Part shown: positions 1-64,000 of the stretch, piece after piece
Numbering within the stretch: position 1 is the first letter of the stretch
Layout: each line of letters opens with the position of its first letter
NCBI GenBank assembly: GCA_003116975.1
Contig: BGKB01000014.1
Coordinates: forward strand, 1-64,000
DNA from: Aurantiochytrium sp. KH105
Lineage: Eukaryota > Sar > Bigyra > Thraustochytrida > Thraustochytriidae
DNA: 64,000 nucleotides
Direction: 5' to 3'
Notes under the pieces: model-generated
Seen by the model: only the letters and a program-made list of their open reading frames with translations
The model's database searches: none
Told to the model about the DNA's origin: nothing
Program-made: the position numbers and the translations under genes

Positions 1-142
1 TCTTACGTGGAGATGGTCTTAAAATTAACAAAGAATCCATCGCCTTCACGCTCGAGACGTCGCGCGAAGCGAAGCGCAAAGCAGGTCCATCGCTCAAATC
101 TTTCCTTCTCTCTGTCCTCCAGGTCATGACCGTGACCCACCA

Positions 143-183
143 GCTGCCGCTGCCGCTGCCGCTGCCGCTGCCGCTGCCGCTGC
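143..183. repeat. GCTGCC hexamer repeat
   Basis: About seven near-perfect copies of GCTGCC lie upstream of the glycosyltransferase reading frame. They appear to be non-coding, because the best start codon of that gene is at 358. Confidence 0.8.
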
Positions 184-357
184 AGGCCCCGAACCCCTGG
201 GTCGAGATTGACCAGCGGCCAGCAGGCAGGCATCGTGTCGTCCTTCTCGACTAGGCCTGCTGGACTTTTTCCGGCCGGGCAAAAGGAAGCGCGCCTCCAG
301 GCCGCGCGCGACAGCGAGCGGGACGCACATACCCGGACCGAGAACACGGAAGATGAA

Positions 358-1489
358 ATGGACCCAATTGCCTGTCTAACACCGAGCCGAGACGCCTTTC
401 TTCCCCTTGAGCACCGCGCCGCAACCGCCATCCGACCGGGGACCATCTTTGTGTCCGTGGCGAGCTACCGCGATGACGAGTGCAAGCACACGATCGCCTC
501 GCTCTTCGAGCGCGCCGCCCGCCCCGACCGCGTCTTCGTCGGCGTCGTCCAGCAAAACAAGGCCGGCGAGGCTGGCGAGGACGGCATCGAGACCTGCGAC
601 ACTTGCTCAGTCAGGCTAGCCCGAGGCCAGGTGCGGATCAAACGCCTCGACCACACCGAGGCGCGGGGCCCCACCTTCGCTCGCTTCGAGGCTACCAAAC
701 TCTGGGGCGGTGAGGAGCTCTTCATGCAAATCGACAGCCACAGCAAGTTCCAACAAGACTGGGATGAAACGGTTTTCGCGGAGATGGCGCGCACGCGCGA
801 CCCCAAGGCCGTTGTCGGCCACTACCCGCCAACGGACAAGCAGATGGAGCAGATGCTCCGCTCGGACTTTTCCAGCATCATCACCGTCTGCACGGGCTCC
901 ATGGGCCGCGACCACATTCCCGTCATCAAGGCGCGCATGATCACGCCACCCGCCGGTGACGGCCCCGTTCCCATGCCCTTCATCGGAGCTAACAACTTCG
1001 TCATGCCCTACCAGCCTGGCAGGCGCTGCTGGACGTGCCCTTCGACCCTAACCTTGCCTTCCTCTTCTTTGGCGAGGAGGTGCTCTACTCGGCCTCTGGA
1101 CCTCCGGCTACAACTTCTACGCCCCGCGCAAGGCCTACCTCACGCACCACTACGGCCGCGCCAAGAAGCCCAAGTTCTGGACGGACATCTCCACCACCGG
1201 AACGTGCCAGCGCAAGGCCAAGCTGCGCCTCCTCTACTTCTTTGGCCTCGTGCCACTCGATCGCGTCCCCGCTACTTTCCGCCGCGACATCTCGCGCTTC
1301 GGCATGGGGAACGCCAGGTCTCTCGAGTCTTACCTCCGCTTCGCCAAAATTGACTTCCAGAAAAGGCGAGTCGGATCGTCTTGCAAGGGAGAACACTACC
1401 CACACCCGATACCAATGTGCACACTGCCGTCCACCCATGACGGGTGGACGGCGACCGACGGGCTCGGGCCGGTCACCGTGACCGTGTGA
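358..1489 (+). pseudogene. Skp1-type GlcNAc-transferase, two frameshifts
   Basis: The product resembles the GT60 family, which adds N-acetylglucosamine to hydroxyproline of Skp1 in the cytosol of protists. The family start TIFVSVASYRDDEC is near residue 30, followed by the ATLFQ-type helix, the metal/donor segment FMQIDSHSKF and LRSDFSSIITVCTGSM. ATG 358 is preferred over the earlier, weaker frame. The reading frame changes twice. The first change is near 1010-1017, after NNFVMPYQ. The second is near 1095, after FFGEEVLYSA. The downstream family pieces VPFDPNLAFLFFGEE, LWTSGYNFYAPRKAYLTHHY and SLESYLRFAKIDFQ are all present, but in frames 1, 3 and 2 in turn. The last frame ends at 1489. No intron with sensible borders repairs both breaks, so this is a decayed gene or carries sequencing deletions in GC-rich DNA. 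Family assignment is confident; functional status is not. Confidence 0.75.
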
Positions 1490-1972
1490 CGCGCAAAATT
1501 CGCGACAATACTTATCAATTTTTTTTATAAAAATTTTTTCGTTGGGAGGTTTTGCACGCGGCTTCGAGGTGGCGAAATCTAACAGACCCAGTGCGCTTGC
1601 CGGGGGGGGGGGGTAGCATGGATAGGAGGGGGGTAGGAAAAATTGAGCGCACAGCGAGGCACAGCATGAAAAAAAAAAACGACCAAGTACACCCTCTGTA
1701 GCAAGGGTGAAAAATGAGTCGATCATCAAAAATATGACGAAGGCCGCCCTCTGTGGCAGGAGTGTAGAATGGCTCCAATCCCTGCCTGCAGTAAGGGGGT
1801 GGAGAGGAGGATGAGCCCAAAATTCGACAAAGTCCAGCTGATGTAGTGAAGGGTCGTACAAAGACACTGCGCGAGGGAAACGTTTGTACACAAATGATTT
1901 CGTTTAAGCAGTTTCGGCAGTGGTAGCGCGGCTCAGAAGAATTACCTTCACGGGTCTTGAAAAGAGTCCTCG
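1490..1972. other. convergent intergenic spacer
   Basis: This spacer lies between the transferase and the next minus-strand gene. It holds T-rich and A-rich stretches near 1518-1540, a G run at about 1602-1612, and three loosely similar copies of a CCCTCTGT/CCCTGCCT-type unit between 1689 and 1802. No gene is recognised. Confidence 0.5.
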
Positions 1973-3250
1973 CTATCCTTGCGTCCTCTGCTTGAGATGC
2001 TCGTACGATCTGTAAACGGTGTCTTCCACACTGTATAAGGAGTCTCCAAAACCAATTTTGTTGCGAACTGTATCATCGGTGATGAGATCCTTACGTGTCA
2101 CACGCATCTCTTGATCAAGACAGTCGAAGAACTCCTTAAAGTTGACGGTCAGTGCCAATTGTCTGCCTGCATACTCGAGCCCAAAGCCAACATCCGTCTG
2201 CAGGTTGTGGTCAAGATGGGGATGAAAGGACCTCCCCTGCTGTAAATTTTCTTGCTGCTGTCTGACGAAGTGCAGCCCTGCTTGGCAGTTCGTTCGTGCC
2301 TCAGGAATTCTTGGTCGCTTTGCACGCGCGTCTTGGCGCGCGTCGCTGCTCCCGGGCATCGCGTTTGTTTGTGTGTATTGCAACGACGGCGCGCTGGTCT
2401 CTGCTACTGACATCGGCGCAACGCCCTGCGATCCAGCCGCCACGTTCGTGGTGCCTGGCGATACACAGATCGATGCTTCGTGCGTGCTCTGCGACGCAGA
2501 GATGTTGCAGGAACCTACATTCGAAGAATCAAGCGCTGTAGCTCCTTGCGATGCCCTTCGTGCCTCCATCCTTGAAGGTATTCCAGATGAACTAGTCTCG
2601 GATAGGTCGTTTATGGCTGACGCGCGCTTATCTGCAAGAGCGCAACGCTCAGCCAATGAGTCCAGCGCTGCGTGCTCAATCTGTCGTAACTCTCGCGCGC
2701 GATTCGCTTGCTGCCCGGCATTCAAAAGTAAGTCATCAGGGTCAAGCGTATGCTGTTGACGCAATCTGGGGCGGTCAGGCCCGAAGGGTCTCACTCGCGT
2801 GCTCTGTTGGTGTCCACTTGTAATGGGAATGATTGGGCGAGGCAATGGCTCGCCAGGAAGAGCGGGCTCCGCACTCGTGTTAAATGATGATTTGTCGTTT
2901 TGCAGAAGCTCCGCAAAGTTCCGTACATGCTCCGCGACGTCTGTTCCAGTCTGCGCCGACGCGAAAAATTCCTCCCAATGCTGCTGCACCTGATCGACCT
3001 AAGAGGGCTTGTGAACGTGATCTATAAGAGATGTTGCCTTACGGGCCATCGCAAAGATCTCAACCATCTTCGCAGAAAAATCGGTGACCAGCGAGCGACT
3101 CTGAGATACGAGGTCGGCATCTTGCAGCGCTAAATCCTGCTCGATGACGTTGTCATCCTCGTCCTCGTCGACGGAATGAGTGCCCCTCGAATCTATTCTT
3201 TTTACCGCGGTACATTGCGCGTGAGCAAACTGCGTCGAAGATGCATTCAT
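1973..3250 (-). CDS. hypothetical protein with in-frame TAG or intron
   Basis: I do not recognise this gene. A reading frame starts at a true ATG (3248-3250, MNASSTQFAH) and runs for 83 codons to a TAG at 2999-3001. It then continues in the same frame for another 340 codons to 1973. The downstream part has no ATG near its beginning: it opens VDQVQQHWEEFF, and its first Met lies about 140 residues in. The two parts therefore probably form one protein of up to about 425 residues. The N-terminal part looks helical (SRSLVTDFSAKMVEIF). The middle is Ser/Gln/Ala-rich and disordered. The C-terminus is charged and helical (KEFFDCLDQEMRVTRKDL). A short in-frame intron could remove the TAG; GT at about 3109 with AG at 2999 would give 111 bp. 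Stop readthrough or pseudogenisation are the alternatives. Confidence 0.5.
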
Positions 3251-4049
3251 CTGGATGCCTCTCTCGTTCAGGTAGCACGTATCGATCGCAAGCTACGCTT
3301 GCTCCTCCGTGGGTAGTCATCGACCGGAAAAAAGGGGCTCAACGTTCTGAGAGAACGTTGAGCCTTGCCCAATCCGTAGAGTCGCCTGCTGAGGTCGAAT
3401 GCGCGCGGGTAAGGGCACAATCACGTGCACGTAGATAGCCTTCTCCGCAGAGATGAAGCAACAGTGACTTTGGCGACGGCAACGAGAACGAAGAGTGGAG
3501 AGGGGGTCGAAGCGGCGAAGCGACGACCCAACACAATGGCTAATTGAAAGGGAGGCAGTTGCTCACAAAGGCAACGCGCGAAAACTGAGAAGTATGCAAC
3601 TTTAGGGAGTCTCGCGCACCCCCCTCCCGCCCAGTGAAGCTGCCGTCGCCACGCACGCCGACGTGCGCGGCAACGCACAGACGGCTCCACGCCACGTGGG
3701 CAATCCCTATTTGCTATCTTACCCTGCTGCAGCCTCTGGCCGACCGCAACCCATTTTATTGCCACCTGACGCTACGGGGTCTCGAAATAGAAACCCCCCC
3801 TCGATGGGGAGGCCCGATCAGAACCAAACGGAACGAGCTAGCTGTGTAATGTCGCGAATGATCAGATCCACGTGACTGTGTCACGACGTGTTCTATTGTT
3901 TTAGGGCCCCGTTCCAACTCGTTCTTTTTACCTGCTGCACCTGCCTGCAGAAAAAAACCTTAATTTTAATTTTAAATCCGACAAAACCAGAAACACGCGC
4001 GGGCGGTGGTTTTTTGCCATCGTCTTTTCCCGCTTGGCCCCGGGTTTGG
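3251..4049. other. divergent intergenic spacer
   Basis: The spacer separates two divergently oriented hypothetical genes. It contains the perfect hairpin at 3336-3364, listed separately, and T-rich and A-rich tracts near 3948-3975 just upstream of the next gene. No open frame here looks like a gene. Confidence 0.5.
3336..3364. repeat. perfect 13-bp inverted repeat, 3-nt loop
   Basis: The left arm GGCTCAACGTTCT and the right arm AGAACGTTGAGCC are exact reverse complements separated by GAG. The element sits about 90 bp upstream of the minus-strand start at 3250. It could be a cruciform, a dimeric protein-binding site or an RNA hairpin in a 5' leader. Confidence 0.85.
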
Positions 4050-5651
4050 ATGATGCTCCCGCGCGGAGGAGAAGGGCAGGGGCAAGGGCAGCAGCAACAG
4101 CAAGCACAAGGAGCGTCACCACTTCTCCTCCAGCTCCTGCAAAAGGGGCAAAATGCGCAACATGGCACAGCACAAGCGACGGCCGCGGCGGCGCCACCGC
4201 CCGTCGCGGCCTCGCCGCCTGTTACCGTGGACTCGCCGCCCGTCGCCGCATCCTTGTTGCCCGCCTCGCAGCCGCAGACGCAGCAAGCACAGTATCAAGC
4301 ACAGTATCTAGCATGGCAGCAAGCGCAGCAGCAAGCGCAGCAGCAAGCGCAGCAGCAAGCACAGCAGCAAGCGCAGCAGCAAGCGCAGCAGCAAGCGCGG
4401 CAGCAAGCGCGGCAGCAAGCACAGCGCGTTTCCAAAGTACAGGATGACGACGAGGATGATGATGATGACGACCGCGGAAACCACCACCACCAACGCCACC
4501 GCCACCACCGCCGCCGCTACAGACACGTGGACAGGAGACCCACATGGACTCGCAACGAGCGGTACGCAGACGAGTACTTTGATCGAGACATGCCGCCTCG
4601 GCGAAACGTCGACGACGACCCCGGGACAGTGCCAATGAGTTCATTTGTGGCGCTCAAAACCGAGATGGCGGTGCTCCGGTACAGAATTGACGGCATGGAG
4701 AAACAATTGAAGGAAAGGGAAGCCGCACTCGTCGCACTCGCCGCACCCGCCGCACCCGCCGCACCCGCCGCACCCGCCGCACCCGCCGCACCCGCCGCAC
4801 CCGTCGCGCCTGCCAATCTACCTCCAGACTTCCTGGGCGACCTCTGCCGCCTGCCCCGCGAGAGTCTGGTGACGGACTCCTTTGAACACTCACGCCTCCG
4901 CCACATCCCCTGCGGCGAATTGTCGCGGGCCGGCTCATCTCCGCTCCCCAAGCGCATCGAAGCGGGCCTGCTAGGTGAGGCCTGGGTCAGAAAGGTCTTC
5001 AGCAACACCTCCGCCGCCGTCTCGTCGACCTTCCTTAGCGCAATGAGCATCTGGGCCAAGCAGGTCAAAATCTCATGGGAGCTCGCGGGGAACAGCCCCT
5101 TTCGCGCCAACTTCGTCGCGCGATACGGAAAGAAGCACCTTCGTAGCGCGGGTGCCTCCGCGAAGAGGAAAACGCCGAGTACACCTTCGCCGCTCGCAGG
5201 GCCTGTCAACAAGAAAGTGGCCACTACCGCTACTGGCGACGGGTCAAAGGCCCAACAGGAGCAGCAGCAACTACAGCAGCAACTACAGCAGCACTCGGAG
5301 GGGTCCGAGTCATCGGACGAGTCGGACGACTCAGACGAGTCGAGGAAGGATGGGACTGCCGAAGCACGGCATTTATCGGAAACGGGCGACCTCGTTACCA
5401 CCTTCGACGTAAATGCCCTCATCGTTGACTTTACCAACGACTTCCTCGGGCTGGACATGAACGAGCTCGATGCCCTCTACGAGTCGTACAAGCCCAACCT
5501 TTTCCCCAGACCCTCGGCGAATTCCAGGAAGAAACGCAGTCAGAAAAGACGCATCGTCGCCGTTCTTCGCCACACCGCCAACTCCCGCATCGAAAGGCAA
5601 TGGACTAAATACCTCACGGCACTGGAACTTGATCATCATACAGACGCATGA
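4050..5651 (+). CDS. Gln/Ala-rich low-complexity hypothetical protein
   Basis: The frame from ATG 4050 encodes 533 residues of unknown function; an upstream in-frame ATG at 3888 exists but follows AT-rich, non-coding-like sequence. Order of segments: Gln-rich start; Pro/Ala/Val stretch; a repeat of about nine Q-Q-A-Q units; an acidic patch; His/Arg-rich run; predicted coiled coil around [19 protein letters not shown]; eight APA-type units; a non-repetitive globular-looking region with [15 protein letters not shown] and [15 protein letters not shown]; poly-Gln; acidic [10 protein letters not shown]; and a basic C-terminus ([11 protein letters not shown]). The globular part suggests a small DNA- or protein-binding module, but no family is recognised. 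The stop lies only 33 bp from that of the convergent neighbour. Confidence 0.6.
4316..4427 (+). repeat. 12-bp coding minisatellite (QQAQ)
   Basis: There are about nine copies of CAGCAGCAAGCG with scattered transitions (GCG/GCA, CAG/CGG). They encode the Gln-Gln-Ala-Gln tract of the host gene. Confidence 0.9.
4741..4803 (+). repeat. 9-bp coding minisatellite (APA)
   Basis: Seven tandem copies of CCGCACCCG encode an Ala-Pro-Ala spacer between the predicted coiled coil and the globular region of the host protein. Confidence 0.9.
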
Positions 5652-5684
5652 AAAAATGGATTTTATCGGTTTACTTACTTTTTC

Positions 5685-6750
5685 TTACTCCTTCTTCTGG
5701 ATCTTGGCGGGAGCTTCGGGCTCCTCTCCCTTCTGGTCCTTCCTCTTCAGGCTCTTTGCCGTCGCTTTCGGCTCTCCCTCCTCCTCCGGGGACAGGTTGT
5801 CTTCGATGAGCCGGAACCCATCGAAAGGCAGGGTCGCGGTCACCAGCGTCACGACATAGCGACCCAGCACACGACGCACGGTGCTCGACAGCCACTCCTC
5901 GGTCGTAATCTGCGTAACAGGTTCCTTTTTCAAGCTTGTCCCGACCTGGGCCATGGCAGACTCCGAGCCCTTGAATTCGATGCCGTCGCTGGTCACCTTG
6001 GTCACCTCCAGGGTGTGACCCTGGTACTCGATGATCGAGCCCACTTCGATGTACGTGTCACTGAATTCCGGGTTCGTGACGATCACATCGGCATCCCGGG
6101 CATCGCGAGGAACACCCGCGCCTTCGAGCACATTGCGCATCATCCGGTACTGATCGACACGCTGCTGCGATTCGCCCCGCTCGAATACCGCTACAAAAAA
6201 GGCCTGGACCCACGTTAGCGCGCGAGCAAAGGCGTCGCAGTACGCTCTCGTCAAGAGCTCACTGAAGCGGGGGTCGGTCAGCGCCGCGCCCAAGGCGCCC
6301 GTGGCAAGCATCGCGTGCTTTGTGTTCACCGTAAAATGGGGCTGCCCCTTTCGCGTGACCTTCTGGTAAATGCAGTTGGTCCACCTCGTGCCGAACTTGG
6401 CACTCACCTCCGTGTACGTCGAGGAGCGCGGGTCGATGCAGATGTAGGTCTCCTCTTGGTCGGTCTGCTGGGGTCCGTAGCCGGTGAGGATGCAAGGCCA
6501 GTAGATGATCGCATCCACCTTCGTGAAGGTGACAGGGACCCAAACGAGGTTGTCCAGGCGCCCGTGGGAGCCTTCGATGAACTCGAGAGGCGCCCACTTG
6601 CCGAAAAAGCCGGTCGTGTCCCATGCGTCGACGTGAGAGCTACTGGTGAGCTCCTTTGCCAAGGCCAAGATGTCGGTCTGCTTATGCTCCACTGCCTGGA
6701 TGTGTCTCGCTGGCCGGCCGCAGCCCGTGAACGCCCGAAGCTCAGGCGGC
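5685..6750 (-). CDS. hypothetical protein, 5' end unresolved
   Basis: An open frame on the minus strand encodes at least 350 residues ending in a Lys/Glu-rich tail (SLKRKDQKGEEPEAPAKIQK). Its composition and regular domain-like blocks suggest a real protein. One block around NLVWVPVTFTKVDAIIYWPC is Trp- and aromatic-rich. A second block, VGSIIEYQGHTLEVTKVTSD, resembles a small beta-barrel. The frame stays open to 6884, but the only codon there is TTG. No ATG in frame occurs before residue ~170, so a 5' exon must be missing from this model. CAG acceptors occur near 6693 and 6705. Any upstream exon would lie antisense to the 5' part of the divergent neighbour starting at 6805. Function unknown. 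Confidence 0.5.
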
Positions 6751-6804
6751 AGAGCGAGCGCGGGCCCAGCAAAACCGGAACTGGGACGCGGAGCGGACGC
6801 GACG

Positions 6805-7926
6805 ATGGCAGCGCGACGCGCAGCCGTGGGGCTCGGCGTGGCGGGCGCGGCGGGCGCGGCGGTGTACTGGGTGCCGGCGCTCAAGGAGACGCGGACGGGC
6901 TGCTACTTGGCGTGGAACTATCCGTACGATGTCTTGCACAAGGACACGTACAGCGAGACCTCGTGGAGGCTCGCGCTCGGAGGTCTGAGCGGCCTGGGCG
7001 CGGCCATCGCGCTCACGCGAGGCGTCGGCGGCGCGGCGGGCTCGAAAAACCCGCTGCTCGGCATTCCCAAGACGGCGCTGGCCATGTTCACCGGCATGGT
7101 CACCTTCTCGGTCACGACCCAGCTGACGCCGTACATCATGCCCCCGGCGCACCGCATGACAAAGTTTGTCATGTACGGCATCGATGGTCTCATGGCCGAC
7201 ATTGCTGGCCGCTACGAGGGCGATCTGCCTCTGTGGGAGAAACAAGATGGCATCACGCGCGATGATGTCGAACGCTACGTTGCAAAGGAGGCTGCTCGCA
7301 AAAAGGAAGTCGGTACCAACTCTCGCGCTGCCGGCTCCCTCGAAGTACAGGATCCAATGGAGCTTATTGCCAAAATGGATTCGTCACAGCTCGAGAACGA
7401 ACTTCGAAAGGAGAGCCTACCTGCGGACCAGCGCAAGCGTGCTCTCGAACGGCATCGCCAGGAGCTCGTGTCGTCGCTCTTGCGTCTGCGTCGTGAGCAA
7501 ACCTTGCTGGAGCATCAAATTGATTCCAAGACGCGGGCCATTAAAAAGCTCGGAAAAGGCGCGCAGTCTCAAGACCTCGACGACGAGGTTGGTGAGCTGC
7601 GCAAGCAAATCGCCAAGAAGGACGACGCCAAAGCCACTCTCAAGAATAAAGCCGAGCATTTCCATCACGAAAGTCTTTCGGGGCTCTGCGAAGCCGAAGT
7701 TTACGTCAAGGTGCACCGCCTTGAGGAGTTACGCGAGCGTCAACTTCTGATGGCTCAGCAAGCACGAGACTCTGGTTCCTTTGATCGCATGGTGCTCCGC
7801 AAGGAACTTCGTGCGCTCGACGTGCAAAAGTACGACCTGAAGAAGAACGCCAAAGACGCTTTTGGAGTGCGCATCAGTAAAAAGGCAGCCTCTGTCGAGC
7901 CTTGGCGTCACGTGCTCGAGCTCTAA
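6805..7926 (+). CDS. membrane-anchored coiled-coil protein, probably mitochondrial
   Basis: Translation from ATG 6805 gives 373 residues. The first 20 are Ala/Arg-rich with no acidic residues, as in a mitochondrial targeting or anchor sequence. Two or three short hydrophobic helices follow: LGGLSGLGAAIALTRGVGG near residues 50-70, and a stretch near 90-110 containing LAMFTGMVTFSV. From about residue 185 to the end the protein is a charged, heptad-like coiled coil. No known family is recognised. Membrane topology and mitochondrial location are inferred from composition only. The gene converges on LZTFL1 with 133 bp between stop codons. Confidence 0.65.
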   Translation: MAARRAAVGLGVAGAAGAAVYWVPALKETRTGCYLAWNYPYDVLHKDTYSETSWRLALGGLSGLGAAIALTRGVGGAAGSKNPLLGIPKTALAMFTGMVTFSVTTQLTPYIMPPAHRMTKFVMYGIDGLMADIAGRYEGDLPLWEKQDGITRDDVERYVAKEAARKKEVGTNSRAAGSLEVQDPMELIAKMDSSQLENELRKESLPADQRKRALERHRQELVSSLLRLRREQTLLEHQIDSKTRAIKKLGKGAQSQDLDDEVGELRKQIAKKDDAKATLKNKAEHFHHESLSGLCEAEVYVKVHRLEELRERQLLMAQQARDSGSFDRMVLRKELRALDVQKYDLKKNAKDAFGVRISKKAASVEPWRHVLEL

Positions 7927-8059
7927 TATTATTGTAAAGGAGCCAAAAAAGAATCAATTTTGTGAAAATAGCAGTTCTTGGAAAACAAAGCAGTAGAAAA
8001 AAAAAAGGAGCGCGCCGCGTAGCGTTGAGTAGGCAAGGGTGCAGCAGACTTCAAGAAAT

Positions 8060-9007
8060 CTACTTGTGGTGCTTGAGGGGTGTGTCGTCGATATCACGCG
8101 AAAGGGCAGCCTCGTCCGGCTCGTACCGGAGGAGGCGACGTCGCAGATCCGTGAGCTGGTCCGTCTTTTGGCTGAGCGTCTTGCGCATTTGCTGAAACTG
8201 CTTTGAGGCACGGAAGCGTGCGCTAACGTCGTCAAGGTCAATATCGTGCGTCTCTAATAAAAGCTGGCGAGCGTCGGCCAATTTGGCACGCATATCCACA
8301 GACATTGTGCGCTCCTCGTCGAGCTCAGCCTGAAGTCGCAAAAGCGCCTCACGCGCAGAAGACGACGACGAAGTGCCAGAAGACTTGGCTTCTTCCATTT
8401 GCGCCTCCGCAGCAGCGCGCCCCGAGACGGCCGTGTCAAGTTGCCGCTTAAGAGACTCCACCTCGTAGGTGCAATTCGACAGTTGCTGCCGCGCACGATC
8501 GAGCTCATCGTGGAGACTTTCATTCTCCTTGCGAGCCGACGCAATTTGGTCTTGCAATTGAGCGTTTTGCTCGACAATGCGCTGTTGCTCGTCGCGAAGA
8601 GACACCAGACGGCCCGCTTTGCTCTTGGCATTGGGGACACCATGGCCATCGAGGCGAATTTTGTCCACCTCGGCAAGCAAATGGCTATCCTCGATCTTGG
8701 ACGTGTCCATCTCAAGCTCGAGATCCTGTGCGTCGGCATCTTGAAAGAGCTGTTGGATCGCCAGCACGCTCATGCTCACCGTTCTGCGAAGATCATCCTC
8801 GTAGCTTGTCTTCAGAGACTCACACAGACTCTGTAAGATGTCCTTGACTTCTTCTGGATCGAGGAGCGCGTCGCCATCAAGTCGGGCTTCTTGCGCGTCC
8901 GTAAAGATTTCTTGGATTTCCTGCACCTGGACTTCACGTTTTTGTTTAAAGAACTTGATGTACTTGGCCAGCTGCTCGCGGTGAAATGCGCTGAGTTGCA
9001 ATGCCAT
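8060..9007 (-). CDS. LZTFL1: leucine zipper transcription factor-like 1 (BBS17)
   Basis: The 315-residue product matches LZTFL1 (human protein 299 residues), a cytosolic regulator of BBSome entry into cilia and of ciliary receptor traffic. The N-terminal helical block (HREQLAKYIKFFKQKREVQV, then TDAQEARLDGDALLDPEEV) corresponds to the conserved LZTFL1 head. Residues ~145-305 form the coiled coil. The diagnostic C-terminus MRKTLSQKTDQLTDLRRRLL followed by RYEPDE aligns directly with the vertebrate end. ATG 9005-9007 was chosen because the family N-terminus starts a few residues in, and the upstream extension is low-complexity Arg-rich. Its presence supports a ciliated or flagellated life stage. 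Confidence 0.88.
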   Translation of the reverse strand: MALQLSAFHREQLAKYIKFFKQKREVQVQEIQEIFTDAQEARLDGDALLDPEEVKDILQSLCESLKTSYEDDLRRTVSMSVLAIQQLFQDADAQDLELEMDTSKIEDSHLLAEVDKIRLDGHGVPNAKSKAGRLVSLRDEQQRIVEQNAQLQDQIASARKENESLHDELDRARQQLSNCTYEVESLKRQLDTAVSGRAAAEAQMEEAKSSGTSSSSSAREALLRLQAELDEERTMSVDMRAKLADARQLLLETHDIDLDDVSARFRASKQFQQMRKTLSQKTDQLTDLRRRLLRYEPDEAALSRDIDDTPLKHHK

Positions 9008-9909
9008 TTTCCTTTTTCTCTCTCTCTTGCCGTTTTTTCGGTCAGCGTGAGAAGCGCGCAAGGAGAGGAGCTCCAGGGATACCTGCTCACCTTCGCGTCT
9101 GCCGCAGCAGAGCCTTCGCCTTTGCCGCCGCGCAGCGAGTGCTGCGCGTGCTTGCAAGTTTCCTTTCTCCCGAATGCGATTGGCGCCAGGAACTCTCTAA
9201 AGACAGACAGACAGACAAGAAGGCTCAGCAAGCATTCTTGACAAGGTTTGTGAAATATGACCGTTGAAAGGGCTAAAGTCACGTTCCTGCTCATGCGGAA
9301 AGGAAGAAAGCAGATTTGGCCAAGGTTAGGTTGTCACCAAAAAAAATATATAGAACTCTGACCACCTTGTAGGCTGCAATCTGCTGCGGATCTGTTATTT
9401 TGGGACATGGCTGACATTCACACCTGCATAGAAATACCGAAAACAAAAAACCTTAAAAAAAAAAAAGTTTCTCCTACGGTGCCATGCAGTCCCCATTACA
9501 CGCTTGAGGCATCAGTATGTAGAGCTTGTGTCGGAGTTCAAGTCAACTCGAGCCGAGCGCTCCAGCGAGGAAGATAGTACGCGAATGAACTTGAAGACGA
9601 AGATGGTGGTACAAGAAAAGCAAAAAGAAAAGCCAAAAAGATAAGTTATTGTTTTTCCACAAATGTTGTATTTATAGTTCATCATCGAGGCGCACATCAA
9701 GCAAATCTTATCGGGGAGAGAAGGCGAGACGGCTTCGCCTGACGACGCGCGACCGGTCTGCGTGGGCCGGCGTGTGCTTGTTAGCTTCCCTAGTAGCTAG
9801 CGAAGGCGTAGTCTGCTTGGTTGGCTTGCGCGCTCGCGAGCGAATCTGCGCGTCGTCTCGGTGGCTGCGCTTCTAACTTCGCCGTGTCGCTCGCTGCAAG
9901 AAAAAACAC
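9008..9909. other. divergent spacer, LZTFL1/cystinosin
   Basis: This 0.9-kb promoter-side spacer contains A-rich runs at about 9340-9350 and 9453-9470. No additional gene is supported. Confidence 0.5.
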
Positions 9910-10905
9910 ATGGACCGCGGGCGGAGCACTTTGGGCCTCGTGGCGCTCGTGGGCGTCTTCATCATTGGCTTGGTGACGCTAGCGTATGCAGAGCACGATA
10001 ATGGCCCGGGCAAATCAAAGAATGGCTTTTGGCGAGCTCTCTCATGGGTGATTGGCTGGCTTTACTTTGTGGCATGGTCCGTCTCGTTTTATCCGCAGCT
10101 TGTGCTCAACTATCAACGCAAGAGCACCGAAGGACTCTCGTATGATTTCATCTGGCTCAATCTGCTTGGCTTCGTGGCCTACAGTATCTTCAATGTAGCG
10201 TTTTTTTCTTCTTCTACCGTGCGGGAAAGCTATCGTCGGGCTCACGATGGCGAGGAAAACCTGGTGCGCGCCAACGACGTCTTCTTCGCCCTGCACGCCA
10301 CCGTTGTCACGGGCGCGACCTTGTGGCAAATGTACTACTGCGGATACCGTCGCCCGAAAGGTCGGCTGGTGCGGCCCGTGGTCTTTGCTTTCATCGGACT
10401 CACCTCTGCGCTCACGGTTGTGTACCTGCTGGCTGTCCTCGGCCACGGAAACCCGATGTGGGAGCAAGGCTCAAATTCTAATTTCTGGACCATGCTTTCG
10501 TGGCTTTACTTTGTATCTTACATCAAGCTGGTCGTTTCCTTTGTAAAGTACTGCCCGCAAGTGTATCTCAACTACCAGCGCAAGTCAACGCAGGGATGGT
10601 CCATTGTCAACGTTTCGCTTGATTTCACGGGTGGATTTTTGTCGTTCCTGCAGCTCTTCATCGACGCATCATTAGAAAACGACTGGTCTGGAATCTACGG
10701 GGATCCCGTCAAACTTGGGCTCTCGTTGTTGTCGCTTGGATTTGATATTATCTTCATGATCCAGCACTTTGTCCTCTATGGCGACCGCGATCGGGACGAG
10801 TACTTTGCTTCCGCGGCACGACACGACTCTGACGCACATCTGCAGCTTGACACGGGCGACCAGGACGACATCTTGGACGAGCGACAGCCGCTCACAACTG
10901 CATAA
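9910..10905 (+). CDS. CTNS: cystinosin-like lysosomal cystine/H+ symporter
   Basis: The 331-residue protein has seven hydrophobic segments and two PQ-loop repeats: FYPQLVLNYQRKSTEGLSYD at residues 60-79 and CPQVYLNYQRKSTQG at 215-229. The second repeat is followed by NVSLDFTGGFLSFLQLF, the most diagnostic cystinosin segment. Both conserved aspartates implicated in proton coupling are present (SYDF, SLDF). Cystinosin exports cystine from lysosomes or vacuoles together with protons. The luminal N-terminal extension of the animal protein is much shortened here. The cytosolic tail ends ILDERQPLTTA, an acidic-dileucine-like sorting signal in place of the animal GYDQL. ATG 9910 is the first in frame after an A-rich leader. 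Other PQ-loop transporters are less likely. Confidence 0.87.
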   Translation: MDRGRSTLGLVALVGVFIIGLVTLAYAEHDNGPGKSKNGFWRALSWVIGWLYFVAWSVSFYPQLVLNYQRKSTEGLSYDFIWLNLLGFVAYSIFNVAFFSSSTVRESYRRAHDGEENLVRANDVFFALHATVVTGATLWQMYYCGYRRPKGRLVRPVVFAFIGLTSALTVVYLLAVLGHGNPMWEQGSNSNFWTMLSWLYFVSYIKLVVSFVKYCPQVYLNYQRKSTQGWSIVNVSLDFTGGFLSFLQLFIDASLENDWSGIYGDPVKLGLSLLSLGFDIIFMIQHFVLYGDRDRDEYFASAARHDSDAHLQLDTGDQDDILDERQPLTTA

Positions 10906-11279
10906 TGTCAAGTCTCGGCGTTCACTCCGCCTCTCGCCTCCCCCCACCCTTTTCGGCCCTGACAGTATAAACGAACTTTTTGCGAAATACTACTCGTGAG
11001 AGTAAATTGACTGCTCTTGTATTGTTATCAGGTATACTATCAGAAAGTAGCAGAGAGGTAGGTTTGATTTGCCTTGGGTTTGCTTCTTGAAACAGTCACG
11101 CAAACACTGCGTCCCATCGCAGTGAGATTGCTTCCATACGATCAGAGCTTTGCTTTGCGAGTTATGTTCAACATGTAAAGAAAGGAAAGTTGCGCAGGTA
11201 GGCAACGACGATTGCCACAGAAGAGAAAGAATGAAAAGACAAAACGTGGAAACCTTTCGCAGAGAAGAGGACCACCTAT
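10906..11279. other. convergent 3' spacer
   Basis: The 374-bp stretch lies between the cystinosin and Frizzled-like stop codons. I see no coding potential or repeat. Confidence 0.5.
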
Positions 11280-13733
11280 TTAGAGGGGTGGGGGTGTCGG
11301 GGGCGCCGAGTCTGTCGGCGGAGCCGGCGTGAGTTTTTCCCGTTGCTGCGGCCTCGACTGGCCTTGAGGCTTCATCGTGGTCACCGAATAAAAGCCGGTC
11401 TCCATGTCATCGCCACTGCCGTCGAAGACACCAAGCGCCTTGTCCCGCCGGGAATCGGCTCTACGAAAAGGACTCACGTAACCCTTGGACCCAGAGCTTA
11501 CGCGGGTCGTTCGGGGAGTGCTCTGTGATGATCGGCTTGAGAAATCATTGGAAGCACGCATCGCCAAAATATGTTTGAGATGAGAGAGGCAAAACGAAAG
11601 CCCAAACACGAGCGGGATCATAGACCATGAAAAGTAAAAGAGCATGAGCTGGCCTGGCGGTGGGACGTCGTCCGCGTTGCTGCTGCTGCTGCTGCTGCTG
11701 GATGATGCGAGCCCTGGGATGAGAAAAAGGTCCTCATTCGAGGGCGCATCCTCACACGCGCCGCACACCTCCGGATACGCTGCATCAAAGCCCTCGAGAC
11801 CACACTTTCCGCAGCAGATCTCGGGATCATAGATGCTCTCAGAATCCGTGAGTGTGTCCATACAAGTATAAAAGCCCGACGCGTCGGCACAATCCCACCA
11901 CTGGTACATTGAGGTACTAAAGGACTGAAGTGAGGGCGCAACAAGAATGACGCCGACAAATCCCAAGACGATGAAAATGAAAAAGAGAGACCCAAGACGA
12001 ATCGTTTGCGCGGTAATTCGCAACGAAATTCCCTCGTCCGTGGTGCGATTCACCGTCCGATACTTGCGAGATGTATTGATTGTGGGCTTGCGCAGACTGC
12101 GGCCAATGCCAGAAATTCCCAGGCCTCCAGAATCGGAGCCGCCACTGCTCGAGCGCGATGAGGCGGACGACGGCATCGAGTACATGACAGAGGTGTTGGC
12201 AAAACTTAAATTACCACAGAGGATGCCCATGCACGAGTTGCGCTCGGAGCGCAAGAGCATCGCTACAGAGACGGCCGTGATAATGCCAGCGACACCGGAG
12301 AGCATCAAGGGAATGTGAATGAGAAGAAGCTCGTGCGAGGCGTGTGCGAGGCGCGGAAAGCACATAAACGTGTTGCGAACAAAGTACATGTTCTGGAACG
12401 CAACAAGACGTCCGTCTTCTTCTTCGTAGAGTCGCGAGTCGTCGAGTACAAGAGCGATCGCGCATAGCACTGCAGGGAGGAGAAAGGAAAAGGCCCATAC
12501 GCAGAATCGCTCGCGACGAGACCCGCGGTATGATCGCATCCGCTTCGCAGCGTGCACGCGCAGCCAGATGATAATGAGCGTGGTCGTGATCATATTGACA
12601 AGGGACATGAGGAAGAAGGGCGCTGTTTTGGAGATCCAGCACGCGGCAGACTCTTGCACAAAAGTCTGCGTCTGCGAGACGAGGCCGACCTGGAATCCAA
12701 GAATGGCAGCCGGGACGGCACTTACGAGGGCAAAAATAATGCCAAAGGAGGCAGCCAGACGGAAGAGCTGGAGCACGATTCGCCGTCTATCCTTGTCGCC
12801 ACGTCGACGACGGACGCTGTAGACATGCGGGCGCTTGCGCAGCTCTTGCGTAGTTTTAAAGACTGCAAACACGTTGAAGGGAATGCTCAAGAGACCAGGA
12901 ACGACGAGCGCGAGACGAATCGACTCCCAGGCCTCGTCCGAGTACACGGGGAACTTGGACTGGTACTCACAAGTCTTACTCCCAGGACTCACACGGTTCA
13001 TCGTGGGCACCAACGGGTACTCGCAATTGAGTTCGCTTTCAGCAGCAGCGACAAGAGCAGCGAGATCCTCAAGGTCTTGGGCATCAAAGCCTTGCGAAGA
13101 TGATGTTGCTGAGACTTGCCAAACTTCCGTGTCGAGCCAGTAGTCTGGCCTGAAAAAGTACTGCGCTTCAGCGTCTGTGACGACGGCGTCGCAAGGTGTG
13201 ATGAGATTCTCATACTTTTCAAACAGCGGGGCGCAGGCTTCATGAATTTCTTCGCATGCATCGAAAGTCATTTTCGTTGGTTCTTCATCATCGCACATTG
13301 GGTATCGCGAGACACAAGCGTATACCTGAAAAATGTACCTGCATTCCTCTCCTGCGCTTGCGAGGTCCCCCTCTAGTTCTTGCAGAATGCTTGCGACCCG
13401 TGCCTCAACTGCGAAAATGTCTGCAAGGTCAGCATCGGTGCCAAGGTATGCATCGGGCATGTAGACGGATGAGCCAGAGAGCACGGAAGAACAAGTAAGG
13501 TCATCATCCGGAAATGTGTGGCAGCCCGTGGTATTCCTCCCTCCGTCGCCGAGGATAAAGGTTTCCGTGTCCACAATGACTGTTTGAGCATTCAGCAGGG
13601 TCGCACTGGCACTATCACTGGCCGCGCTTGCATTGAATGAGCACGTATCTGTCCCGTGCGCACTCACCGTCGCGGCTGTAAACCAGAGCGTTGCGAGGCC
13701 TGCGAGCCCAATTGCGCCGCGCCCGCGCAGCAT
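11280..13733 (-). CDS. Frizzled/Smoothened-like seven-helix receptor
   Basis: The 817-residue protein begins with a cleavable signal peptide (residues 1-25). A Cys-rich domain follows at about 71-182; its Frizzled-type signature is CRYIFQVYACVSRYPMC (131-147) with ACEEIHEACAPLF. Seven hydrophobic helices lie at about 271-293, 321-348, 365-393, 410-432, 469-494, 578-601 and 696-718. Thus it fits the Frizzled-like receptors known from amoebozoans and other protists. There is no Wnt/Dishevelled KTxxxW motif after the last helix. Unusually, the loop between helices 6 and 7 carries ten or so extra cysteines (CCGKCGLEGF) and a Ser run of nine encoded by GCT repeats. The ligand is unknown. G-protein coupling is plausible given an RGS gene and a PKA subunit in the same window. 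Confidence 0.8.
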   Translation of the reverse strand: MLRGRGAIGLAGLATLWFTAATVSAHGTDTCSFNASAASDSASATLLNAQTVIVDTETFILGDGGRNTTGCHTFPDDDLTCSSVLSGSSVYMPDAYLGTDADLADIFAVEARVASILQELEGDLASAGEECRYIFQVYACVSRYPMCDDEEPTKMTFDACEEIHEACAPLFEKYENLITPCDAVVTDAEAQYFFRPDYWLDTEVWQVSATSSSQGFDAQDLEDLAALVAAAESELNCEYPLVPTMNRVSPGSKTCEYQSKFPVYSDEAWESIRLALVVPGLLSIPFNVFAVFKTTQELRKRPHVYSVRRRRGDKDRRRIVLQLFRLAASFGIIFALVSAVPAAILGFQVGLVSQTQTFVQESAACWISKTAPFFLMSLVNMITTTLIIIWLRVHAAKRMRSYRGSRRERFCVWAFSFLLPAVLCAIALVLDDSRLYEEEDGRLVAFQNMYFVRNTFMCFPRLAHASHELLLIHIPLMLSGVAGIITAVSVAMLLRSERNSCMGILCGNLSFANTSVMYSMPSSASSRSSSGGSDSGGLGISGIGRSLRKPTINTSRKYRTVNRTTDEGISLRITAQTIRLGSLFFIFIVLGFVGVILVAPSLQSFSTSMYQWWDCADASGFYTCMDTLTDSESIYDPEICCGKCGLEGFDAAYPEVCGACEDAPSNEDLFLIPGLASSSSSSSSSNADDVPPPGQLMLFYFSWSMIPLVFGLSFCLSHLKHILAMRASNDFSSRSSQSTPRTTRVSSGSKGYVSPFRRADSRRDKALGVFDGSGDDMETGFYSVTTMKPQGQSRPQQREKLTPAPPTDSAPPTPPPL

Positions 13734-14468
13734 CTTCGGTCAAGATGCAGCTTGCCGGCTATGAGCGTTTGCTTGCTTGCTCGCTCGCTCGCTCTGGCCG
13801 GCCAACTGAATGGTCGGCTTGCTGACTGGCAGCCCGGCTAGCTGGCCGCCTTCTTTGCTGCCCACCCTGCTTGGCTGGCAGGCTGGCTTGGCTGGCTGGC
13901 CTTTTTACCTTTCCACCAAAAGAAGCACGCGCACGTTGCTTGGCGCACGCTCAAGAAGCAGCGAGGTAGCTTAGCTAGCTAGCTAGCTCGCCCTCGTCAC
14001 GCTCGCTACGCCGCGCTGTGCCACGCCGCCCGGGCTGTGTCGGCCCGGGCTGCCTTGCCCCGCCCTGCCTCGGCCCGACCTAGGACGCAACCGAGGACGC
14101 AGCCGAGGACGTGAGCAGCGAGTGAGCGTTCGAGCGCAGACGGCCTTTGCAGGATTGCCGAGGACTCGGAGAGGGAGCAGCCTTGCTTTGCTTTGCTTTG
14201 CTTTGCGTTGCGTTGCTTTGCTCGCGGTGCGGTGCGGTGCGGTGCGTCTCCAAGTTGTTAGTTCGTACGTTTGCATGGCGCACACCTCTTGCTCGCTCCG
14301 AGCCTCTCTCTCTCTCCGTGCCGCCGCGCGGCGCAGGCGGCAAGGAGGCGAGAAGACTGGGCGGTCGCGCGGCGCGCCCCGCCAGCGCACGCACGTCATG
14401 CCATGGCGCCTCGCATCGCTTCGCTTCGCTTCGCTTCGCTTCGCAGGAGCTGTATTGGTGGGCTGGCG

Positions 14469-14523
14469 GCACGTGCGGCACGTGCAGGACGTGCAGCACG
14501 TGCAGCACGTGCAGCACGTGCAG
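14469..14523. repeat. CACGTGCAG array with repeated E/G-box cores
   Basis: Five to six tandem 9-mers each contain the palindrome CACGTG, a known bHLH/bZIP binding core. The array lies in the spacer upstream of the Frizzled-like gene. Confidence 0.85.
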
Positions 14524-14547
14524 GATTTTTCACGGCCTCGCTGCGCT

Positions 14548-14550
<3 letters not shown>

Positions 14551-14610
<60 letters not shown>
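14551..14610. repeat. (TGC)20 trinucleotide repeat
   Basis: There are twenty uninterrupted TGC units (CAG on the other strand). The array seems to be non-coding. Confidence 0.95.
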
Positions 14611-14612
<2 letters not shown>

Positions 14613-15588
14613 GCTGCCTGCCTCGCTGCGCTTCCCGCGGGTGGACACGGGGCGCGCGGGCGCCGCTGCGACGCTGCGCTTTGGCGAGCAGGCAGGGAAA
14701 GAGGGAGCGAGCGAGCGAGCGAGCGAGCGCGGGTTGGCCTGCCGGGCCGGGCCGCGCGCGAGCCAGTCTGCGACACCAACCAACAATCACATCGTCCGTG
14801 CCAGGGCCTGCGTGCAAGCAAGCCCGCAGGCCGCCTTCGGCCCCGCGCGACGGCTGCCATGCCTTACCTTACCCGTCAGCTAGTGCGCGCGCGCGAGCGA
14901 AGCGTCGCGGCGAGCTTTGCCGAGCCTTGGATCCTAGCAGCAGCCAGCTGCAGCTGCAGCTGGCAGTGGATACATACATCCCGCCATCTCTGGCTCGTCT
15001 TATCCCATCCGACCTATCCTGGCCCGTCCCATCCCCATGGGTTCATTCATTCATACCTTCTCGCGGCGCGAGACGCACGCACTGCAGAAGATGCACGCGG
15101 GTGGGCAGGATCTGCAGCGCCCTGAACGTGGAGCGGAGCAGCGAAGGACCCTAAAGCGAGCCACGTGCAGGCGGCCTCCAGGGAGGCAGTATGTAGGCAG
15201 TGTAGGGAGGGAAGGAGGGAAGGAAGGAGGGAGGGAGGTCACTGGCGCGGCTGCGCACCGACAGCACCCGGACCCAGACCCCTAACAGTATGTAAAGCGG
15301 CATGGTTTGCATCGCATCACGATAATGGCAAACAAAATACAGAAGCGGCGGACTGCCGACGGTAAAATGAGTAAAGTGCATGCTTCTCGACCACGAGACC
15401 GGTCAGGAAGAAAACACAAGTGCTGTTGGGGGCTCCAAATCAAGACAGGCGAGAGCCACGCTTTTGACGACGACGACGAAAACTAAGTATATATCTCTTG
15501 GGACTAGCTGAGTACCTCTTCTACCTACACCGGTCGTGCCGCGACTTCGAGCGCCAACCATTGCGAGCGCCAACCATCACGAGCGAGG

Positions 15589-16948
15589 TCAGGACGGCTT
15601 CCGCGCATCCACCGCGCCGAGCCCATGACGAGTGGACGCTGTACGCCCCCCCATGCCGGACGCAGAGAGCGGTGCTGTGATGCCTTGAGCGCGAACACCG
15701 GCCCCGGAGCCCGCGACCCAACCCAGCTTGGATAAAAGCTGTGACCCTTTACTTGAGGCAGGAAGAGGCGCCAGTTCCGGGGGCGAGGGATCTGCAAGTT
15801 TGGAGGGAACGATGGCTTCCGTGACGGGCCGCCGTCGGCGACCAGAACGCTTGGCAAGAGCTTGCTTGTGCATGAGCGAGCGTTGCTCGTGCCGCTCAAG
15901 GTTCTCACGTGAAGGAAACTTGCGGAGGCAAAGCATGCAGACGTGCTGAGGTCTTCTTGACGGCACGACATCTCGCGACTCGCTCTTGTCTATATGTTCT
16001 GCATTCTCTCGAGCTTTTCGTCGAGACTTACTCATCCTTGTCATATCGATCCGCACCGACGCGCTTGCTTGGCTTGAAGACGAAGCTGGATCACTTACTT
16101 CTTTGCTGCGTCGAGTCGGTGGAACACAGATTGTAGCTGTCGACATCTTCTTCGACACCTCCGTCGTCGTATCCACTCGATCATTGCTGTTGTCCGAAAT
16201 GGGGGCCACGGGAGCACTGAGAACAGAGGCAAACCATTCTTGATGCGAGACACTAGGCTGCGTGGGAATGCTTCCAGCGCCAAGATGTTTCGTGGTCGGC
16301 TGCGTGAGAATGACTCGCACGGATGAGGAAATCTCGATGGTGCCTCCATGTGCTGCAGCCATCTCCAAGGCGGCCTGCGCGCCCTTGACACTGAGAAACT
16401 CGACATAGGCTGTCGACTCTGCGGCATGAAAGCTCTTGAGAGGGGCAATGCGTTCCATGGCATTGCGCACATCTCTTTTTGAAGTAAAAGAAGGAATCTC
16501 TGCAAGCCGAATCATTCTTGCTTCGGCAGGCTCGGGTTGTCTTTGTGAATAAATACCATCATCATCCTGTGAGACACGTCGTTGGGCGCAAAAAAAAAAG
16601 GCATCAACAAAAGCGAAGACCAAGAAAAGACGGAGAAGAAAGACAAGTGTAAGAGAATGAAACAAAAAAATGGCCCACTCGGCGAGGGCGTCGTCGTTGT
16701 CGTCTCCAGCAATGTTAGTCTTATGATGCCTGACTGTGAGTCTTTATCTTGCGCGTGGCAAGGCAATGCACAAGTACCTCCGTGCGCAGCTGCCCCTGCT
16801 GCTGGCAAGCTCGTTCCCGCGAGTCTCTTCGCTGTAGGCCTAGTGGTTGTTGCGTCGTGGTAAGGGCCGGGGGTCTCCACATGGCCTCATCGAGTTGTGC
16901 TTGCCGGTGCCGCTTCCGCGCGGCACGACTGCGTTTGGCGCCCGCCTG

Positions 16949-16981
<33 letters not shown>

Positions 16982-17047
16982 AGGCTGTTGCGCTCTGGGC
17001 TGCAGTCGCGCCTGCTCTTGCGTGCTGTCATGCGCTTGCTGCCACAT
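15589..17047 (-). CDS. RBM5/RBM10-like RNA-binding protein (RRM, C2H2, G-patch), two exons
   Basis: Two exons are needed. Exon 1 runs 17047-16778 and exon 2 runs 16566-15589, with a 211-bp intron (donor GAG|GTACTTG, acceptor CTCACAG|GATGATG, phase 0). ATG 17045-17047 is used because the frame upstream lacks another ATG; a further 5' exon cannot be excluded. The product is ~415 residues: a Gln-rich basic N-terminus, an RRM-like fold beginning MIRLAEIPSFTSKRDVRNAM and ending SSSVRVILTQP, a Ser-rich linker, a C2H2-like finger (HVCMLCLRKFPSRENLERHE) and a C-terminal G-patch (LLSKLGWVAGSG, then GITAPL). The finger and G-patch match RBM5/RBM10 spliceosomal regulators closely. The OCRE and RanBP2-finger domains of those proteins are not seen. 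A nuclear splicing role is inferred. Confidence 0.78.
16949..16981 (-). repeat. coding CAG repeat (poly-Gln)
   Basis: The CTG run on the plus strand encodes about ten consecutive Gln residues in exon 1 of the RNA-binding protein. Confidence 0.85.
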
Positions 17048-17271
17048 GTTTCGATAGCTTGGGTGATTGCCGTGCACCAGCCCAAAAAAAAGAATTCCCC
17101 AACTTTTCTAAACGTCATTGCGACATCTCGATCGTTGTCAACGCAGACTATCATCATCATCTTCATGGCGGCCAGCACAAAGCGCTGCATGGGGCATACT
17201 GTCAAATTTGGCAAAACAGATTATTACTACGATGTCCAAAAATAATAAAAAGAAATAGATGGTAAACAAGC

Positions 17272-19554
17272 TCATCCGAACATGACGCCCGAAGAGGAAG
17301 AAGACTCGCCCTGCTCATTGAGCTTGCTGAGAGAAAGCTTGAGCTCCTTGTCAAGAGCTTGCAAAATCTGCTCCTTTTCAAGGTTCGCGTTCCAGAACTC
17401 GACAAAGTCCTTCTCGTAGATGCGGCCAGTCTCGGCGCCAGGAATCTTGCGAAAGAGCTCAAGCAATTCTTCCGGAGTGGCCGGCGAAAAGCCAAGCACC
17501 TTGGCAGCATTTTGCATCTCAATCTGGTCCACAAAGCCACTGCCATCATGATCGAGCGACTTGAAGAGCGCGGGGAGATCCTGAAGCGGGCGACGCGGCT
17601 CCGTCTGGGCAGGATGCGACCCACCAAACTCGCTGAGGAAGCTCCTGGCATCGTCGAGCTGCTCTTGCTTCTCCTCCGAGGTCCAGTCAAGTAAGTCCGC
17701 CATAATGTCGGCCACCTTGGGTGCTGCAAACTTGGCGGCGTCAGAGTTCAAGTACGCAAGCCGGGTCCGGATGCTCAGCATGTCGCGCACAGTGCGCGCG
17801 TACTCGTTGCGCACAGCATACTCGATTTCAGCTTCCAGGTACGGATAGTTCTCGACAATAGGGACACCAAAGCGAGGCCACCCCTTGGATGTCGGACGAA
17901 CGAGCTTGCACACGTCCCATGCTCGCACGCCATACGTGCGTGCCAGGTGACGTGCCACGTCCTCGGAAATGCTATATGTCTGAATCAGCTGGACAAAGAG
18001 GTTCTCCTCGTAGCCTTCCCCACCAATAAAGGGGATCTTGGTCGTCTTGCATGGGCCCGCGCGCTTGGCAAGCTCGGGAGCCTCCTTGAGCACGCGGTCG
18101 ACAACGTCCTCGGCCATCTCGCGGGACGTCGTCCACTTGCCGCCCACGAGGAAGATGACCTTGGACTCTGGGTTCACCGAAATGGTGTGATCCCGACTGG
18201 CTGGAGCTCCAGGCGGCGCGTGCGGGTCGACAGCCAGCGGACGCCAGCCGCGCCAGGCCGACAGCACATCGGAGCGCCGCACACGCAAATGCGGGCTCAG
18301 GTACTTCTTCACCTCGTTAAGAATCCATTCAATTTCCTCTTCAGGGGGCGCCGGCGTGCTCGAAGGCGTCCCCTTGCGGTCCGTCGTACCAACCACCGTG
18401 CTGCCCTGCCAGGGCAAGAAGAAGAGGAAGCGGCCGTCGCTGGTGTTGATATCGAGCAGACCCATTTCCGGCGACGAAAGGTAGCCTGGGAGGACCAAAT
18501 GCGTACCAGCAGCGCCGCGCACCGCGGGCGCGCCGTCTGGGTCCTCAAGTTTGCGCAGCTCGTCGGTAAAGGGTCCGCCCGCAAGGACGACCTTTTTGGC
18601 GCGAATCTCAAAGGTCTCGCCCGTGATGTTATCCATTGCGCGCACGCCAGAAACCCGTTGGGCGTCCTGAGGATCTTCCTTGAGCATCTCCACGACGTTG
18701 ACGTGATTGGCCACGGTCGCTCCTTGTTCCGCGGCAGTCATGGCCATAGCGACACAGGTGCGCGCGTCGTTGTGCTGGCCCTCGTAAAAGACCTGAGTGT
18801 ACTTCATGCGGGCACTATCGAGCTGCGGAAAGCGTTCGCGTGCGCGGCGCGTCGACATGATGTAGCTTGGCGGGCACGTAAAGCCACAGAGAGAGTCGTA
18901 GAACTTGAAGACAGCAGGCAAGAGCATGCCCGCAGCGGCAAAGAGCGGATGGCCCATCGGGGGCGGCCACGAGATCCAGCGATCAATGGGTACTGCGATG
19001 GCGATCCAGTTCGTGAGATGCGGCTGCGTCTCGAGAAAGTATCTCCGCTCGCGCTGCGCGCCCATGACCATCTTGATCTCTCCGACAAAGTTCTTGACCG
19101 ACTGCACCGGGTTCTGCAGCGTCTCGCGCGAGAGCAGCGAGGCCACGGCTGTGCCCAGGTACCGCACGCCGGCCCAGATCAATTTGGTGCTGCGCGAGCT
19201 GGTTTCTCCGGAGAAGTCGTTGCGCTCCACGAGTGCCACGGACAGTCCTCTTGACGCCGCATCGAGCGCCGTGGCGCAGCCCGTGGCGCCTCCGCCCACG
19301 ACCAGCACATCGAAGGCCTCGTTCTTGCGCAGCGCCGCGACCTGGTCCTCGCGGGTCAGCACGGCCTTGTTCTTCTCGCCGGCGTCTGCGCCCGCGTGCG
19401 TGGCCATCGAGGCGCGCATTCCCGCGCGCCTGGCCTGCGTCCTCCATCCCTGCTGCGTCGACCCCGGATTCCTCGCCAGCGTCAGCGTCAGCGTCAACCT
19501 CGAGCCCGCGCTCCTCGTCCTGCTCACGGCCGCCATGCCCAGAAGCGCCGCCAT
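17272..19554 (-). CDS. GPD2: mitochondrial FAD glycerol-3-phosphate dehydrogenase, EF-hand
   Basis: The 760-residue enzyme oxidises glycerol-3-phosphate to dihydroxyacetone phosphate and passes electrons to ubiquinone at the outer face of the inner mitochondrial membrane. ATG 19552-19554 gives an Arg/Ser/Leu-rich targeting peptide. The FAD-binding fingerprint VLVVGGGATGCATALDAA lies at residues 83-100, followed by the family motif SGETSSRSTKLIWAGVRYLG. Later comes the GTTDRKG segment of the DAO fold, and then the C-terminal GlpO domain. Residues 668-679 (DHDGSGFVDQIE) form one canonical EF-hand loop; a second, degenerate loop follows (GAETGRIYEKDF). Human GPD2 (727 residues) has the same arrangement, and there calcium lowers the Km for substrate. 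The long open frame continuing to 20343 is GC-rich noise. Confidence 0.93.
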   Translation of the reverse strand: MAALLGMAAVSRTRSAGSRLTLTLTLARNPGSTQQGWRTQARRAGMRASMATHAGADAGEKNKAVLTREDQVAALRKNEAFDVLVVGGGATGCATALDAASRGLSVALVERNDFSGETSSRSTKLIWAGVRYLGTAVASLLSRETLQNPVQSVKNFVGEIKMVMGAQRERRYFLETQPHLTNWIAIAVPIDRWISWPPPMGHPLFAAAGMLLPAVFKFYDSLCGFTCPPSYIMSTRRARERFPQLDSARMKYTQVFYEGQHNDARTCVAMAMTAAEQGATVANHVNVVEMLKEDPQDAQRVSGVRAMDNITGETFEIRAKKVVLAGGPFTDELRKLEDPDGAPAVRGAAGTHLVLPGYLSSPEMGLLDINTSDGRFLFFLPWQGSTVVGTTDRKGTPSSTPAPPEEEIEWILNEVKKYLSPHLRVRRSDVLSAWRGWRPLAVDPHAPPGAPASRDHTISVNPESKVIFLVGGKWTTSREMAEDVVDRVLKEAPELAKRAGPCKTTKIPFIGGEGYEENLFVQLIQTYSISEDVARHLARTYGVRAWDVCKLVRPTSKGWPRFGVPIVENYPYLEAEIEYAVRNEYARTVRDMLSIRTRLAYLNSDAAKFAAPKVADIMADLLDWTSEEKQEQLDDARSFLSEFGGSHPAQTEPRRPLQDLPALFKSLDHDGSGFVDQIEMQNAAKVLGFSPATPEELLELFRKIPGAETGRIYEKDFVEFWNANLEKEQILQALDKELKLSLSKLNEQGESSSSSGVMFG

Positions 19555-21134
19555 CCTCTCCGCGGGCCTCGACCGCCCGCGCTCCTCGCCTCGCCGCTCC
19601 TCGCCTCGCCTCGCCTCGACTCCGCTCTGCTCCGAAGCCGCGCGGCAGCGAGTCTCTTGCGGGTTTGCCGGGGGCTCGTCACCGCCGGGCTCTCTCCGCG
19701 CTTGCCTCGCTCGCTCAGCGTGCGACCGCGGTATGTGGAAGGAGTATCTGCGAAGTTGGAGTTCGCGCATAAGGTCGGTCCCCTTGTTACTAAAGCTGGG
19801 GTGGAGGGGCCTTATGCGCGAGGCGGGCCACTGGTATACGTCGCACGTATGCCGCGCGGCGCGTACGACCCCGCCGCGCATACTCGACCCGCGCGGCTGG
19901 CGCGGCGAGGCGAGGCGAGCGGGAGGTATGGACTCGCGGGCGCGGCGGCGGGCGCCGCGGAGGGCGTTGGGGTGGGCGGGCAGAGCGTGCGCGGCGCGGC
20001 GAGGAAGATGAGATGGCGGGCGCGCCTTCGTCACCGCCTCCGCCAGGGCCCCGAGCATACACAAATCGCGCGAGACGCCGCTCTGACGCGCGCCCGCGCG
20101 GGCCCGAAGAGCTGAGCGCGGCGCGAAGAGCGGAGCTGTGCGGGCCGGGGCTGGCGAGGGCAGCGGGCCAGGAGAGCGAGATACCGCGCGGCTCGCGATG
20201 GAATGCGACTGGGACGAAAACGTGCGGCGAGGCAACGGGATGAAATGGAAAGAAATGGGACGCGTGAGCAGAGCAGAGCAGAGCAGAGCCAAGAGCAGAG
20301 CAGAAGAAAGTTGCTCGGTCGCGGCCCGGGGCGAGCGGTGCAAGCGAAGCAGGGGAGACTTTCCAAGTCTGATTGAAACAGCGTCTCACTCCCAAGCTCT
20401 GAAGCGTCGACGCCGACCTCGCAAGGCGTGAGAGTGTCGCGCGCGGCTCGACAGCGACCATGGCGACCTGCGTCGCCCCGACGAGGCGCGACCCGTGCGA
20501 GCCCGACTCCCGCCCCCGCTCCCGGGAGACGCGCTCGAGGCGGCCTGCCCTGGGACGACCGCGCACCGCGAGGCGAGAGGACACGAGGCGAGGCGAGGCG
20601 AGACGAGACGAGACGAGACGAGACGAGACGAGACGAGACGAGACGAGACGAGACGAGACGAGTTGAGATGAGATGAGATGAGATGAGATGAATGAGATAA
20701 GATGAGTTGACACGAGATGAGATATGAGACCAGGCGCCGTTGCAGACCCGGAACAGCCAAGCAGGGACACAGACCAAGACATCGAGCTCGCAGGCGCGAG
20801 CGAGCGAGCTCGCGCGCGCACGAGCGCCGCGGGCAGGAGCGGGGAGGGAGCCCGGGAGCGGCGGGCCGCGGCGGCAGCGGAGCAGCGGCGAAGACGCTTC
20901 CTCGAGCGCGCTCTTTGTGCCGTCCAAGGGCACGTCACCGCCCTCCTCGGGGACGTCGACGCGCCGCGGCCTCGAAGGAGAGGGAGCGGCTCTGCGGCCA
21001 AGGCCGCGGGCTGCGCGGGCGGGCGCTGACGCTGTCGGCCCTGACCCACCCGAGTCTGCGTCCCCGTGTCCCGTTGATCGATCGACTGGCGGTGGAATCG
21101 ATAAGAGAGATCTTGGTGGTAGCAAGAACGGACG
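19555..21134. other. divergent spacer, GPD2/CDK20-like
   Basis: This 1.6-kb spacer is GC-rich and contains CCTCG/CTCGC runs (19590-19620), GAGCA repeats (20268-20305) and the long pentanucleotide array at 20585-20690. Extended open frames on both strands are Arg/Ala/Ser-rich and judged spurious. Confidence 0.55.
20585..20690. repeat. graded pentanucleotide array AGGCG-AGACG-AGATG
   Basis: Three AGGCG units are followed by twelve AGACG units (20601-20660) and then about five AGATG units (20666-20690). The blocks differ by single transitions, so the array is ordered by variant rather than mixed. Confidence 0.9.
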
Positions 21135-22184
21135 ATGGAGGCCTACCGCCTGGGCGGCGCGCTCGGCGGCGGCACCTTTGGGAGCGTCTTCTCCGCGCGA
21201 CGCAAGGCTTGCAAAGCACACGAGGCGGCGGATGGAGAAGGCGAGGAAGGCGAGGTCGCGCTCAAAAAGGTCGCGCTCAGCAGCACAAAGTGGGTCCCGT
21301 CGGCAGCGCTCAGAGAGGTCCTCAGCCTTCGGCTCACAGATCGACACCCGAATGTCGTGCGCCTTCTCGATGTCTTCGCGCACGGCCTCAGCCTGTGTCT
21401 GGTCATGGAGCTTGCGCACATTGACATGGACGTCTTCCTTGAGACAAATGCTCCCCGCAGCAAGAGCAACAACAGCAACAACAACAACAACATCAGTATG
21501 AGCTTCAAAAGCCAGGAACCCATGTGGGACGAGGCCATGGCAAAGTACCTGGGCAGAGAGATTCTTCAAGGTGTTGCACATCTCCACAGCTGTGGAATCA
21601 TGCACCGCGACCTGAAACCAGGCAATGTGCTCATGTGGAAAGATGGTCGCGTCAAGCTTGGCGATTTCGGCCTCGCTCGCAGCTTTCGATACGAGGATGG
21701 CCGTACTTTTAGCCATCAAATCATGACCCGCTGGTTTAGAGCCCCTGAGATCCTCTTTGGATCGCGTCGTTACGACGCCACAGTCGATGTCTGGGCCAGT
21801 GGAGTTATCTTTGGCACATTTCTAAATGCTTGCGAGACGCTCTTCCCCGGAGACAACGACATTGACCAAATTTCGCGCGTGGCTCACCTTCTCGGCTCGC
21901 ACCCGTGGACAGCCGAGGCAGACGCCGATTTTGTTCCCGACGTGGGTAAACTCGTTTTTCCCGACACGGACCGGATTCTGCTTACGGCGCTTGCCAAGCG
22001 ATGCCCGCAAGCCTCGTCAGACTATCTCCACCTTGTCGACACAATGTTGCAGTACGTTGACCGCCCAACCGCTCAGGACTGTCTGCACCATGAGGTCTTC
22101 ATTACAGATCCACTGCCGCAATTTAGTCTTGATGTCATGCATTGGCCTTCGCCATCGCATCCTCAGAATCTCAAGCACAGCTAG
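21135..22184 (+). CDS. CDK20/CCRK-like cyclin-dependent protein kinase
   Basis: The 349-residue Ser/Thr kinase has an atypical Gly loop (GGGTFGSVF, residues 11-19), ATP-binding Lys in VALKK (residues 41-45), catalytic HRDLKPGN (157-164), DFG (177-179) and an activation segment with Thr198 before RWFRAPEILFG. The segment ETLFPGDNDIDQISRVAHLL and the PLPQF-type ending follow CDK20 (cell cycle-related kinase) better than CDK7 or MAK/ICK kinases. CDK20 phosphorylates MAK/ICK-type kinases and controls ciliary length. There is an Asn-rich insertion at residues 107-125. The last 14 bp of the gene overlap the end of the convergent neighbour. Confidence 0.78.
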   Translation: MEAYRLGGALGGGTFGSVFSARRKACKAHEAADGEGEEGEVALKKVALSSTKWVPSAALREVLSLRLTDRHPNVVRLLDVFAHGLSLCLVMELAHIDMDVFLETNAPRSKSNNSNNNNNISMSFKSQEPMWDEAMAKYLGREILQGVAHLHSCGIMHRDLKPGNVLMWKDGRVKLGDFGLARSFRYEDGRTFSHQIMTRWFRAPEILFGSRRYDATVDVWASGVIFGTFLNACETLFPGDNDIDQISRVAHLLGSHPWTAEADADFVPDVGKLVFPDTDRILLTALAKRCPQASSDYLHLVDTMLQYVDRPTAQDCLHHEVFITDPLPQFSLDVMHWPSPSHPQNLKHS

Positions 22185-23862
22185 ACGAAGCCAAACCAAT
22201 GTCTGACGTGGTCTTGAGACGCAATAGTCGGGCGTGAGTGCTGCCTTGACCGTGCCCACAAATGGCTTTCAACGATGGCAGACGTCGCGTTGTATGCCCT
22301 GAAAGCCCTGGACTCAGGCGGAGCAGCATGCTTTTGTCCAGAATGCCACAAAGGAGGGCGTCAACCTTGCATCGTGCCGGGTTGTACAGCTTGGATAGCT
22401 CTGTGCTACGCGCAAGCTGCTCCTGGCGGCGCAATTTCTCTCGCAAGGCAAACTCGCAGTCTTCCAGACCTGCCATTGTGTCTTCTGTTTGCATTCGTCG
22501 TTGCGACTGTTGTTCTTGTTTTTTCATCACCTTGGCTCGCTGCGTCTCGTTGCACGCTAGCTCAGCCATCGAATTGCGATAAACAGAAAAGAAAAAGACG
22601 TCAACAAGGACGCGTGTTGCGAACAGTGCCTCCGATGTGCGATGACGTCGGAAACTTGCCAAAAGAGCTGATCGGCATGCTGCAGCGTCCGGAAGCTCTC
22701 GCGAGGCACCAAGTCCATCCGCATCAATGTGTTTGAGCAAGATCTGCCGGAAAACGAGCATGCATGCATGGTCAACGATGTTTAGCACGGGCCCCACCTG
22801 GATGAGCCCGCCCAAATTGGCGCGAAGGCAAAGAAGGTTGAGCTCCTTCAAAACGTTTTCGAGCTGTTCTCGATGCCGACCCAAAACCAACGTTAATGGT
22901 TCCTGGAGTTCCTCCATCATGGCTGCTGTCAGTGGGATGCGCTTCAGCACGCACGGCTTGCCGATGTCTTGATCCAATCGGAGACTGCGCGGGACAGTCA
23001 ATGACATTGCTTCGGCACCATTCAGGACATCGAGGGCTGCAAAGTCTGCCTTGAGCTCATCGACCGAGTGAAAGCGTAATTTCAGCTTCACGCCCCGAGC
23101 CCGCCGCTGCTGGCTTGTACTTGCAGTGTTTGGATCCGCGTCTGGATCGGCCGACTCCTGTGTGCCGTCCAGCAAGAGGCCCTTGTCACCCTCGTTCAAA
23201 GTCGCCTCGAGAAAGGCAATCGTTGCTTCAACATCTCCATGGTCGTTGATAAGGTCATCGCCAGACCTGCTCTCGTCTTTGCTGTTGTCATAGAGAGTTT
23301 TTCCGGGCCGAAGTGGTCGTTGACGGCGTCTTCCTGGAAAGTGCTGCCGCTGCGTCTTGTTGCGCGCCTCCGGGCGCATGTAGCGTTGCACTTTAACTTT
23401 ATCAAGCATGGCTTGTTCTTGGCGCGCAAGCGAGGCATTTACGATGGCAAAGTCCAGCGGTGTCCCAGTCAGACTCGAAGATGCCGCGGACGTGTTGCCG
23501 GCAATCTCCTTTGCATGTAACGTTTCGCCTCCCTCGGCTGCGGCAGCGGCGGCGGCTGCGTCGAGAGACTGGTTCGGGAACTTGGGGGCCACGTACAAAG
23601 AGTCGTGGACCGACCCACGGGACTTCCATGCCGCCGAGACTTTGCAATTGGTGTCAATGCCCATTTCTTTCTCTACGAGGGCAATATTTTGCGGCGTCGG
23701 CACTGCGCCAATCTCCTCCAAGTACTTGATGGGGTACTCCTTGCGCACGCCGCGTTTGAGTTCGTCCACCGCCGTGACTGGTTTCTCTTGCGCTTGTAGT
23801 GCGACCGCCACGATGAAGTGCCGCGAGGTCGACTTGAGCTCGTCGTGCATCGGGGGCGCCAT
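22171..23862 (-). CDS. hypothetical 563-residue protein
   Basis: I do not recognise this protein. It begins MAPPMHDELKSTSRHF and is a mostly helical, soluble-looking protein. The N-terminal third includes DELKRGVRKEYPIKYLEEIG, and an Ala run at residues ~100-110 is encoded by GC-rich repeats. The middle is charged and disordered. The C-terminal half has long amphipathic helices (PLTLVLGRHREQLENVLKEL; AKVMKKQEQQSQRRMQ). No signal peptide or membrane segment is seen. It converges on the CDK20-like gene, and their coding ends overlap by 14 bp. A structural role in cilia is conceivable from its helical character and neighbours, but this is only a guess. Confidence 0.65.
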   Translation of the reverse strand: MAPPMHDELKSTSRHFIVAVALQAQEKPVTAVDELKRGVRKEYPIKYLEEIGAVPTPQNIALVEKEMGIDTNCKVSAAWKSRGSVHDSLYVAPKFPNQSLDAAAAAAAAEGGETLHAKEIAGNTSAASSSLTGTPLDFAIVNASLARQEQAMLDKVKVQRYMRPEARNKTQRQHFPGRRRQRPLRPGKTLYDNSKDESRSGDDLINDHGDVEATIAFLEATLNEGDKGLLLDGTQESADPDADPNTASTSQQRRARGVKLKLRFHSVDELKADFAALDVLNGAEAMSLTVPRSLRLDQDIGKPCVLKRIPLTAAMMEELQEPLTLVLGRHREQLENVLKELNLLCLRANLGGLIQVGPVLNIVDHACMLVFRQILLKHIDADGLGASRELPDAAACRSALLASFRRHRTSEALFATRVLVDVFFFSVYRNSMAELACNETQRAKVMKKQEQQSQRRMQTEDTMAGLEDCEFALREKLRRQEQLARSTELSKLYNPARCKVDALLCGILDKSMLLRLSPGLSGHTTRRLPSLKAICGHGQGSTHARLLRLKTTSDIGLASSSCA

Positions 23863-24331
23863 CTTCTCTCTCTACGCGGCTGCGGCCAGTCACCTAGACT
23901 GCCAGACCCTTGGGCCTGCGCGCCTTGCGCGGGAGAGAGAGCGAGCGAGCGAGCGAGCGAGCAAGCAAGCCTCTCCGCCTTTGCTTTCTGCTCCTCTCCC
24001 GAAGCACCTGCCAGTCCCGCGCGTGCTCGCGCGCATCCTGTTCGCGCAGCTCCATCCAGCAGAGCCCGCGCCGGGCAGAGTCCATTTTGGCTCCAAAAGG
24101 GAAAGCAAGGCCAGGTTTCTACTGTGGGCACGCACTGTGGAGTTGCTTCGTGGACTCTCTCTCTCTCTCTCCCGCTCTATTTTGTTGGCCACGCCGGCCT
24201 TGGAGTCAGGACCAGACTAACCAAGAGACTTGGCTTTATCGGTGAGCGTTCTCGCAGTAGGTGTAGCTGCGACGCGACGATGTTTCTCGATTGAAGTGAC
24301 GAAAAATTTTTACATTGCTTACCACAATACA
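23863..24331. other. divergent spacer
   Basis: The spacer contains a GAGC/GAGCGAGC run (23939-23970) and a CT run (24154-24172). A possible 5'-leader splice donor, ATCG|GTGAGC, occurs near 24241 ahead of the small gene. Confidence 0.45.
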
Positions 24332-24508
24332 ATGGCTCGAGGTCCCAATCGAGGAAGGCCTTATTCCTCCGGATCCGCACACGCATGGAAGCACACGCTG
24401 AAGATTGCCAAGGCGATGCATCGATCCAAGCACTCCAATAAGGCTCGTAAGCGCTCTGGGCGTATCAAGCACGTTGGCCATCGCCTTACGGAGCGTCTGT
24501 ATCGCTAG
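24332..24508 (+). CDS. small basic protein
   Basis: ATG 24332 opens a 58-codon frame whose product is about 30% Lys/Arg/His (SKHSNKARKRSGRIKHVGHR). Its size, charge and the absence of hydrophobic segments resemble small ribosomal proteins, perhaps of the mitochondrial ribosome, but no specific family is recognised. The longer frame from 24230 adds a hydrophobic N-terminus, but its start follows no clear leader. The gene lies between two minus-strand genes. Confidence 0.5.
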   Translation: MARGPNRGRPYSSGSAHAWKHTLKIAKAMHRSKHSNKARKRSGRIKHVGHRLTERLYR

Positions 24509-24601
24509 GCCTATCGTGACCACCACTTCTTGGTTGCAGGTCAAACAAGGAACGAAGTTCATTTATCTAGCTTTGATGGTGTACTCTTTCGTTAGTTGCT
24601 T

Positions 24602-24627
24602 TCTCTCTCTCTCTCTCTCTCTCTCTC
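24602..24627. repeat. (TC)13 dinucleotide repeat
   Basis: A pure TC run lies between the small basic gene and the end of the EGF-repeat gene. Confidence 0.9.
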
Positions 24628-24662
24628 CATCCATATATCTATCTAAGTCTCAAAATCATTAC

Positions 24663-26897
24663 TCACAAGGTCTCCGCGTCCTCATCTTGAGCACTTGCAA
24701 AAATCAACATGGCGCCACAGTCGCCGCGCTGGCCAACCGTTACACCGTCGCCAGAACCATCGCTCGACGAGTAGCCAGGGAAACAATCGCAAATACCCGT
24801 CGAACGATCGCAAGTCCCTTGACCAGAGCATTCAATGAACTCCGTGGTACCCTGAACAGATTCTTCAAACGAGATTGATCCTGTGAGCTGAGTTGTATCG
24901 GCCGTGAGCAAAGGCAAATCTCCAGGAACCTTAAAGGATAGTGTCGACACCGTTCCTGCACCTGAAGAGCAGACCGTCGAGCCGCTATCAAAAGATACAG
25001 CTACCTCATTGATCGAGTAAAGAGCCTGAAGGTAGGCCCGAAACTGAGCGACGGTAGCATCGTACGGAATATCTGCTGAAAAATCCTGTCTAAAGCTCAC
25101 TTGAAATGTGCCGGCAGTGGCAATGCAAGTCATCGTCTGCACCTCGTTAACCTGGCCCGTGGTTTGAGGATTATCGCCATAGGGACATGAAAGCTTGGTA
25201 CAATCGTAACTTGCGCTAAATGAGGAAAAGTCCCAACCAAATGGCCCATGAAAATAAGCGTCGTCGCAGTAGCAGCCCTGAATTGAATTGTAGTCCCAGT
25301 TGTCCTCGTCAGGAACTGTTCCATAAGTGACGCCCCGAAGTTCGCCGTTTTCGAGCGAGAGCATGGCGAGCTGTTGCATGTTGTAGCATGTTCCATGGCC
25401 ATTGCAGGTGTTACCTTCCTCAGCCCCAGGACACGCAAGCAGCTGACATGCGTTGCCTGTAAATCCGGACTTGCAGCTGCACAATCCCGTTTCACGGTCG
25501 CAAATGCCCATATTAGAGCACTCTGCGGTTGCATGCACAGAGTTTGACATGGTCGGCTCCGCAAACCAAGCCGGCCCGCTCGGACAGGTCAAGAGCATGC
25601 AGTTGTGGCCCGTATAACCCGCGTTGCAAGAGCAACGATAGGTGGATGGGTCACACGTTCCTTGGCTCGCACATTCGGTTGGCGTTCCCGAGCCATTGTC
25701 AGCAAAGGGGCACGCGGTTGGGCTGGTGGTGATTTTGCCGCAGTCGTCGCGCGTGCCAGCGTTTCCCTCGCCATCTGATGCCTCGAAAAGCCCACCAGTG
25801 GAAGCGACGTTGGTGTTCTGGCACCAGCACGAGCCAAACTGTCGATTGCAGTATCCACGCCCAGAGCATTCAGTAACTGGAGCTGTTCCGTCACGAGAGG
25901 TTCCGCCTTGCGATCCAGCTGAGCCACTAGTGACCATACTGACGCTGGTGGCTCCGCCGTCGCTTGTAAGGTACGAGTCGCCAGTGATGATCATGTCGGG
26001 CAGGTCGCCAGGTAAGTTGCGAAAGGTGATTTCAGCACTCACGCCGTCATTATCGCATACGGTCGACCCTCCATATAGGGTGACATCGACTGAAGCGATG
26101 GCTTCAAGCGACTCGAGACTTGCCTTGAGCTCCGTGTCCGAGTCCGAATGTAAAATTTTGACGGATTGCGATCGAAAGTTGAGGTAAAAATAGCCGTCGC
26201 AATTCGTCGGGCACGAACAATCGAGGATCTGAATTTCACTCAGATAGGCTCCGTTGATGATATCTATGCCTTCTGTGCACGTTCTCAGCGAGCAGTCGTA
26301 CCCGGTAAATCCAGGATCGCAGACGCAGCCGTAAATTTTGTCTGCATCCCAACGCGTATACGTTGTATCACGAAACAAGGTGGCGTCGTCCTTGGTTTCT
26401 GCAGCCTCTCGGAGCGACATGCATCGTCCTCGACCCATGCATACTTTGCCATTGGTCACTGGACACGAAAGCCGCTCGCATGCAATGCCTTCAAAGCCGT
26501 CTTGACAGTCGCACTGTCCAGATGTTTCGTCGCAAACGCCCATGTTACTGCAGGCCACCTCGGCGTGTGCCACATCGTCAGCGGTGGCAAAGTCCCACCA
26601 CGCAACGTCCTTTGGGCACTCCCTGAACGAACAGTCTGGACCTTCGCTCGTGTTGAAGCCTCTTACACAGGTGCAATATGCCCCATCCGTCTCGGAGAGC
26701 ACGCATTGCCCATGACCAGAACACGCGTTCGAGCACGGTCTTCCTTCTGCTGTCAGCGCATCTTGTGTTGCGGTCCACGTCAACGCGAGCACGGCGATGA
26801 CGGCTGCCCAGCATGCGCTGCGCTGGGACGCATCGGGGCGTCGTGCTCTCCGTCTCCGCGCGCCAAGCTGCACCGGACGCTGGCTGGTCGCGGTCAT
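24663..26897 (-). CDS. EGF-repeat secreted or cell-surface protein
   Basis: Using ATG 26895-26897 the product has 744 residues. A basic N-terminus precedes a signal/anchor helix (CWAAVIAVLALTWTAT, residues ~29-44). At least seven tenascin-type EGF repeats follow (pattern CSxxGxCxxxxGxCxCxxGFxGxxC). The protein alternates them with two copies of a ~100-residue beta-rich module. Each module has Cys near the start, FRQ/FRS, a GSTVC motif and GDLP (PGDLPDMI; PGDLPLLT). Such EGF/GDLP mosaics are typical of stramenopile surface proteins. The upstream frame to 26963 starts at TTG and was not used. The terminal TGA (24663-24665) lies inside a perfect splice-donor sequence, GTGAGT. A further 3' exon, for example encoding a membrane anchor, is therefore possible. 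Confidence 0.75.
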   Translation of the reverse strand: MTATSQRPVQLGARRRRARRPDASQRSACWAAVIAVLALTWTATQDALTAEGRPCSNACSGHGQCVLSETDGAYCTCVRGFNTSEGPDCSFRECPKDVAWWDFATADDVAHAEVACSNMGVCDETSGQCDCQDGFEGIACERLSCPVTNGKVCMGRGRCMSLREAAETKDDATLFRDTTYTRWDADKIYGCVCDPGFTGYDCSLRTCTEGIDIINGAYLSEIQILDCSCPTNCDGYFYLNFRSQSVKILHSDSDTELKASLESLEAIASVDVTLYGGSTVCDNDGVSAEITFRNLPGDLPDMIITGDSYLTSDGGATSVSMVTSGSAGSQGGTSRDGTAPVTECSGRGYCNRQFGSCWCQNTNVASTGGLFEASDGEGNAGTRDDCGKITTSPTACPFADNGSGTPTECASQGTCDPSTYRCSCNAGYTGHNCMLLTCPSGPAWFAEPTMSNSVHATAECSNMGICDRETGLCSCKSGFTGNACQLLACPGAEEGNTCNGHGTCYNMQQLAMLSLENGELRGVTYGTVPDEDNWDYNSIQGCYCDDAYFHGPFGWDFSSFSASYDCTKLSCPYGDNPQTTGQVNEVQTMTCIATAGTFQVSFRQDFSADIPYDATVAQFRAYLQALYSINEVAVSFDSGSTVCSSGAGTVSTLSFKVPGDLPLLTADTTQLTGSISFEESVQGTTEFIECSGQGTCDRSTGICDCFPGYSSSDGSGDGVTVGQRGDCGAMLIFASAQDEDAETL

Positions 26898-27407
26898 CAA
26901 GTCTCGGATGATCTCGCACGGTGCGTGCACGTTCAGGCTGAGGCGGAGCGGTGTCTTTCGCAAGCGCAGCCGACGCGCGACCTGGCCTGACCGAGAGCGC
27001 TGCAGCGTGCGTCTCGCCTAGAACTTGAGTGACAGCACTATGGTTTGGGATGGTGTAGGATGGGACGGGATGTCTTACTCTGACAAAGGAAAGGGAAGAC
27101 AAGCCCTTGAGGAGAGCAAGCGCAAAGGGCTCAACGGGTTTTCGTAAGTGGTCTATTTTGCGGATCATGGCGACCGTGAAAGCTTGCAGACAGACAGCTA
27201 ATAGATTGGTAATAGCAAGAATGGGGAAAGGAGGATGACGGAAACACAACAACAAAATACAACTTGTCGATTCTACCTGCCTATCTACCACGCGATGAAT
27301 GACATATACTTGCAGGCAGGCAGTGAAGCAGGGAGGACAGGAAAATTTCGGCGGGTGGTATATCACGAATCATCATCGCGCAGAAACGACCAGACGCGCC
27401 CGCCCAC
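26898..27407. other. intergenic spacer
   Basis: This is a 510-bp spacer between two co-oriented genes. Direct and inverted CAGGCAG/CTGCCTG sequences occur at 27275-27330. No gene is supported. Confidence 0.45.
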
Positions 27408-30400
27408 TTAGTAATCTTCGTATTGCTCAAGCTGCTTGGGGCTCATAAACTTTTTGGCTTCGGTGAGTTCGCGATCCATCCACCAGATCCGACCCTGGTC
27501 CGAGGCGTCGTCGCTCTCGGCCTTGAACTTCTCCATAAAGGCAGACGCCTTGGCAAAGACCTTGACCGAGCTAGCGACGGCTTCCTCGGCAGCGGCGCGA
27601 GGGGCCTCAGCGGCACGCGAGGCCTCGTCGGCCTCTTCCTGTGCGCTCTCGGCGTCCTCACGGGCTCGGGCGACCTCTTCGCGAGCCTCACGCGAGGCGT
27701 CAAGGAGCTCCTGGGCAGCCTGCCGAGCGTCCTGAGCAGCCTTGCGCTGGTGCTCTGCTTCCTCGAGGGCGCTCTGCGCATCGGCGCGAGCACTCTTTTG
27801 CGCGGCAAGCTGATCCTGTGCACGAGCGCGAGCATCGACGGCAGCCTGACGCTGTTCACGCGCATGCTCGAGGGCCTCGGTAGAAGCCGCGAGCGCAGCC
27901 TCGGCATCAACACGAGGCTGTACGGCATCGGCACGAATTTGTTCTGCGTTGGCGGCGGCCTTGAGAGCGCGCTCCTCCTGCTCGGAAACGCGTACGCGCT
28001 GGGCTTCGGCTTCATCGGCACGCGAAGTGGCAGCATCACGTTGTTCCTGGGCGTGACGGGCCTGCTCTTGTGCGGTGGCACGCTTGGCCTCGGCCTCGGC
28101 GTGCTGTGCTGCGGCTGCCTTGCGCTCCGACTCGGCGACCTGGCGAGCAGCGACGGCGTCCTTGCGCTCCTCGCTGGCCTCCTCCTTGGCAATGTTGGCT
28201 TCGATGAGGGCCGAGTGCGCGGCATCCGTGGCGGCCACGGCACGCTCGCGAGTGAGCTCTGCCTCGTCGCTCATCATTTGAGCAGCCTCGCTAGTGGCCG
28301 TGGCCGCCATGCGCGAGCTCTCGGCCGTCTGACGCGAGGTCTCGGCAAGACGGGCAGCCTTGTCAGAGGCCTCGCGTGAAGCCGCCGCAGCCTTGCGGCT
28401 CTGCTGCGCGAGCGAGCGCGAATCCACAGCAAGCTTGCGCTCGGATGCAGCCTTTTTACGCGCCTCGACGGCAGCGGCTCGCTGGTGGACGGCGTCCTCG
28501 TGTGCCTCCTCGCTGCGGCGCACGGCATCATTTGCGGCGGCGCGCTGCTCCTCGGCCGCAGCGCGTTTCTCGTCTGCGGCGTGGGCTGCCGCCGACGCCT
28601 TTTCGCGCTCGTCCTCCGCAATGCGACGCGCCTTCTCAAAAGGTGCGCGAGCGCGCTGTGCTTGTTCACGTGCGACGCGAGCCTCCTCGGTGAGCGGCGC
28701 CTGCTTTCGCAGGAGGGCTTCGTTGGTAAGTTTGGCTTGCTGCAGCGGGAGCGGGTCGTCCTGGGCTTCCAACTGTGCGAGCATGTTAAGCGCGCGGTTC
28801 CTTTTGACGATGCCGGTAGAAGGGTCCTCTGCAGTGCGGCGGAGCTCTGCCTTGCGCTCCGCCATGCTACGCTTGGTTTCCTCGACGGCATCGATGGCGG
28901 ATTGGATCTCGTCCTCGAGGTCGCGCATGGCCTGCTCGGCGCTGACGGCCTTGGCCTCAGCCTCGGCAAAGACGGACTCCTTGGCGGCAGCGGCATTTTC
29001 CTTGGCGACAGCCCCGGCCTCGACCTTGCGCGCGGCAGCGAGCGCGTCGTTGGCCACTTTTTCGAGCTTGACCGCGGCAGTCTCCTGACGCTTGGTTTCC
29101 TTTTTGGCCTCGGCGGCATCGGCCTCGGCCTGAATGGCCTGCTGCTCCTGTTCCACGGCGTGCGCCTCCTCGTCCACGGCACTCGCCTCGGCGGCGACGG
29201 CCTCTTCTTCCTTGGTGCGGGCCATCTCTTCACGCTCTGCGGCCTTGGCGGCCACAGCCATGGCCTTGTCTTCGATTTCCTTGGCGGCCTGTTCGCGCTT
29301 CAGGGCCTCCTTGACAGCGGCCTCGGCCTTCTTCTTGATGCCTCGCGCCTTTACCTCGGCATCGATGGCATCCTTTTCGGCGGCTTTGGCCTCCTTCTCC
29401 TTGCTCACCGCTTCGAGACGAGCCTCCTCGGCCCGGGCCTCGGCATCTGCTGCGGCTTGTTCATTTTGCTTGGCACGCTCTTCCGCAGTCACGGCCTGGG
29501 CCTCGCCGAGCTTGGCGATCTTTTCCGCGTCAGTGGCTTCAGCTTCGCGCTCCTTGGCCTTTTGCTCCTCGTCGAGGGCGTCCTGCTGCGCCTCTTTTGC
29601 CACGCGCTCGGCCTCGGCGGCCTTGGCGGCTGCGGCCTTGGCCGCTTCGGCAGCTGCGCGACTCGCCTCGAGTGCGGCGACGGCATCTGCTTCGGATTCC
29701 TTGGCGGCTTGCTCGGCGTCTGCGGCATCCTGCTTGGCCGCTTCGCTTTCCGCCTCGGCTTGCACGGCTGCGCTCTCTCCGGCAATGGCTTCCTCTTCGA
29801 GAGTGGCGGCAGTGTTTTCCTCTTCGACTGCCGCAGCCTCGGCGTCGCGGGCCTCTTGCTCACGCTGCAGGGCCTCGTCTTCCTGGGCAGCGGCTTCCTT
29901 CTCGCCCTCGGCGGCGTCATCCTCGGCCTTGGTTGCGGCTTCCTCGGCCTCCTTGATCTGTTCCACGGCCGCGGCGGCGCGGTCTGCGGCTTCCTTGGCG
30001 GCTTGTTCCTCCTGCTTGAGAAGGTCGGCCTTCCTGCTGCAGTCCTCGAGAGCGGCCTTAGCCTTGTCGACATTGCCCTGGGCCTGCTCAAGGCGCGCGG
30101 CGTCCGAGTCGTCGCCTTGGGGCGCGTTGGCGAGTTCCATCCAGTCCACACCAAAAGCATGGATGAGGAGCTCGATCAGGGACACGTGTTTGTTAAAGTC
30201 CAGGTCGATTTTGCGCAACACGCGCCGCATTTCGGATACGGTCATGGTCTTGCCCACGCGTTCAAAGAAGATGTGCGCCTGCTGCTCGTTGAGCTCATGG
30301 CCCTTCTCGCCCTCGGTGTCGATCTTGATGCATTGGTGGTAGTACTCCCAGACCGTCTCGCACTTGTCCGGGTTCTCTGCAAAGACGCACGACTTGCTCC

Positions 30401-30548
30401 AGAACGCGTTCAAGAAGCTGATCGCCTGCTCCTTGTACGTGCGTGACCCAAGCTCCGACAGCCGCGGCAGCGCCTCGAGCTCCTCGGGCGTGCGCTTGCT
30501 CGCCTTGCTCTTGCGGATGCTGCCGCGCAGGCTCAGTCGCCGCATCAT
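27408..30548 (-). CDS. EF-hand-like head with ~880-residue alanine-rich coiled-coil rod
   Basis: The 1046-residue protein starts at ATG 30546-30548 with a basic Ser-rich segment (MMRRLSLRGSIRKSKASK). A globular helical head covers residues ~30-145. It ends in an EF-hand-like loop, DLDFNKHVSLIE, whose +Z position is His, so calcium binding is uncertain. From ~150 to ~1015 the sequence is an almost uninterrupted Ala/Glu/Lys/Arg/Gln heptad coiled coil (for example EAAAQEDEALQREQEARDAE). A short end domain finishes KKFMSPKQLEQYEDY. The architecture suggests a cytoskeletal or scaffold rod. No family name is supported, and similarity to TolA or other rods would be compositional only. The extreme codon bias produces a 653-codon antisense open frame, which is spurious. 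Confidence 0.75.
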   Translation of the reverse strand: MMRRLSLRGSIRKSKASKRTPEELEALPRLSELGSRTYKEQAISFLNAFWSKSCVFAENPDKCETVWEYYHQCIKIDTEGEKGHELNEQQAHIFFERVGKTMTVSEMRRVLRKIDLDFNKHVSLIELLIHAFGVDWMELANAPQGDDSDAARLEQAQGNVDKAKAALEDCSRKADLLKQEEQAAKEAADRAAAAVEQIKEAEEAATKAEDDAAEGEKEAAAQEDEALQREQEARDAEAAAVEEENTAATLEEEAIAGESAAVQAEAESEAAKQDAADAEQAAKESEADAVAALEASRAAAEAAKAAAAKAAEAERVAKEAQQDALDEEQKAKEREAEATDAEKIAKLGEAQAVTAEERAKQNEQAAADAEARAEEARLEAVSKEKEAKAAEKDAIDAEVKARGIKKKAEAAVKEALKREQAAKEIEDKAMAVAAKAAEREEMARTKEEEAVAAEASAVDEEAHAVEQEQQAIQAEADAAEAKKETKRQETAAVKLEKVANDALAAARKVEAGAVAKENAAAAKESVFAEAEAKAVSAEQAMRDLEDEIQSAIDAVEETKRSMAERKAELRRTAEDPSTGIVKRNRALNMLAQLEAQDDPLPLQQAKLTNEALLRKQAPLTEEARVAREQAQRARAPFEKARRIAEDEREKASAAAHAADEKRAAAEEQRAAANDAVRRSEEAHEDAVHQRAAAVEARKKAASERKLAVDSRSLAQQSRKAAAASREASDKAARLAETSRQTAESSRMAATATSEAAQMMSDEAELTRERAVAATDAAHSALIEANIAKEEASEERKDAVAARQVAESERKAAAAQHAEAEAKRATAQEQARHAQEQRDAATSRADEAEAQRVRVSEQEERALKAAANAEQIRADAVQPRVDAEAALAASTEALEHAREQRQAAVDARARAQDQLAAQKSARADAQSALEEAEHQRKAAQDARQAAQELLDASREAREEVARAREDAESAQEEADEASRAAEAPRAAAEEAVASSVKVFAKASAFMEKFKAESDDASDQGRIWWMDRELTEAKKFMSPKQLEQYEDY

Positions 30549-31830
30549 CTTGGCTTGACTTCTGCTTCTGCTCGCGTACGTGCCTCGCTGCCTGCCGTTG
30601 CGCGAGGCGTACCGCCGCCCACGAACCGACCGACCGACCGACCGACCGACCGACCGCGCGACCCCGCGAGAAGCGCTCGCTCGGTGTGGCTGCCTGCCTG
30701 TTATTCACGATTTGCTGCTCGACCTGGCCGGCACGTGCGCGCGCGTGCCGCTCTTACCCTTTTCTTACCGCAAACCCTAGGACCATTCGGACGCGTGCGC
30801 GCAGTCTGTCTGTCTCATTCATTCGTACCGCCAGCGCCGACCGCTCCGCTCCCTCCCGCCCGCGCCCGCGACCGACCGGCCGACTGATGGGCCGACGGCG
30901 GCTCCGTCCCGCCCGCGTGCGTCCCTCCTCCGCCGGGGCGCCGCGCCCGCGCCGCGCCGCGCAGCAGCGCAGCGCAGGCCCGAGCCACTTGGGCGCGCGC
31001 CGCGCTTGCGCCGCGAGCCTCGCGGCTCCCGTCCATTCTGCCCTTTCCCCGGCCCATTCTCCACTTGCGCGCCGCCGCCCACACTGCGCTAAACGCGCCG
31101 CCACACTGCGCGCACAGGCGCCGCGCGCGTGCACACGCGCAGTGCACACTCGCGCACAACCCCGAAACGACCTATACTCTACAGTATACGCCGCGACTTC
31201 GACTGTGTATACACAACCAGGCCCAGTTCGAATCCCACGCCTATAGCTCGTCGTACCGCCACGCATTACGCTCAAGGACGGCCGAAACGCGTTGCGCACG
31301 CCGCGGCGCGGGCGCAGCGTCGGTTCCTCGCGCGTTCTGCGTCGGTTCCGCGAAGAGCGGGAAGAGAGAGGCAAGGAGGCAGGCAGAAGGGGCAGGCAGA
31401 GCGGGACCGAGGCGGGGCGGCCGGGCGGCGCGGACGCGGAGGCCGAGCCCGCGCGGCGGGGGCGGGAAGCAGACGGCGCCGCGGCGCGGCTGGGCTGGCG
31501 CGCTCTCGGTCTGGTTTGCTGGCGAGGACAGCGCGCGCGAAGAGAGCGCGGGCGGGGGTTCATTGCAATCAATTCAATTCACAAGTTTCCGATCCTGCTG
31601 CCTGCGCACGCGGAAAGCGAGCGCACGGAGATTGAGCATAGGGAGCGTGTAGGTATACGGGGAGTGGCCACGTGTCCGTGTTGGAGCGTTGTATTGCGCT
31701 GCTGAGGTGCGACTCGACTTGACTTGACTTGACTTGACTAGCGCAAAAGCTTGGTGCACGTTCCGTAGCCGGCCAGTCTGTACATTCCCCTCACTTCTTC
31801 TCCCGCCAATCCGACGGAAACGAGAAGGCA
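30549..31830. other. divergent spacer with tetramer and pentamer repeats
   Basis: The 1.3-kb GC-rich spacer separates the rod gene from the kelch-BTB gene. It contains ACCG repeats (30625-30656), a CG-rich central part and GACTT repeats (31716-31739) near the kelch-BTB start. No gene is recognised. Confidence 0.55.
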
Positions 31831-31966
31831 ATGCAACAAGCTGGAAAAGGAATCGATCCGGTACCATCAAATGTGCCCACCACCAATACCGCTACCCTAA
31901 GGCATCAAGGCTCCTCATCGTCGTCATCCTCGTCGTCCTCGTCGTCGCAAATACAGCATGCGCTGG

Positions 31967-32000
<34 letters not shown>

Positions 32001-34137
32001 TCAGCATCAGCAGCAGCAGCCACCCCCGCCCCCACTTTCTCAAAATGGTGCGCAAAATAACGCCGGAGAATCTGCTGGAGCGTCTGCAGCACCAAATTCA
32101 CGATCTTCTCGACCGGCGACACAAGCTGATGCCAGATCTGCGACAAACACTCTCGCAGCCATGAGCAACAGACTTGTTGCTGACACTCTATCGCTCGAGT
32201 CTCTTCAGCAGCGTCTGCAGTTGGAAGGCCCGATCTTAACTGCTCAAATCTCGCGAGTTTCCTCACGAGGCACGCTCGACCCTCCGCCGGCTCAACCAGG
32301 GCTTCCCGCTGCTGCGCTCATGCAGGCTCAGGCTACTCTGATAAACCACGGACAGGCGCAGGGCCAAGGGCAGGGACAGGGACAGGATGAACAACAGGGA
32401 CAGGGACAAGGACATGCACAGGCACCGCCACAGGCACAGGGACAGGAACAGAGTCAACTACATGGTCAGGATGTAAGCCAAATGCAAAATCCGAGTCAAA
32501 GCCAAGGCCAAGGTATCATCAGCCAAGGCCAGGGGCAAACGACCGACACAGACACGGGCGCCGGTCCGGAAGCTAGCGCCATTGCCAGCGCGGACATAAA
32601 CGGCAGTGTAATGGCCCGGAGGAGCTGGCGCAGGCTCCCTTGCGTGGGTGACACCCCAGGCCCACGGAGCGGTGCCGCTTCTGTCGTGCTCGGATCAAAA
32701 CTCTATGTCTTTGGTGGATATGGCGGCGAAAAACGTCTCGATGACTTTTACGAGTACTGCTTTATCTCGCGCGTCTGGCGCAGAATCGAACTGGACGAAC
32801 CGAGGGCACAGACGCCGGGGCCAAGAGAGAACAATGGGTTTGTAACGTTTGGCAAATGCCTCTACCTCTTTGGTGGCTACAATGGCTATAATTGGCTCAA
32901 TGACACATGGGAGTTCAATACAGAACTTCGAAGTTGGCGTCTCATCATGGCAACAGGCACAATCCCCTCTCATCGCTTCGGCTTTGTCTCAGTCACATAC
33001 GAAAACAAGCTCATCCTTTTTGGAGGCTACAATGGTACGACTTGGCTCAATGACATGTATGCCTTGGATCTAGCGACTGCAAGATGGACCCAAGTCGAGC
33101 CTGTCGGCCTCGTGCCTTCTCGACGAAGCTGTCCTGCGTGGGTGCAAAGACGGCATAGCATCTTTATGTTTGGTGGCTATGATGGTGTCGAACGCAAAAA
33201 TGACCTTTGGGAGTTTCGAATTCGAGAATCTCGCTGGGTCGAGATTAAAACTGCCGACGAAGGCTATCGGCCAATTGGAAGGTACTTTCACGCATGCGGA
33301 ATCCATGGCGATCTCTTTTACGTCTTCGGTGGTTACCAAGGAGCGCAGCGGCTAAACGACATGCACCAATTTTCCTTTACAACGAGGACGTGGCGTCAGC
33401 TCAAAATCACGGGCGAGGTACCGAGCGGAAGATCGAGTCTTGTGGCGCACGTGTACGAGAATTCTTTTTTCGTTTTTGGAGGCTATAACGGCCGCATCGT
33501 GCTCAATGACTTCTTCGAGTTCCCCTTCCTAAGCATCAATGTGGAGCCTCCTCGACTGACGAGCGACCTCGCGAAACTCATCGACCACGAGCTATTTAGC
33601 GATGTGACCTTCATGGTCGAGAATCGCCCTGTGCGGGCCGTTCGTGCACTCTTGGCTGCACGTTCGGAACATTTCCGTGCGCTGCTTTTCGGCGGCATGC
33701 GCGAGGACTTGGCAAAGGTGATCGAGCTTCCCGACATTCAATACGACGTCTTTCGCGCTGTTGTTGAATACCTGTACACTGACGCCGTCGAGGTCACGCC
33801 AGAGCTTGCGGTCCCGCTCCTCGTGGCTTCGGAGCGCTACATTCTGCCTCGTTTGAAAAGTCTATGCGAAGTTGCCATCTTTAAGAGCATCACGCCAGTC
33901 AATTGCGTGCAGATCTTGCTGCAAGCATACATGTATAATGCAGACTCCCTCAAGAACATTTGCCTCGATTTTATCGTGGACAACATTGTAGCGCTGCGCG
34001 CGACACCAGAATTTCAGGAGCTAAAGCAGGAGCCGGAGCTTTTGATGGAAATTATTATGCGAAGCTCAGGTTTGTCACTAGGTGCTGGGGCCGACTCCGA
34101 GTCTGTCGGCATGTCCGCGGCGTTACATCAATTTTAG
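31831..34137 (+). CDS. kelch-repeat and BTB domain protein
   Basis: The 768-residue protein has a low-complexity N-terminus: Ser run ~28-39, Gln runs ~48-70, and Gly-Gln repeats ~180-245. Six kelch blades occupy residues ~275-575, each with an FGGY motif (LYVFGGYGGEKRLDDFYEY; LYLFGGYNGYNWLNDTWEF). A BTB/POZ domain starts at ~585 (HELFSDVTFMVENRPVRA) and is followed by a BACK-like helical tail. The kelch-then-BTB order is like that of LZTR1 and RABX5-type proteins and the opposite of classical KLHL proteins. It probably acts as a cullin-3 substrate adaptor. ATG 31831 is the first in frame after the GACTT-rich leader. The domain assignment is secure; the substrate is unknown. Confidence 0.88.
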
Positions 34138-34506
34138 ATTTCACAAACAAAATAAAAATTCAATAAAAGAGGAGGATTACATGCAAAGAGGTTGCCAATG
34201 GAGCAGAAGAGAAGGAAGAAGGTTTCGTTTTGTAGCGTACTCTGCGGCAAAGATCAGGTTCGGGATTTGCGCAAGCGTGAACACAGAAAAAGACTGCAAT
34301 GTGAGCACGGAAAAAGGCTGCAAATGCATGCATGGAAACATTCTCGTGATGTATGTTACTTCGATGACGGCGATGTTCCTGGACGGGCAGGATCGACTCA
34401 TATACTTATGCGTGAATGTATGAGTCACGTGCGGTTTCAAAAAGAACGTGAAAGAAAACGAAGCAGCAAACGTAAAGAGAGGGGATACATTGAACATTAA
34501 ATTTGT
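34138..34506. other. convergent 3' spacer
   Basis: The 369-bp spacer is AT-richer than the flanking genes. An AATAAA-like element lies at 34150-34166, just after the kelch-BTB stop. No gene is seen. Confidence 0.45.
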
Positions 34507-35700
34507 CTAAGCGATGAGATAGTTCGAGTAGGCCTCCATGTTGCGGGAGAGGATCTCGGAGAGTGGGCCAAGCACGCGTTGGAAGACCTTGCGATGCACA
34601 GTCAAGACCTTGACAGAGTCAGACTCTGCAATGACTGTCGCCTGACGCTTCTTCGAGGTAAGAAGAGCAATTTCTCCAAAGTAGTCTCCCTCCTTCAGGT
34701 TGGAAATGAACTTGCCTCCCTTCTCGACACGCACAGTGCCGCTCTCGATAATGTAGAACTCATCACCATTGTCACCCTCATTGACAATGACCATGTTCTT
34801 GTCAAAGGTGCGCGGGCGCAGCGCGTCGGCAAGCACGAGACGCTCATTGGGCGCCATCTCCGAGAGAATGGGGACCTTTTCAAGAAAGGCAGTGTATCGT
34901 TCGCGCTTTTTGATGGCGGAGCCCATGACGATGACCTTGAAGGTCATCTGGTCAAGACGCCATACCTCGCACGCCTCGAGCGACTTGACCGTCGCGGCAC
35001 GGGGTGCATTGTACATGAGCGCGAGCTCGCCAAATCCGTCACCAGCGCCGTACACTAGGTCGAGCTTGACCTCGTCCTTGTAGACTGCCGCGGAGCCCTT
35101 GCCCAGAACGTAGTAGTGCTCGGCCTCGAGGTCACCCTGGGAGATGATCTCAGTATCGGCGTCAAAGGTGACCTTTTCGAAAGCATCGACAATCCGGCTC
35201 ACCTCAGCAGGCTCGAGGTGCGAGCACAGCACACTCTCCGACATAATTTTGGTCAAGGTTTTCTTGTCTTCGTCGCACTTGTCGAACTTGACCTCCTTGA
35301 CCTCCGCGTTCATGTCGAGGACGCCGGCTGACACGGACACGCGACGACCCGTAGGGCGCTGCTTGGCAGGGACCTGCGGCAGCTCGTCAACGTAGTCGTC
35401 GTCGTCATCATCCTCGTCAGTTTCCTCATAGTATTCCTTCTCCTCGGTCTCGGCATTTTCCGTCGCGCCAGACGAGGCGGCGGCATTCGTGCTTGCTTTG
35501 CTCGCATTGTCGGCGACCTTGCAGAACCCGGTCGTCTCGTCAGGGAAGTTGTCGAGCAGGTACTCGACCATAAAGGAGACTGGGTTCTCTGGCTTTTCCA
35601 TGAGCAGGTGCTCGACGATCTTGACAAAGAGGCTGTTCACCCCCTTCTCTGCGAGGTAGTCCTGCAGCTCTTTCTGCACGGCGCTCTCTGCGGCCGACAT
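34507..35700 (-). CDS. cAMP-dependent protein kinase regulatory subunit
   Basis: The 397-residue protein has the full PKA-R layout. The N-terminal dimerisation/docking helices (residues ~8-52) include ELQDYLAEKGVNSLFVKIVE and NPVSFMVEYLLDNF. An acidic linker follows, then the inhibitor sequence RRVS (119-122) with a phosphorylatable Ser as in type II subunits. Two cyclic-nucleotide-binding domains complete it. Their phosphate-binding cassettes are FGELALMYNAPRAATV (223-238) and FGEIALLTSKKRQATV (341-356), each with the Glu and Arg needed for cAMP. A docking domain is absent in many protist R subunits, so its retention suggests dimerisation and anchoring by AKAP-like partners. The gene is divergent from DAW1. 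Confidence 0.93.
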   Translation of the reverse strand: MSAAESAVQKELQDYLAEKGVNSLFVKIVEHLLMEKPENPVSFMVEYLLDNFPDETTGFCKVADNASKASTNAAASSGATENAETEEKEYYEETDEDDDDDDYVDELPQVPAKQRPTGRRVSVSAGVLDMNAEVKEVKFDKCDEDKKTLTKIMSESVLCSHLEPAEVSRIVDAFEKVTFDADTEIISQGDLEAEHYYVLGKGSAAVYKDEVKLDLVYGAGDGFGELALMYNAPRAATVKSLEACEVWRLDQMTFKVIVMGSAIKKRERYTAFLEKVPILSEMAPNERLVLADALRPRTFDKNMVIVNEGDNGDEFYIIESGTVRVEKGGKFISNLKEGDYFGEIALLTSKKRQATVIAESDSVKVLTVHRKVFQRVLGPLSEILSRNMEAYSNYLIA

Positions 35701-36835
35701 TATGTCCGGTTCCGTTGTCTATACGCTGTCCTCGCGCGTCTCGTTCACCAGCCAACAAAGTGTCTGTCTGCTCGCCCTGCTGCGCCGTTGCCGGGGCTAC
35801 CGGTTCTGCGCTGCACGAGTTTCGAGAGCGCTGCGCTGCTCCGACGCCGAGACCAGCCACGTGCAGCAGCCGAGCGGAGCGTGCGAAGGTCGCCCTCGAG
35901 CGGATTTGGCCTTTCTGCCTGTCTGCCTGTCTGCCTTTCTGCCTGCCTGTCTGCTTGCCTTGTCTGCACCGGGTAAATTTGAGCTCGCGAGCAGCACACC
36001 AAGTAGGCCATGCATGCAAGGGCCAGCGCGGATGGACCTGTCCGTTACGTTTTTTTTCTTCGACTTTCCTTCGCCTTCTGATGGCACAACAAGCAACTTT
36101 GGAAAGTGATGTTTGCGTTTACTGTTAGTCAAGACCCAAGGAGCGTGCGTCGGTGAGGGGAGCAGGTTGTTTGTAAGTGAGAAATCGGCGAGTCTTCATC
36201 GTGGCCTGCTAAGCCAAGTCGGCGGCATGCAAGGTCGAGCGCGTTGACTTGCCTACCATCAAAGGCAGGTACGTCTAGCGAACGAACATGAGAGACAAGA
36301 AAGTATGACTAAAGGATGATGGATGAATAATGCAAGTGAAGTAATCTCGTCCTGTGGCATGCCGTGGCGGCGCGGAGTTGTTTGTCCTTTTTCTTCGTAT
36401 TCGCAGCTTACAGGCAGGCCTAGTAGTTGAGCCTAGGGAGAAGTTATAGTGCTTGCAAAATGAAACGGCGGCTCGCTTGATTTACTTACTACATTCTACA
36501 CTTGACAGTCTGCATGCATTTGCGCTGCGCTGTAGGCTAACAGTAAGGCAAATGCCTAGTAGGGAAACGGTCATCTTTCGTCGACCCCCGGCTGAGATGA
36601 GAGCGCGGCAAGACAGTGAGTGCCTAAGCTTTGCGAGCCATTGAGAAGAAGAAAAGGGCCGAGGCCACGCGAAGTGGCATAGCATCAAATAAATATCGGT
36701 CACTCGACGCGAGAACCGTGCTGATCCGCACAGCGACGGAAAAGCACAGCACGTACGGACGTGCGTGCGTGCGTGCGTGCGTGACGCTCATTGGTACGAG
36801 ACAAAAAGCCTCGACGAAGCCGGGTCGCTCTCAAG
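35701..36835. other. divergent spacer, PKA-R/DAW1
   Basis: This 1.1-kb spacer contains TCTGCC-type repeats (35915-35960) and GTGC repeats (36758-36782) just upstream of DAW1. No gene is supported. Confidence 0.5.
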
Positions 36836-38089
36836 ATGAAGTTGAAGCGTTTCCTCCTCCGATACTACCCGCCAGGCATCGTTCTCGAGTACGAGAGGCG
36901 CGATGGCACGCGGGGCTCAAAGGAGATCGACCTCTTGCGGCTTACCCCCGAGACGGACGTGGAGGTTCTGGTGAACCAAATTGTGTACGAAGAGCCCCTC
37001 ATTAGTGCAAATCGCAAGCCGCAGCTGCGCAAACTTATCTACAAGCTGATGGAAAAGCTCGACCAAAACGAGAGCCACGACTTTTATCTGTTCAAGATCT
37101 TGCGCGCACACATTCTCCCGCTGACAAATTGCGCTTTCAACAAGGCAGGCGATCGATTTATTACAGGAAGCTACGATCGAACATGCAAGGTCTGGGATAC
37201 GCAAACCGGCGACGAGCAGCTCACCTTGGAAGGTCACAAGAATGTGGTGTACGCTATTGCGTTCAATAATCCGTACGGAGACAAGATCATCACCGGTTCC
37301 TTTGACAAGACTTGCAAGCTGTGGAACAGTACCACCGGCCAACTTTATCATACCTTCCGTGGCCACTCCACCGAGATTGTTTGCCTTTCGTTTGATCCGA
37401 GCAGCTCCATTGTGGCCACGGGCTCCATGGATAACACAGCCAAACTTTGGGACGTCGAGACTGGAGCCGAGCTGCACACTTTGCGCGGGCACTCGGCAGA
37501 AATTGTCAGCCTTAACTTTAACACTTTTGGCGACAAGATCATCACGGGCTCCTTTGATCACTCGGTCAAGGTCTGGGACGTTCGCAGCGGCAAGTGCATC
37601 CATACCATGCAAGGTCACCATGGCGAGATCTCGAGCACCCAGTTTAACTACGCTGGCGACCTTTGTGTGTCGGGTTCCATCGACCGTTCGGTCAAGCTGT
37701 GGGACATCGCCTCGGGCCAATGCGTGCAGACGCTGCGTGGACATAATGACGAAATTCTGGACGTTTGCTTCAACTCGAATGGAAACAAGTTGGTGACCGC
37801 CTCAGCGGACGGCACTTCGCGCTGCTACAACGTCATGACTGGCGCCTGCCAGGCCATTCTCATTGGCCACGAAGGAGAAATCTCAAAGGTGACTTTTAAC
37901 CCTCAGGGTTCGAAGATCCTCACGGCGAGTTCGGACAAGAGCGCGCGTGTTTGGGACGTTGAGACGGGTGACTGCCTCCAGGTCTTGGACGGTCACACGG
38001 ATGAAATCTTCAGCTGCGCCTTTAACTACACGGGTGACACCATTATCACCGGCTCCAAGGACAACACTTGCAGAATTTGGAAGTGCTAA
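36836..38089 (+). CDS. DAW1: dynein assembly factor with WD repeats 1
   Basis: The 417-residue protein is an ortholog of DAW1/WDR69 (human protein 415 residues), which helps deliver outer-arm dynein to motile cilia. It begins [20 protein letters not shown], nearly identical to the animal start, which fixes ATG 36836. Eight WD40 repeats follow, with hallmark segments [56 protein letters not shown] and [20 protein letters not shown]. The match runs to the final residues (DNTCRIWKC). This is the strongest single indication that the organism makes motile flagella, as thraustochytrid zoospores do. Confidence 0.95.
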
Positions 38090-38204
38090 GCAGTAGGCCT
38101 AGTAATCTTAACCATGTGGTGTACGTATACTTTTTGGACTAAAGAAGTTTCGGAAGAAGAAAAAGATCCAACATTTTTTCAAGGTGAAAAAAAATGGAAT
38201 TCCT

Positions 38205-39770
38205 TTAGAGCTCATCGCGAGGGATTTCCTTTTCATCCTTGGAATCTGAAGCAAAGATTTCCGCGCCGTGCTTGTATGCCTCGAGACGATGAGCTACCTT
38301 TCCGGCCTCAATCTCCTCAAGAAGCGGCGTCCAAACGCGCCAAGACTCGAGAACCTCGTCCAAACGCACAAAGTGCTCGCGGACACCTTCAAGGCCAGCG
38401 CGCAAAAGTACCTCGTAAGCAAACGGGCCATCAGGGGCCATTGCAACGCGACCAAAACCTTCAATGTCCTTAACCTCCCAGTCGGACGGTGCTTGAAAAG
38501 AGGGAAGCGCGCTCGAGGCCGCCACAAGAGCTCCCTTGGCGCCTGATGCTCCTGCAGGTCCCTGGAGATTGAAGATGAGAACCTCGCCATCATCAAAGTG
38601 CAGCTCCGTGTAGGCGCGACGAGTGCTGAGTGCCTTGCCCGATTTGAAGTGGATGGGTACATTATCAAGAACGTCATTGGCGCCTTGAAGCTTGAGAACG
38701 ACGTGTGCATACGTGGGTGTCATGGATCGTTCCTCAAGAAGTGGTTCGTCCCACTTGGCGCGATCTTCGTTTACGTGGTCGTGGTAAGATGCATACTGGG
38801 CAATGCGCGCGACTCTGTCCAATGAGGCGGCGGAAAGCTTTTCAAAGACGAGCTTGCGCGCGTCAGCTTCGGCAGCTCCAGCGACGGAGGTATCGGCATC
38901 CATTCCCAAAAGTGCAAGCATCATCATGAGGTGGTTCTGCATGGTGTCGCGTAACACGCCGACCTCTTCATAGAACCCTGTGCGGCCCTTGCAATCCTCA
39001 GTCTCGAGCATACCAATCTCTACACGTGAAACGCGGCGGTTCTTGCCAACAAAGTCCGGCAGGGAATTGGCTTTGACAAAATCACGAATTCCATGCAAGC
39101 CTGATTTGCCCATGTAGTGATCGACTAAGAGGATCTCGTCCTTGTCGAGTGATTCGTACAGCGATGCAGCCAGTGACTCTGCAGAAGACGTGTCGACCCC
39201 AAAAGGTTTTTCCACAATCACGCGAAGCCAGGCATTCTTGCCTTGCGGCCGAAGATGCTTGTTGATGTTGTCAGCGATGGGACCAAAGAACTTGGGTGGC
39301 ACCGAAAGGTAAAGAAGTCTGCCGGCCTCGGTTTCACCTGAGGCGCGCATATCTTCGAGCATGCGCTCGCCCAGAGCTGCGTACTGTTTTTCGCTACGTA
39401 ATTGAACGTACGAGGAGACGCGCGCGAGAAAAGCAGCCTTGGACTCTGGGCTCGACGCGGTAATGTTGTTGGCGAGAATTCGCTGGAGAATCGGGCTCGA
39501 CTTGCTGGCGTCTTTGGTCGCCGCCGCGTAGACGAACATTTCATCGCCGGTCTTGAGCCCAGCTTCATGGATATTGTAGAGACCTTGCCACAAGTATTTC
39601 TCTGCAAGGTTGCCTGTCGCCCCCAAGAGCACCACGTTGACTCGGCCCGCAGCGGTCGTCTGCAGTAGCAACGACACCACGAGAAGCCCAAGCAGTGCGA
39701 GTCGCATCGCCGCGGTCGTGCTCATGGATGCTGCCGAGGCCGAGGCCTTGCGCTTGGCGCCCGAGGTCAT
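38205..39770 (-). CDS. ER-lumenal glucose/hexose-6-phosphate dehydrogenase
   Basis: The 521-residue enzyme carries the G6PDH fold: NADP-binding VVLLGATGNLAEKYLW near residue 45, the segment RVIVEKPFGVD, and the substrate-binding DHYMGKSGL (family DHYLGKE). A hydrophobic signal sequence (RLALLGLLVVSLLLQTTAAG, residues ~23-42) precedes the domain, and the protein ends RDEL, a KDEL-type retrieval signal. Together these place it in the ER lumen. It would make NADPH there, like animal H6PD, but it lacks the C-terminal 6-phosphogluconolactonase domain of that ~790-residue protein. The true start may be an internal Met (MSTTAAM or MRLALLG), which would give a more typical signal peptide. It converges on DAW1 with 115 bp between stops. 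Confidence 0.87.
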   Translation of the reverse strand: MTSGAKRKASASAASMSTTAAMRLALLGLLVVSLLLQTTAAGRVNVVLLGATGNLAEKYLWQGLYNIHEAGLKTGDEMFVYAAATKDASKSSPILQRILANNITASSPESKAAFLARVSSYVQLRSEKQYAALGERMLEDMRASGETEAGRLLYLSVPPKFFGPIADNINKHLRPQGKNAWLRVIVEKPFGVDTSSAESLAASLYESLDKDEILLVDHYMGKSGLHGIRDFVKANSLPDFVGKNRRVSRVEIGMLETEDCKGRTGFYEEVGVLRDTMQNHLMMMLALLGMDADTSVAGAAEADARKLVFEKLSAASLDRVARIAQYASYHDHVNEDRAKWDEPLLEERSMTPTYAHVVLKLQGANDVLDNVPIHFKSGKALSTRRAYTELHFDDGEVLIFNLQGPAGASGAKGALVAASSALPSFQAPSDWEVKDIEGFGRVAMAPDGPFAYEVLLRAGLEGVREHFVRLDEVLESWRVWTPLLEEIEAGKVAHRLEAYKHGAEIFASDSKDEKEIPRDEL

Positions 39771-40394
39771 TCTTTGGCGAAGGTGTCTCTGTCCACCCGC
39801 TTCTCTCTCTGTTTGTGTTCTGCGCTATGATGAGCTAGCCTCTGCGCACGCACGCACGCTCGCAGTGCGCGCTGCGTCAGAAGATCCGTAAATAGGTCTA
39901 CAACGCGCTGGGAGTGCAGTGCGTAAAAAGGAATCCCCATTCTTTGTTCTCTTTTCATTGCCATCCAAGAATTTGATTGCCTTTTTCGCAAAACTTTCTC
40001 CGCAGGGGCCTCGAGAATGTTTACCATGTGCTCAAAAAGTGATTGCGGAGGCCAGCGGCTTTGCAGAGGCGAGCATAGAGGCAAGGAGCTTGAGTCATTA
40101 ATATTTAAAGCTCGCTGACTGAGATGCTGAAGATTTGCAACCTGCGTAAGATTGCGTTTTCACTTTCATTTCCCCCCGGATGTAGGGGTCGCGACATGCA
40201 TGCAGAATCCAAAGAAACAAACCAGTTTTCGATGAAGCTTGACAATAAATGTACGTGTCTGACATTGGAGCCTCCAACGAGGTTTGTAATGTTTCATTCA
40301 CTGCGAATTGCTCGCGATCACCAGCATAATGCCAACACAATAAAGCGATCTTCAACAAACGTCAAACTAATAAGTCACGGGTATTACTTTACAA
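39771..40394. other. intergenic spacer
   Basis: The spacer separates two co-oriented genes. ACGC-type short repeats lie at 39847-39858. Otherwise I see no repeat and no gene in it. Confidence 0.45.
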
Positions 40395-41714
40395 CTATCT
40401 CTTGGACAAGACTGACATTGGAGGCCTCGCCGCCGAGGTTTGCGAAGCGAATGAAGGGGGAGACGCTAATGATGATGACTTCGAGTACCAGTCGATAAAA
40501 CGAAGAGCGAAATCCATGCGCTTCTCGAGAGAACCATGCTGAGCTTTGGCATCCTGTGACCACTCTAATAAGGATGCGAGATCAGTCTGACTCGCGCGCG
40601 TCTGAAGACGTTCCTTTATGAAAGCAATATCTTTGTGAAGCGCCTGTATAGTCTTGCGTTCCTGAACAGCCGCCGCTTCAGCGCGCTCGGCCAGACTGCG
40701 CTGGTCCGTGGCGAGTTTGGTCTGCAAAGGTTTGATTGCGCTTTCCACAGAGGCCGCAAGCTGATCAACGCGATCTCTTGTACGCGCCAAGGAAGAGTCA
40801 ATGCGAACTACGTCTTTGGCGGCCGCACTTTCTTCGACGCGCTCTTGCATTTCTACCAGACGAGCGGCCAAGAGATCTTGGTCAGCTGCGCGCGCACTTG
40901 CATCAAGCCTTTTCTGCATGGTACACAGAGCTGCATTGAGTTTACGAATTTGTGCAGCCTGTTTTTCCAAAGCGGATTCGCTTCTGGCGAGGCGATCCTC
41001 GGCATTCTGCGCGCGATCAAGCAGAGCATCGTGGCTGTCTGTAAATGACCGTACGCGCTGCGCGAGAGCATCCAAATGTGCAAAAGTCGACTTGTCAAGC
41101 TTCCCGGCGAGCAGTTGCTGGACAAGTGTGACTTGGCGGGAGAGTTCTGCATGCGCATCGCGGAGAGTATCAACGTCTCGTATTTTGGCGTGTTCCGTCT
41201 GCATCGAGCGGTTCAGGCTCACATACATTTCGTGAAGGCGCTCGTAAACGGCATCGCAGCGTTCTTGTGTTGCTTTGCGAGCAAGCGCGGCGTCGATCTG
41301 TTCGAGACGGCGAAGCTGCCATGCCACGACACGGCCGAGGCGTTGCGAGCTAGCATCGGTGTCCTGAACATCGCCCCGATCGACGATGTCGATGCGTTGA
41401 CGCACGCTTTTCAGGTCATTGCCTAGTTTGGCTGCCCAGGCTTCAAGACGTGACTCGATGTGTTTGACATCGAGGGCGCTGGCCTTGGCTTGAAATCCAC
41501 GCTCCAGGTTTCCCAGTGCCGTCTCTTGTGTTTCACGCTGCGCTGCGAGTTCCCTCAAGACGGCGTCGAGCGCGTCGACATTCAGGAGAGATCGAGCACT
41601 AGGCCATTTTCCCGCGCTGCCGAAGCCCGAACTCCCGAGTCCCGCCGCCGTTTGCACGGTCGAAGCGGGCCCAGCATTGCTCGCAGTTGCAACGGTGGCG
41701 ATCTTGTTTGTCAT
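40395..41714 (-). CDS. coiled-coil protein
   Basis: The 439-residue protein has a Ser/Gly/Ala-rich N-terminus (residues 1-40), then almost continuous coiled coil from ~45 to ~405. Within it, KASALDVKHIESRLEAWAAK, GKLDKSTFAHLDALAQRV and QTRASQTDLASLLEW resemble one another as spaced helical repeats. The tail is Ser-rich (SSLASPPSFASQTSAARPPM) after the conserved-looking LEKRMDFALRFIDWY. No signal or membrane segment is seen. Such architecture is common in basal-body and axonemal proteins, but I cannot name a family. Confidence 0.65.
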   Translation of the reverse strand: MTNKIATVATASNAGPASTVQTAAGLGSSGFGSAGKWPSARSLLNVDALDAVLRELAAQRETQETALGNLERGFQAKASALDVKHIESRLEAWAAKLGNDLKSVRQRIDIVDRGDVQDTDASSQRLGRVVAWQLRRLEQIDAALARKATQERCDAVYERLHEMYVSLNRSMQTEHAKIRDVDTLRDAHAELSRQVTLVQQLLAGKLDKSTFAHLDALAQRVRSFTDSHDALLDRAQNAEDRLARSESALEKQAAQIRKLNAALCTMQKRLDASARAADQDLLAARLVEMQERVEESAAAKDVVRIDSSLARTRDRVDQLAASVESAIKPLQTKLATDQRSLAERAEAAAVQERKTIQALHKDIAFIKERLQTRASQTDLASLLEWSQDAKAQHGSLEKRMDFALRFIDWYSKSSSLASPPSFASQTSAARPPMSVLSKR

Positions 41715-42372
41715 GCTTTGTTGGCTGGATCGGCAGCGGCCGGCCGCTGCGACAGCGAGAGCTCAGCTCGCTAGCTAGCTCTCAAGCTCAGCTCGCGAGC
41801 TGACTGCTGTCGCCGCTCCACCTCGCGCTCCTTGCTTTTTCTGCTCTGCGCTATCGCCGGGAGTGACCTTCGTCGTCGGGCAAGCGCGGTTTTTCCATTG
41901 CTGCCGGTTTTTTCCTAGGGGCCCGAAGACAATGTCCCGCTGCAACGTCGACCACTTCCATTTCAAGCACTTCGCTCATTGGTTTTGGACTGACAGCGAC
42001 GTGGAGCACGGCGGGCACATCGGCAGTCCCTAGTAGGCCTGAAAGCTAGGTCTAGTATCTACAAAAAACAAAATACACGAGGTTTTGTCGTCGCCAATGT
42101 CCCATCTGCCCGACGGCGAGATGTGATTTGCGCAGCGAGCAAGGAACACCGGCAATACGCTCGAGGATGCCCGCCCGAGCTGGCCAAGTCCAACGAGAAG
42201 AACGACAATAGCATCCGGCTGCTGCTCGGACCTCGTCGCAAGCAAAACCACAACACCGGGACCGAGAAGAAAACCTTTACCAGAACGAGCGAGAGTTTGA
42301 GGAGGCATCAGAGCCCATCGTCATTCAAGACAGCAACAGCAGGACCACCATCAACGGTTGGGGAAAGTCAAG
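41715..42372. other. divergent spacer
   Basis: The spacer holds an AGCT-rich palindromic stretch (41759-41803, repeated CTAGCT/AGCTCGC). No gene is supported. Confidence 0.45.
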
Positions 42373-43047
42373 ATGATCGAAGGGCAGCAAGACGAGCTCG
42401 TGTCAACATGGCGTGGCAAGCCCGGCGTTGCAACGTACCAGCCTTATGGGACGCAATCCGTGGCTGCGTGGTGGAAGGAGACGTTGTCCAAAGCAGAGTT
42501 TACGCTCGTGCTGTATGTGCGCGGCGTGTGGTGCCCGTATTGCGCTGAGCACGTGAAGCAGTTTTCAAAGCTGCAAGAGCGCATTAAGTCTGCGGGCGGT
42601 CAAATGATTGGCATCACCAGCGATGGGCCGAAAGGCCTCGACGACCTCATCAAAGCGTGGAAGCCAGCCTTTCCATTTCTCAGCGACCCTGCGCATGCGT
42701 TGCGTGGACTTTTGCAGGAACAATACAAGGTGAAGATTGCTGTAAGCGGTGGTCCTGGGGAAACAAAGGCTTTCTACCGTCGTCATCCATTCATCTCAAA
42801 GTACCCTCTTGGGTGCGCGCAGCCCGCCATTGTGGTGGTCACGAAATCCGGCGAGCTCCTCTTTCGCTGGGCCATTGATCCGGCCGTGCAAAATCTCGGC
42901 GGGGCCACGGACCGGCCTGCTGCTGCTGATGTCATCGGCGTTGTCGAGAAGAAGCGCAAGGGCGGCTACAAGGAGGGTGTTGTGGACGCCAAGGATCTTG
43001 GTGTTGTCGGTTCCATTGGTATTTTTAGCGTGTGCGTTATCGTTTGA
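42373..43047 (+). CDS. AhpC/TSA-type redoxin with CPYC motif
   Basis: ATG 42373 gives 224 residues; the frame upstream to 42358 starts with TTG. The thioredoxin-like fold shows the beta-strand FTLVLYVRGVWCPYC with a CxxC active site (residues ~55-63), followed by MIGITSDGPKG, a proline-bearing loop (CAQPAIVVVTKSG) and RWAIDP. This fits the peroxiredoxin-like AhpC/TSA superfamily, so it probably reduces peroxides or disulfides. The usual peroxiredoxin TxxC is replaced by WCPYC, as in thioredoxin-type redoxins. The C-terminus is hydrophobic (VVGSIGIFSVCVIV) and may be a membrane tail, or an artefact of an unspliced 3' exon. Confidence 0.72.
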   Translation: MIEGQQDELVSTWRGKPGVATYQPYGTQSVAAWWKETLSKAEFTLVLYVRGVWCPYCAEHVKQFSKLQERIKSAGGQMIGITSDGPKGLDDLIKAWKPAFPFLSDPAHALRGLLQEQYKVKIAVSGGPGETKAFYRRHPFISKYPLGCAQPAIVVVTKSGELLFRWAIDPAVQNLGGATDRPAAADVIGVVEKKRKGGYKEGVVDAKDLGVVGSIGIFSVCVIV

Positions 43048-43298
43048 TTCATCAAGCACACGGGCACACATCGCGCGAGCACGAGAATCATTGCGTGAAC
43101 TTGCTTCGCTCGACCTGGCCTTGCGCTCATGACAAGAATGTCTGATGCATCGGCCGGGGAGAGGAGACGAATCGCAATAGGCTTACTAGGGCCTTCTACT
43201 AATCAAATAGAGAAAATCGTTCTTCTTTTGGCTGTTGCAATGACACCGTGACGCCAATCCGGAAACAACTTGAAGAGCCACCAACAAAGACGTGCACA

Positions 43299-43529
43299 AT
43301 GGAGAGCACCATGACGCAGTTTCTCGTGGTCTTCAGCGCCGGAGGTACGTGCGTGGGCGAGGCGCGGACTCACCAGGGCGCGCTCATGCGCGCAGCGAAG
43401 AGCCGATAGGTCGGGGTTAATTAGGCTGGGCTGACTTGGCTTCTTTTTTCTTGTTTCTCCGCAGTCGTCGTCGGCGTCGTCCTTGGCTGGAAAGCGCGGC
43501 GCAAGGCAAAGCAGTTTCTCAAAGACTAG
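43299..43529 (+). CDS. 36-residue single-pass microprotein, mitoregulin-like, two exons
   Basis: Exon 1 is 43299-43344 and exon 2 is 43465-43529. The 120-bp intron has a perfect donor (GGAG|GTACGTG) and a strong acceptor after a pyrimidine tract (TTTCTCCGCAG), phase 1. The spliced product starts MESTMTQFLVVFSAG. It has one hydrophobic helix ending VVLGW and a basic tail, KARRKAKQFLKD. Vertebrate mitoregulin, a small inner-mitochondrial-membrane protein, has the same plan: a helix with small residues, then GVLLGW, an Ala/Arg-rich basic stretch and a second aromatic-Leu. The order of exon, intron and stop makes chance unlikely. Homology to mitoregulin is inference from a short motif. Convergent with the RGS gene. 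Confidence 0.6.
43345..43464 (+). other. intron of microprotein gene
   Basis: This GT-AG intron of 120 bp has donor GTACGTG and a T/C-rich tract before CCGCAG. It splits a Gly/Val codon region within the transmembrane helix. Confidence 0.65.
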
Positions 43530-43735
43530 CAGACCATGGGTGGGAGCAAAGTTTTTATACGGGGAACACGAAGACGGCGCTCAAGAAAGCGATGCAAATG
43601 ATCGAAAAAGAAGAATCAAAGAGAGAACAAAGACAATTGATTGATAAGATAACAAAACATAAAACAAACAAGAATGAGAACAAGCCACACCTCTGCATCC
43701 AATGTCAGCAGCAGGAGTATGTATGTGCTTTAGCG

Positions 43736-44878
43736 TCAGCCCGAAGATAGGGCACGAAGTTGGTGTCGAAAGCCGCGCCGCTTCTTGGCAGCTCGAGCTC
43801 GAGCTCGTGCTGATGCAATCGCTTCTTCACTTTCGTCGAGACTCGGGGACTCGGTATTTTCAGCAGAGGTCTCGATTGCGAGCTCATCCGGTGCATCGGA
43901 CTCCGTCTCGACGCCTTGGGGGCCCGATGCAGCATCTCCCTTCAACTTGGACCTGCCGAGCGTCGAATGTGGTCTGCGGAATGTAAGTGCCGCCGCGGCC
44001 TCGCCCCGTCGGCGCAGAGACGAGCCGACGCTCGGCGGCATGAATCTGTTCGACATTGGTTTCTTCCGCGGCGAGGCTTTCTTCTTGGCGGTCTGATCCC
44101 CATTTTGCGCCATTCGCGCGTAGTAGGCCATGCGGTCCAAAAGCTCTTCCTCCATGCACGCCTCGACAAAGCGCGGTAAGATGTCGCGCTCCATGGTCTG
44201 GAAGGCTTCATCGGCAGCCTTTGTAAAGACAGAGTTCTGCTTGGTAAGTTGGGGCTTTTCGAGGAGAATTTCCTGCACCTCTTTGAGCACGGAAGGCGAG
44301 ACACAAACCCACATCCGCGCACCATCCTGCAAAAAGGTTTGGTACACGCGCAACGCGTCCATGATGGCGTTCACCTGCGACATGGGAAGCCGGAAAGAGC
44401 GAGCCATGTTGATGTGCATTCGCGTTACGTCCACACTCACATCTGATGCTGGGAGCGTGGTCTCGGCCTCCTCGAGAATGGCTTGCAGGTCATTGTTCGG
44501 CCGCACGTACTTGTGTTTACGAAACTTTTGCACGGCAAGGTAAAAGAGAAGGTTTTCGCTTGCGTGCTGCGACTTGATAAAGACCCTGAACGCCTGGAGT
44601 AGCGCCACGTCCTTGAGCACGTACTTCAGGGGCAGATCGTCGAGGGTACCTCTGAGGGCCTCGAGGCGTTCGCGCGTGGCGGCCTCCACTTCTTCGGAGA
44701 CCCTGTCTTCAAGCTCAAACTCTTCGCGTGCGCCCTGTCCTCCTCTCGCCTCGTGCGCGGGCAGCGCCGCCTTGAAGTCCCACGAGAGCACCGCCAGCGC
44801 CGACTCCGCCCGCGTCGTGCGTCTCGCCGTCCCGGAGGCCCCGCGGCCGCGCCCGGCCGCCGCCAGGCACGCGCCCAT
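43736..44878 (-). CDS. RGS domain protein with N-terminal lipidation signal
   Basis: Using ATG 44876-44878 the product is 380 residues and begins MGACLAAAG. Gly2 and Cys4 make a typical myristoylation/palmitoylation signal, which favours this start over the longer frame from 45091. An RGS domain spans ~80-225. Its helices include LLQAFRVFIKSQHASENLLF (helix 4 region, with the conserved Glu-Asn) and FLQDGARMWVCVSP. Downstream is ILPRFVEACMEEELLDRMAY. RGS proteins speed GTP hydrolysis by G-alpha subunits at the plasma membrane. The C-terminal ~130 residues are Ser/Arg/Glu-rich and disordered. The insert between the RGS helices (PSVLKEVQEILLEKPQLTKQ) is longer than usual. Confidence 0.8.
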   Translation of the reverse strand: MGACLAAAGRGRGASGTARRTTRAESALAVLSWDFKAALPAHEARGGQGAREEFELEDRVSEEVEAATRERLEALRGTLDDLPLKYVLKDVALLQAFRVFIKSQHASENLLFYLAVQKFRKHKYVRPNNDLQAILEEAETTLPASDVSVDVTRMHINMARSFRLPMSQVNAIMDALRVYQTFLQDGARMWVCVSPSVLKEVQEILLEKPQLTKQNSVFTKAADEAFQTMERDILPRFVEACMEEELLDRMAYYARMAQNGDQTAKKKASPRKKPMSNRFMPPSVGSSLRRRGEAAAALTFRRPHSTLGRSKLKGDAASGPQGVETESDAPDELAIETSAENTESPSLDESEEAIASARARARAAKKRRGFRHQLRALSSG

Positions 44879-45422
44879 GCGGCGGGCCCACGCCGCCGGA
44901 GTCTTCTCTCCTCGTCTCGCCTCCGCTCGTCTCCTCTCCTCTGCTCTCGTCTCCGCTCGCGTCTCGCGCTCTGCTCTGCTCTGCTCTCCGCCGCGCGGGC
45001 GCCGCGGGCGAGGCTCGCGAGCGAGGGATCCTGGCTTGCCTTCGCGCGCGTCTTGCTCGGAAACCTCACCTACCGCCACGAACGAACCCAAAAGAGGTAT
45101 AATACTGGTGCTGTGCTCGGGTGGCTTGCGTCTTGCTTGACTTGCTTCTTGGCTTGCTTCTTGGCTTGCTTGCTTGCTTGCTTGCTTGCTTCATTGCTTG
45201 CTTCATTGCTTGCGTGCTCGGCCATCGCTATCTTGACTCGTGTGCGCTGCATCTGCTCCGACACTACTGGCCCAACAAAGCTCATGCCTGGCCGAGTCAC
45301 GGGCCGTGCGCGAGGAGAGAAGCGTCCTTGGCCTGGTATGTATACATTGGCATGTGGAGCGCCAGGAGGCGCTCTCACTCTCGGCATGCATGGCTTTGGC
45401 GTTCCGAGATCCATGGACATCT
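44879..45422. other. spacer with GCTT repeats
   Basis: The spacer holds CTCTG/CTCGT-rich sequence (44925-44990) and a GCTT/CTTG tetramer array (45123-45213) with TCATT and TTG interruptions. No gene is seen. Confidence 0.55.
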
Positions 45423-46769
45423 TCAAGGCAGTGGTTCGCTGACAAAGAGAGGAGCATGCTGCGTCTGCGCCCAGAGAACCATGAACCAAAGCTTGCGCTC
45501 AATCCTCTTCACAAGAGTCGAGCGCGTGCGAGATTCTCGAAAGCACTGCCACACGTCCAAAAGAGCGTCAGCCAAAAGTTCTTGGGGGCTCGCGGTAAGA
45601 GCGCGCAAGTCCACGAGCTGCTGCTCGTGACTGGCAAAGAGCCTTGCGCCAGCAAATTCGTCCTCGCCAGGTCTCTCGATGGCAAAATGCGTGCTTGCGC
45701 TGGGGGCAGCCTGCTCTGAAGCCAAAGCGGATTTGAAAGCCGAGATGTTTGCAGCCGAGATGGTTCCAAAGGAGTCCAACATGACTTGCTCGAGAGACTC
45801 TGGCGCGAAACGTTCGCCGCGCAAGATGCTTGAGCGCGCAGCTAGCTCGCGCAAAACCTCGTCACTATTATCCGAGCCAATGAGGCCATTGAAGAGTCTT
45901 ACAACGTGCACATATGCCAGAGCGACACTACATACATGAAATTTGAAGGAGGCTGCAATTTGTGCAGGCGCGCCAATGGAAGCGAGAGACTCATTTCTAC
46001 TGCGAGTAAATACAGATGCTCGCTCTTCTTTTGCCATGGTTTCCCCGAACCAGATCATGGGCGCACTCAATTGCGTAGAGTGCAGGGCATCCGGTTCATC
46101 CTCGGTTTCATTTTGCTGCTCTCCACCATCGAGATCCCACACGAGCCGCTTGCTCACACGAGGCTCTCGAAAGGAGATGTATTGTCCCACCGGAAATGTC
46201 CACCAAGGAACGTACGGACGTAGTCTTGCGTTGTCATCGCCGTACACCACATCTAGCCCACCAGCGACGGATACCTGGGTGCGGAATCTGACGCGGTCCT
46301 GCTCAAGCATGGCTGCCTCAAGATCGTGGACTGAAGCCTCTTCAATGCTCTTGGCCGTAAGTTCCTGTACGCTAAGCACGTCTTTGAGACGAGCTGCGAG
46401 CTGCTCGATGTCGCGGTCTTCGCCCTGGTCTTGGTCGTCCTGCTCGACAAGCAGCGGCGAGGACGACCCCTGGTCCCCACTCTCTTCTTGCTCGACCATT
46501 GTTTTCTCTAGCAAGAGCCGCTTTTGAGCTTGCTCGCGCGAAACAGACAACAGACGCTGGGCATCGCGCGGTGGCTCAAGGTCGATTTCACGGCGCCGCT
46601 CGGCTGCCCGCAGGCGCAGCTCGCCCTCGACTTGGTCTTTGTAAAAGGCCTCCATGCAATTGCCGCCTCCATGACGTCTGTAGCACGACACGCCGCAGTA
46701 CGCTGCTGCGCACCGCGGGCAGCGGTACGCGGCTGCGCTCTCCGCGCAGACGTCGCACGCACTCGCCAT
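45423..46769 (-). CDS. ZNHIT2: HIT-type zinc finger protein, ZNHIT2-like
   Basis: The 448-residue protein starts at ATG 46767-46769. Its HIT zinc finger uses C5, C8, C17, C20, C25, C29, H33 and C38 (ACDVCAES, YRCPRCAAAYCGVSCYRRH). The ZNHIT2 signature MEAFYKDQVEGELR follows. Later family segments are also present: RLRPYVPWWTF and KFHVCSVALAYVHVVRLFNG, matching the WRPWW and FAYAHT regions of human ZNHIT2 (403 residues). ZNHIT2 bridges the R2TP chaperone and U5 snRNP components in spliceosome assembly. The other HIT proteins (ZNHIT1, 3 and 6) lack these C-terminal parts. Confidence 0.85.
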   Translation of the reverse strand: MASACDVCAESAAAYRCPRCAAAYCGVSCYRRHGGGNCMEAFYKDQVEGELRLRAAERRREIDLEPPRDAQRLLSVSREQAQKRLLLEKTMVEQEESGDQGSSSPLLVEQDDQDQGEDRDIEQLAARLKDVLSVQELTAKSIEEASVHDLEAAMLEQDRVRFRTQVSVAGGLDVVYGDDNARLRPYVPWWTFPVGQYISFREPRVSKRLVWDLDGGEQQNETEDEPDALHSTQLSAPMIWFGETMAKEERASVFTRSRNESLASIGAPAQIAASFKFHVCSVALAYVHVVRLFNGLIGSDNSDEVLRELAARSSILRGERFAPESLEQVMLDSFGTISAANISAFKSALASEQAAPSASTHFAIERPGEDEFAGARLFASHEQQLVDLRALTASPQELLADALLDVWQCFRESRTRSTLVKRIERKLWFMVLWAQTQHAPLFVSEPLP

Positions 46770-47180
46770 GGCCCACGCCCACGGTTTTCCCGAGTTTGGT
46801 TATTGGCAATACCAGGTTCAAGGCCACGCACGACCCAATCATAAAAAGACTCGGCCGGCGCCAAGATGATTTGAGAACGCACGGTCATGAGCCGAAACTC
46901 GGAACAAAACCGGTCGAAACCATGAGAAATGTTTGCAATCGTGCTTGGCTCAAGTAATCGTGTTTTGCTGGATTCTTGCTGACTAAGCTGCAATGATGCA
47001 AGCCTGCAAATCGTAGACCTCTGACAACTTTCAAGAACAAAAAAAGCATTACAACCTCCACGGACACATTGACCGCTCTCACAGACCTGGCCAGCCGCCT
47101 TGGCGGTTATCGATTCTCGTGAGACTTTCAATCAACGCGGCCGATCGAACGCGGCCGATCGAAATCTAGACTGCGAGTGG
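46770..47180. other. intergenic spacer
   Basis: The 411-bp spacer lies between two co-oriented genes. CGGCCGATCGAA occurs twice in tandem at 47138-47163. No gene is seen. Confidence 0.45.
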
Positions 47181-50100
47181 CTAGCTTGATGCGACTGATG
47201 CCGAAGTTCTGGAATTAAAATGTTGTGTTCTCCGACGGCAATGTGATGTATTGGCGGATGTCCTGGTCGTTATTGACAGACTCTTCCTGGCTTCTTGAGA
47301 AAAGATGTAACCATAGATTTTGGGGCCAAAGATGAGACCCAGCGCATCGAGTGTGCAGAGGATGATCACCAGAGCTTTGACGAGTCCGTCGAGACTGGGT
47401 GTGTTGATGGTCACCATGAAGATTGGAATGCCAAGAACAAAGAGCTCCAAGTAGCTGATAAGCGCCATAGCAATGAAGCGACCTTCCGAAAACTTTGTAG
47501 GAATATTTCGCCCCTTGTATGCCAGGTAGTTTCCCCAAACCAAGCAGACGACAATAAAGCAAATGAGAGGAACCAGAAATGGCAAGGGATTTTTGCAGGT
47601 GCAGATTCCTACGGACTGAATTGGCGCACCTGTGACTGAATCCGTTTCAACAATTGTTCTCGTGTACCGAAGTGGATCGACGGTGAGCCAGGCTAGTAAG
47701 ATCGAGAGGACGCATGCGAGAAAAATGAGCTCGTATTGAAAGAGCTGCCTGTTGGAAATGGAAATACGCCTCAATCGTCTGTTGTTGAAGAGCTTGTTGA
47801 CTCGCCACGTCTTCAGCAGCAATGGTACGACAATGATTCCAAATCCCACGAAGAAAAAAATAGGGATCAGCATACAGTTGGTGTCCAGACTTGCGTACAC
47901 GTCACTCTCGTCGTACAGGTCCGCATTCTCGCCGTACAGGACGCTGTCGTCCTTGGTCACAAGAATGGCAGTGTGTACTGAGATGAATCCGCCGACCAAG
48001 ACCTGGACGAGAAAGACAGGCGAGGATATACGGATGATCGCTGCGCGCCTCTTTCTTACGACCCAAAGAAGCAGCCCAACAATGCTCACCTCGGAGAGAA
48101 TTACTACAGTCGTGATGACAATCTTGGACGCATCTGACATGACGCCAATGTCGTGTTCCGGTAGCATCACGGAGTGTCCGTCGCAAGTTACTGCCGTTGT
48201 TGCTAGCTCGACATCTGCAAGTGCGAAAGAAGAGCGACAAGGCGCGTACGCCATTTCAGCCGAGGCAAGCGGCCGTTGCAGAGTTTCAACGTCCACAAAC
48301 CAGTGCACAAATGCTGCAAACTCTTCTCCCTCGCTCAGGGCGATGTCATCATCGTTGTCATCGACTTCGCACGCCTCATTCAGAAAGTTCGTGGGGAAAA
48401 CGGCGTCCAGAACCTCGACGAAGGGCCAGCATGACGCAGACGCATTGCTTGGAGAAGCCGATGAGAAGATATTGATGTCTTCAACACAGGCAAGAATCGA
48501 AGACTCTGAAATCTCGACTGTGCTGCCATTCTCCGTTTGTATGGAGATTGCTGAGGCGAGTGAGCCGAGCTGAGAGACTAGAGGAATTACAGCCATTGAG
48601 AATGGTGTGCTATACAATGTTGCGAGGAGAGCTTCCGGCGAGCTCACCATTATGGCTGATGTTGTGAACGTAAAGTCTGTCACGCTGCTCTTCGCGCTGA
48701 GCTGCGCGCTGAAGCGGTCCATCCAATCGATACTGGAAGCGCCGTCCGAGCGAATAAGTTGAATCGTTTCATTGGGAAGCGTCACGGCCGTCTCTTCGTT
48801 CATAGCGACGATGCCCGAGGCGTCCCAGCGCGTTATACTCCCGTTGAGTATGTCCACCAAGGTCTGAATATTCATCGAGACGGCAAGACTCGAGTATGAG
48901 CAGTCGTTCTGGCTTGTCGCTCCGCAGAGATTGAAGACGATCGCGTGCGCCACGCCTGCAAAGCGCAGGCGACGGAGCCCAAGTTGGTCGGTCTTGGTCT
49001 TATTGCGCGCGAGTACCTCGGTGACAGTGTCGGCAAAGTCAATGAGCATTGTAGGCTGAGCAATCTCCTCGCTGATCCATGAAGGCGCGCCAGCACGAGT
49101 AGACGCGGTCTCCACATTGAAAGTGAGCGTATCACGAAGTACCTTGTACGCAGGCTCGACGAGGGCCAATACATTCTCAAAAACTGGATTTATATCAAAG
49201 CGCACGTCAACTCGGCGAGGTTTTGCGTAGACGAGTTCGCCATTGCACTTGAGACTGGTACGAATTCGCTCGAGAACGGCACCACTGACTTCTGAAGGGA
49301 GACTAGCAAATCCGAGTGTTTCTGCCAAGGTGCCAACCACACTGTCGGTGTAAAACCATGTCAGAAAATCAAACGTAGCCTCGCGATTGACGCAGGTTGC
49401 GCCCTCCCGTAAGCTGTCCTTGCGTAGCACAAAGTACGTGTATCCCACGATAGGCCAAGCGAGTCGGCCTTTAGCACCAAAAATATCGGCAGTCATGCTT
49501 GTGGAGTTGTCACCATTATTGCCAAAATCGAGACCCTTTTCCATGACAGCAAAGTTGACAGACTCTGATGATGCATGCACAATGGTTCCATCTTTGCTAA
49601 TTCCTGCTTTCTGCGCGTTCATCTCGTCAGCATCTGCGAGCACCGCATACGAGATGGACCCAGGTGTCAAAAGCACCGATGAGACAAGGCCCGTAGTTGT
49701 GTCTTTCTTCTCGAGATTCACTGCATTCCACGTCGCCTGGGAAGAAGCGCCGACCTGGGTTTCAAAGGCCTCTTCGAATGAAGAGAGTGCACTGCGGAAG
49801 ATCTCCGTCGTCCCCGAACCGTCAGCTCGAACCATGACTTTAATTTTCCCGTGCTGCTGCGACACCTCGTGCAGCGCGTCTTCACGACCAGGATTAAGGT
49901 CCAAGATGTCGCTATGATTCCAATAGGCGATCGACTCTGGCTCACAACCCGCTGTTGCGGGATAATCACATTGTCGAAAAATGCGACTGAGAACTTCAGC
50001 GCTCAAGACGAGATCTGGGACATTTTCCAAGTTGTAAATGGGAACGACCGCACCAGCCACAGAAGGGTACATTTCCAGGTCGCTATATTCATTGTACGAG

Positions 50101-50561
50101 TCCCACGGCATGACTGCATCGCTCCCAGCAAGGTCGATCACGGAAGGCTGGCGATCGTCGCTGCTGCTCGTTCCGTCAAAATCAACGTTGAAAGGGTGTT
50201 TACACTCTTCGCAATAGTCCTTGATACGGCACAGTCCCTTGTTGCTGTCTGTACCAGTGTACGAGATTTGGACGTTGGGAGCAATAAACCCGTAGGCAAA
50301 TATCGCCGACTCGTAGAGACGTTGTGGAAATGTCGCTCCTGCAGCTTGTACGAGATGTTCGCCTGAAGCGCCCAGAGAGTTTGCATCAGCTTTTGTAAAC
50401 GCGTCACACGCCTCTGCAGCAGCCTCTTCGTTTGCATAAATAGAACCTGCGAGAACGCTCTTTGGATTTAAGGCTATGCACAGCAGGAGAAGGTGCAGAA
50501 GGGTCCTTGCATCAAGCCGGAGTGGACAGCGACGTTTCCTCGAACGCGTGACAGCGTTCAT
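47181..50561 (-). CDS. PstS-PstS-class C GPCR fusion receptor
   Basis: From ATG 50559-50561 (TTG upstream rejected) the product is 1126 residues. A signal peptide (residues ~15-40, LLHLLLLCIALNPKSVLAGS) precedes two periplasmic-binding-protein modules of the PstS phosphate-binding type. Module 1 (~45-430) has AAGATFPQRLYE, AGSDAVMPW and VRADGSGTTEIFR. These three loops bind phosphate in bacterial PstS. Module 2 (~440-790) has ILNGSITRWDASGIVAMNEE and IRSDGASSID, with the Gly-Thr-Thr part lost. Residues ~809-1087 are seven helices of the class C/GABA-B type, with the FGPK sequence (GLIFGPKIYGY) in helix 7. A short Ser/Thr/Arg-rich tail follows. No Cys-rich domain is evident between modules and helices. 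The design implies an extracellular phosphate or oxyanion sensor coupled to G proteins. This is inference from domains. Confidence 0.85.
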   Translation of the reverse strand: MNAVTRSRKRRCPLRLDARTLLHLLLLCIALNPKSVLAGSIYANEEAAAEACDAFTKADANSLGASGEHLVQAAGATFPQRLYESAIFAYGFIAPNVQISYTGTDSNKGLCRIKDYCEECKHPFNVDFDGTSSSDDRQPSVIDLAGSDAVMPWDSYNEYSDLEMYPSVAGAVVPIYNLENVPDLVLSAEVLSRIFRQCDYPATAGCEPESIAYWNHSDILDLNPGREDALHEVSQQHGKIKVMVRADGSGTTEIFRSALSSFEEAFETQVGASSQATWNAVNLEKKDTTTGLVSSVLLTPGSISYAVLADADEMNAQKAGISKDGTIVHASSESVNFAVMEKGLDFGNNGDNSTSMTADIFGAKGRLAWPIVGYTYFVLRKDSLREGATCVNREATFDFLTWFYTDSVVGTLAETLGFASLPSEVSGAVLERIRTSLKCNGELVYAKPRRVDVRFDINPVFENVLALVEPAYKVLRDTLTFNVETASTRAGAPSWISEEIAQPTMLIDFADTVTEVLARNKTKTDQLGLRRLRFAGVAHAIVFNLCGATSQNDCSYSSLAVSMNIQTLVDILNGSITRWDASGIVAMNEETAVTLPNETIQLIRSDGASSIDWMDRFSAQLSAKSSVTDFTFTTSAIMVSSPEALLATLYSTPFSMAVIPLVSQLGSLASAISIQTENGSTVEISESSILACVEDINIFSSASPSNASASCWPFVEVLDAVFPTNFLNEACEVDDNDDDIALSEGEEFAAFVHWFVDVETLQRPLASAEMAYAPCRSSFALADVELATTAVTCDGHSVMLPEHDIGVMSDASKIVITTVVILSEVSIVGLLLWVVRKRRAAIIRISSPVFLVQVLVGGFISVHTAILVTKDDSVLYGENADLYDESDVYASLDTNCMLIPIFFFVGFGIIVVPLLLKTWRVNKLFNNRRLRRISISNRQLFQYELIFLACVLSILLAWLTVDPLRYTRTIVETDSVTGAPIQSVGICTCKNPLPFLVPLICFIVVCLVWGNYLAYKGRNIPTKFSEGRFIAMALISYLELFVLGIPIFMVTINTPSLDGLVKALVIILCTLDALGLIFGPKIYGYIFSQEARKSLSITTRTSANTSHCRRRTQHFNSRTSASVASS

Positions 50562-52571
50562 CTTTCTCAAGTCGTATTCTTGTCCTATGTCCTTCTTTCT
50601 TTTCTTTCTTTTCTGATGTCCCTGCTCAGCTTGGTCTTTCTTCTTTGAGCTATCGAGGCCGGTCGAAGCGGGTCAGGACTTTTCGTCAGTGATTTGCAGT
50701 TTGCTGAAGCGCCGTCATCAACGAATCATGAGCAATGCTTGTTGTCCACTTTTTGTATAAATTGCAGGTGTAGAAAGTCCACAGCAACCGATGGTCCGCG
50801 TCAGTTCGGCTGGAACGGGAATATCGACACGAGAGTCGATTGATCTGGAATCAAGAACCCAGTAGGTTCCAGAAAGCTAAGAGGGACAACGGTAACAGTA
50901 CTTTCGGGTGGCTCTTTGAGCCGAAGCTAGAGCATAACTCAAACGTAGAGCGTTTTGTGAGGCGAAACGGCATACTTGACGCCATTCTGTATTGTTTAGC
51001 TTGGTGATAGTACGTACTGCGCTTGAGTGAAGGATCCAGCCTTGATTTTTCTCCACTGATACCTTAAAGTGGTTCTACATTGGTGCAGTTTGATATGCCC
51101 TGCACCTGCGAAATCGGCTTTGGTGAGCTTACGTGCTCAAACAGGCCCACACTTATCGAACTCGGACAGAACCATTCTAAACTTGCAGCTGAATCTCAGG
51201 AGAGGAACAGACGGGTCCGCCGCCACGTAAATGTCTCTGCGGGTAAATGATATTTCGGAAGTATGAGTCTGGCCGCGGGTCATCAAGAAGCAGGACCTCG
51301 AATCTAGTTCGACGGTTACGCTCGTGAAGTGTGGCGATTTGCCAAGAACCTGGAAACCGGCGCAAGGGGCCAATAGCAAGGGTCTATGGGTAAACGCCTC
51401 CAGCTGTCCCGAATAGAGCGACACGACTCTAACATAGAGTGCTGCGTGCGCGCGTACAGCTCTCAGGAGCATTGCGGCGATTTGCGCTCAATTTGGAAAG
51501 TGGCAGTGAGGTGTTAAAATTCGCCCCAGAGCCGGGCCGCCAGCACAAATAGCATGAATCAATCTTGATTTTATGCGCCTATCGTGCCGCCTGGGCGTTG
51601 AAAATTGTAGATGTGCCAATTTTTTGTTAGGAAAACAGAGCGTCAGAGATCCGTTACAAACAAAAATTTACAGCCTGCTGAGCCTAGCGTGAGGCCGCCG
51701 AGCCTGAGCTGGCCCTGCCTGACAGTGAGTGCAGTGCGGTGCAGCGAGCACAGGGACTTGCACCATTGGTTTAGTCCAAGCTTGGAAGAGTTCTTTCGAC
51801 CATGAGTTCGCTGGAAAGAACAATGTGAGCGGCCCATGACCATAGAGACTAGGGATAACACGAATGACGTGAGCAGACATCAACACCACAGAAGCGGTGA
51901 GGTCAATCTGGCACTCACGGAAAGTCTCTTGTAGACTTGCCGTGAGTTACCATCCTATCCTGACGGCCTCCAGCTCACACGACACTGAGGTAAGTCTATT
52001 AGCGTTTGCAGCATGAACTGTCACGGCCAAGAGATTTGTGATATCAAGCTTTCCTCTGCATCTCTAAGATAAATCTCTGAGGTTCCGAGAACATCGAACT
52101 CCACCACCAGACCACTTCCTCTCTTCAGACCCAAATCTAGCCTGGCGATCCAAAGCATAGCCTAACAAGCAATCACTTTGAATCTAATAATTTCATAACA
52201 GTGAGACCGATCGGAAAACCTGAGAAAAATATGAAATTGTGCTTGGTTCGAGTGCTCTTATTTTACTGGGCTCTTGCTGATCTTACTTCAACAACGAAAT
52301 TGTACCCGAATCCAATTCTCACAGAAATAAAAGGAGAAAAGTACTTCAATTTATGGAAAAGAAACATAAGACGAGGGGACAAAGAGCTGAATAGAGCCTG
52401 CACGCGTGGGTGAAACGAGGGGCCGGCGCTCCTTCTGCTGCCATGATTTAGTACATTGCAATGCTGTGAACCCCCTTTCTTGACAATGCAACAGGCAATG
52501 CGCAATTGAATGACAAGTAAGACTTCAGATTCAGCAAAATTACGACGAATGGTGGAAAAATGACGTTATTC
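50562..52571. other. 2-kb gene-poor, AT-richer region
   Basis: Base composition is clearly more AT-rich than the neighbours. The only frames are short; an example is a 111-codon frame on the minus strand at 51137-51472 that resembles nothing known. Hairpins occur at 50831-50844 (TCGAC/GTCGA type) and at 51913-51947. A decayed element, a non-coding RNA gene or long regulatory DNA are all possible. No tRNA-like B box in a good context was found. Confidence 0.5.
51913..51947. repeat. 15-bp inverted repeat with 5-nt loop
   Basis: ACTCACGGAAAGTCT pairs with AGACTTGCCGTGAGT with one mismatch, around the loop CTTGT. Confidence 0.85.
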
Positions 52572-53828
52572 TTAGGCCTCGCGGCCGGTGAGACCCGCCA
52601 CGAACTGGGCAATGGTCTCGTAGCTCATAAAAATGACACCCTGGCCAGGAACGACACGGGATAGACGAGGGAGAGTTCCCTTCCAGAGCGCGAGGATACC
52701 CTCGTTACTGACAACCTTTCGGAAGCAGTCAATGAAACCATTGTACTCAGCGCCGTGCAGACCTTGCATCCGGGATTTGACCATGTCAAAAGGCTGTGCG
52801 AAAGTTTGTCAAGTAATGTGTCAGTAAACTCTAATCTCTGTGCTCTCAAGTCAAGGGCAGGAAAGACAAGCGAGCGAACACGCGAGTGCTGCAATCGATC
52901 ACAGAGTCGAGTGAGCCCGTGTGATGTAACGTACGTTGTTGCAAATCGTGGAAAAGCATCCGCTCATCATACCACCAATGAGCGACTCGTAGGCCTTGAG
53001 CGGTCTCGAAGGGTCGTCCCGGGTCATAAAAATTTTGTACTGGCCAAAAGCCATAAAGCGAAGTCCCTGGTTGCTCGATTGTTTACCAATGGTCGCCCAA
53101 ACACCCTTGTAGAGACCTCCAACGCCCTCGGTACGCACAATCTGCATGACACCGCTCACAAAGCCTTGGTTGCTGTGAATCAGCTTCGTCTTCATGGTCT
53201 CGATGGGGGTCACGGCGACGACGGCCTCGAGCGCGCCTGCGCTCATACCGGCCGCAAGGTTTCGCAACGGGGTGATGCTTCCATCCTCAAGACGAAGCTG
53301 CGACTGAATGTAGTTGAAGCAGCCAAAGCGGATGCCCGCCTTGGGGATGCTGCCGATGACCACGGGTACCAAGCCACGGTACAGGCCCTTGACACCTGTT
53401 ATTTTTTGAACGGGTGTCGTCGTACGATACAACACAACAGAATCAACAAAGCAAACGGAGTCAGTCGCCAACGTTTTTCAATTGAACGAGTTAGTCTTCT
53501 GCTCGTCTCTGTTTGCCTTTTGAACAGAGAGGAGTCGAAGAAGAAGAAGAAGAAGATCTTTCCCATTCGCGCGCATCTTTGCGCAGATGTCGCGTATCAC
53601 GCAAGGAAGATCGCAAGCTTGCGCGTGGACTGGCTAGTCCCGCCGACACGTACCGTTCTCCGCGACAGTCTGGCGCGCGCAGTCGAGCATGCCTTTGTAC
53701 CTGTTCGTCTTGTCGAGCTGCAACTGCGTCTTGGTGAACTCCATGGGCCAGACGACCGTAGTCTCCACGACGCCGGCCAGCGCTCCGCTGAGCGTGGCCA
53801 CCACGGGGTCCTTCGACTTCTTCGACAT
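52572..53828 (-). CDS. SLC25A1: mitochondrial citrate/tricarboxylate carrier, three exons
   Basis: The exons are 53828-53654, 53395-52935 and 52793-52572. Introns of 258 and 141 bp have donors GAACG|GTACGTG and AACAAC|GTACGTT and acceptors AATAACAG and CGCACAG. The phases join cleanly to a 285-residue protein. Each of the three repeats carries the carrier signature: PMEFTKTQLQL, PIETMKTKLI and PFDMVKSRMQG. The adjacent sequence (KAGIRFGCFNYIQSQ, GLRFMAFGQYK) and the Gln-Leu-Gln-Leu after the first signature match the citrate carrier rather than other SLC25 members. The carrier exchanges mitochondrial citrate for malate, feeding cytosolic acetyl-CoA for lipid synthesis. It is head-to-head with the malonyl-CoA synthetase gene. 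One caution: the first signature has Glu-Phe in place of the usual Asp/Glu-x-x. Confidence 0.88.
52794..52934 (-). other. intron 2 of citrate carrier
   Basis: A 141-bp phase-0 GT-AG intron, supported by the exact restoration of the third carrier signature across the junction. Confidence 0.85.
53396..53653 (-). other. intron 1 of citrate carrier
   Basis: A 258-bp phase-1 GT-AG intron. The junction restores ENGVKGLYRG, the conserved segment after the first carrier signature. Confidence 0.88.
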
Positions 53829-53845
53829 TCTCCTCCCCCTGCCGC

Positions 53846-53846
<1 letters not shown>

Positions 53847-53888
<42 letters not shown>
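53847..53888. repeat. (GCT)14 trinucleotide repeat
   Basis: A pure GCT run begins only 18 bp upstream of the citrate-carrier ATG, so it lies in its 5' leader or promoter. Confidence 0.9.
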
Positions 53889-53890
<2 letters not shown>

Positions 53891-54090
53891 GCCTCCCGGG
53901 CAGGCGTGCGTCGCTCGGGTTGCTGTTGCTGCTGCTGTTGTTGGACTGGGCGACCTCTGCACCGAGGCTCCTATGTTATGATGTGTGTAGATTGGGTGCG
54001 CTCGCTCCTCTGTCGTCGCCGCCTCCTTGCGACGACGCGCTCTTGCCGAGGGCGTGCTTACAAATGAATGCGCGTGCTTGCCTCTCTCTG

Positions 54091-54137
<47 letters not shown>

Positions 54138-54281
54138 ACGATAGCAAGCCAAGCTAGCAAGCTTGAGCCCACCTGTGGCAGCGGCAATGCCCCGAGATGC
54201 ACAAAAGTCGGGCCTTCTGGCAGTAGCCCGGCCATACCATCATCGATGTCGTCATCAGTGGTCATCAGGGAAGAAGAAAGC

Positions 54282-54460
54282 AAGACCAAGAGAGAGACCA
54301 AGGCCAAGAGAAAGAGCAAGAGCGAGAGAAAGAGCAAGACCAAGAGAATGAGAGAAAGACCAAGACCTAGACCAAGATCAAGACCAAGACCAAGACCAAG
54401 ACCAAGACCAAGACAATGACCAAGACCAAGACAATGACCAAGACCAAAACCAAGACCAAG
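54282..54460. repeat. imperfect CAAGAC hexamer array
   Basis: About 30 units change along the array from AAGAGA/AAGAGC to AAGACC and CAAGAC, with single transitions inserted. Confidence 0.8.
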
Positions 54461-54985
54461 CGAATGCAAGCATCTGCATGCCTCCCTGGCCTTTGCGCAA
54501 CGCATGCATGGAGAGAATGAGGTAAAAAACTCTAGACCGCTCCTCAAGACCGTCGAAGAAAGGCTCAAGCTCTCGATAAGGATGCAACGTGATAATTGGT
54601 GATCACAACCGTGATGCCATCACACAATACGACAGCAGCGCATGCATGCACTCCCGGTCACGCTCAGGTGATGTAGCGGCTCTACGGCTGCGGCTGGCTA
54701 ATCAATGTCCGTTCATTAGGCCTGAGCATCGTCCAAGCTGTAGTTCAATGCTCTGCATTGGTTCGGCAAGGTCCTTCCTTGGCAATCTGAGGCAATCTAT
54801 TTGTCTTTTCGCTCTGTGGCAAACCTTGATCTTTGGCGTCTTGAGATCGCGATCGCTTACCTGGTCACGAGCGGGGACAGCGCAGAGGAAAGGCCTCGAC
54901 AGCAGGCGCTTCCCTGCTCGCTCGCTCGCTCGCTTGCTCTCTTTTGTGTCGTTGAGCGCGTTTTTCTAGCGCGAGCGCGAGGTCG

Positions 54986-56644
54986 ATGGCGACCGTCACG
55001 AAGCTGCGCATGGCCTCAAGCTGGCCCCGCGAAGGGGCTGGCTTGACCAAGAGCTATGGAAGAAGGCTGCTGAGCGGCAGCACGCAAAGCGGTGCCCAGC
55101 GAATGCCGCTTGTGGATCGAGCGCTAGGCCAGTTCCTCGAGCGTGATGCTGTCGTAAATCGACGCGGCGAATTCTTCTTGTACAAGGACCTCGGTGACCT
55201 CTCTGGCGGCCTTGCCTCACGGTTGCAAAGTCTGCAAGGCGGTCTTTTGCGCAATGAACGCGTCGCGTTCCTGTGCGAACCCGGAGAGGAATACGTCGCC
55301 GCACAGTGGGCGGCATGGCGTTCCGGAGCCTGTGCGGTGCCACTTTGCCTGACTCACCCGGATGCCGAGCTCGACTTTGTCGTCGACAACTCCGAGGCAA
55401 AGTACATTATCGCCGATCAAGCCAATGCAGAAAAAGCAAAACATCTGGCAGAGCGGCTCAATCGCAAGCTCATCATGACTGAGGAAACGCGCGGAAGCAA
55501 GGACAATGCATGCGAAGATGCGCCGTACGAGCCAGAGGATCCGGCAATGCTCATCTTTACCTCGGGAACGACGGGCCGGCCCAAGGGTGTTGTCACGCGT
55601 TTCCTTAGTCTCGACGCCCAGGTCAATGATCAGCGCTCCATGTGGGGCTGGACTGCTGATGATAGAGTTCTCAATGTACTGCCTCTGCATCACGTACATG
55701 GCGTCATCAACATGACAGCCGTTCCGCTGTACTCGGGAGCATGCGTTGAGTACATGGTGCCTGACCCAACGCGCATTTGGCAGCGCTTTCGCATGGGCGC
55801 CATGGTCGGCCCGCTCTCGCTCTTTATGGCAGTACCCACGATTTACGCCAAGCTAATTCAGACGTATGAGACCTTTTCCCCGGAAGAACAGCGTGCTTGC
55901 TCGGAGGCTGCGCGCGACCTTCGACTCATGGTGAGTGGATCTGCGGCACTCCCTTCGACAATCATGCGTCGATGGGAGGAAATTACCGGCCATGTGCTGT
56001 TGGAGCGCTGGGGAATGACAGAGTGTGCCATGGGTTTGTCGAACCCACTCGAGCCGGTTTCTGCCCGCCTTCCCGCATATGTTGGAAAGCCTATGCCCAG
56101 CGCGCGGGTCCGCATCGTTGATGAGGAGTCTGGCAAAGAGATCAGTCCGGAATCTGGCGAGTCGGGCGAGCTCCGCATCACCGGCGACATCGTCTTCAAG
56201 GAGTACTGGAACCGCCCAGACGCCACCGCGGAAGCCTTTGACGAGGAAGGTTGGTTCAAGACTGGAGATATTGCTGCATACGACCCGGAGAAGGACTCGT
56301 ACCGCATCCTTGGCCGTGCTTCCGCAGACATTATCAAGACGGGCGGTTACAAGGTTTCTGCCAACGAGATCGAACGCGAGCTTCTCGATCACCCAGCCAT
56401 CCGCGAGATCGCAGTGCTGGGACTTCCGGATGAGGTGTACGGCGAACGTGTCGCTGCCATCGTTGTCTTGCGCCCTGATCAGCCGGCGCCTTCTGACGAA
56501 GACCTTCGTGCTTGGGCAAAGGAGCGTATTGCCAGCTACAAGGCTCCTTCAACGTGGCTCTTTCTCGATGACGAGATTCCCAAAAATGCCATGGGCAAGG
56601 TCGCCAAGAAGCAGCTGCGTCGAGATCTCTTCAATGTCGAGTGA
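54986..56644 (+). CDS. ACSF3: malonyl-CoA synthetase, ACSF3-like
   Basis: The 552-residue acyl-AMP-forming enzyme has the AMP-binding P-loop TSGTTGRPKGV (~191), the VLPLHHVHG motif (~230), the ERWGMTECAMGLSNP adenylate-binding loop (~338-352), GWFKTGD, and the C-terminal IIKTGGYKVSANEIE with the catalytic Lys in NAMGKVAKK. The loop after GMTE and the region from PLEP to VGKPMP follow ACSF3, which converts malonate plus CoA to malonyl-CoA in mitochondria. An Arg/Ser-rich N-terminus (TKSYGRRLLSGSTQS) supports mitochondrial import. ATG 54986 was used; a Met eight residues later could also start. Its product would feed mitochondrial fatty-acid synthesis and remove malonate, a respiratory inhibitor. 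Other medium-chain acyl-CoA synthetases are less likely. Confidence 0.85.
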   Translation: MATVTKLRMASSWPREGAGLTKSYGRRLLSGSTQSGAQRMPLVDRALGQFLERDAVVNRRGEFFLYKDLGDLSGGLASRLQSLQGGLLRNERVAFLCEPGEEYVAAQWAAWRSGACAVPLCLTHPDAELDFVVDNSEAKYIIADQANAEKAKHLAERLNRKLIMTEETRGSKDNACEDAPYEPEDPAMLIFTSGTTGRPKGVVTRFLSLDAQVNDQRSMWGWTADDRVLNVLPLHHVHGVINMTAVPLYSGACVEYMVPDPTRIWQRFRMGAMVGPLSLFMAVPTIYAKLIQTYETFSPEEQRACSEAARDLRLMVSGSAALPSTIMRRWEEITGHVLLERWGMTECAMGLSNPLEPVSARLPAYVGKPMPSARVRIVDEESGKEISPESGESGELRITGDIVFKEYWNRPDATAEAFDEEGWFKTGDIAAYDPEKDSYRILGRASADIIKTGGYKVSANEIERELLDHPAIREIAVLGLPDEVYGERVAAIVVLRPDQPAPSDEDLRAWAKERIASYKAPSTWLFLDDEIPKNAMGKVAKKQLRRDLFNVE

Positions 56645-57003
56645 GATCACTTCTTTTTCTTTCCATTTTCTTTATCAAAGATATACCTCATTATTGTCAA
56701 ATCTCGATTCCATTGCATTTCTTCTCTGCTTGATCTGATCGGAGTAGATCTTGCTTGGCAGTGACTTCAAGTGGCTGTTACTGCTTATTTGATTTACTTC
56801 TCACGGCGAATCACTGCACTGCACTGCGCTGCACTGCACTGCACTGCACTGCGCTGCACTGCACTGTACCCGATCCAGGCCCCGATCCTCCTCCGCTCGC
56901 TCTCACCGGTAAAAAATAAAAGCAAAGGAGGAACAGAAGCGCAAAAGTGCTTTGGCGCAACTTTGGCGCAAACGAAAAATCAACTCGCAAGCTTCGAGCC
57001 GTC
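56645..57003. other. spacer with CACTG repeats
   Basis: The 359-bp spacer contains a CACTG/CGCTG pentamer array at 56812-56867 just upstream of the next gene. No gene is seen. Confidence 0.6.
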
Positions 57004-59349
57004 ATGCCCACCGGGAGCCTGCGAGCCAAATTAAGCAGCGCCTCGGCCTCGTTGCGCAGCGTGCCGAGCTTCGACGTCGGCGCCCTTCGTAGTCTGCGAA
57101 CCGGTGTTGGCGGCGGCAGCGGCAGTGGCGGTGGAGGCAGCAACGCTGAGAGCCCCAGAAGCCTCAACAGCACCATGAGCGGCAGCGAAAAGGGCGACCC
57201 TGACACGGGCCGAAACTCGCGCAAGGAGGGCCTTGCGCACCGCTACAGCGTCGGTGCCGTCGATGCCATTCAAGGCTCGCTGGACGACCTGAGCATTCTT
57301 GGCACAACCTCGGCCCCCTCTGACGATGACGATGACGACGCCGAGACCGCCTCTCTGGACAGCGGATCTCTCGCACCATCTCTATCCCAGAGCTTTGCCG
57401 GCCCCAAATCGCCCATGAAAAAAGTATCTTCGCGCAGAGTCTCGCTCAGAGTGCACCATCGCGGCGTAAAGCCAAGGTTAGCCTTTCCCGAGCCAACTGA
57501 GCTTGACGCAATTGAAGACAAGGCAAGCAAGAATGCCAGCGGATGGAAGGCTTGGATCAAAGGACACAGACGCGCCGTTGCAGACGACTCTCACTGGGTC
57601 TCTTATATCTTTCGGGAGGCCCCGAGACGCGACGTTGTGAGCTTTAATGAAGACGAAGTCATGGCGCTGCTTCGCTCGCACCTCAGTCAGACGCAATCAC
57701 CAAATGCAGACGTAGAACTTGCAACAATGGATCGTCCCTTTGATCTTGGAAGCGTCGAGTTTCCTCAGGGCTGGGGACTTTTGGAATGCAATAACGTTTC
57801 CTTACGAGGTCTCTCGTCTTCCGAGGCACTGTGCCTGCTCTCCGTAGCCCGCCAGCGCACAGCGTACCGTCTCGTCCTCTGTTCCCCGTTTGTCGTGTCC
57901 ATATTAAAGCACGGCCATTTCCGTCAGATCGCGTCCCTTGACGGCGCTGAGAGCCATGGGCATCTCATGTTGCTGTGTATGCTCTTTTTGGAAAAGCATG
58001 CGACAACGCGATGGCATCTATTTGCCGAGTCCGCGAACATCAATGCCAGCGACGCTTCGTTTGTGGAACTTCGAAGTGCACTATTGCGCGTGACTCAATA
58101 TGGAGGGATGCGCTCGCCGCTTCACCTAGAGAACGTCTTCGCGTCGCGACGCGACGACCATGTTGTGACAGTATGTCGTCTTCTCAACGTGTCCATCGCC
58201 TCTGCTCTCGCGCCCGCAGACGGTGGACCCCTCATTAACATTGACATGCATGATCTCTTTCTGGCCGATGAGGACGAAGGCCCGCGCCAGGTCTTGGAGG
58301 CTGTGCTTGCGCGATCGAGGGACGTGCTCAGCTTACTCTCGGTGTTTACCTTTATTCGCAGACTCTCCTCGACAGACGAGGAGGCGGCCATTTTCTTCTG
58401 CTGCTCGCTCGCACCTCTCATCATGGAGCCCGAAGATCCAGGTCTTCTCCGACGTCTGGGAAAGGAGGCCGCGCGCATCACGTACGAGTCTGAGGCCGCT
58501 CAGACACTGTACCCACTCGCCGGCGCCCTCTCACGCCGCATCTGCTCCTCTCCTTTGTCTGACGCGGATAGTGTGGCAAATTCTGCAGCCATCGTTAGTG
58601 CTCTACTTGGCGACCCGGTCACAGTCAACGGGCGCAGCGTCACAGAAGTTGAAGCTTCGGCCCACCTGGCTTCTCAGACATTTGATTCAATTGAATCTCT
58701 TGACAAGGCGTGGGCAGCCTCCCTTTTAGGAGCTCTTGTGCGTCATAAACTCGCAGAGCCGCTCATCTCTCCGTATCTCTACCGAGAGCTCTTGCTCGTG
58801 GCCCTCACAAACGATGGTGATCAAGTCGACTGCAATTATATGCTTCGACGCCTGTTGGCGCACGCGGCTACGCCAAGGCAGCGCTGCGTTCTCTCGTCTC
58901 TCTGCAAGGTCATTAATTATCTCTCAGAGGCCGTTGATGCAACAATGAGCGCGCAGCTTGTCAAAGTCTTTGCTCCCTGCGTTCTGGCCCCTGCCGCATT
59001 CCCACTCACGCGAAGAGAGCACATTGAAATTATACAAAGGGATCGCGATGCTATTGTAGCTGTCTTTAGTGTCATGCTTCGATTTTCAAACTACATCTTT
59101 GGTGACGAAGATGGCAACAAAATTGGCAACGAAGAGTCTTCGGCATCGCAGACGTCGTCATCGCAGGCGCCGTCATTCGCCGCGTCTCGGTGCCCCCCTC
59201 AGCCGACCTTGCCTTCGTCTTCATCGCCACATGTAACTGCGGCTGGCGCAAGTGCTGATGATGTTGGCAGCGGCGCCTCTACTCACATGAAGTCTAAATT
59301 AGGCTCTTGCGATACGGCCGCGATAATGGCATATTTTTCGCCCGAGTGA
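57004..59349 (+). CDS. RhoGAP-fold protein, possibly without catalytic arginine
   Basis: ATG 57004 (GTG upstream rejected) gives 781 residues. The first ~190 are Ser/Gly/Asp-rich and disordered. A helical domain at ~235-500 has segments like LSLLSVFTFIRRLS and EEAAIFFCCSLAPLIM, which resemble a divergent RhoGAP core. A second, clearer RhoGAP-like domain lies at ~560-690: LLGALVRHKLAEPLISPYLY, RQRCVLSSLCKVINYLSEAV, and MSAQLVKVFAPCVLAP. I do not see the GIFRxSG-type loop with the catalytic Arg in front of it; the equivalent region is NGRSVTEVEAS. It may bind Rho/Rac GTPases without activating hydrolysis, or use another Arg. The stop lies 82 bp from that of the convergent LRR-PH gene. Confidence 0.65.
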   Translation: MPTGSLRAKLSSASASLRSVPSFDVGALRSLRTGVGGGSGSGGGGSNAESPRSLNSTMSGSEKGDPDTGRNSRKEGLAHRYSVGAVDAIQGSLDDLSILGTTSAPSDDDDDDAETASLDSGSLAPSLSQSFAGPKSPMKKVSSRRVSLRVHHRGVKPRLAFPEPTELDAIEDKASKNASGWKAWIKGHRRAVADDSHWVSYIFREAPRRDVVSFNEDEVMALLRSHLSQTQSPNADVELATMDRPFDLGSVEFPQGWGLLECNNVSLRGLSSSEALCLLSVARQRTAYRLVLCSPFVVSILKHGHFRQIASLDGAESHGHLMLLCMLFLEKHATTRWHLFAESANINASDASFVELRSALLRVTQYGGMRSPLHLENVFASRRDDHVVTVCRLLNVSIASALAPADGGPLINIDMHDLFLADEDEGPRQVLEAVLARSRDVLSLLSVFTFIRRLSSTDEEAAIFFCCSLAPLIMEPEDPGLLRRLGKEAARITYESEAAQTLYPLAGALSRRICSSPLSDADSVANSAAIVSALLGDPVTVNGRSVTEVEASAHLASQTFDSIESLDKAWAASLLGALVRHKLAEPLISPYLYRELLLVALTNDGDQVDCNYMLRRLLAHAATPRQRCVLSSLCKVINYLSEAVDATMSAQLVKVFAPCVLAPAAFPLTRREHIEIIQRDRDAIVAVFSVMLRFSNYIFGDEDGNKIGNEESSASQTSSSQAPSFAASRCPPQPTLPSSSSPHVTAAGASADDVGSGASTHMKSKLGSCDTAAIMAYFSPE

Positions 59350-59431
59350 AAGACGCACATTCGAGGGAGGCACAATCAGCTCTCATCCTTGATGCAGCAG
59401 AAATATGTCAATATTTCGTGATCCTCCTGAT

Positions 59432-62400
59432 TCAGAGCTCAATGTCGTTCGATTCAAAATTGTAGATGTCTGCTGCGAGGGTCTCCTTTCTGTTCAAGTC
59501 CTGCACACCAGCTTTCTCGTCTCTGCTTGGATGTGGAGACCCCTTCTCCTTCTCCTTCTCTTCTTCCTCCTCTTCCTCTACCTCTCCTTCGCGTTTGTCT
59601 CCCTCTTCCATCTCGTCGTCTTCATCTTCTTCGTCATCATCCAGATCCTCATCCTCTTCGTCCTCTTCGAGAATTTGAGTGATGGTTTCGCGAAACCACG
59701 CACGCCATGCGACGGATTCAAAGTCTGCAGCAGGCCACCGACTTCGCGTGCGTTCACGCACAGCACGAAATGTGATCGTCTCTGCGGCTTCGGAGGCCTC
59801 GTCGAGAATGTCAGTAATGTCGTCTCGGAGGTTTTCGAGGACGTGCGGAGGACATAAAGATGGATTCTCCAGGTCTAACGACAATCCAGTATTGACTTCG
59901 CTGTTGGACTCTGCCTCCTCACTTTCATCAAACGCTCTCTGCGTAGTGGCAATATCGTACATGGACTCTCTCGCAACGCTGGCATCCACCGACACCATTC
60001 GATCCAAGTGCTGCTCCGTGCTCAGACTGTTTGCCTCAACGTGCAATTCGTTTTCCGCTTCAGCTTGCGACATGCGAGCTTCCTCGAGCCGTGCCCGCCG
60101 CTCCGTATTGAGCTGATCAAGCATTTCATTGAGTGTCTGGCACCACGTTCGTGCAGTGATTTCGTTAGCAAACTGAAGCTCGATGGAGTCTCGTCTGTCC
60201 ACATTGTCGAGCCTAATGCTGCGAGCCGCGTCAGTGTCACCCTTGGAGCCAAGCAACCGCAGCGTGCCCTGCCAAGAGCTGCGTGCGTCAACCAAAGAGT
60301 AAATGCGCTCAAAGGTCCAGAGCGGAATAGACTCTGCATGGGCAGACTTGCGGTTGCCTCGCGTGAAGCACAGTTTCTTATCATCTTCGGATACCCAGAA
60401 GAAGAAACCTCGTTTCATGCTCCAGCGTGATCCTCGTTTGAGCACGCTAGCGCCCACTTTAAGACTTGCCCGTCGTGCGGCAGCATCGTCTGACCCACTT
60501 CTCCGCATGGACTGCGCTTTTCCCGGCGACATTGGACGCGCAGGAAGCGGTGGGCTCTGTGGTCCTCTCTCGTCTTTGATTTCTAGTTCCATACCAAACT
60601 CATCAAGATTACAATTGTCGACACTTGTACCATGGTCAACACCATGGTGACCAAAACCATGTGATGATTCTTCCTTTTGGCCAAGGTCGGTCTCCAGAGG
60701 TTCTGGCCGGCTCCAACTACTTGCTGACACGGGAGACGCAGAACGTTCTCGCGGGGAGAGGGACGCCGAACGTTCTCGCGGGGAAAGACATGCTGGCTTC
60801 GGTGGCAGTTCTGGCGGCGGTGCTCCATCGGCTAGTCCCGCTGATGTTGATGATAATGACGACGCTCTGCGAAGTGTATCCAGTCGAGGAGGTCGCGCGG
60901 GCAACTGAGGTGTTGGGGAGGGCGACAGTGAGTCTACCTCGCTTGGCGTGTCATCGAGCGGCTTCGAATTTGAAGTGCTACTCATTTTGTTGATGTGATT
61001 TTCATACTGCGTTTTATCGACAGTGGAACTCTGGAGCTCCTCTTTTTCGTAATTGATTTGAATTCTCTCATCGTAAACGCTTTGAACCGCCGCCTCCTCC
61101 TCATCATCATCAGAATGACCATTGTCACCATCATCATCGTCACGAAAATTGCTCTGCACCTCGTTTCCATCATCGTAAATGCCTTGCATCTCACCATTTA
61201 CGTTACCTTGCACCTCTTCCGAATCTGCTGGCGTCTCTTCGAAAGTATTGACGCGTGCTTCCGTATGAGAGTCGGACCACATTGGAAGATGCGGCGCTAT
61301 ATGCTGAGCGTCTGTGTCACAAGGTGTCGACGATGCTGGCGCAAGTGACGTGGACATACATGGCTCATCTTGCACAAACTCTGGATCCGATGCGGACCCA
61401 CCTGGTGAGACGCTTTCTTCATCCATACTATCGTCTGCCTTTTCTTGGTCTTGCAAACGCATGTACTTTTCTCTCTCTCTTGCGTCCGCCAGGATAGTGG
61501 TCATTTCGGCATCGTGTTTCTCACGAACAGCATTTACCTCAGCTTGGAGAGAGTCATTACGATGACATAGCTCGCTGTGCTTTTCGAGCAAAGCATCTCG
61601 CTCCTCGGTGACGGACTGCTTTCGTGCCAAGAGCTTGTCATACTCTGTGCGTAGATCTTCGCGCTGAGCGCACAGACGATCATAAGCTTTCGATGCTTGT
61701 GCCACGTCCTGGAGAAGCGCTTCATGGATGCTGTTAGCATCGTTGAGATCACGCTGAGCGTTTGTGCGCTTGAACTCAAAGTCTTTTACGGACGCCGCTT
61801 GCTCGCTGCACTTGGCTTGGACGGTGGCGACGGATTTTTGGCATTGCTCATGCTCGGCCTCAAGGACCTCAAGCTTGGCACGAAGGCTCGCCGTGGACTC
61901 TTGAATAGAAGTCACCTCTCCCTTAAGCTCGTCCGTCTCAAGCTTAAGTGCCGCCTCACGCTGCTCCGCTGTCCTGGAGACTTGCTCGAGATCGCGCACC
62001 TCCTTTTCGACTGAGGCGACTTGCTTGTTCATACGTAAAACAAGTTCCATTGACGCTTCGTGCTCGCGCGTCTTAACATCAAGTTCCGCCTCAAGTACAC
62101 GTTTGCGTCTCGCGTGGGCCTCGACCTGCAAATTCGCACTTTGAACTGCGCTTTCGAGGCCTTGGCGCTCAATCTCCGCTTCTCGCTGACGCCGTAAGAG
62201 GGAAGAAGCCTCATTTTTCATGGCAGCAGTGGCAGCTTCTGCAGAGGCGATTTGGCTTTGAAGGGTTTCATTCTCGTGTTCCAGTGTGTGCAAGAGCTCC
62301 TTAGCTTTCGCTAACTTTTCCTCCGAGGGCGAGGCTGCTGCCTCGTCATGTTTGCCATGTGCTTCCCAAAATACTTGGGTCTGGGTCAAATGTTGTTGGG

Positions 62401-63310
62401 CACGGGAGAATTTCTCTTGCGCCGACGCGAGCTGCCTTTGCAGCGTGGCGCGCTTTTCCAGCTCGTCAAGAATGCGGTCCAGGGTCCACTCCTCGAAGGC
62501 TGCCGAATTTGCGTCCTCGTCCTTGGGAGGAGAATCTGCCACCGAGGGCGCAGAACTTGGCCCGAGCCTTAGGTCCGCAACGGCACAGCATTGACTCGCG
62601 ATGAGATCTGTAAATGCTCGTTTCGTCTGCAGACCAGTCTGATTATTTGCGAGGTCGAGCACGCGAAGATCTGTTTTGCCTTTGCAGAGGGCATCCGCCA
62701 ACTTACACGCGCCCTCGTCAAAGATGAAGTTGTCTGCCAGCCGCAAGGTATGAATGGAGACACCAACCGCTAAGGCCTTGGCAAACTGCGCAGCACCTCG
62801 GTCTCGGACGTTGTTGCGAGAGATGTCAAGTTGCTGAAGAGTTTGAGATTTGACAAGCGACTTGGCGAGCGCTTTGGCCCCGGATGCACTAATGTTATTT
62901 CCCTCGAGCTCGACGACTTCAAGTGTACGAAGAGAGTGTATCACGCGCGAGACCATTTTCGCACCTTCGCAATCAATGTTGTTATTGGCTAGGTTGAGTT
63001 TGCGGAGTCTGGAAGTGGGCGCTGATTGCGTGAGTTGAGTTGTGAGGACGTAAAGCCCGGACGTGTCGCTTGCTCCGGACTCTGTTTCGGCCAGAGCCGT
63101 GCTATCGAGTTTTAGGTCCTCGAGCGCTCGCATGTGCGAAATAAGGCCTCCAACACCTTCGCATCCACCTGGTCCAAGAACTTGTCGCACGCGCAATTTA
63201 CGGACTTTTGCCAGATCTGAAGGCGAGGTAGAAGAGGTTGAGGACTCATTGATTGTTAAGTCTCTCTCACCCTGAGTCTGCACTTTCTTGGCTGCTGCCA
63301 TGTTTTCCAT
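59432..63310 (-). CDS. LRR, coiled-coil and PH domain protein
   Basis: Using ATG 63308-63310 (MENMAAAKK; the upstream codon is TTG) the product has 1292 residues. Residues ~35-250 are ribonuclease-inhibitor-type LRRs (LRKLNLANNNIDCEGAKMVS, LQQLDISRNNVRDRGAAQFA, and three or four more). A coiled coil of ~330 residues follows (~270-600). An acidic, Pro-rich region has SH3-binding-like PPLPARPMSPG. A PH domain lies at ~960-1075 (KRGSRWSMKRGFFFWVSEDD ... EITARTWCQTLNEM). The C-terminus is a Glu/Asp-rich stretch of ~60 residues. The layout suggests a membrane-associated scaffold. No named ortholog is recognised, though LRR plus PH recalls cytoskeletal regulators such as CARMILs. Confidence 0.75.
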   Translation of the reverse strand: MENMAAAKKVQTQGERDLTINESSTSSTSPSDLAKVRKLRVRQVLGPGGCEGVGGLISHMRALEDLKLDSTALAETESGASDTSGLYVLTTQLTQSAPTSRLRKLNLANNNIDCEGAKMVSRVIHSLRTLEVVELEGNNISASGAKALAKSLVKSQTLQQLDISRNNVRDRGAAQFAKALAVGVSIHTLRLADNFIFDEGACKLADALCKGKTDLRVLDLANNQTGLQTKRAFTDLIASQCCAVADLRLGPSSAPSVADSPPKDEDANSAAFEEWTLDRILDELEKRATLQRQLASAQEKFSRAQQHLTQTQVFWEAHGKHDEAAASPSEEKLAKAKELLHTLEHENETLQSQIASAEAATAAMKNEASSLLRRQREAEIERQGLESAVQSANLQVEAHARRKRVLEAELDVKTREHEASMELVLRMNKQVASVEKEVRDLEQVSRTAEQREAALKLETDELKGEVTSIQESTASLRAKLEVLEAEHEQCQKSVATVQAKCSEQAASVKDFEFKRTNAQRDLNDANSIHEALLQDVAQASKAYDRLCAQREDLRTEYDKLLARKQSVTEERDALLEKHSELCHRNDSLQAEVNAVREKHDAEMTTILADAREREKYMRLQDQEKADDSMDEESVSPGGSASDPEFVQDEPCMSTSLAPASSTPCDTDAQHIAPHLPMWSDSHTEARVNTFEETPADSEEVQGNVNGEMQGIYDDGNEVQSNFRDDDDGDNGHSDDDEEEAAVQSVYDERIQINYEKEELQSSTVDKTQYENHINKMSSTSNSKPLDDTPSEVDSLSPSPTPQLPARPPRLDTLRRASSLSSTSAGLADGAPPPELPPKPACLSPRERSASLSPRERSASPVSASSWSRPEPLETDLGQKEESSHGFGHHGVDHGTSVDNCNLDEFGMELEIKDERGPQSPPLPARPMSPGKAQSMRRSGSDDAAARRASLKVGASVLKRGSRWSMKRGFFFWVSEDDKKLCFTRGNRKSAHAESIPLWTFERIYSLVDARSSWQGTLRLLGSKGDTDAARSIRLDNVDRRDSIELQFANEITARTWCQTLNEMLDQLNTERRARLEEARMSQAEAENELHVEANSLSTEQHLDRMVSVDASVARESMYDIATTQRAFDESEEAESNSEVNTGLSLDLENPSLCPPHVLENLRDDITDILDEASEAAETITFRAVRERTRSRWPAADFESVAWRAWFRETITQILEEDEEDEDLDDDEEDEDDEMEEGDKREGEVEEEEEEEKEKEKGSPHPSRDEKAGVQDLNRKETLAADIYNFESNDIEL

Positions 63311-64000
63311 CGCGTGTACAACGAACGTCAAGTTCCCCAGCGCTAGCCTGGCTTGGTCGCCCCGCCTCCTGACAAGACTCGGGCCGTCTCCGCCCGTGTT
63401 GAGCGTCGAAAGCGGAGCAGCGCGGCCGCTCAAGCTTATAAAATGTTTGGGCAGTACGCGAGGCTTCCTCGACTTGTCAGGCAGGCAAACAATAAGCAGT
63501 CCAGTTCAAGAGAGAAGAAGCTCCCATTCACCAGACTTTTAACGCAGCACCAAGGCCTGCACTGTGTTCTTCGTTGGTCCCATCCATCACGGACTCACCC
63601 CACTTGCGAGCAAAGCGGATCGAGCCGTTAGAGATTTTGTGTTCTGCAGACCGCGGCGATCGATGCGTATAATTTGCGTTCTGCAGACCGCGGCGAGACC
63701 TCTGCCTCGCGGGGCCGCAGACTCGACCCGACTCGGCTCGACTAAACTCGGTGGTGCACTCGCTGCGCGCGACGATGAAGGACCTCAAATTCTTCATCCG
63801 ACGGGCTTCCGGTACGTTGCAAAGATGGAGAAGGAGCTCTGCGGCCAGACGCAAGTACGCTCGTGAAAGGAGCCAAGCTAACCCTCGTGGGTGGAGGGCT
63901 GGATGGCTGGATGGCTGAATGGATGCGACGGGCGACCCACCACGACGTGCCGGACGCAAGACAGTCTTGCAGCAGTATCGCGGCTTGCTGCGCCAGACGC
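63311..64000. other. window-end region, gene unresolved
   Basis: This is the 5' side of the LRR-PH gene to the window edge. It contains the 19-bp direct repeat listed separately and short frames on both strands (e.g. 63528-63959 minus), none recognisable. A 5' exon of the neighbouring gene may lie here. Confidence 0.4.
63641..63696. repeat. 19-bp direct repeat, 37-bp period
   Basis: GTTCTGCAGACCGCGGCGA occurs at 63641-63659 and again, identical, at 63678-63696. The intervening 18 bp differ. Confidence 0.9.

Follow-up and report, generated by a model that had tools for sequence, protein, structure and literature searches.

A gene of the thraustochytrid Aurantiochytrium sp. KH105, located in the 64,000 nucleotides of contig BGKB01000014.1 that were analysed here (the window), encodes a protein in which two consecutive modules, to judge from their sequences both derived from the bacterial phosphate-binding protein PstS, are joined to the seven-helix domain of a class C G protein-coupled receptor (GPCR). 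Module 1 retains the complete phosphate site, and in module 2 this site is degraded. We suggest, with a probability of about 0.7, that the protein is a plasma-membrane receptor for extracellular inorganic phosphate: module 1 would close on phosphate, module 2 would relay or tune the movement, and the seven-helix domain would signal. The combination of an intact and a decayed PstS copy on a GABA-B-like signalling body implies that the cell probably senses external phosphate.

Domain architecture

The frame at 47181-50561 on the minus strand is uninterrupted by a stop codon and encodes 1126 amino acids. All motifs named in the preliminary description of this DNA (AAGATFPQR, AGSDAVMPW, RADGSGTTEIF, ILNGSITRW, IRSDG and GLIFGPK) are found in it. 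The features are as follows:

47181..50561 (-) whole receptor gene, one open reading frame; 1126 aa from the ATG at 50561, coordinates including the stop
50442..50561 (-) predicted signal peptide, residues ~1-40; basic N-terminus and hydrophobic segment 20-40 (sequence and hydropathy scan)
49227..50363 (-) module 1, PstS phosphate-binding domain with intact site, residues 67-445 (profile, PDB sequence and site-residue comparison)
48159..49226 (-) module 2, divergent PstS-derived domain with degraded site, residues 446-801 (profile comparisons)
47184..48158 (-) class C (GABA-B-like) seven-helix domain and cytoplasmic tail, residues 802-1126 (Pfam, PDB sequence search, hydropathy)
47319..48137 (-) Pfam 7tm_3 match
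43736..45091 (-) RGS-domain gene (G-protein off-switch), the second gene downstream of the receptor

Both domain families expected from the preliminary description were detected by Pfam in a scan of a frame three residues longer than the 1126-residue protein: PBP_like_2 in module 1 (E 4.8e-14; 53.2 bits versus a curated cut-off of 27) and 7tm_3 (E 9e-34; 117.7 bits versus a cut-off of 33.5). In a sequence search of the PDB, the whole protein matched E. coli PstS (1ixh, E 1.5e-17) and GABA-B subunit 2 (E 1.1e-16). The latter was also the best match of the seven-helix part alone (E 2.6e-17), in agreement with the earlier assignment of the fusion partner to the class C receptors. The hydropathy windows merge, by reading, into seven segments within residues 805-1084 that follow a large putative extracellular part; a further hydrophobic stretch (644-675) falls within module 2. 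The KTWR motif and the P-K motif of TM7 are present in all four genes of this type in the genome (see below). The Pfam scan of the receptor protein gave no ANF_receptor match at E 1 and did not find the cysteine-rich NCD3G domain.

The phosphate site of module 1

The nine positions that we take to form the phosphate site of E. coli PstS, and whose letters were confirmed against the E. coli gene sequence, are all retained in module 1, and this is the case in eight of eight gene copies. In the window protein, the residues are T77, F78, S106, D148, R245, D247, S249, G250 and T251. An Asp of the PstS site lets protonated phosphate be taken and sulphate be rejected. Among 317 aligned module 1 positions, 61 are identical in E. 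coli and all four genes, and these include the nine site positions; the probability of this happening by chance is 2e-7, a value that is only rough because alignment positions are not independent. Moreover, the four modules 1 jointly retain 28 of the 50 positions that are invariant in five PstS proteins of bacteria and phages. With 157.3 bits (E 4.6e-46), module 1 stays below the cut-off of 205 bits of the NCBIfam PstS equivalog TIGR00975. Its assignment to the PstS type in the preliminary description is borne out by the complete set of phosphate-site residues.

Degeneration of module 2 and selection on the gene family

Module 2 of the window protein has, on its own, no Pfam match at E 1, and among the four genes scanned only the C140 gene has a PBP_like_2 match in this module (29 bits versus 27). 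A profile of the eight module 2 copies matched 17 distinct PDB sequences at E values up to 10, all of them phosphate-binding PstS (best E 3.3e-6). When the eight copies were compared to a profile of 78 bacterial PstS, they scored 8.5-27.2 bits and the best shuffle 6.3 bits (2000 shuffles, 1156 of which yielded a score); the C51 and C123 copies barely exceed the shuffles (8.5-9.5 bits), and with smaller profiles their scores are at or within the shuffle range. Only one to three of the nine phosphate-site residues (E. coli PstS numbering) are kept per copy, in a single-residue mapping that relies on about 12-20% identity: F11, D56, R135 and T141 are substituted in all eight copies, as is T10, which is replaced by Ser in two of them, a residue also found at this position in two of the five bacterial and phage PstS. 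Each module 2 singly keeps 12-16 of the 50 invariant positions. A profile that finds only PstS in the PDB, scores above those of shuffled sequences and the loss of most site residues all agree with the earlier description of a degenerate PstS module, and we conclude on these sequence comparisons that module 2 is PstS-derived by descent. Its alignments with module 1 (E 3.2e-9) and with the five bacterial and phage PstS (E 3.7e-8) are about equally good, which is compatible both with an internal duplication and with a second acquisition.

Four such genes, each present in two copies, occur in the 76-Mb genome; none of them lacks either module, and in eight of eight copies the two modules and the seven-helix domain lie within one open frame. 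The fusion first noticed in the window is present at four loci. Between the three diverged gene types, identity is 40.5-51.7% for module 1, 28.2-43.0% for the seven-helix part and 17.5-31.0% for module 2. In every pair compared, dN is lower than dS in both modules and in the seven-helix part: the receptor genes are under purifying selection. For the close paralogue pair (three comparisons), dN/dS is 0.10-0.12 in module 1, 0.26-0.29 in module 2 and 0.20-0.22 in the seven-helix part. When the two copies of a gene are compared with each other, the strongest constraint does not always fall on module 1: in the C59/C214 copies it shows the highest dN/dS (0.20 versus 0.15 and 0.11), in the C140/C30 copies the seven-helix part has the lowest, and in the window gene's own copy pair the seven-helix part has the highest (0.42).

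The purifying selection on module 2 and its retention in all four genes would also fit a different role, i.e. a second sensor with an altered pocket for another ligand, so that the protein would receive two inputs instead of combining a sensor with a relay. Indeed, S38 is kept in all eight module 2 copies, and the site loops differ between gene types, as expected if the ligands differ. We regard this as possible but doubtful: substitutions affect six to eight of its nine site residues, and no other part of the protein is as poorly conserved between the gene types.

Relatives and probable ligand of module 1

Outside the source genome, profile scans of viral contigs gave no relatives. Of two scans of genome contigs, the first found none and the second at least 554 among 596 matched stretches. 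The best 80 of these are all bacterial PstS by their record titles; usable frames were present in 78 of them, of which the first 45 entered the tree. Here, the modules 1 of the four genes grouped together (support 100/100), and Chloroflexota came to lie nearest to the base of the bacteria; in view of the midpoint rooting and the long branch, no donor lineage is claimed.

With all nine site residues, including the Asp to which we attribute phosphate selectivity, unchanged in the eight copies, it seems unlikely that the ligand is instead a different oxyanion or a metabolite carrying phosphate (arsenate, phosphonate, an organic phosphate or polyphosphate), even though module 1 and bacterial PstS share only about 25-31% identity. 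A precedent for such a ligand is GrlD, a class C receptor of an amoeba that is a putative polyphosphate receptor (PMC10445921).

Candidate signalling partners and transport genes in the genome

For G-alpha, the genome has 46 matches, 27 of them above the cut-off. An RGS-like frame is located downstream of the C31 copy as it is downstream of the window receptor, and the RGS gene may be functionally linked to the receptor. The ABC-importer permease family BPD_transp_1 has no match in the genome; matches were found in 14 of 14 control genomes. SPX matches are present. The genome also contains a PfaA-like PUFA synthase region that scores 930 bits, below the family cut-off of 1010; PfaA-like matches occur in 11 of the 14 control genomes as well, none above this cut-off.

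In Plasmodiophora brassicae, PBP_like_2-7tm3 fusions expressed early in infection were called phosphate transporters on account of their homology to substrate-binding domains of prokaryotes (Rolfe et al. 2016, PMC4815078). For the KH105 protein we reject this function as very improbable because its membrane part is a GPCR domain with GABA-B as the best match rather than a permease, no importer permease was found in the genome, and G-alpha and RGS genes are present. Still less credible is a gene-model artefact, in which two adjacent genes or a contaminant would have been read as one: this is rejected given the same continuous frame in eight copies at four loci, the excess of dS over dN in all parts and pairs compared, and the frames around the C31 copy that resemble the two downstream neighbours of the window receptor.

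Discussion

To our knowledge, little is known about the sensing of extracellular phosphate by eukaryotic microbes beyond intracellular SPX-type sensing. With its complete PstS site, the KH105 GPCR opens this question to a test on one purified domain. We propose that the receptor resides in the plasma membrane at the cell surface and that its outer module closes on phosphate using the same nine residues as E. coli PstS. The membrane-proximal, site-damaged module would transmit or tune this movement, and the GABA-B-like domain would convert it into heterotrimeric G-protein signalling. The receptor may dimerise. As the preliminary description proposed, its two modules may also pair within one chain much as the GABA-B subunits do, and phosphate sensing may bear on lipid accumulation. 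Class C receptors of the same genome have acquired their binding domains from several bacterial transport families (PstS, phosphonate type and glycine-betaine type). It is tempting to speculate, at about even odds, that the protein is a dedicated eukaryotic surface receptor for phosphate, with an intact bacterial PstS pocket and a decayed second PstS as relay, within a whole panel of such nutrient receptors.

The GABA-B receptor, the closest solved seven-helix structure, pairs one binding with one non-binding flytrap, as the KH105 receptor would. A further resemblance is the missing NCD3G domain, for which the Pfam scan gave no match in the KH105 protein. The GABA-B flytraps are of the ANF type and located on two separate subunits, whereas both flytraps of the KH105 receptor are of the PstS type and on one chain. 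E. coli PstS 1ixh shares with module 1 the sequence family and the nine site residues; bacterial PstS, however, is a freestanding binding protein that serves an ABC importer.

The novelty that the preliminary description had implied for the fusion does not stand, since PBP_like_2-7tm_3 fusions are already in print (PMC3251606, PMC4815078). The same PstS-like domain is joined to 7tm_3 in Plasmodiophora, where the results of the paper name four genes of the phosphate type, its conclusion counts seven 7tm3 fusions when both kinds are taken together, and the phosphate homology is already remarked on (PMC4815078), and in SPPG_06488, a single gene merely listed for the chytrid Spizellomyces (Krishnan et al. 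2012, PMC3251606). The passages of the two papers on these fusions mention neither pocket residues nor a second degenerate module, which the proteins themselves may have. In the text, figures apart, of the open-licence literature we found no description of a tandem PstS-GPCR. New relative to this literature are the intact pocket, the conserved tandem of an intact and a degenerate module, and the genomic evidence that favours a receptor over a transporter; if true, the receptor reading would alter the published view of PstS-7tm_3 fusions as transporters.

Other class C receptors offer partial parallels. In gut fungi, a transporter-type solute-binding ectodomain likewise replaces the ANF domain, but these domains are of a type II, sugar-binding kind rather than PstS (Seppala et al. 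2016, PMC5168858). The calcium-sensing receptor also responds to extracellular phosphate, which acts there as a non-competitive antagonist that requires R62 in an anion site, rather than binding to a PstS domain as its ligand (Centeno et al. 2019, PMC6795806). Finally, BvgS-type sensor kinases, which we liken to the KH105 receptor by their description and not by sequence, also carry two tandem Venus-flytrap domains on one chain, the distal VFT1 being open and mobile and the proximal VFT2 atypically closed without a ligand, but their output is a kinase rather than a GPCR (PMC4352136). The tandem of an intact and a decayed module in KH105 provides a natural test of how flytrap movement passes through a second, seemingly ligand-less flytrap.

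The receptor and its domains

The receptor is encoded on the reverse strand of the window:

47181-50561, (-), receptor gene, an uninterrupted open frame of 1126 amino acids from the ATG at 50561

A preliminary description had proposed two PstS modules, one active and one degenerate, fused to a class C GPCR. The expected fusion is borne out by Pfam, which places both PBP_like_2 (E 4.8e-14) and 7tm_3 (E 9e-34) above their cut-offs on this one frame. In phmmer searches against the PDB, the first third resembles E. coli PstS (1ixh, E 1.5e-17) and the last third GABA-B receptor subunit 2 (7TM part alone, E 2.6e-17). The NCBIfam PstS model TIGR00975 matches module 1 (residues 67-445) with E 4.6e-46 and 157 bits, below the model cut-off of 205. 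The seven-helix domain is GABA-B-like, with KTWR and P-K motifs, and seven segments are obtained within residues 805-1084 when hydropathy windows above threshold are merged by our own reading; one extra hydrophobic stretch (644-675) lies in module 2 (residues 446-801). According to sequence and hydropathy, the N-terminus resembles a signal peptide, with basic residues followed by a hydrophobic segment at 20-40.

Four receptor genes in two copies

The genome (76 Mb, 367 contigs) contains 69 class C matches and 10 PBP_like_2 matches, eight of the latter in class C frames and two in a Kelch-PstS-single-helix protein. The eight receptor frames represent four genes with two copies each, named here by their contigs: C14 (the window)/C31, C59/C214, C140/C30 and C51/C123. 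The copies of a pair are 92.6-99.7% identical across twelve module comparisons and look like two haplotypes; frames that resemble the zf-HIT and RGS neighbours of the window's receptor stand downstream of the C31 copy, as judged by letters there and by Pfam in the window. When the diverged gene types are compared, the best-conserved part is module 1 (40.5-51.7% identity, as compared to 28.2-43.0% for the 7TM part and 17.5-31.0% for module 2). A genome search with the window's module 2 returned the same eight frames and none besides; the tandem therefore predates the divergence of these genes.

The Kelch protein, found in the genome stretches L024 (1075-3627, (-)) and L025 (Pfam for one, letters for the other), combines a Kelch propeller, a PstS-type domain and a single membrane helix. 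In L024, the PstS-type site keeps T10, S38, D56, R135 and S139 (E. coli numbering); F11 is replaced by Asn, and D137, G140 and T141 are each replaced by Ser.

Module 1 keeps every phosphate-site residue

The site was placed by aligning module 1 with five PstS of bacterial or phage origin. T77, F78, S106, D148, R245, D247, S249, G250 and T251 of module 1 correspond to E. coli T10, F11, S38, D56, R135, D137, S139, G140 and T141, which we take to be the phosphate-site positions and whose letters were confirmed on the fetched E. coli gene. All nine residues are present in all eight copies of the four genes, in line with the active first module proposed earlier; by sequence, the phosphate site of module 1 is complete. 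Across E. coli and the four genes, 61 of 317 E. coli-aligned positions are identical; the probability that all nine site positions fall among them is P ~2e-7 if positions are assumed to be independent. Of 50 positions that do not vary among the five PstS, the four modules jointly keep 28, so the site is better kept than the remainder.

Module 2 as a decayed PstS

Scanned alone, module 2 of the window's protein has no Pfam match at E 1, and PBP_like_2 exceeds its cut-off in one of four module 2 scanned (C140 gene, 29 bits against 27). Other comparisons show module 2 to be a decayed PstS. When a profile built from the eight copies was searched against the PDB (E up to 10), it returned 17 distinct sequences, all of them phosphate-binding PstS (best E 3.3e-6). 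Using hhalign, module 2 aligns with PstS plus module 1 over more than 300 columns (E 2e-14, a single-comparison value); it also aligns with 78 bacterial PstS (E 1.1e-12) and with module 1 alone (E 3.2e-9; 1.2e-8 with another alignment). Scores with the profile of the 78 PstS range from 8.5 to 27.2 bits for the eight copies, as compared to a best of 6.3 bits for 2000 shuffles (1156 returned a score); among seven other class C ectodomains, four returned no score and the remaining three were at -1.6 or below. Smaller profiles leave the C51/C123 modules level with the shuffles or within their range (5.5 and 4.0 versus 5.4; 5.6 and 6.1 versus 7.7), and we count them as PstS-derived because of the larger profile and the alignment of the family.

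The degeneracy that had been suggested is evident at the site, where module 2 retains one to three of the nine residues. S38 is kept in all eight copies. In addition, C140/C30 have Gly at G140, the window's copy has Ser at S139, and C31, C59 and C214 retain both S139 and D137. F11, D56, R135, T141 and T10 are substituted in every copy; at T10, C140/C30 have Ser, as do two of the five bacterial or phage PstS. Taken singly, each module 2 keeps 12-16 of the 50 PstS-invariant positions. The preliminary description saw IRSDG kept and Gly-Thr-Thr lost: the loop IRSDGASS is indeed present, and a one-residue shift would put its Arg and Asp on R135 and D137 with Ser-Gly-Thr lost, but R135 is substituted in the alignment used here.

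The close paralogues and the copy pairs differ in how dN/dS ranks the parts, the ranking being variable among the pairs.

Table. dN/dS (Nei-Gojobori) for module 1, module 2 and 7TM part. The C214 7TM piece is shortened and ends in a partial codon.
C14/C31 vs C59/C214 (close paralogues, three comparisons): 0.10-0.12, 0.26-0.29, 0.20-0.22
C14 vs C31: 0.17, 0.23, 0.42
C59 vs C214: 0.20, 0.15, 0.11
C140 vs C30: 0.09, 0.14, 0.02
C51 vs C123: 0.07, 0.14, 0.14

Binding domains as putative sensors

ABC-importer-type permeases gave no match in the genome, whereas 14 of 14 control genomes have such matches; thus, the PstS module has no visible partner in a bacterial-type importer. The ten OpuAC matches correspond to eight frames, every one a class C receptor by position, and both phosphonate-binding matches likewise lie in class C receptors by position. 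On the most parsimonious view, bacterial binding domains act as sensors in this genome. Among 35 class C frames surveyed from the 69 matches (introns ignored, several frames cut at the ends of fetched pieces), Pfam detected above cut-off ten ANF, four PBP_like_2, three OpuAC, one phosphonate-binding, one Peripla_BP_6 (without ANF) and one sCache_2 ectodomain; 15 frames have none of these. Closely spaced receptors with OpuAC (glycine-betaine type) ectodomains are found in L043, L048 and L054, all on G000:C34 of this genome. Another stretch, L057 (G000:C70:338300-341900), encodes at 1-2760, (-), a class C GPCR with a PhnD-type phosphonate-binding ectodomain (E 6e-26; second match on C181); its NCBIfam matches, TtrS and phosphonate/phosphite binding proteins, are all below cut-off.

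We propose that phosphate would close module 1, that module 2 would relay or tune this movement, and that the receptor would signal via G proteins. The genome has 27 G-alpha matches above cut-off, each copy counted, and the window contains an RGS-domain gene that may be functionally tied to the receptor:

43736-45091, (-), RGS-domain gene, second gene downstream of the receptor, ~2 kb off, with a like frame beside the C31 copy

PHO4-type phosphate permeases gave no match in the whole genome, and SPX domains gave 20, some being pieces of a single frame. PfaA-like PUFA synthase pieces occur as separate frames (G000:C72:311448-314582, C155:172083-175217, C290 and C61; two near contig ends). The window also contains the following gene:

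17272-20343, (-), glycerol-3-phosphate oxidase/dehydrogenase-like gene with DAO, DAO_C and an EF-hand pair

Comparison with known receptors

Fusions of the PstS-7tm_3 type were in print before this gene. The sequence search for eukaryotic relatives covered the present genome, and the published relatives are compared by description. In Krishnan et al. 2012, a single class C receptor (SPPG_06488) is listed with PBP_like_2, and other fungal receptors with OpuAC, SBP_bac_1 and LysR_substrate domains (PMC3251606). Rolfe et al. 2016 report Plasmodiophora proteins that join a substrate-binding domain to 7tm3; their results name eight, their conclusion counts seven, and four are called phosphate transporters (PMC4815078). 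The same paper states that no other eukaryotic genome was found to contain fusions of this kind; Krishnan's list and the present genome contradict this claim. PBP_like_2 stands among the abbreviations of a study on amoebozoan GPCRs (PMC10445921), and further papers describe sugar-type binding-domain fusions in gut fungi (PMC5168858), diatom class C candidates with PBP-type N-termini (PMC3727952) and an enrichment of class C domains in thraustochytrids (PMC6050695). The main text of an eLife 2025 survey mentions neither PBP_like nor SBP_bac nor OpuAC (PMC12716839). Phosphate inhibits the calcium-sensing receptor via a different site (PMC6795806). BvgS carries tandem flytraps on a single chain and provides a precedent for such an arrangement (PMC4352136).
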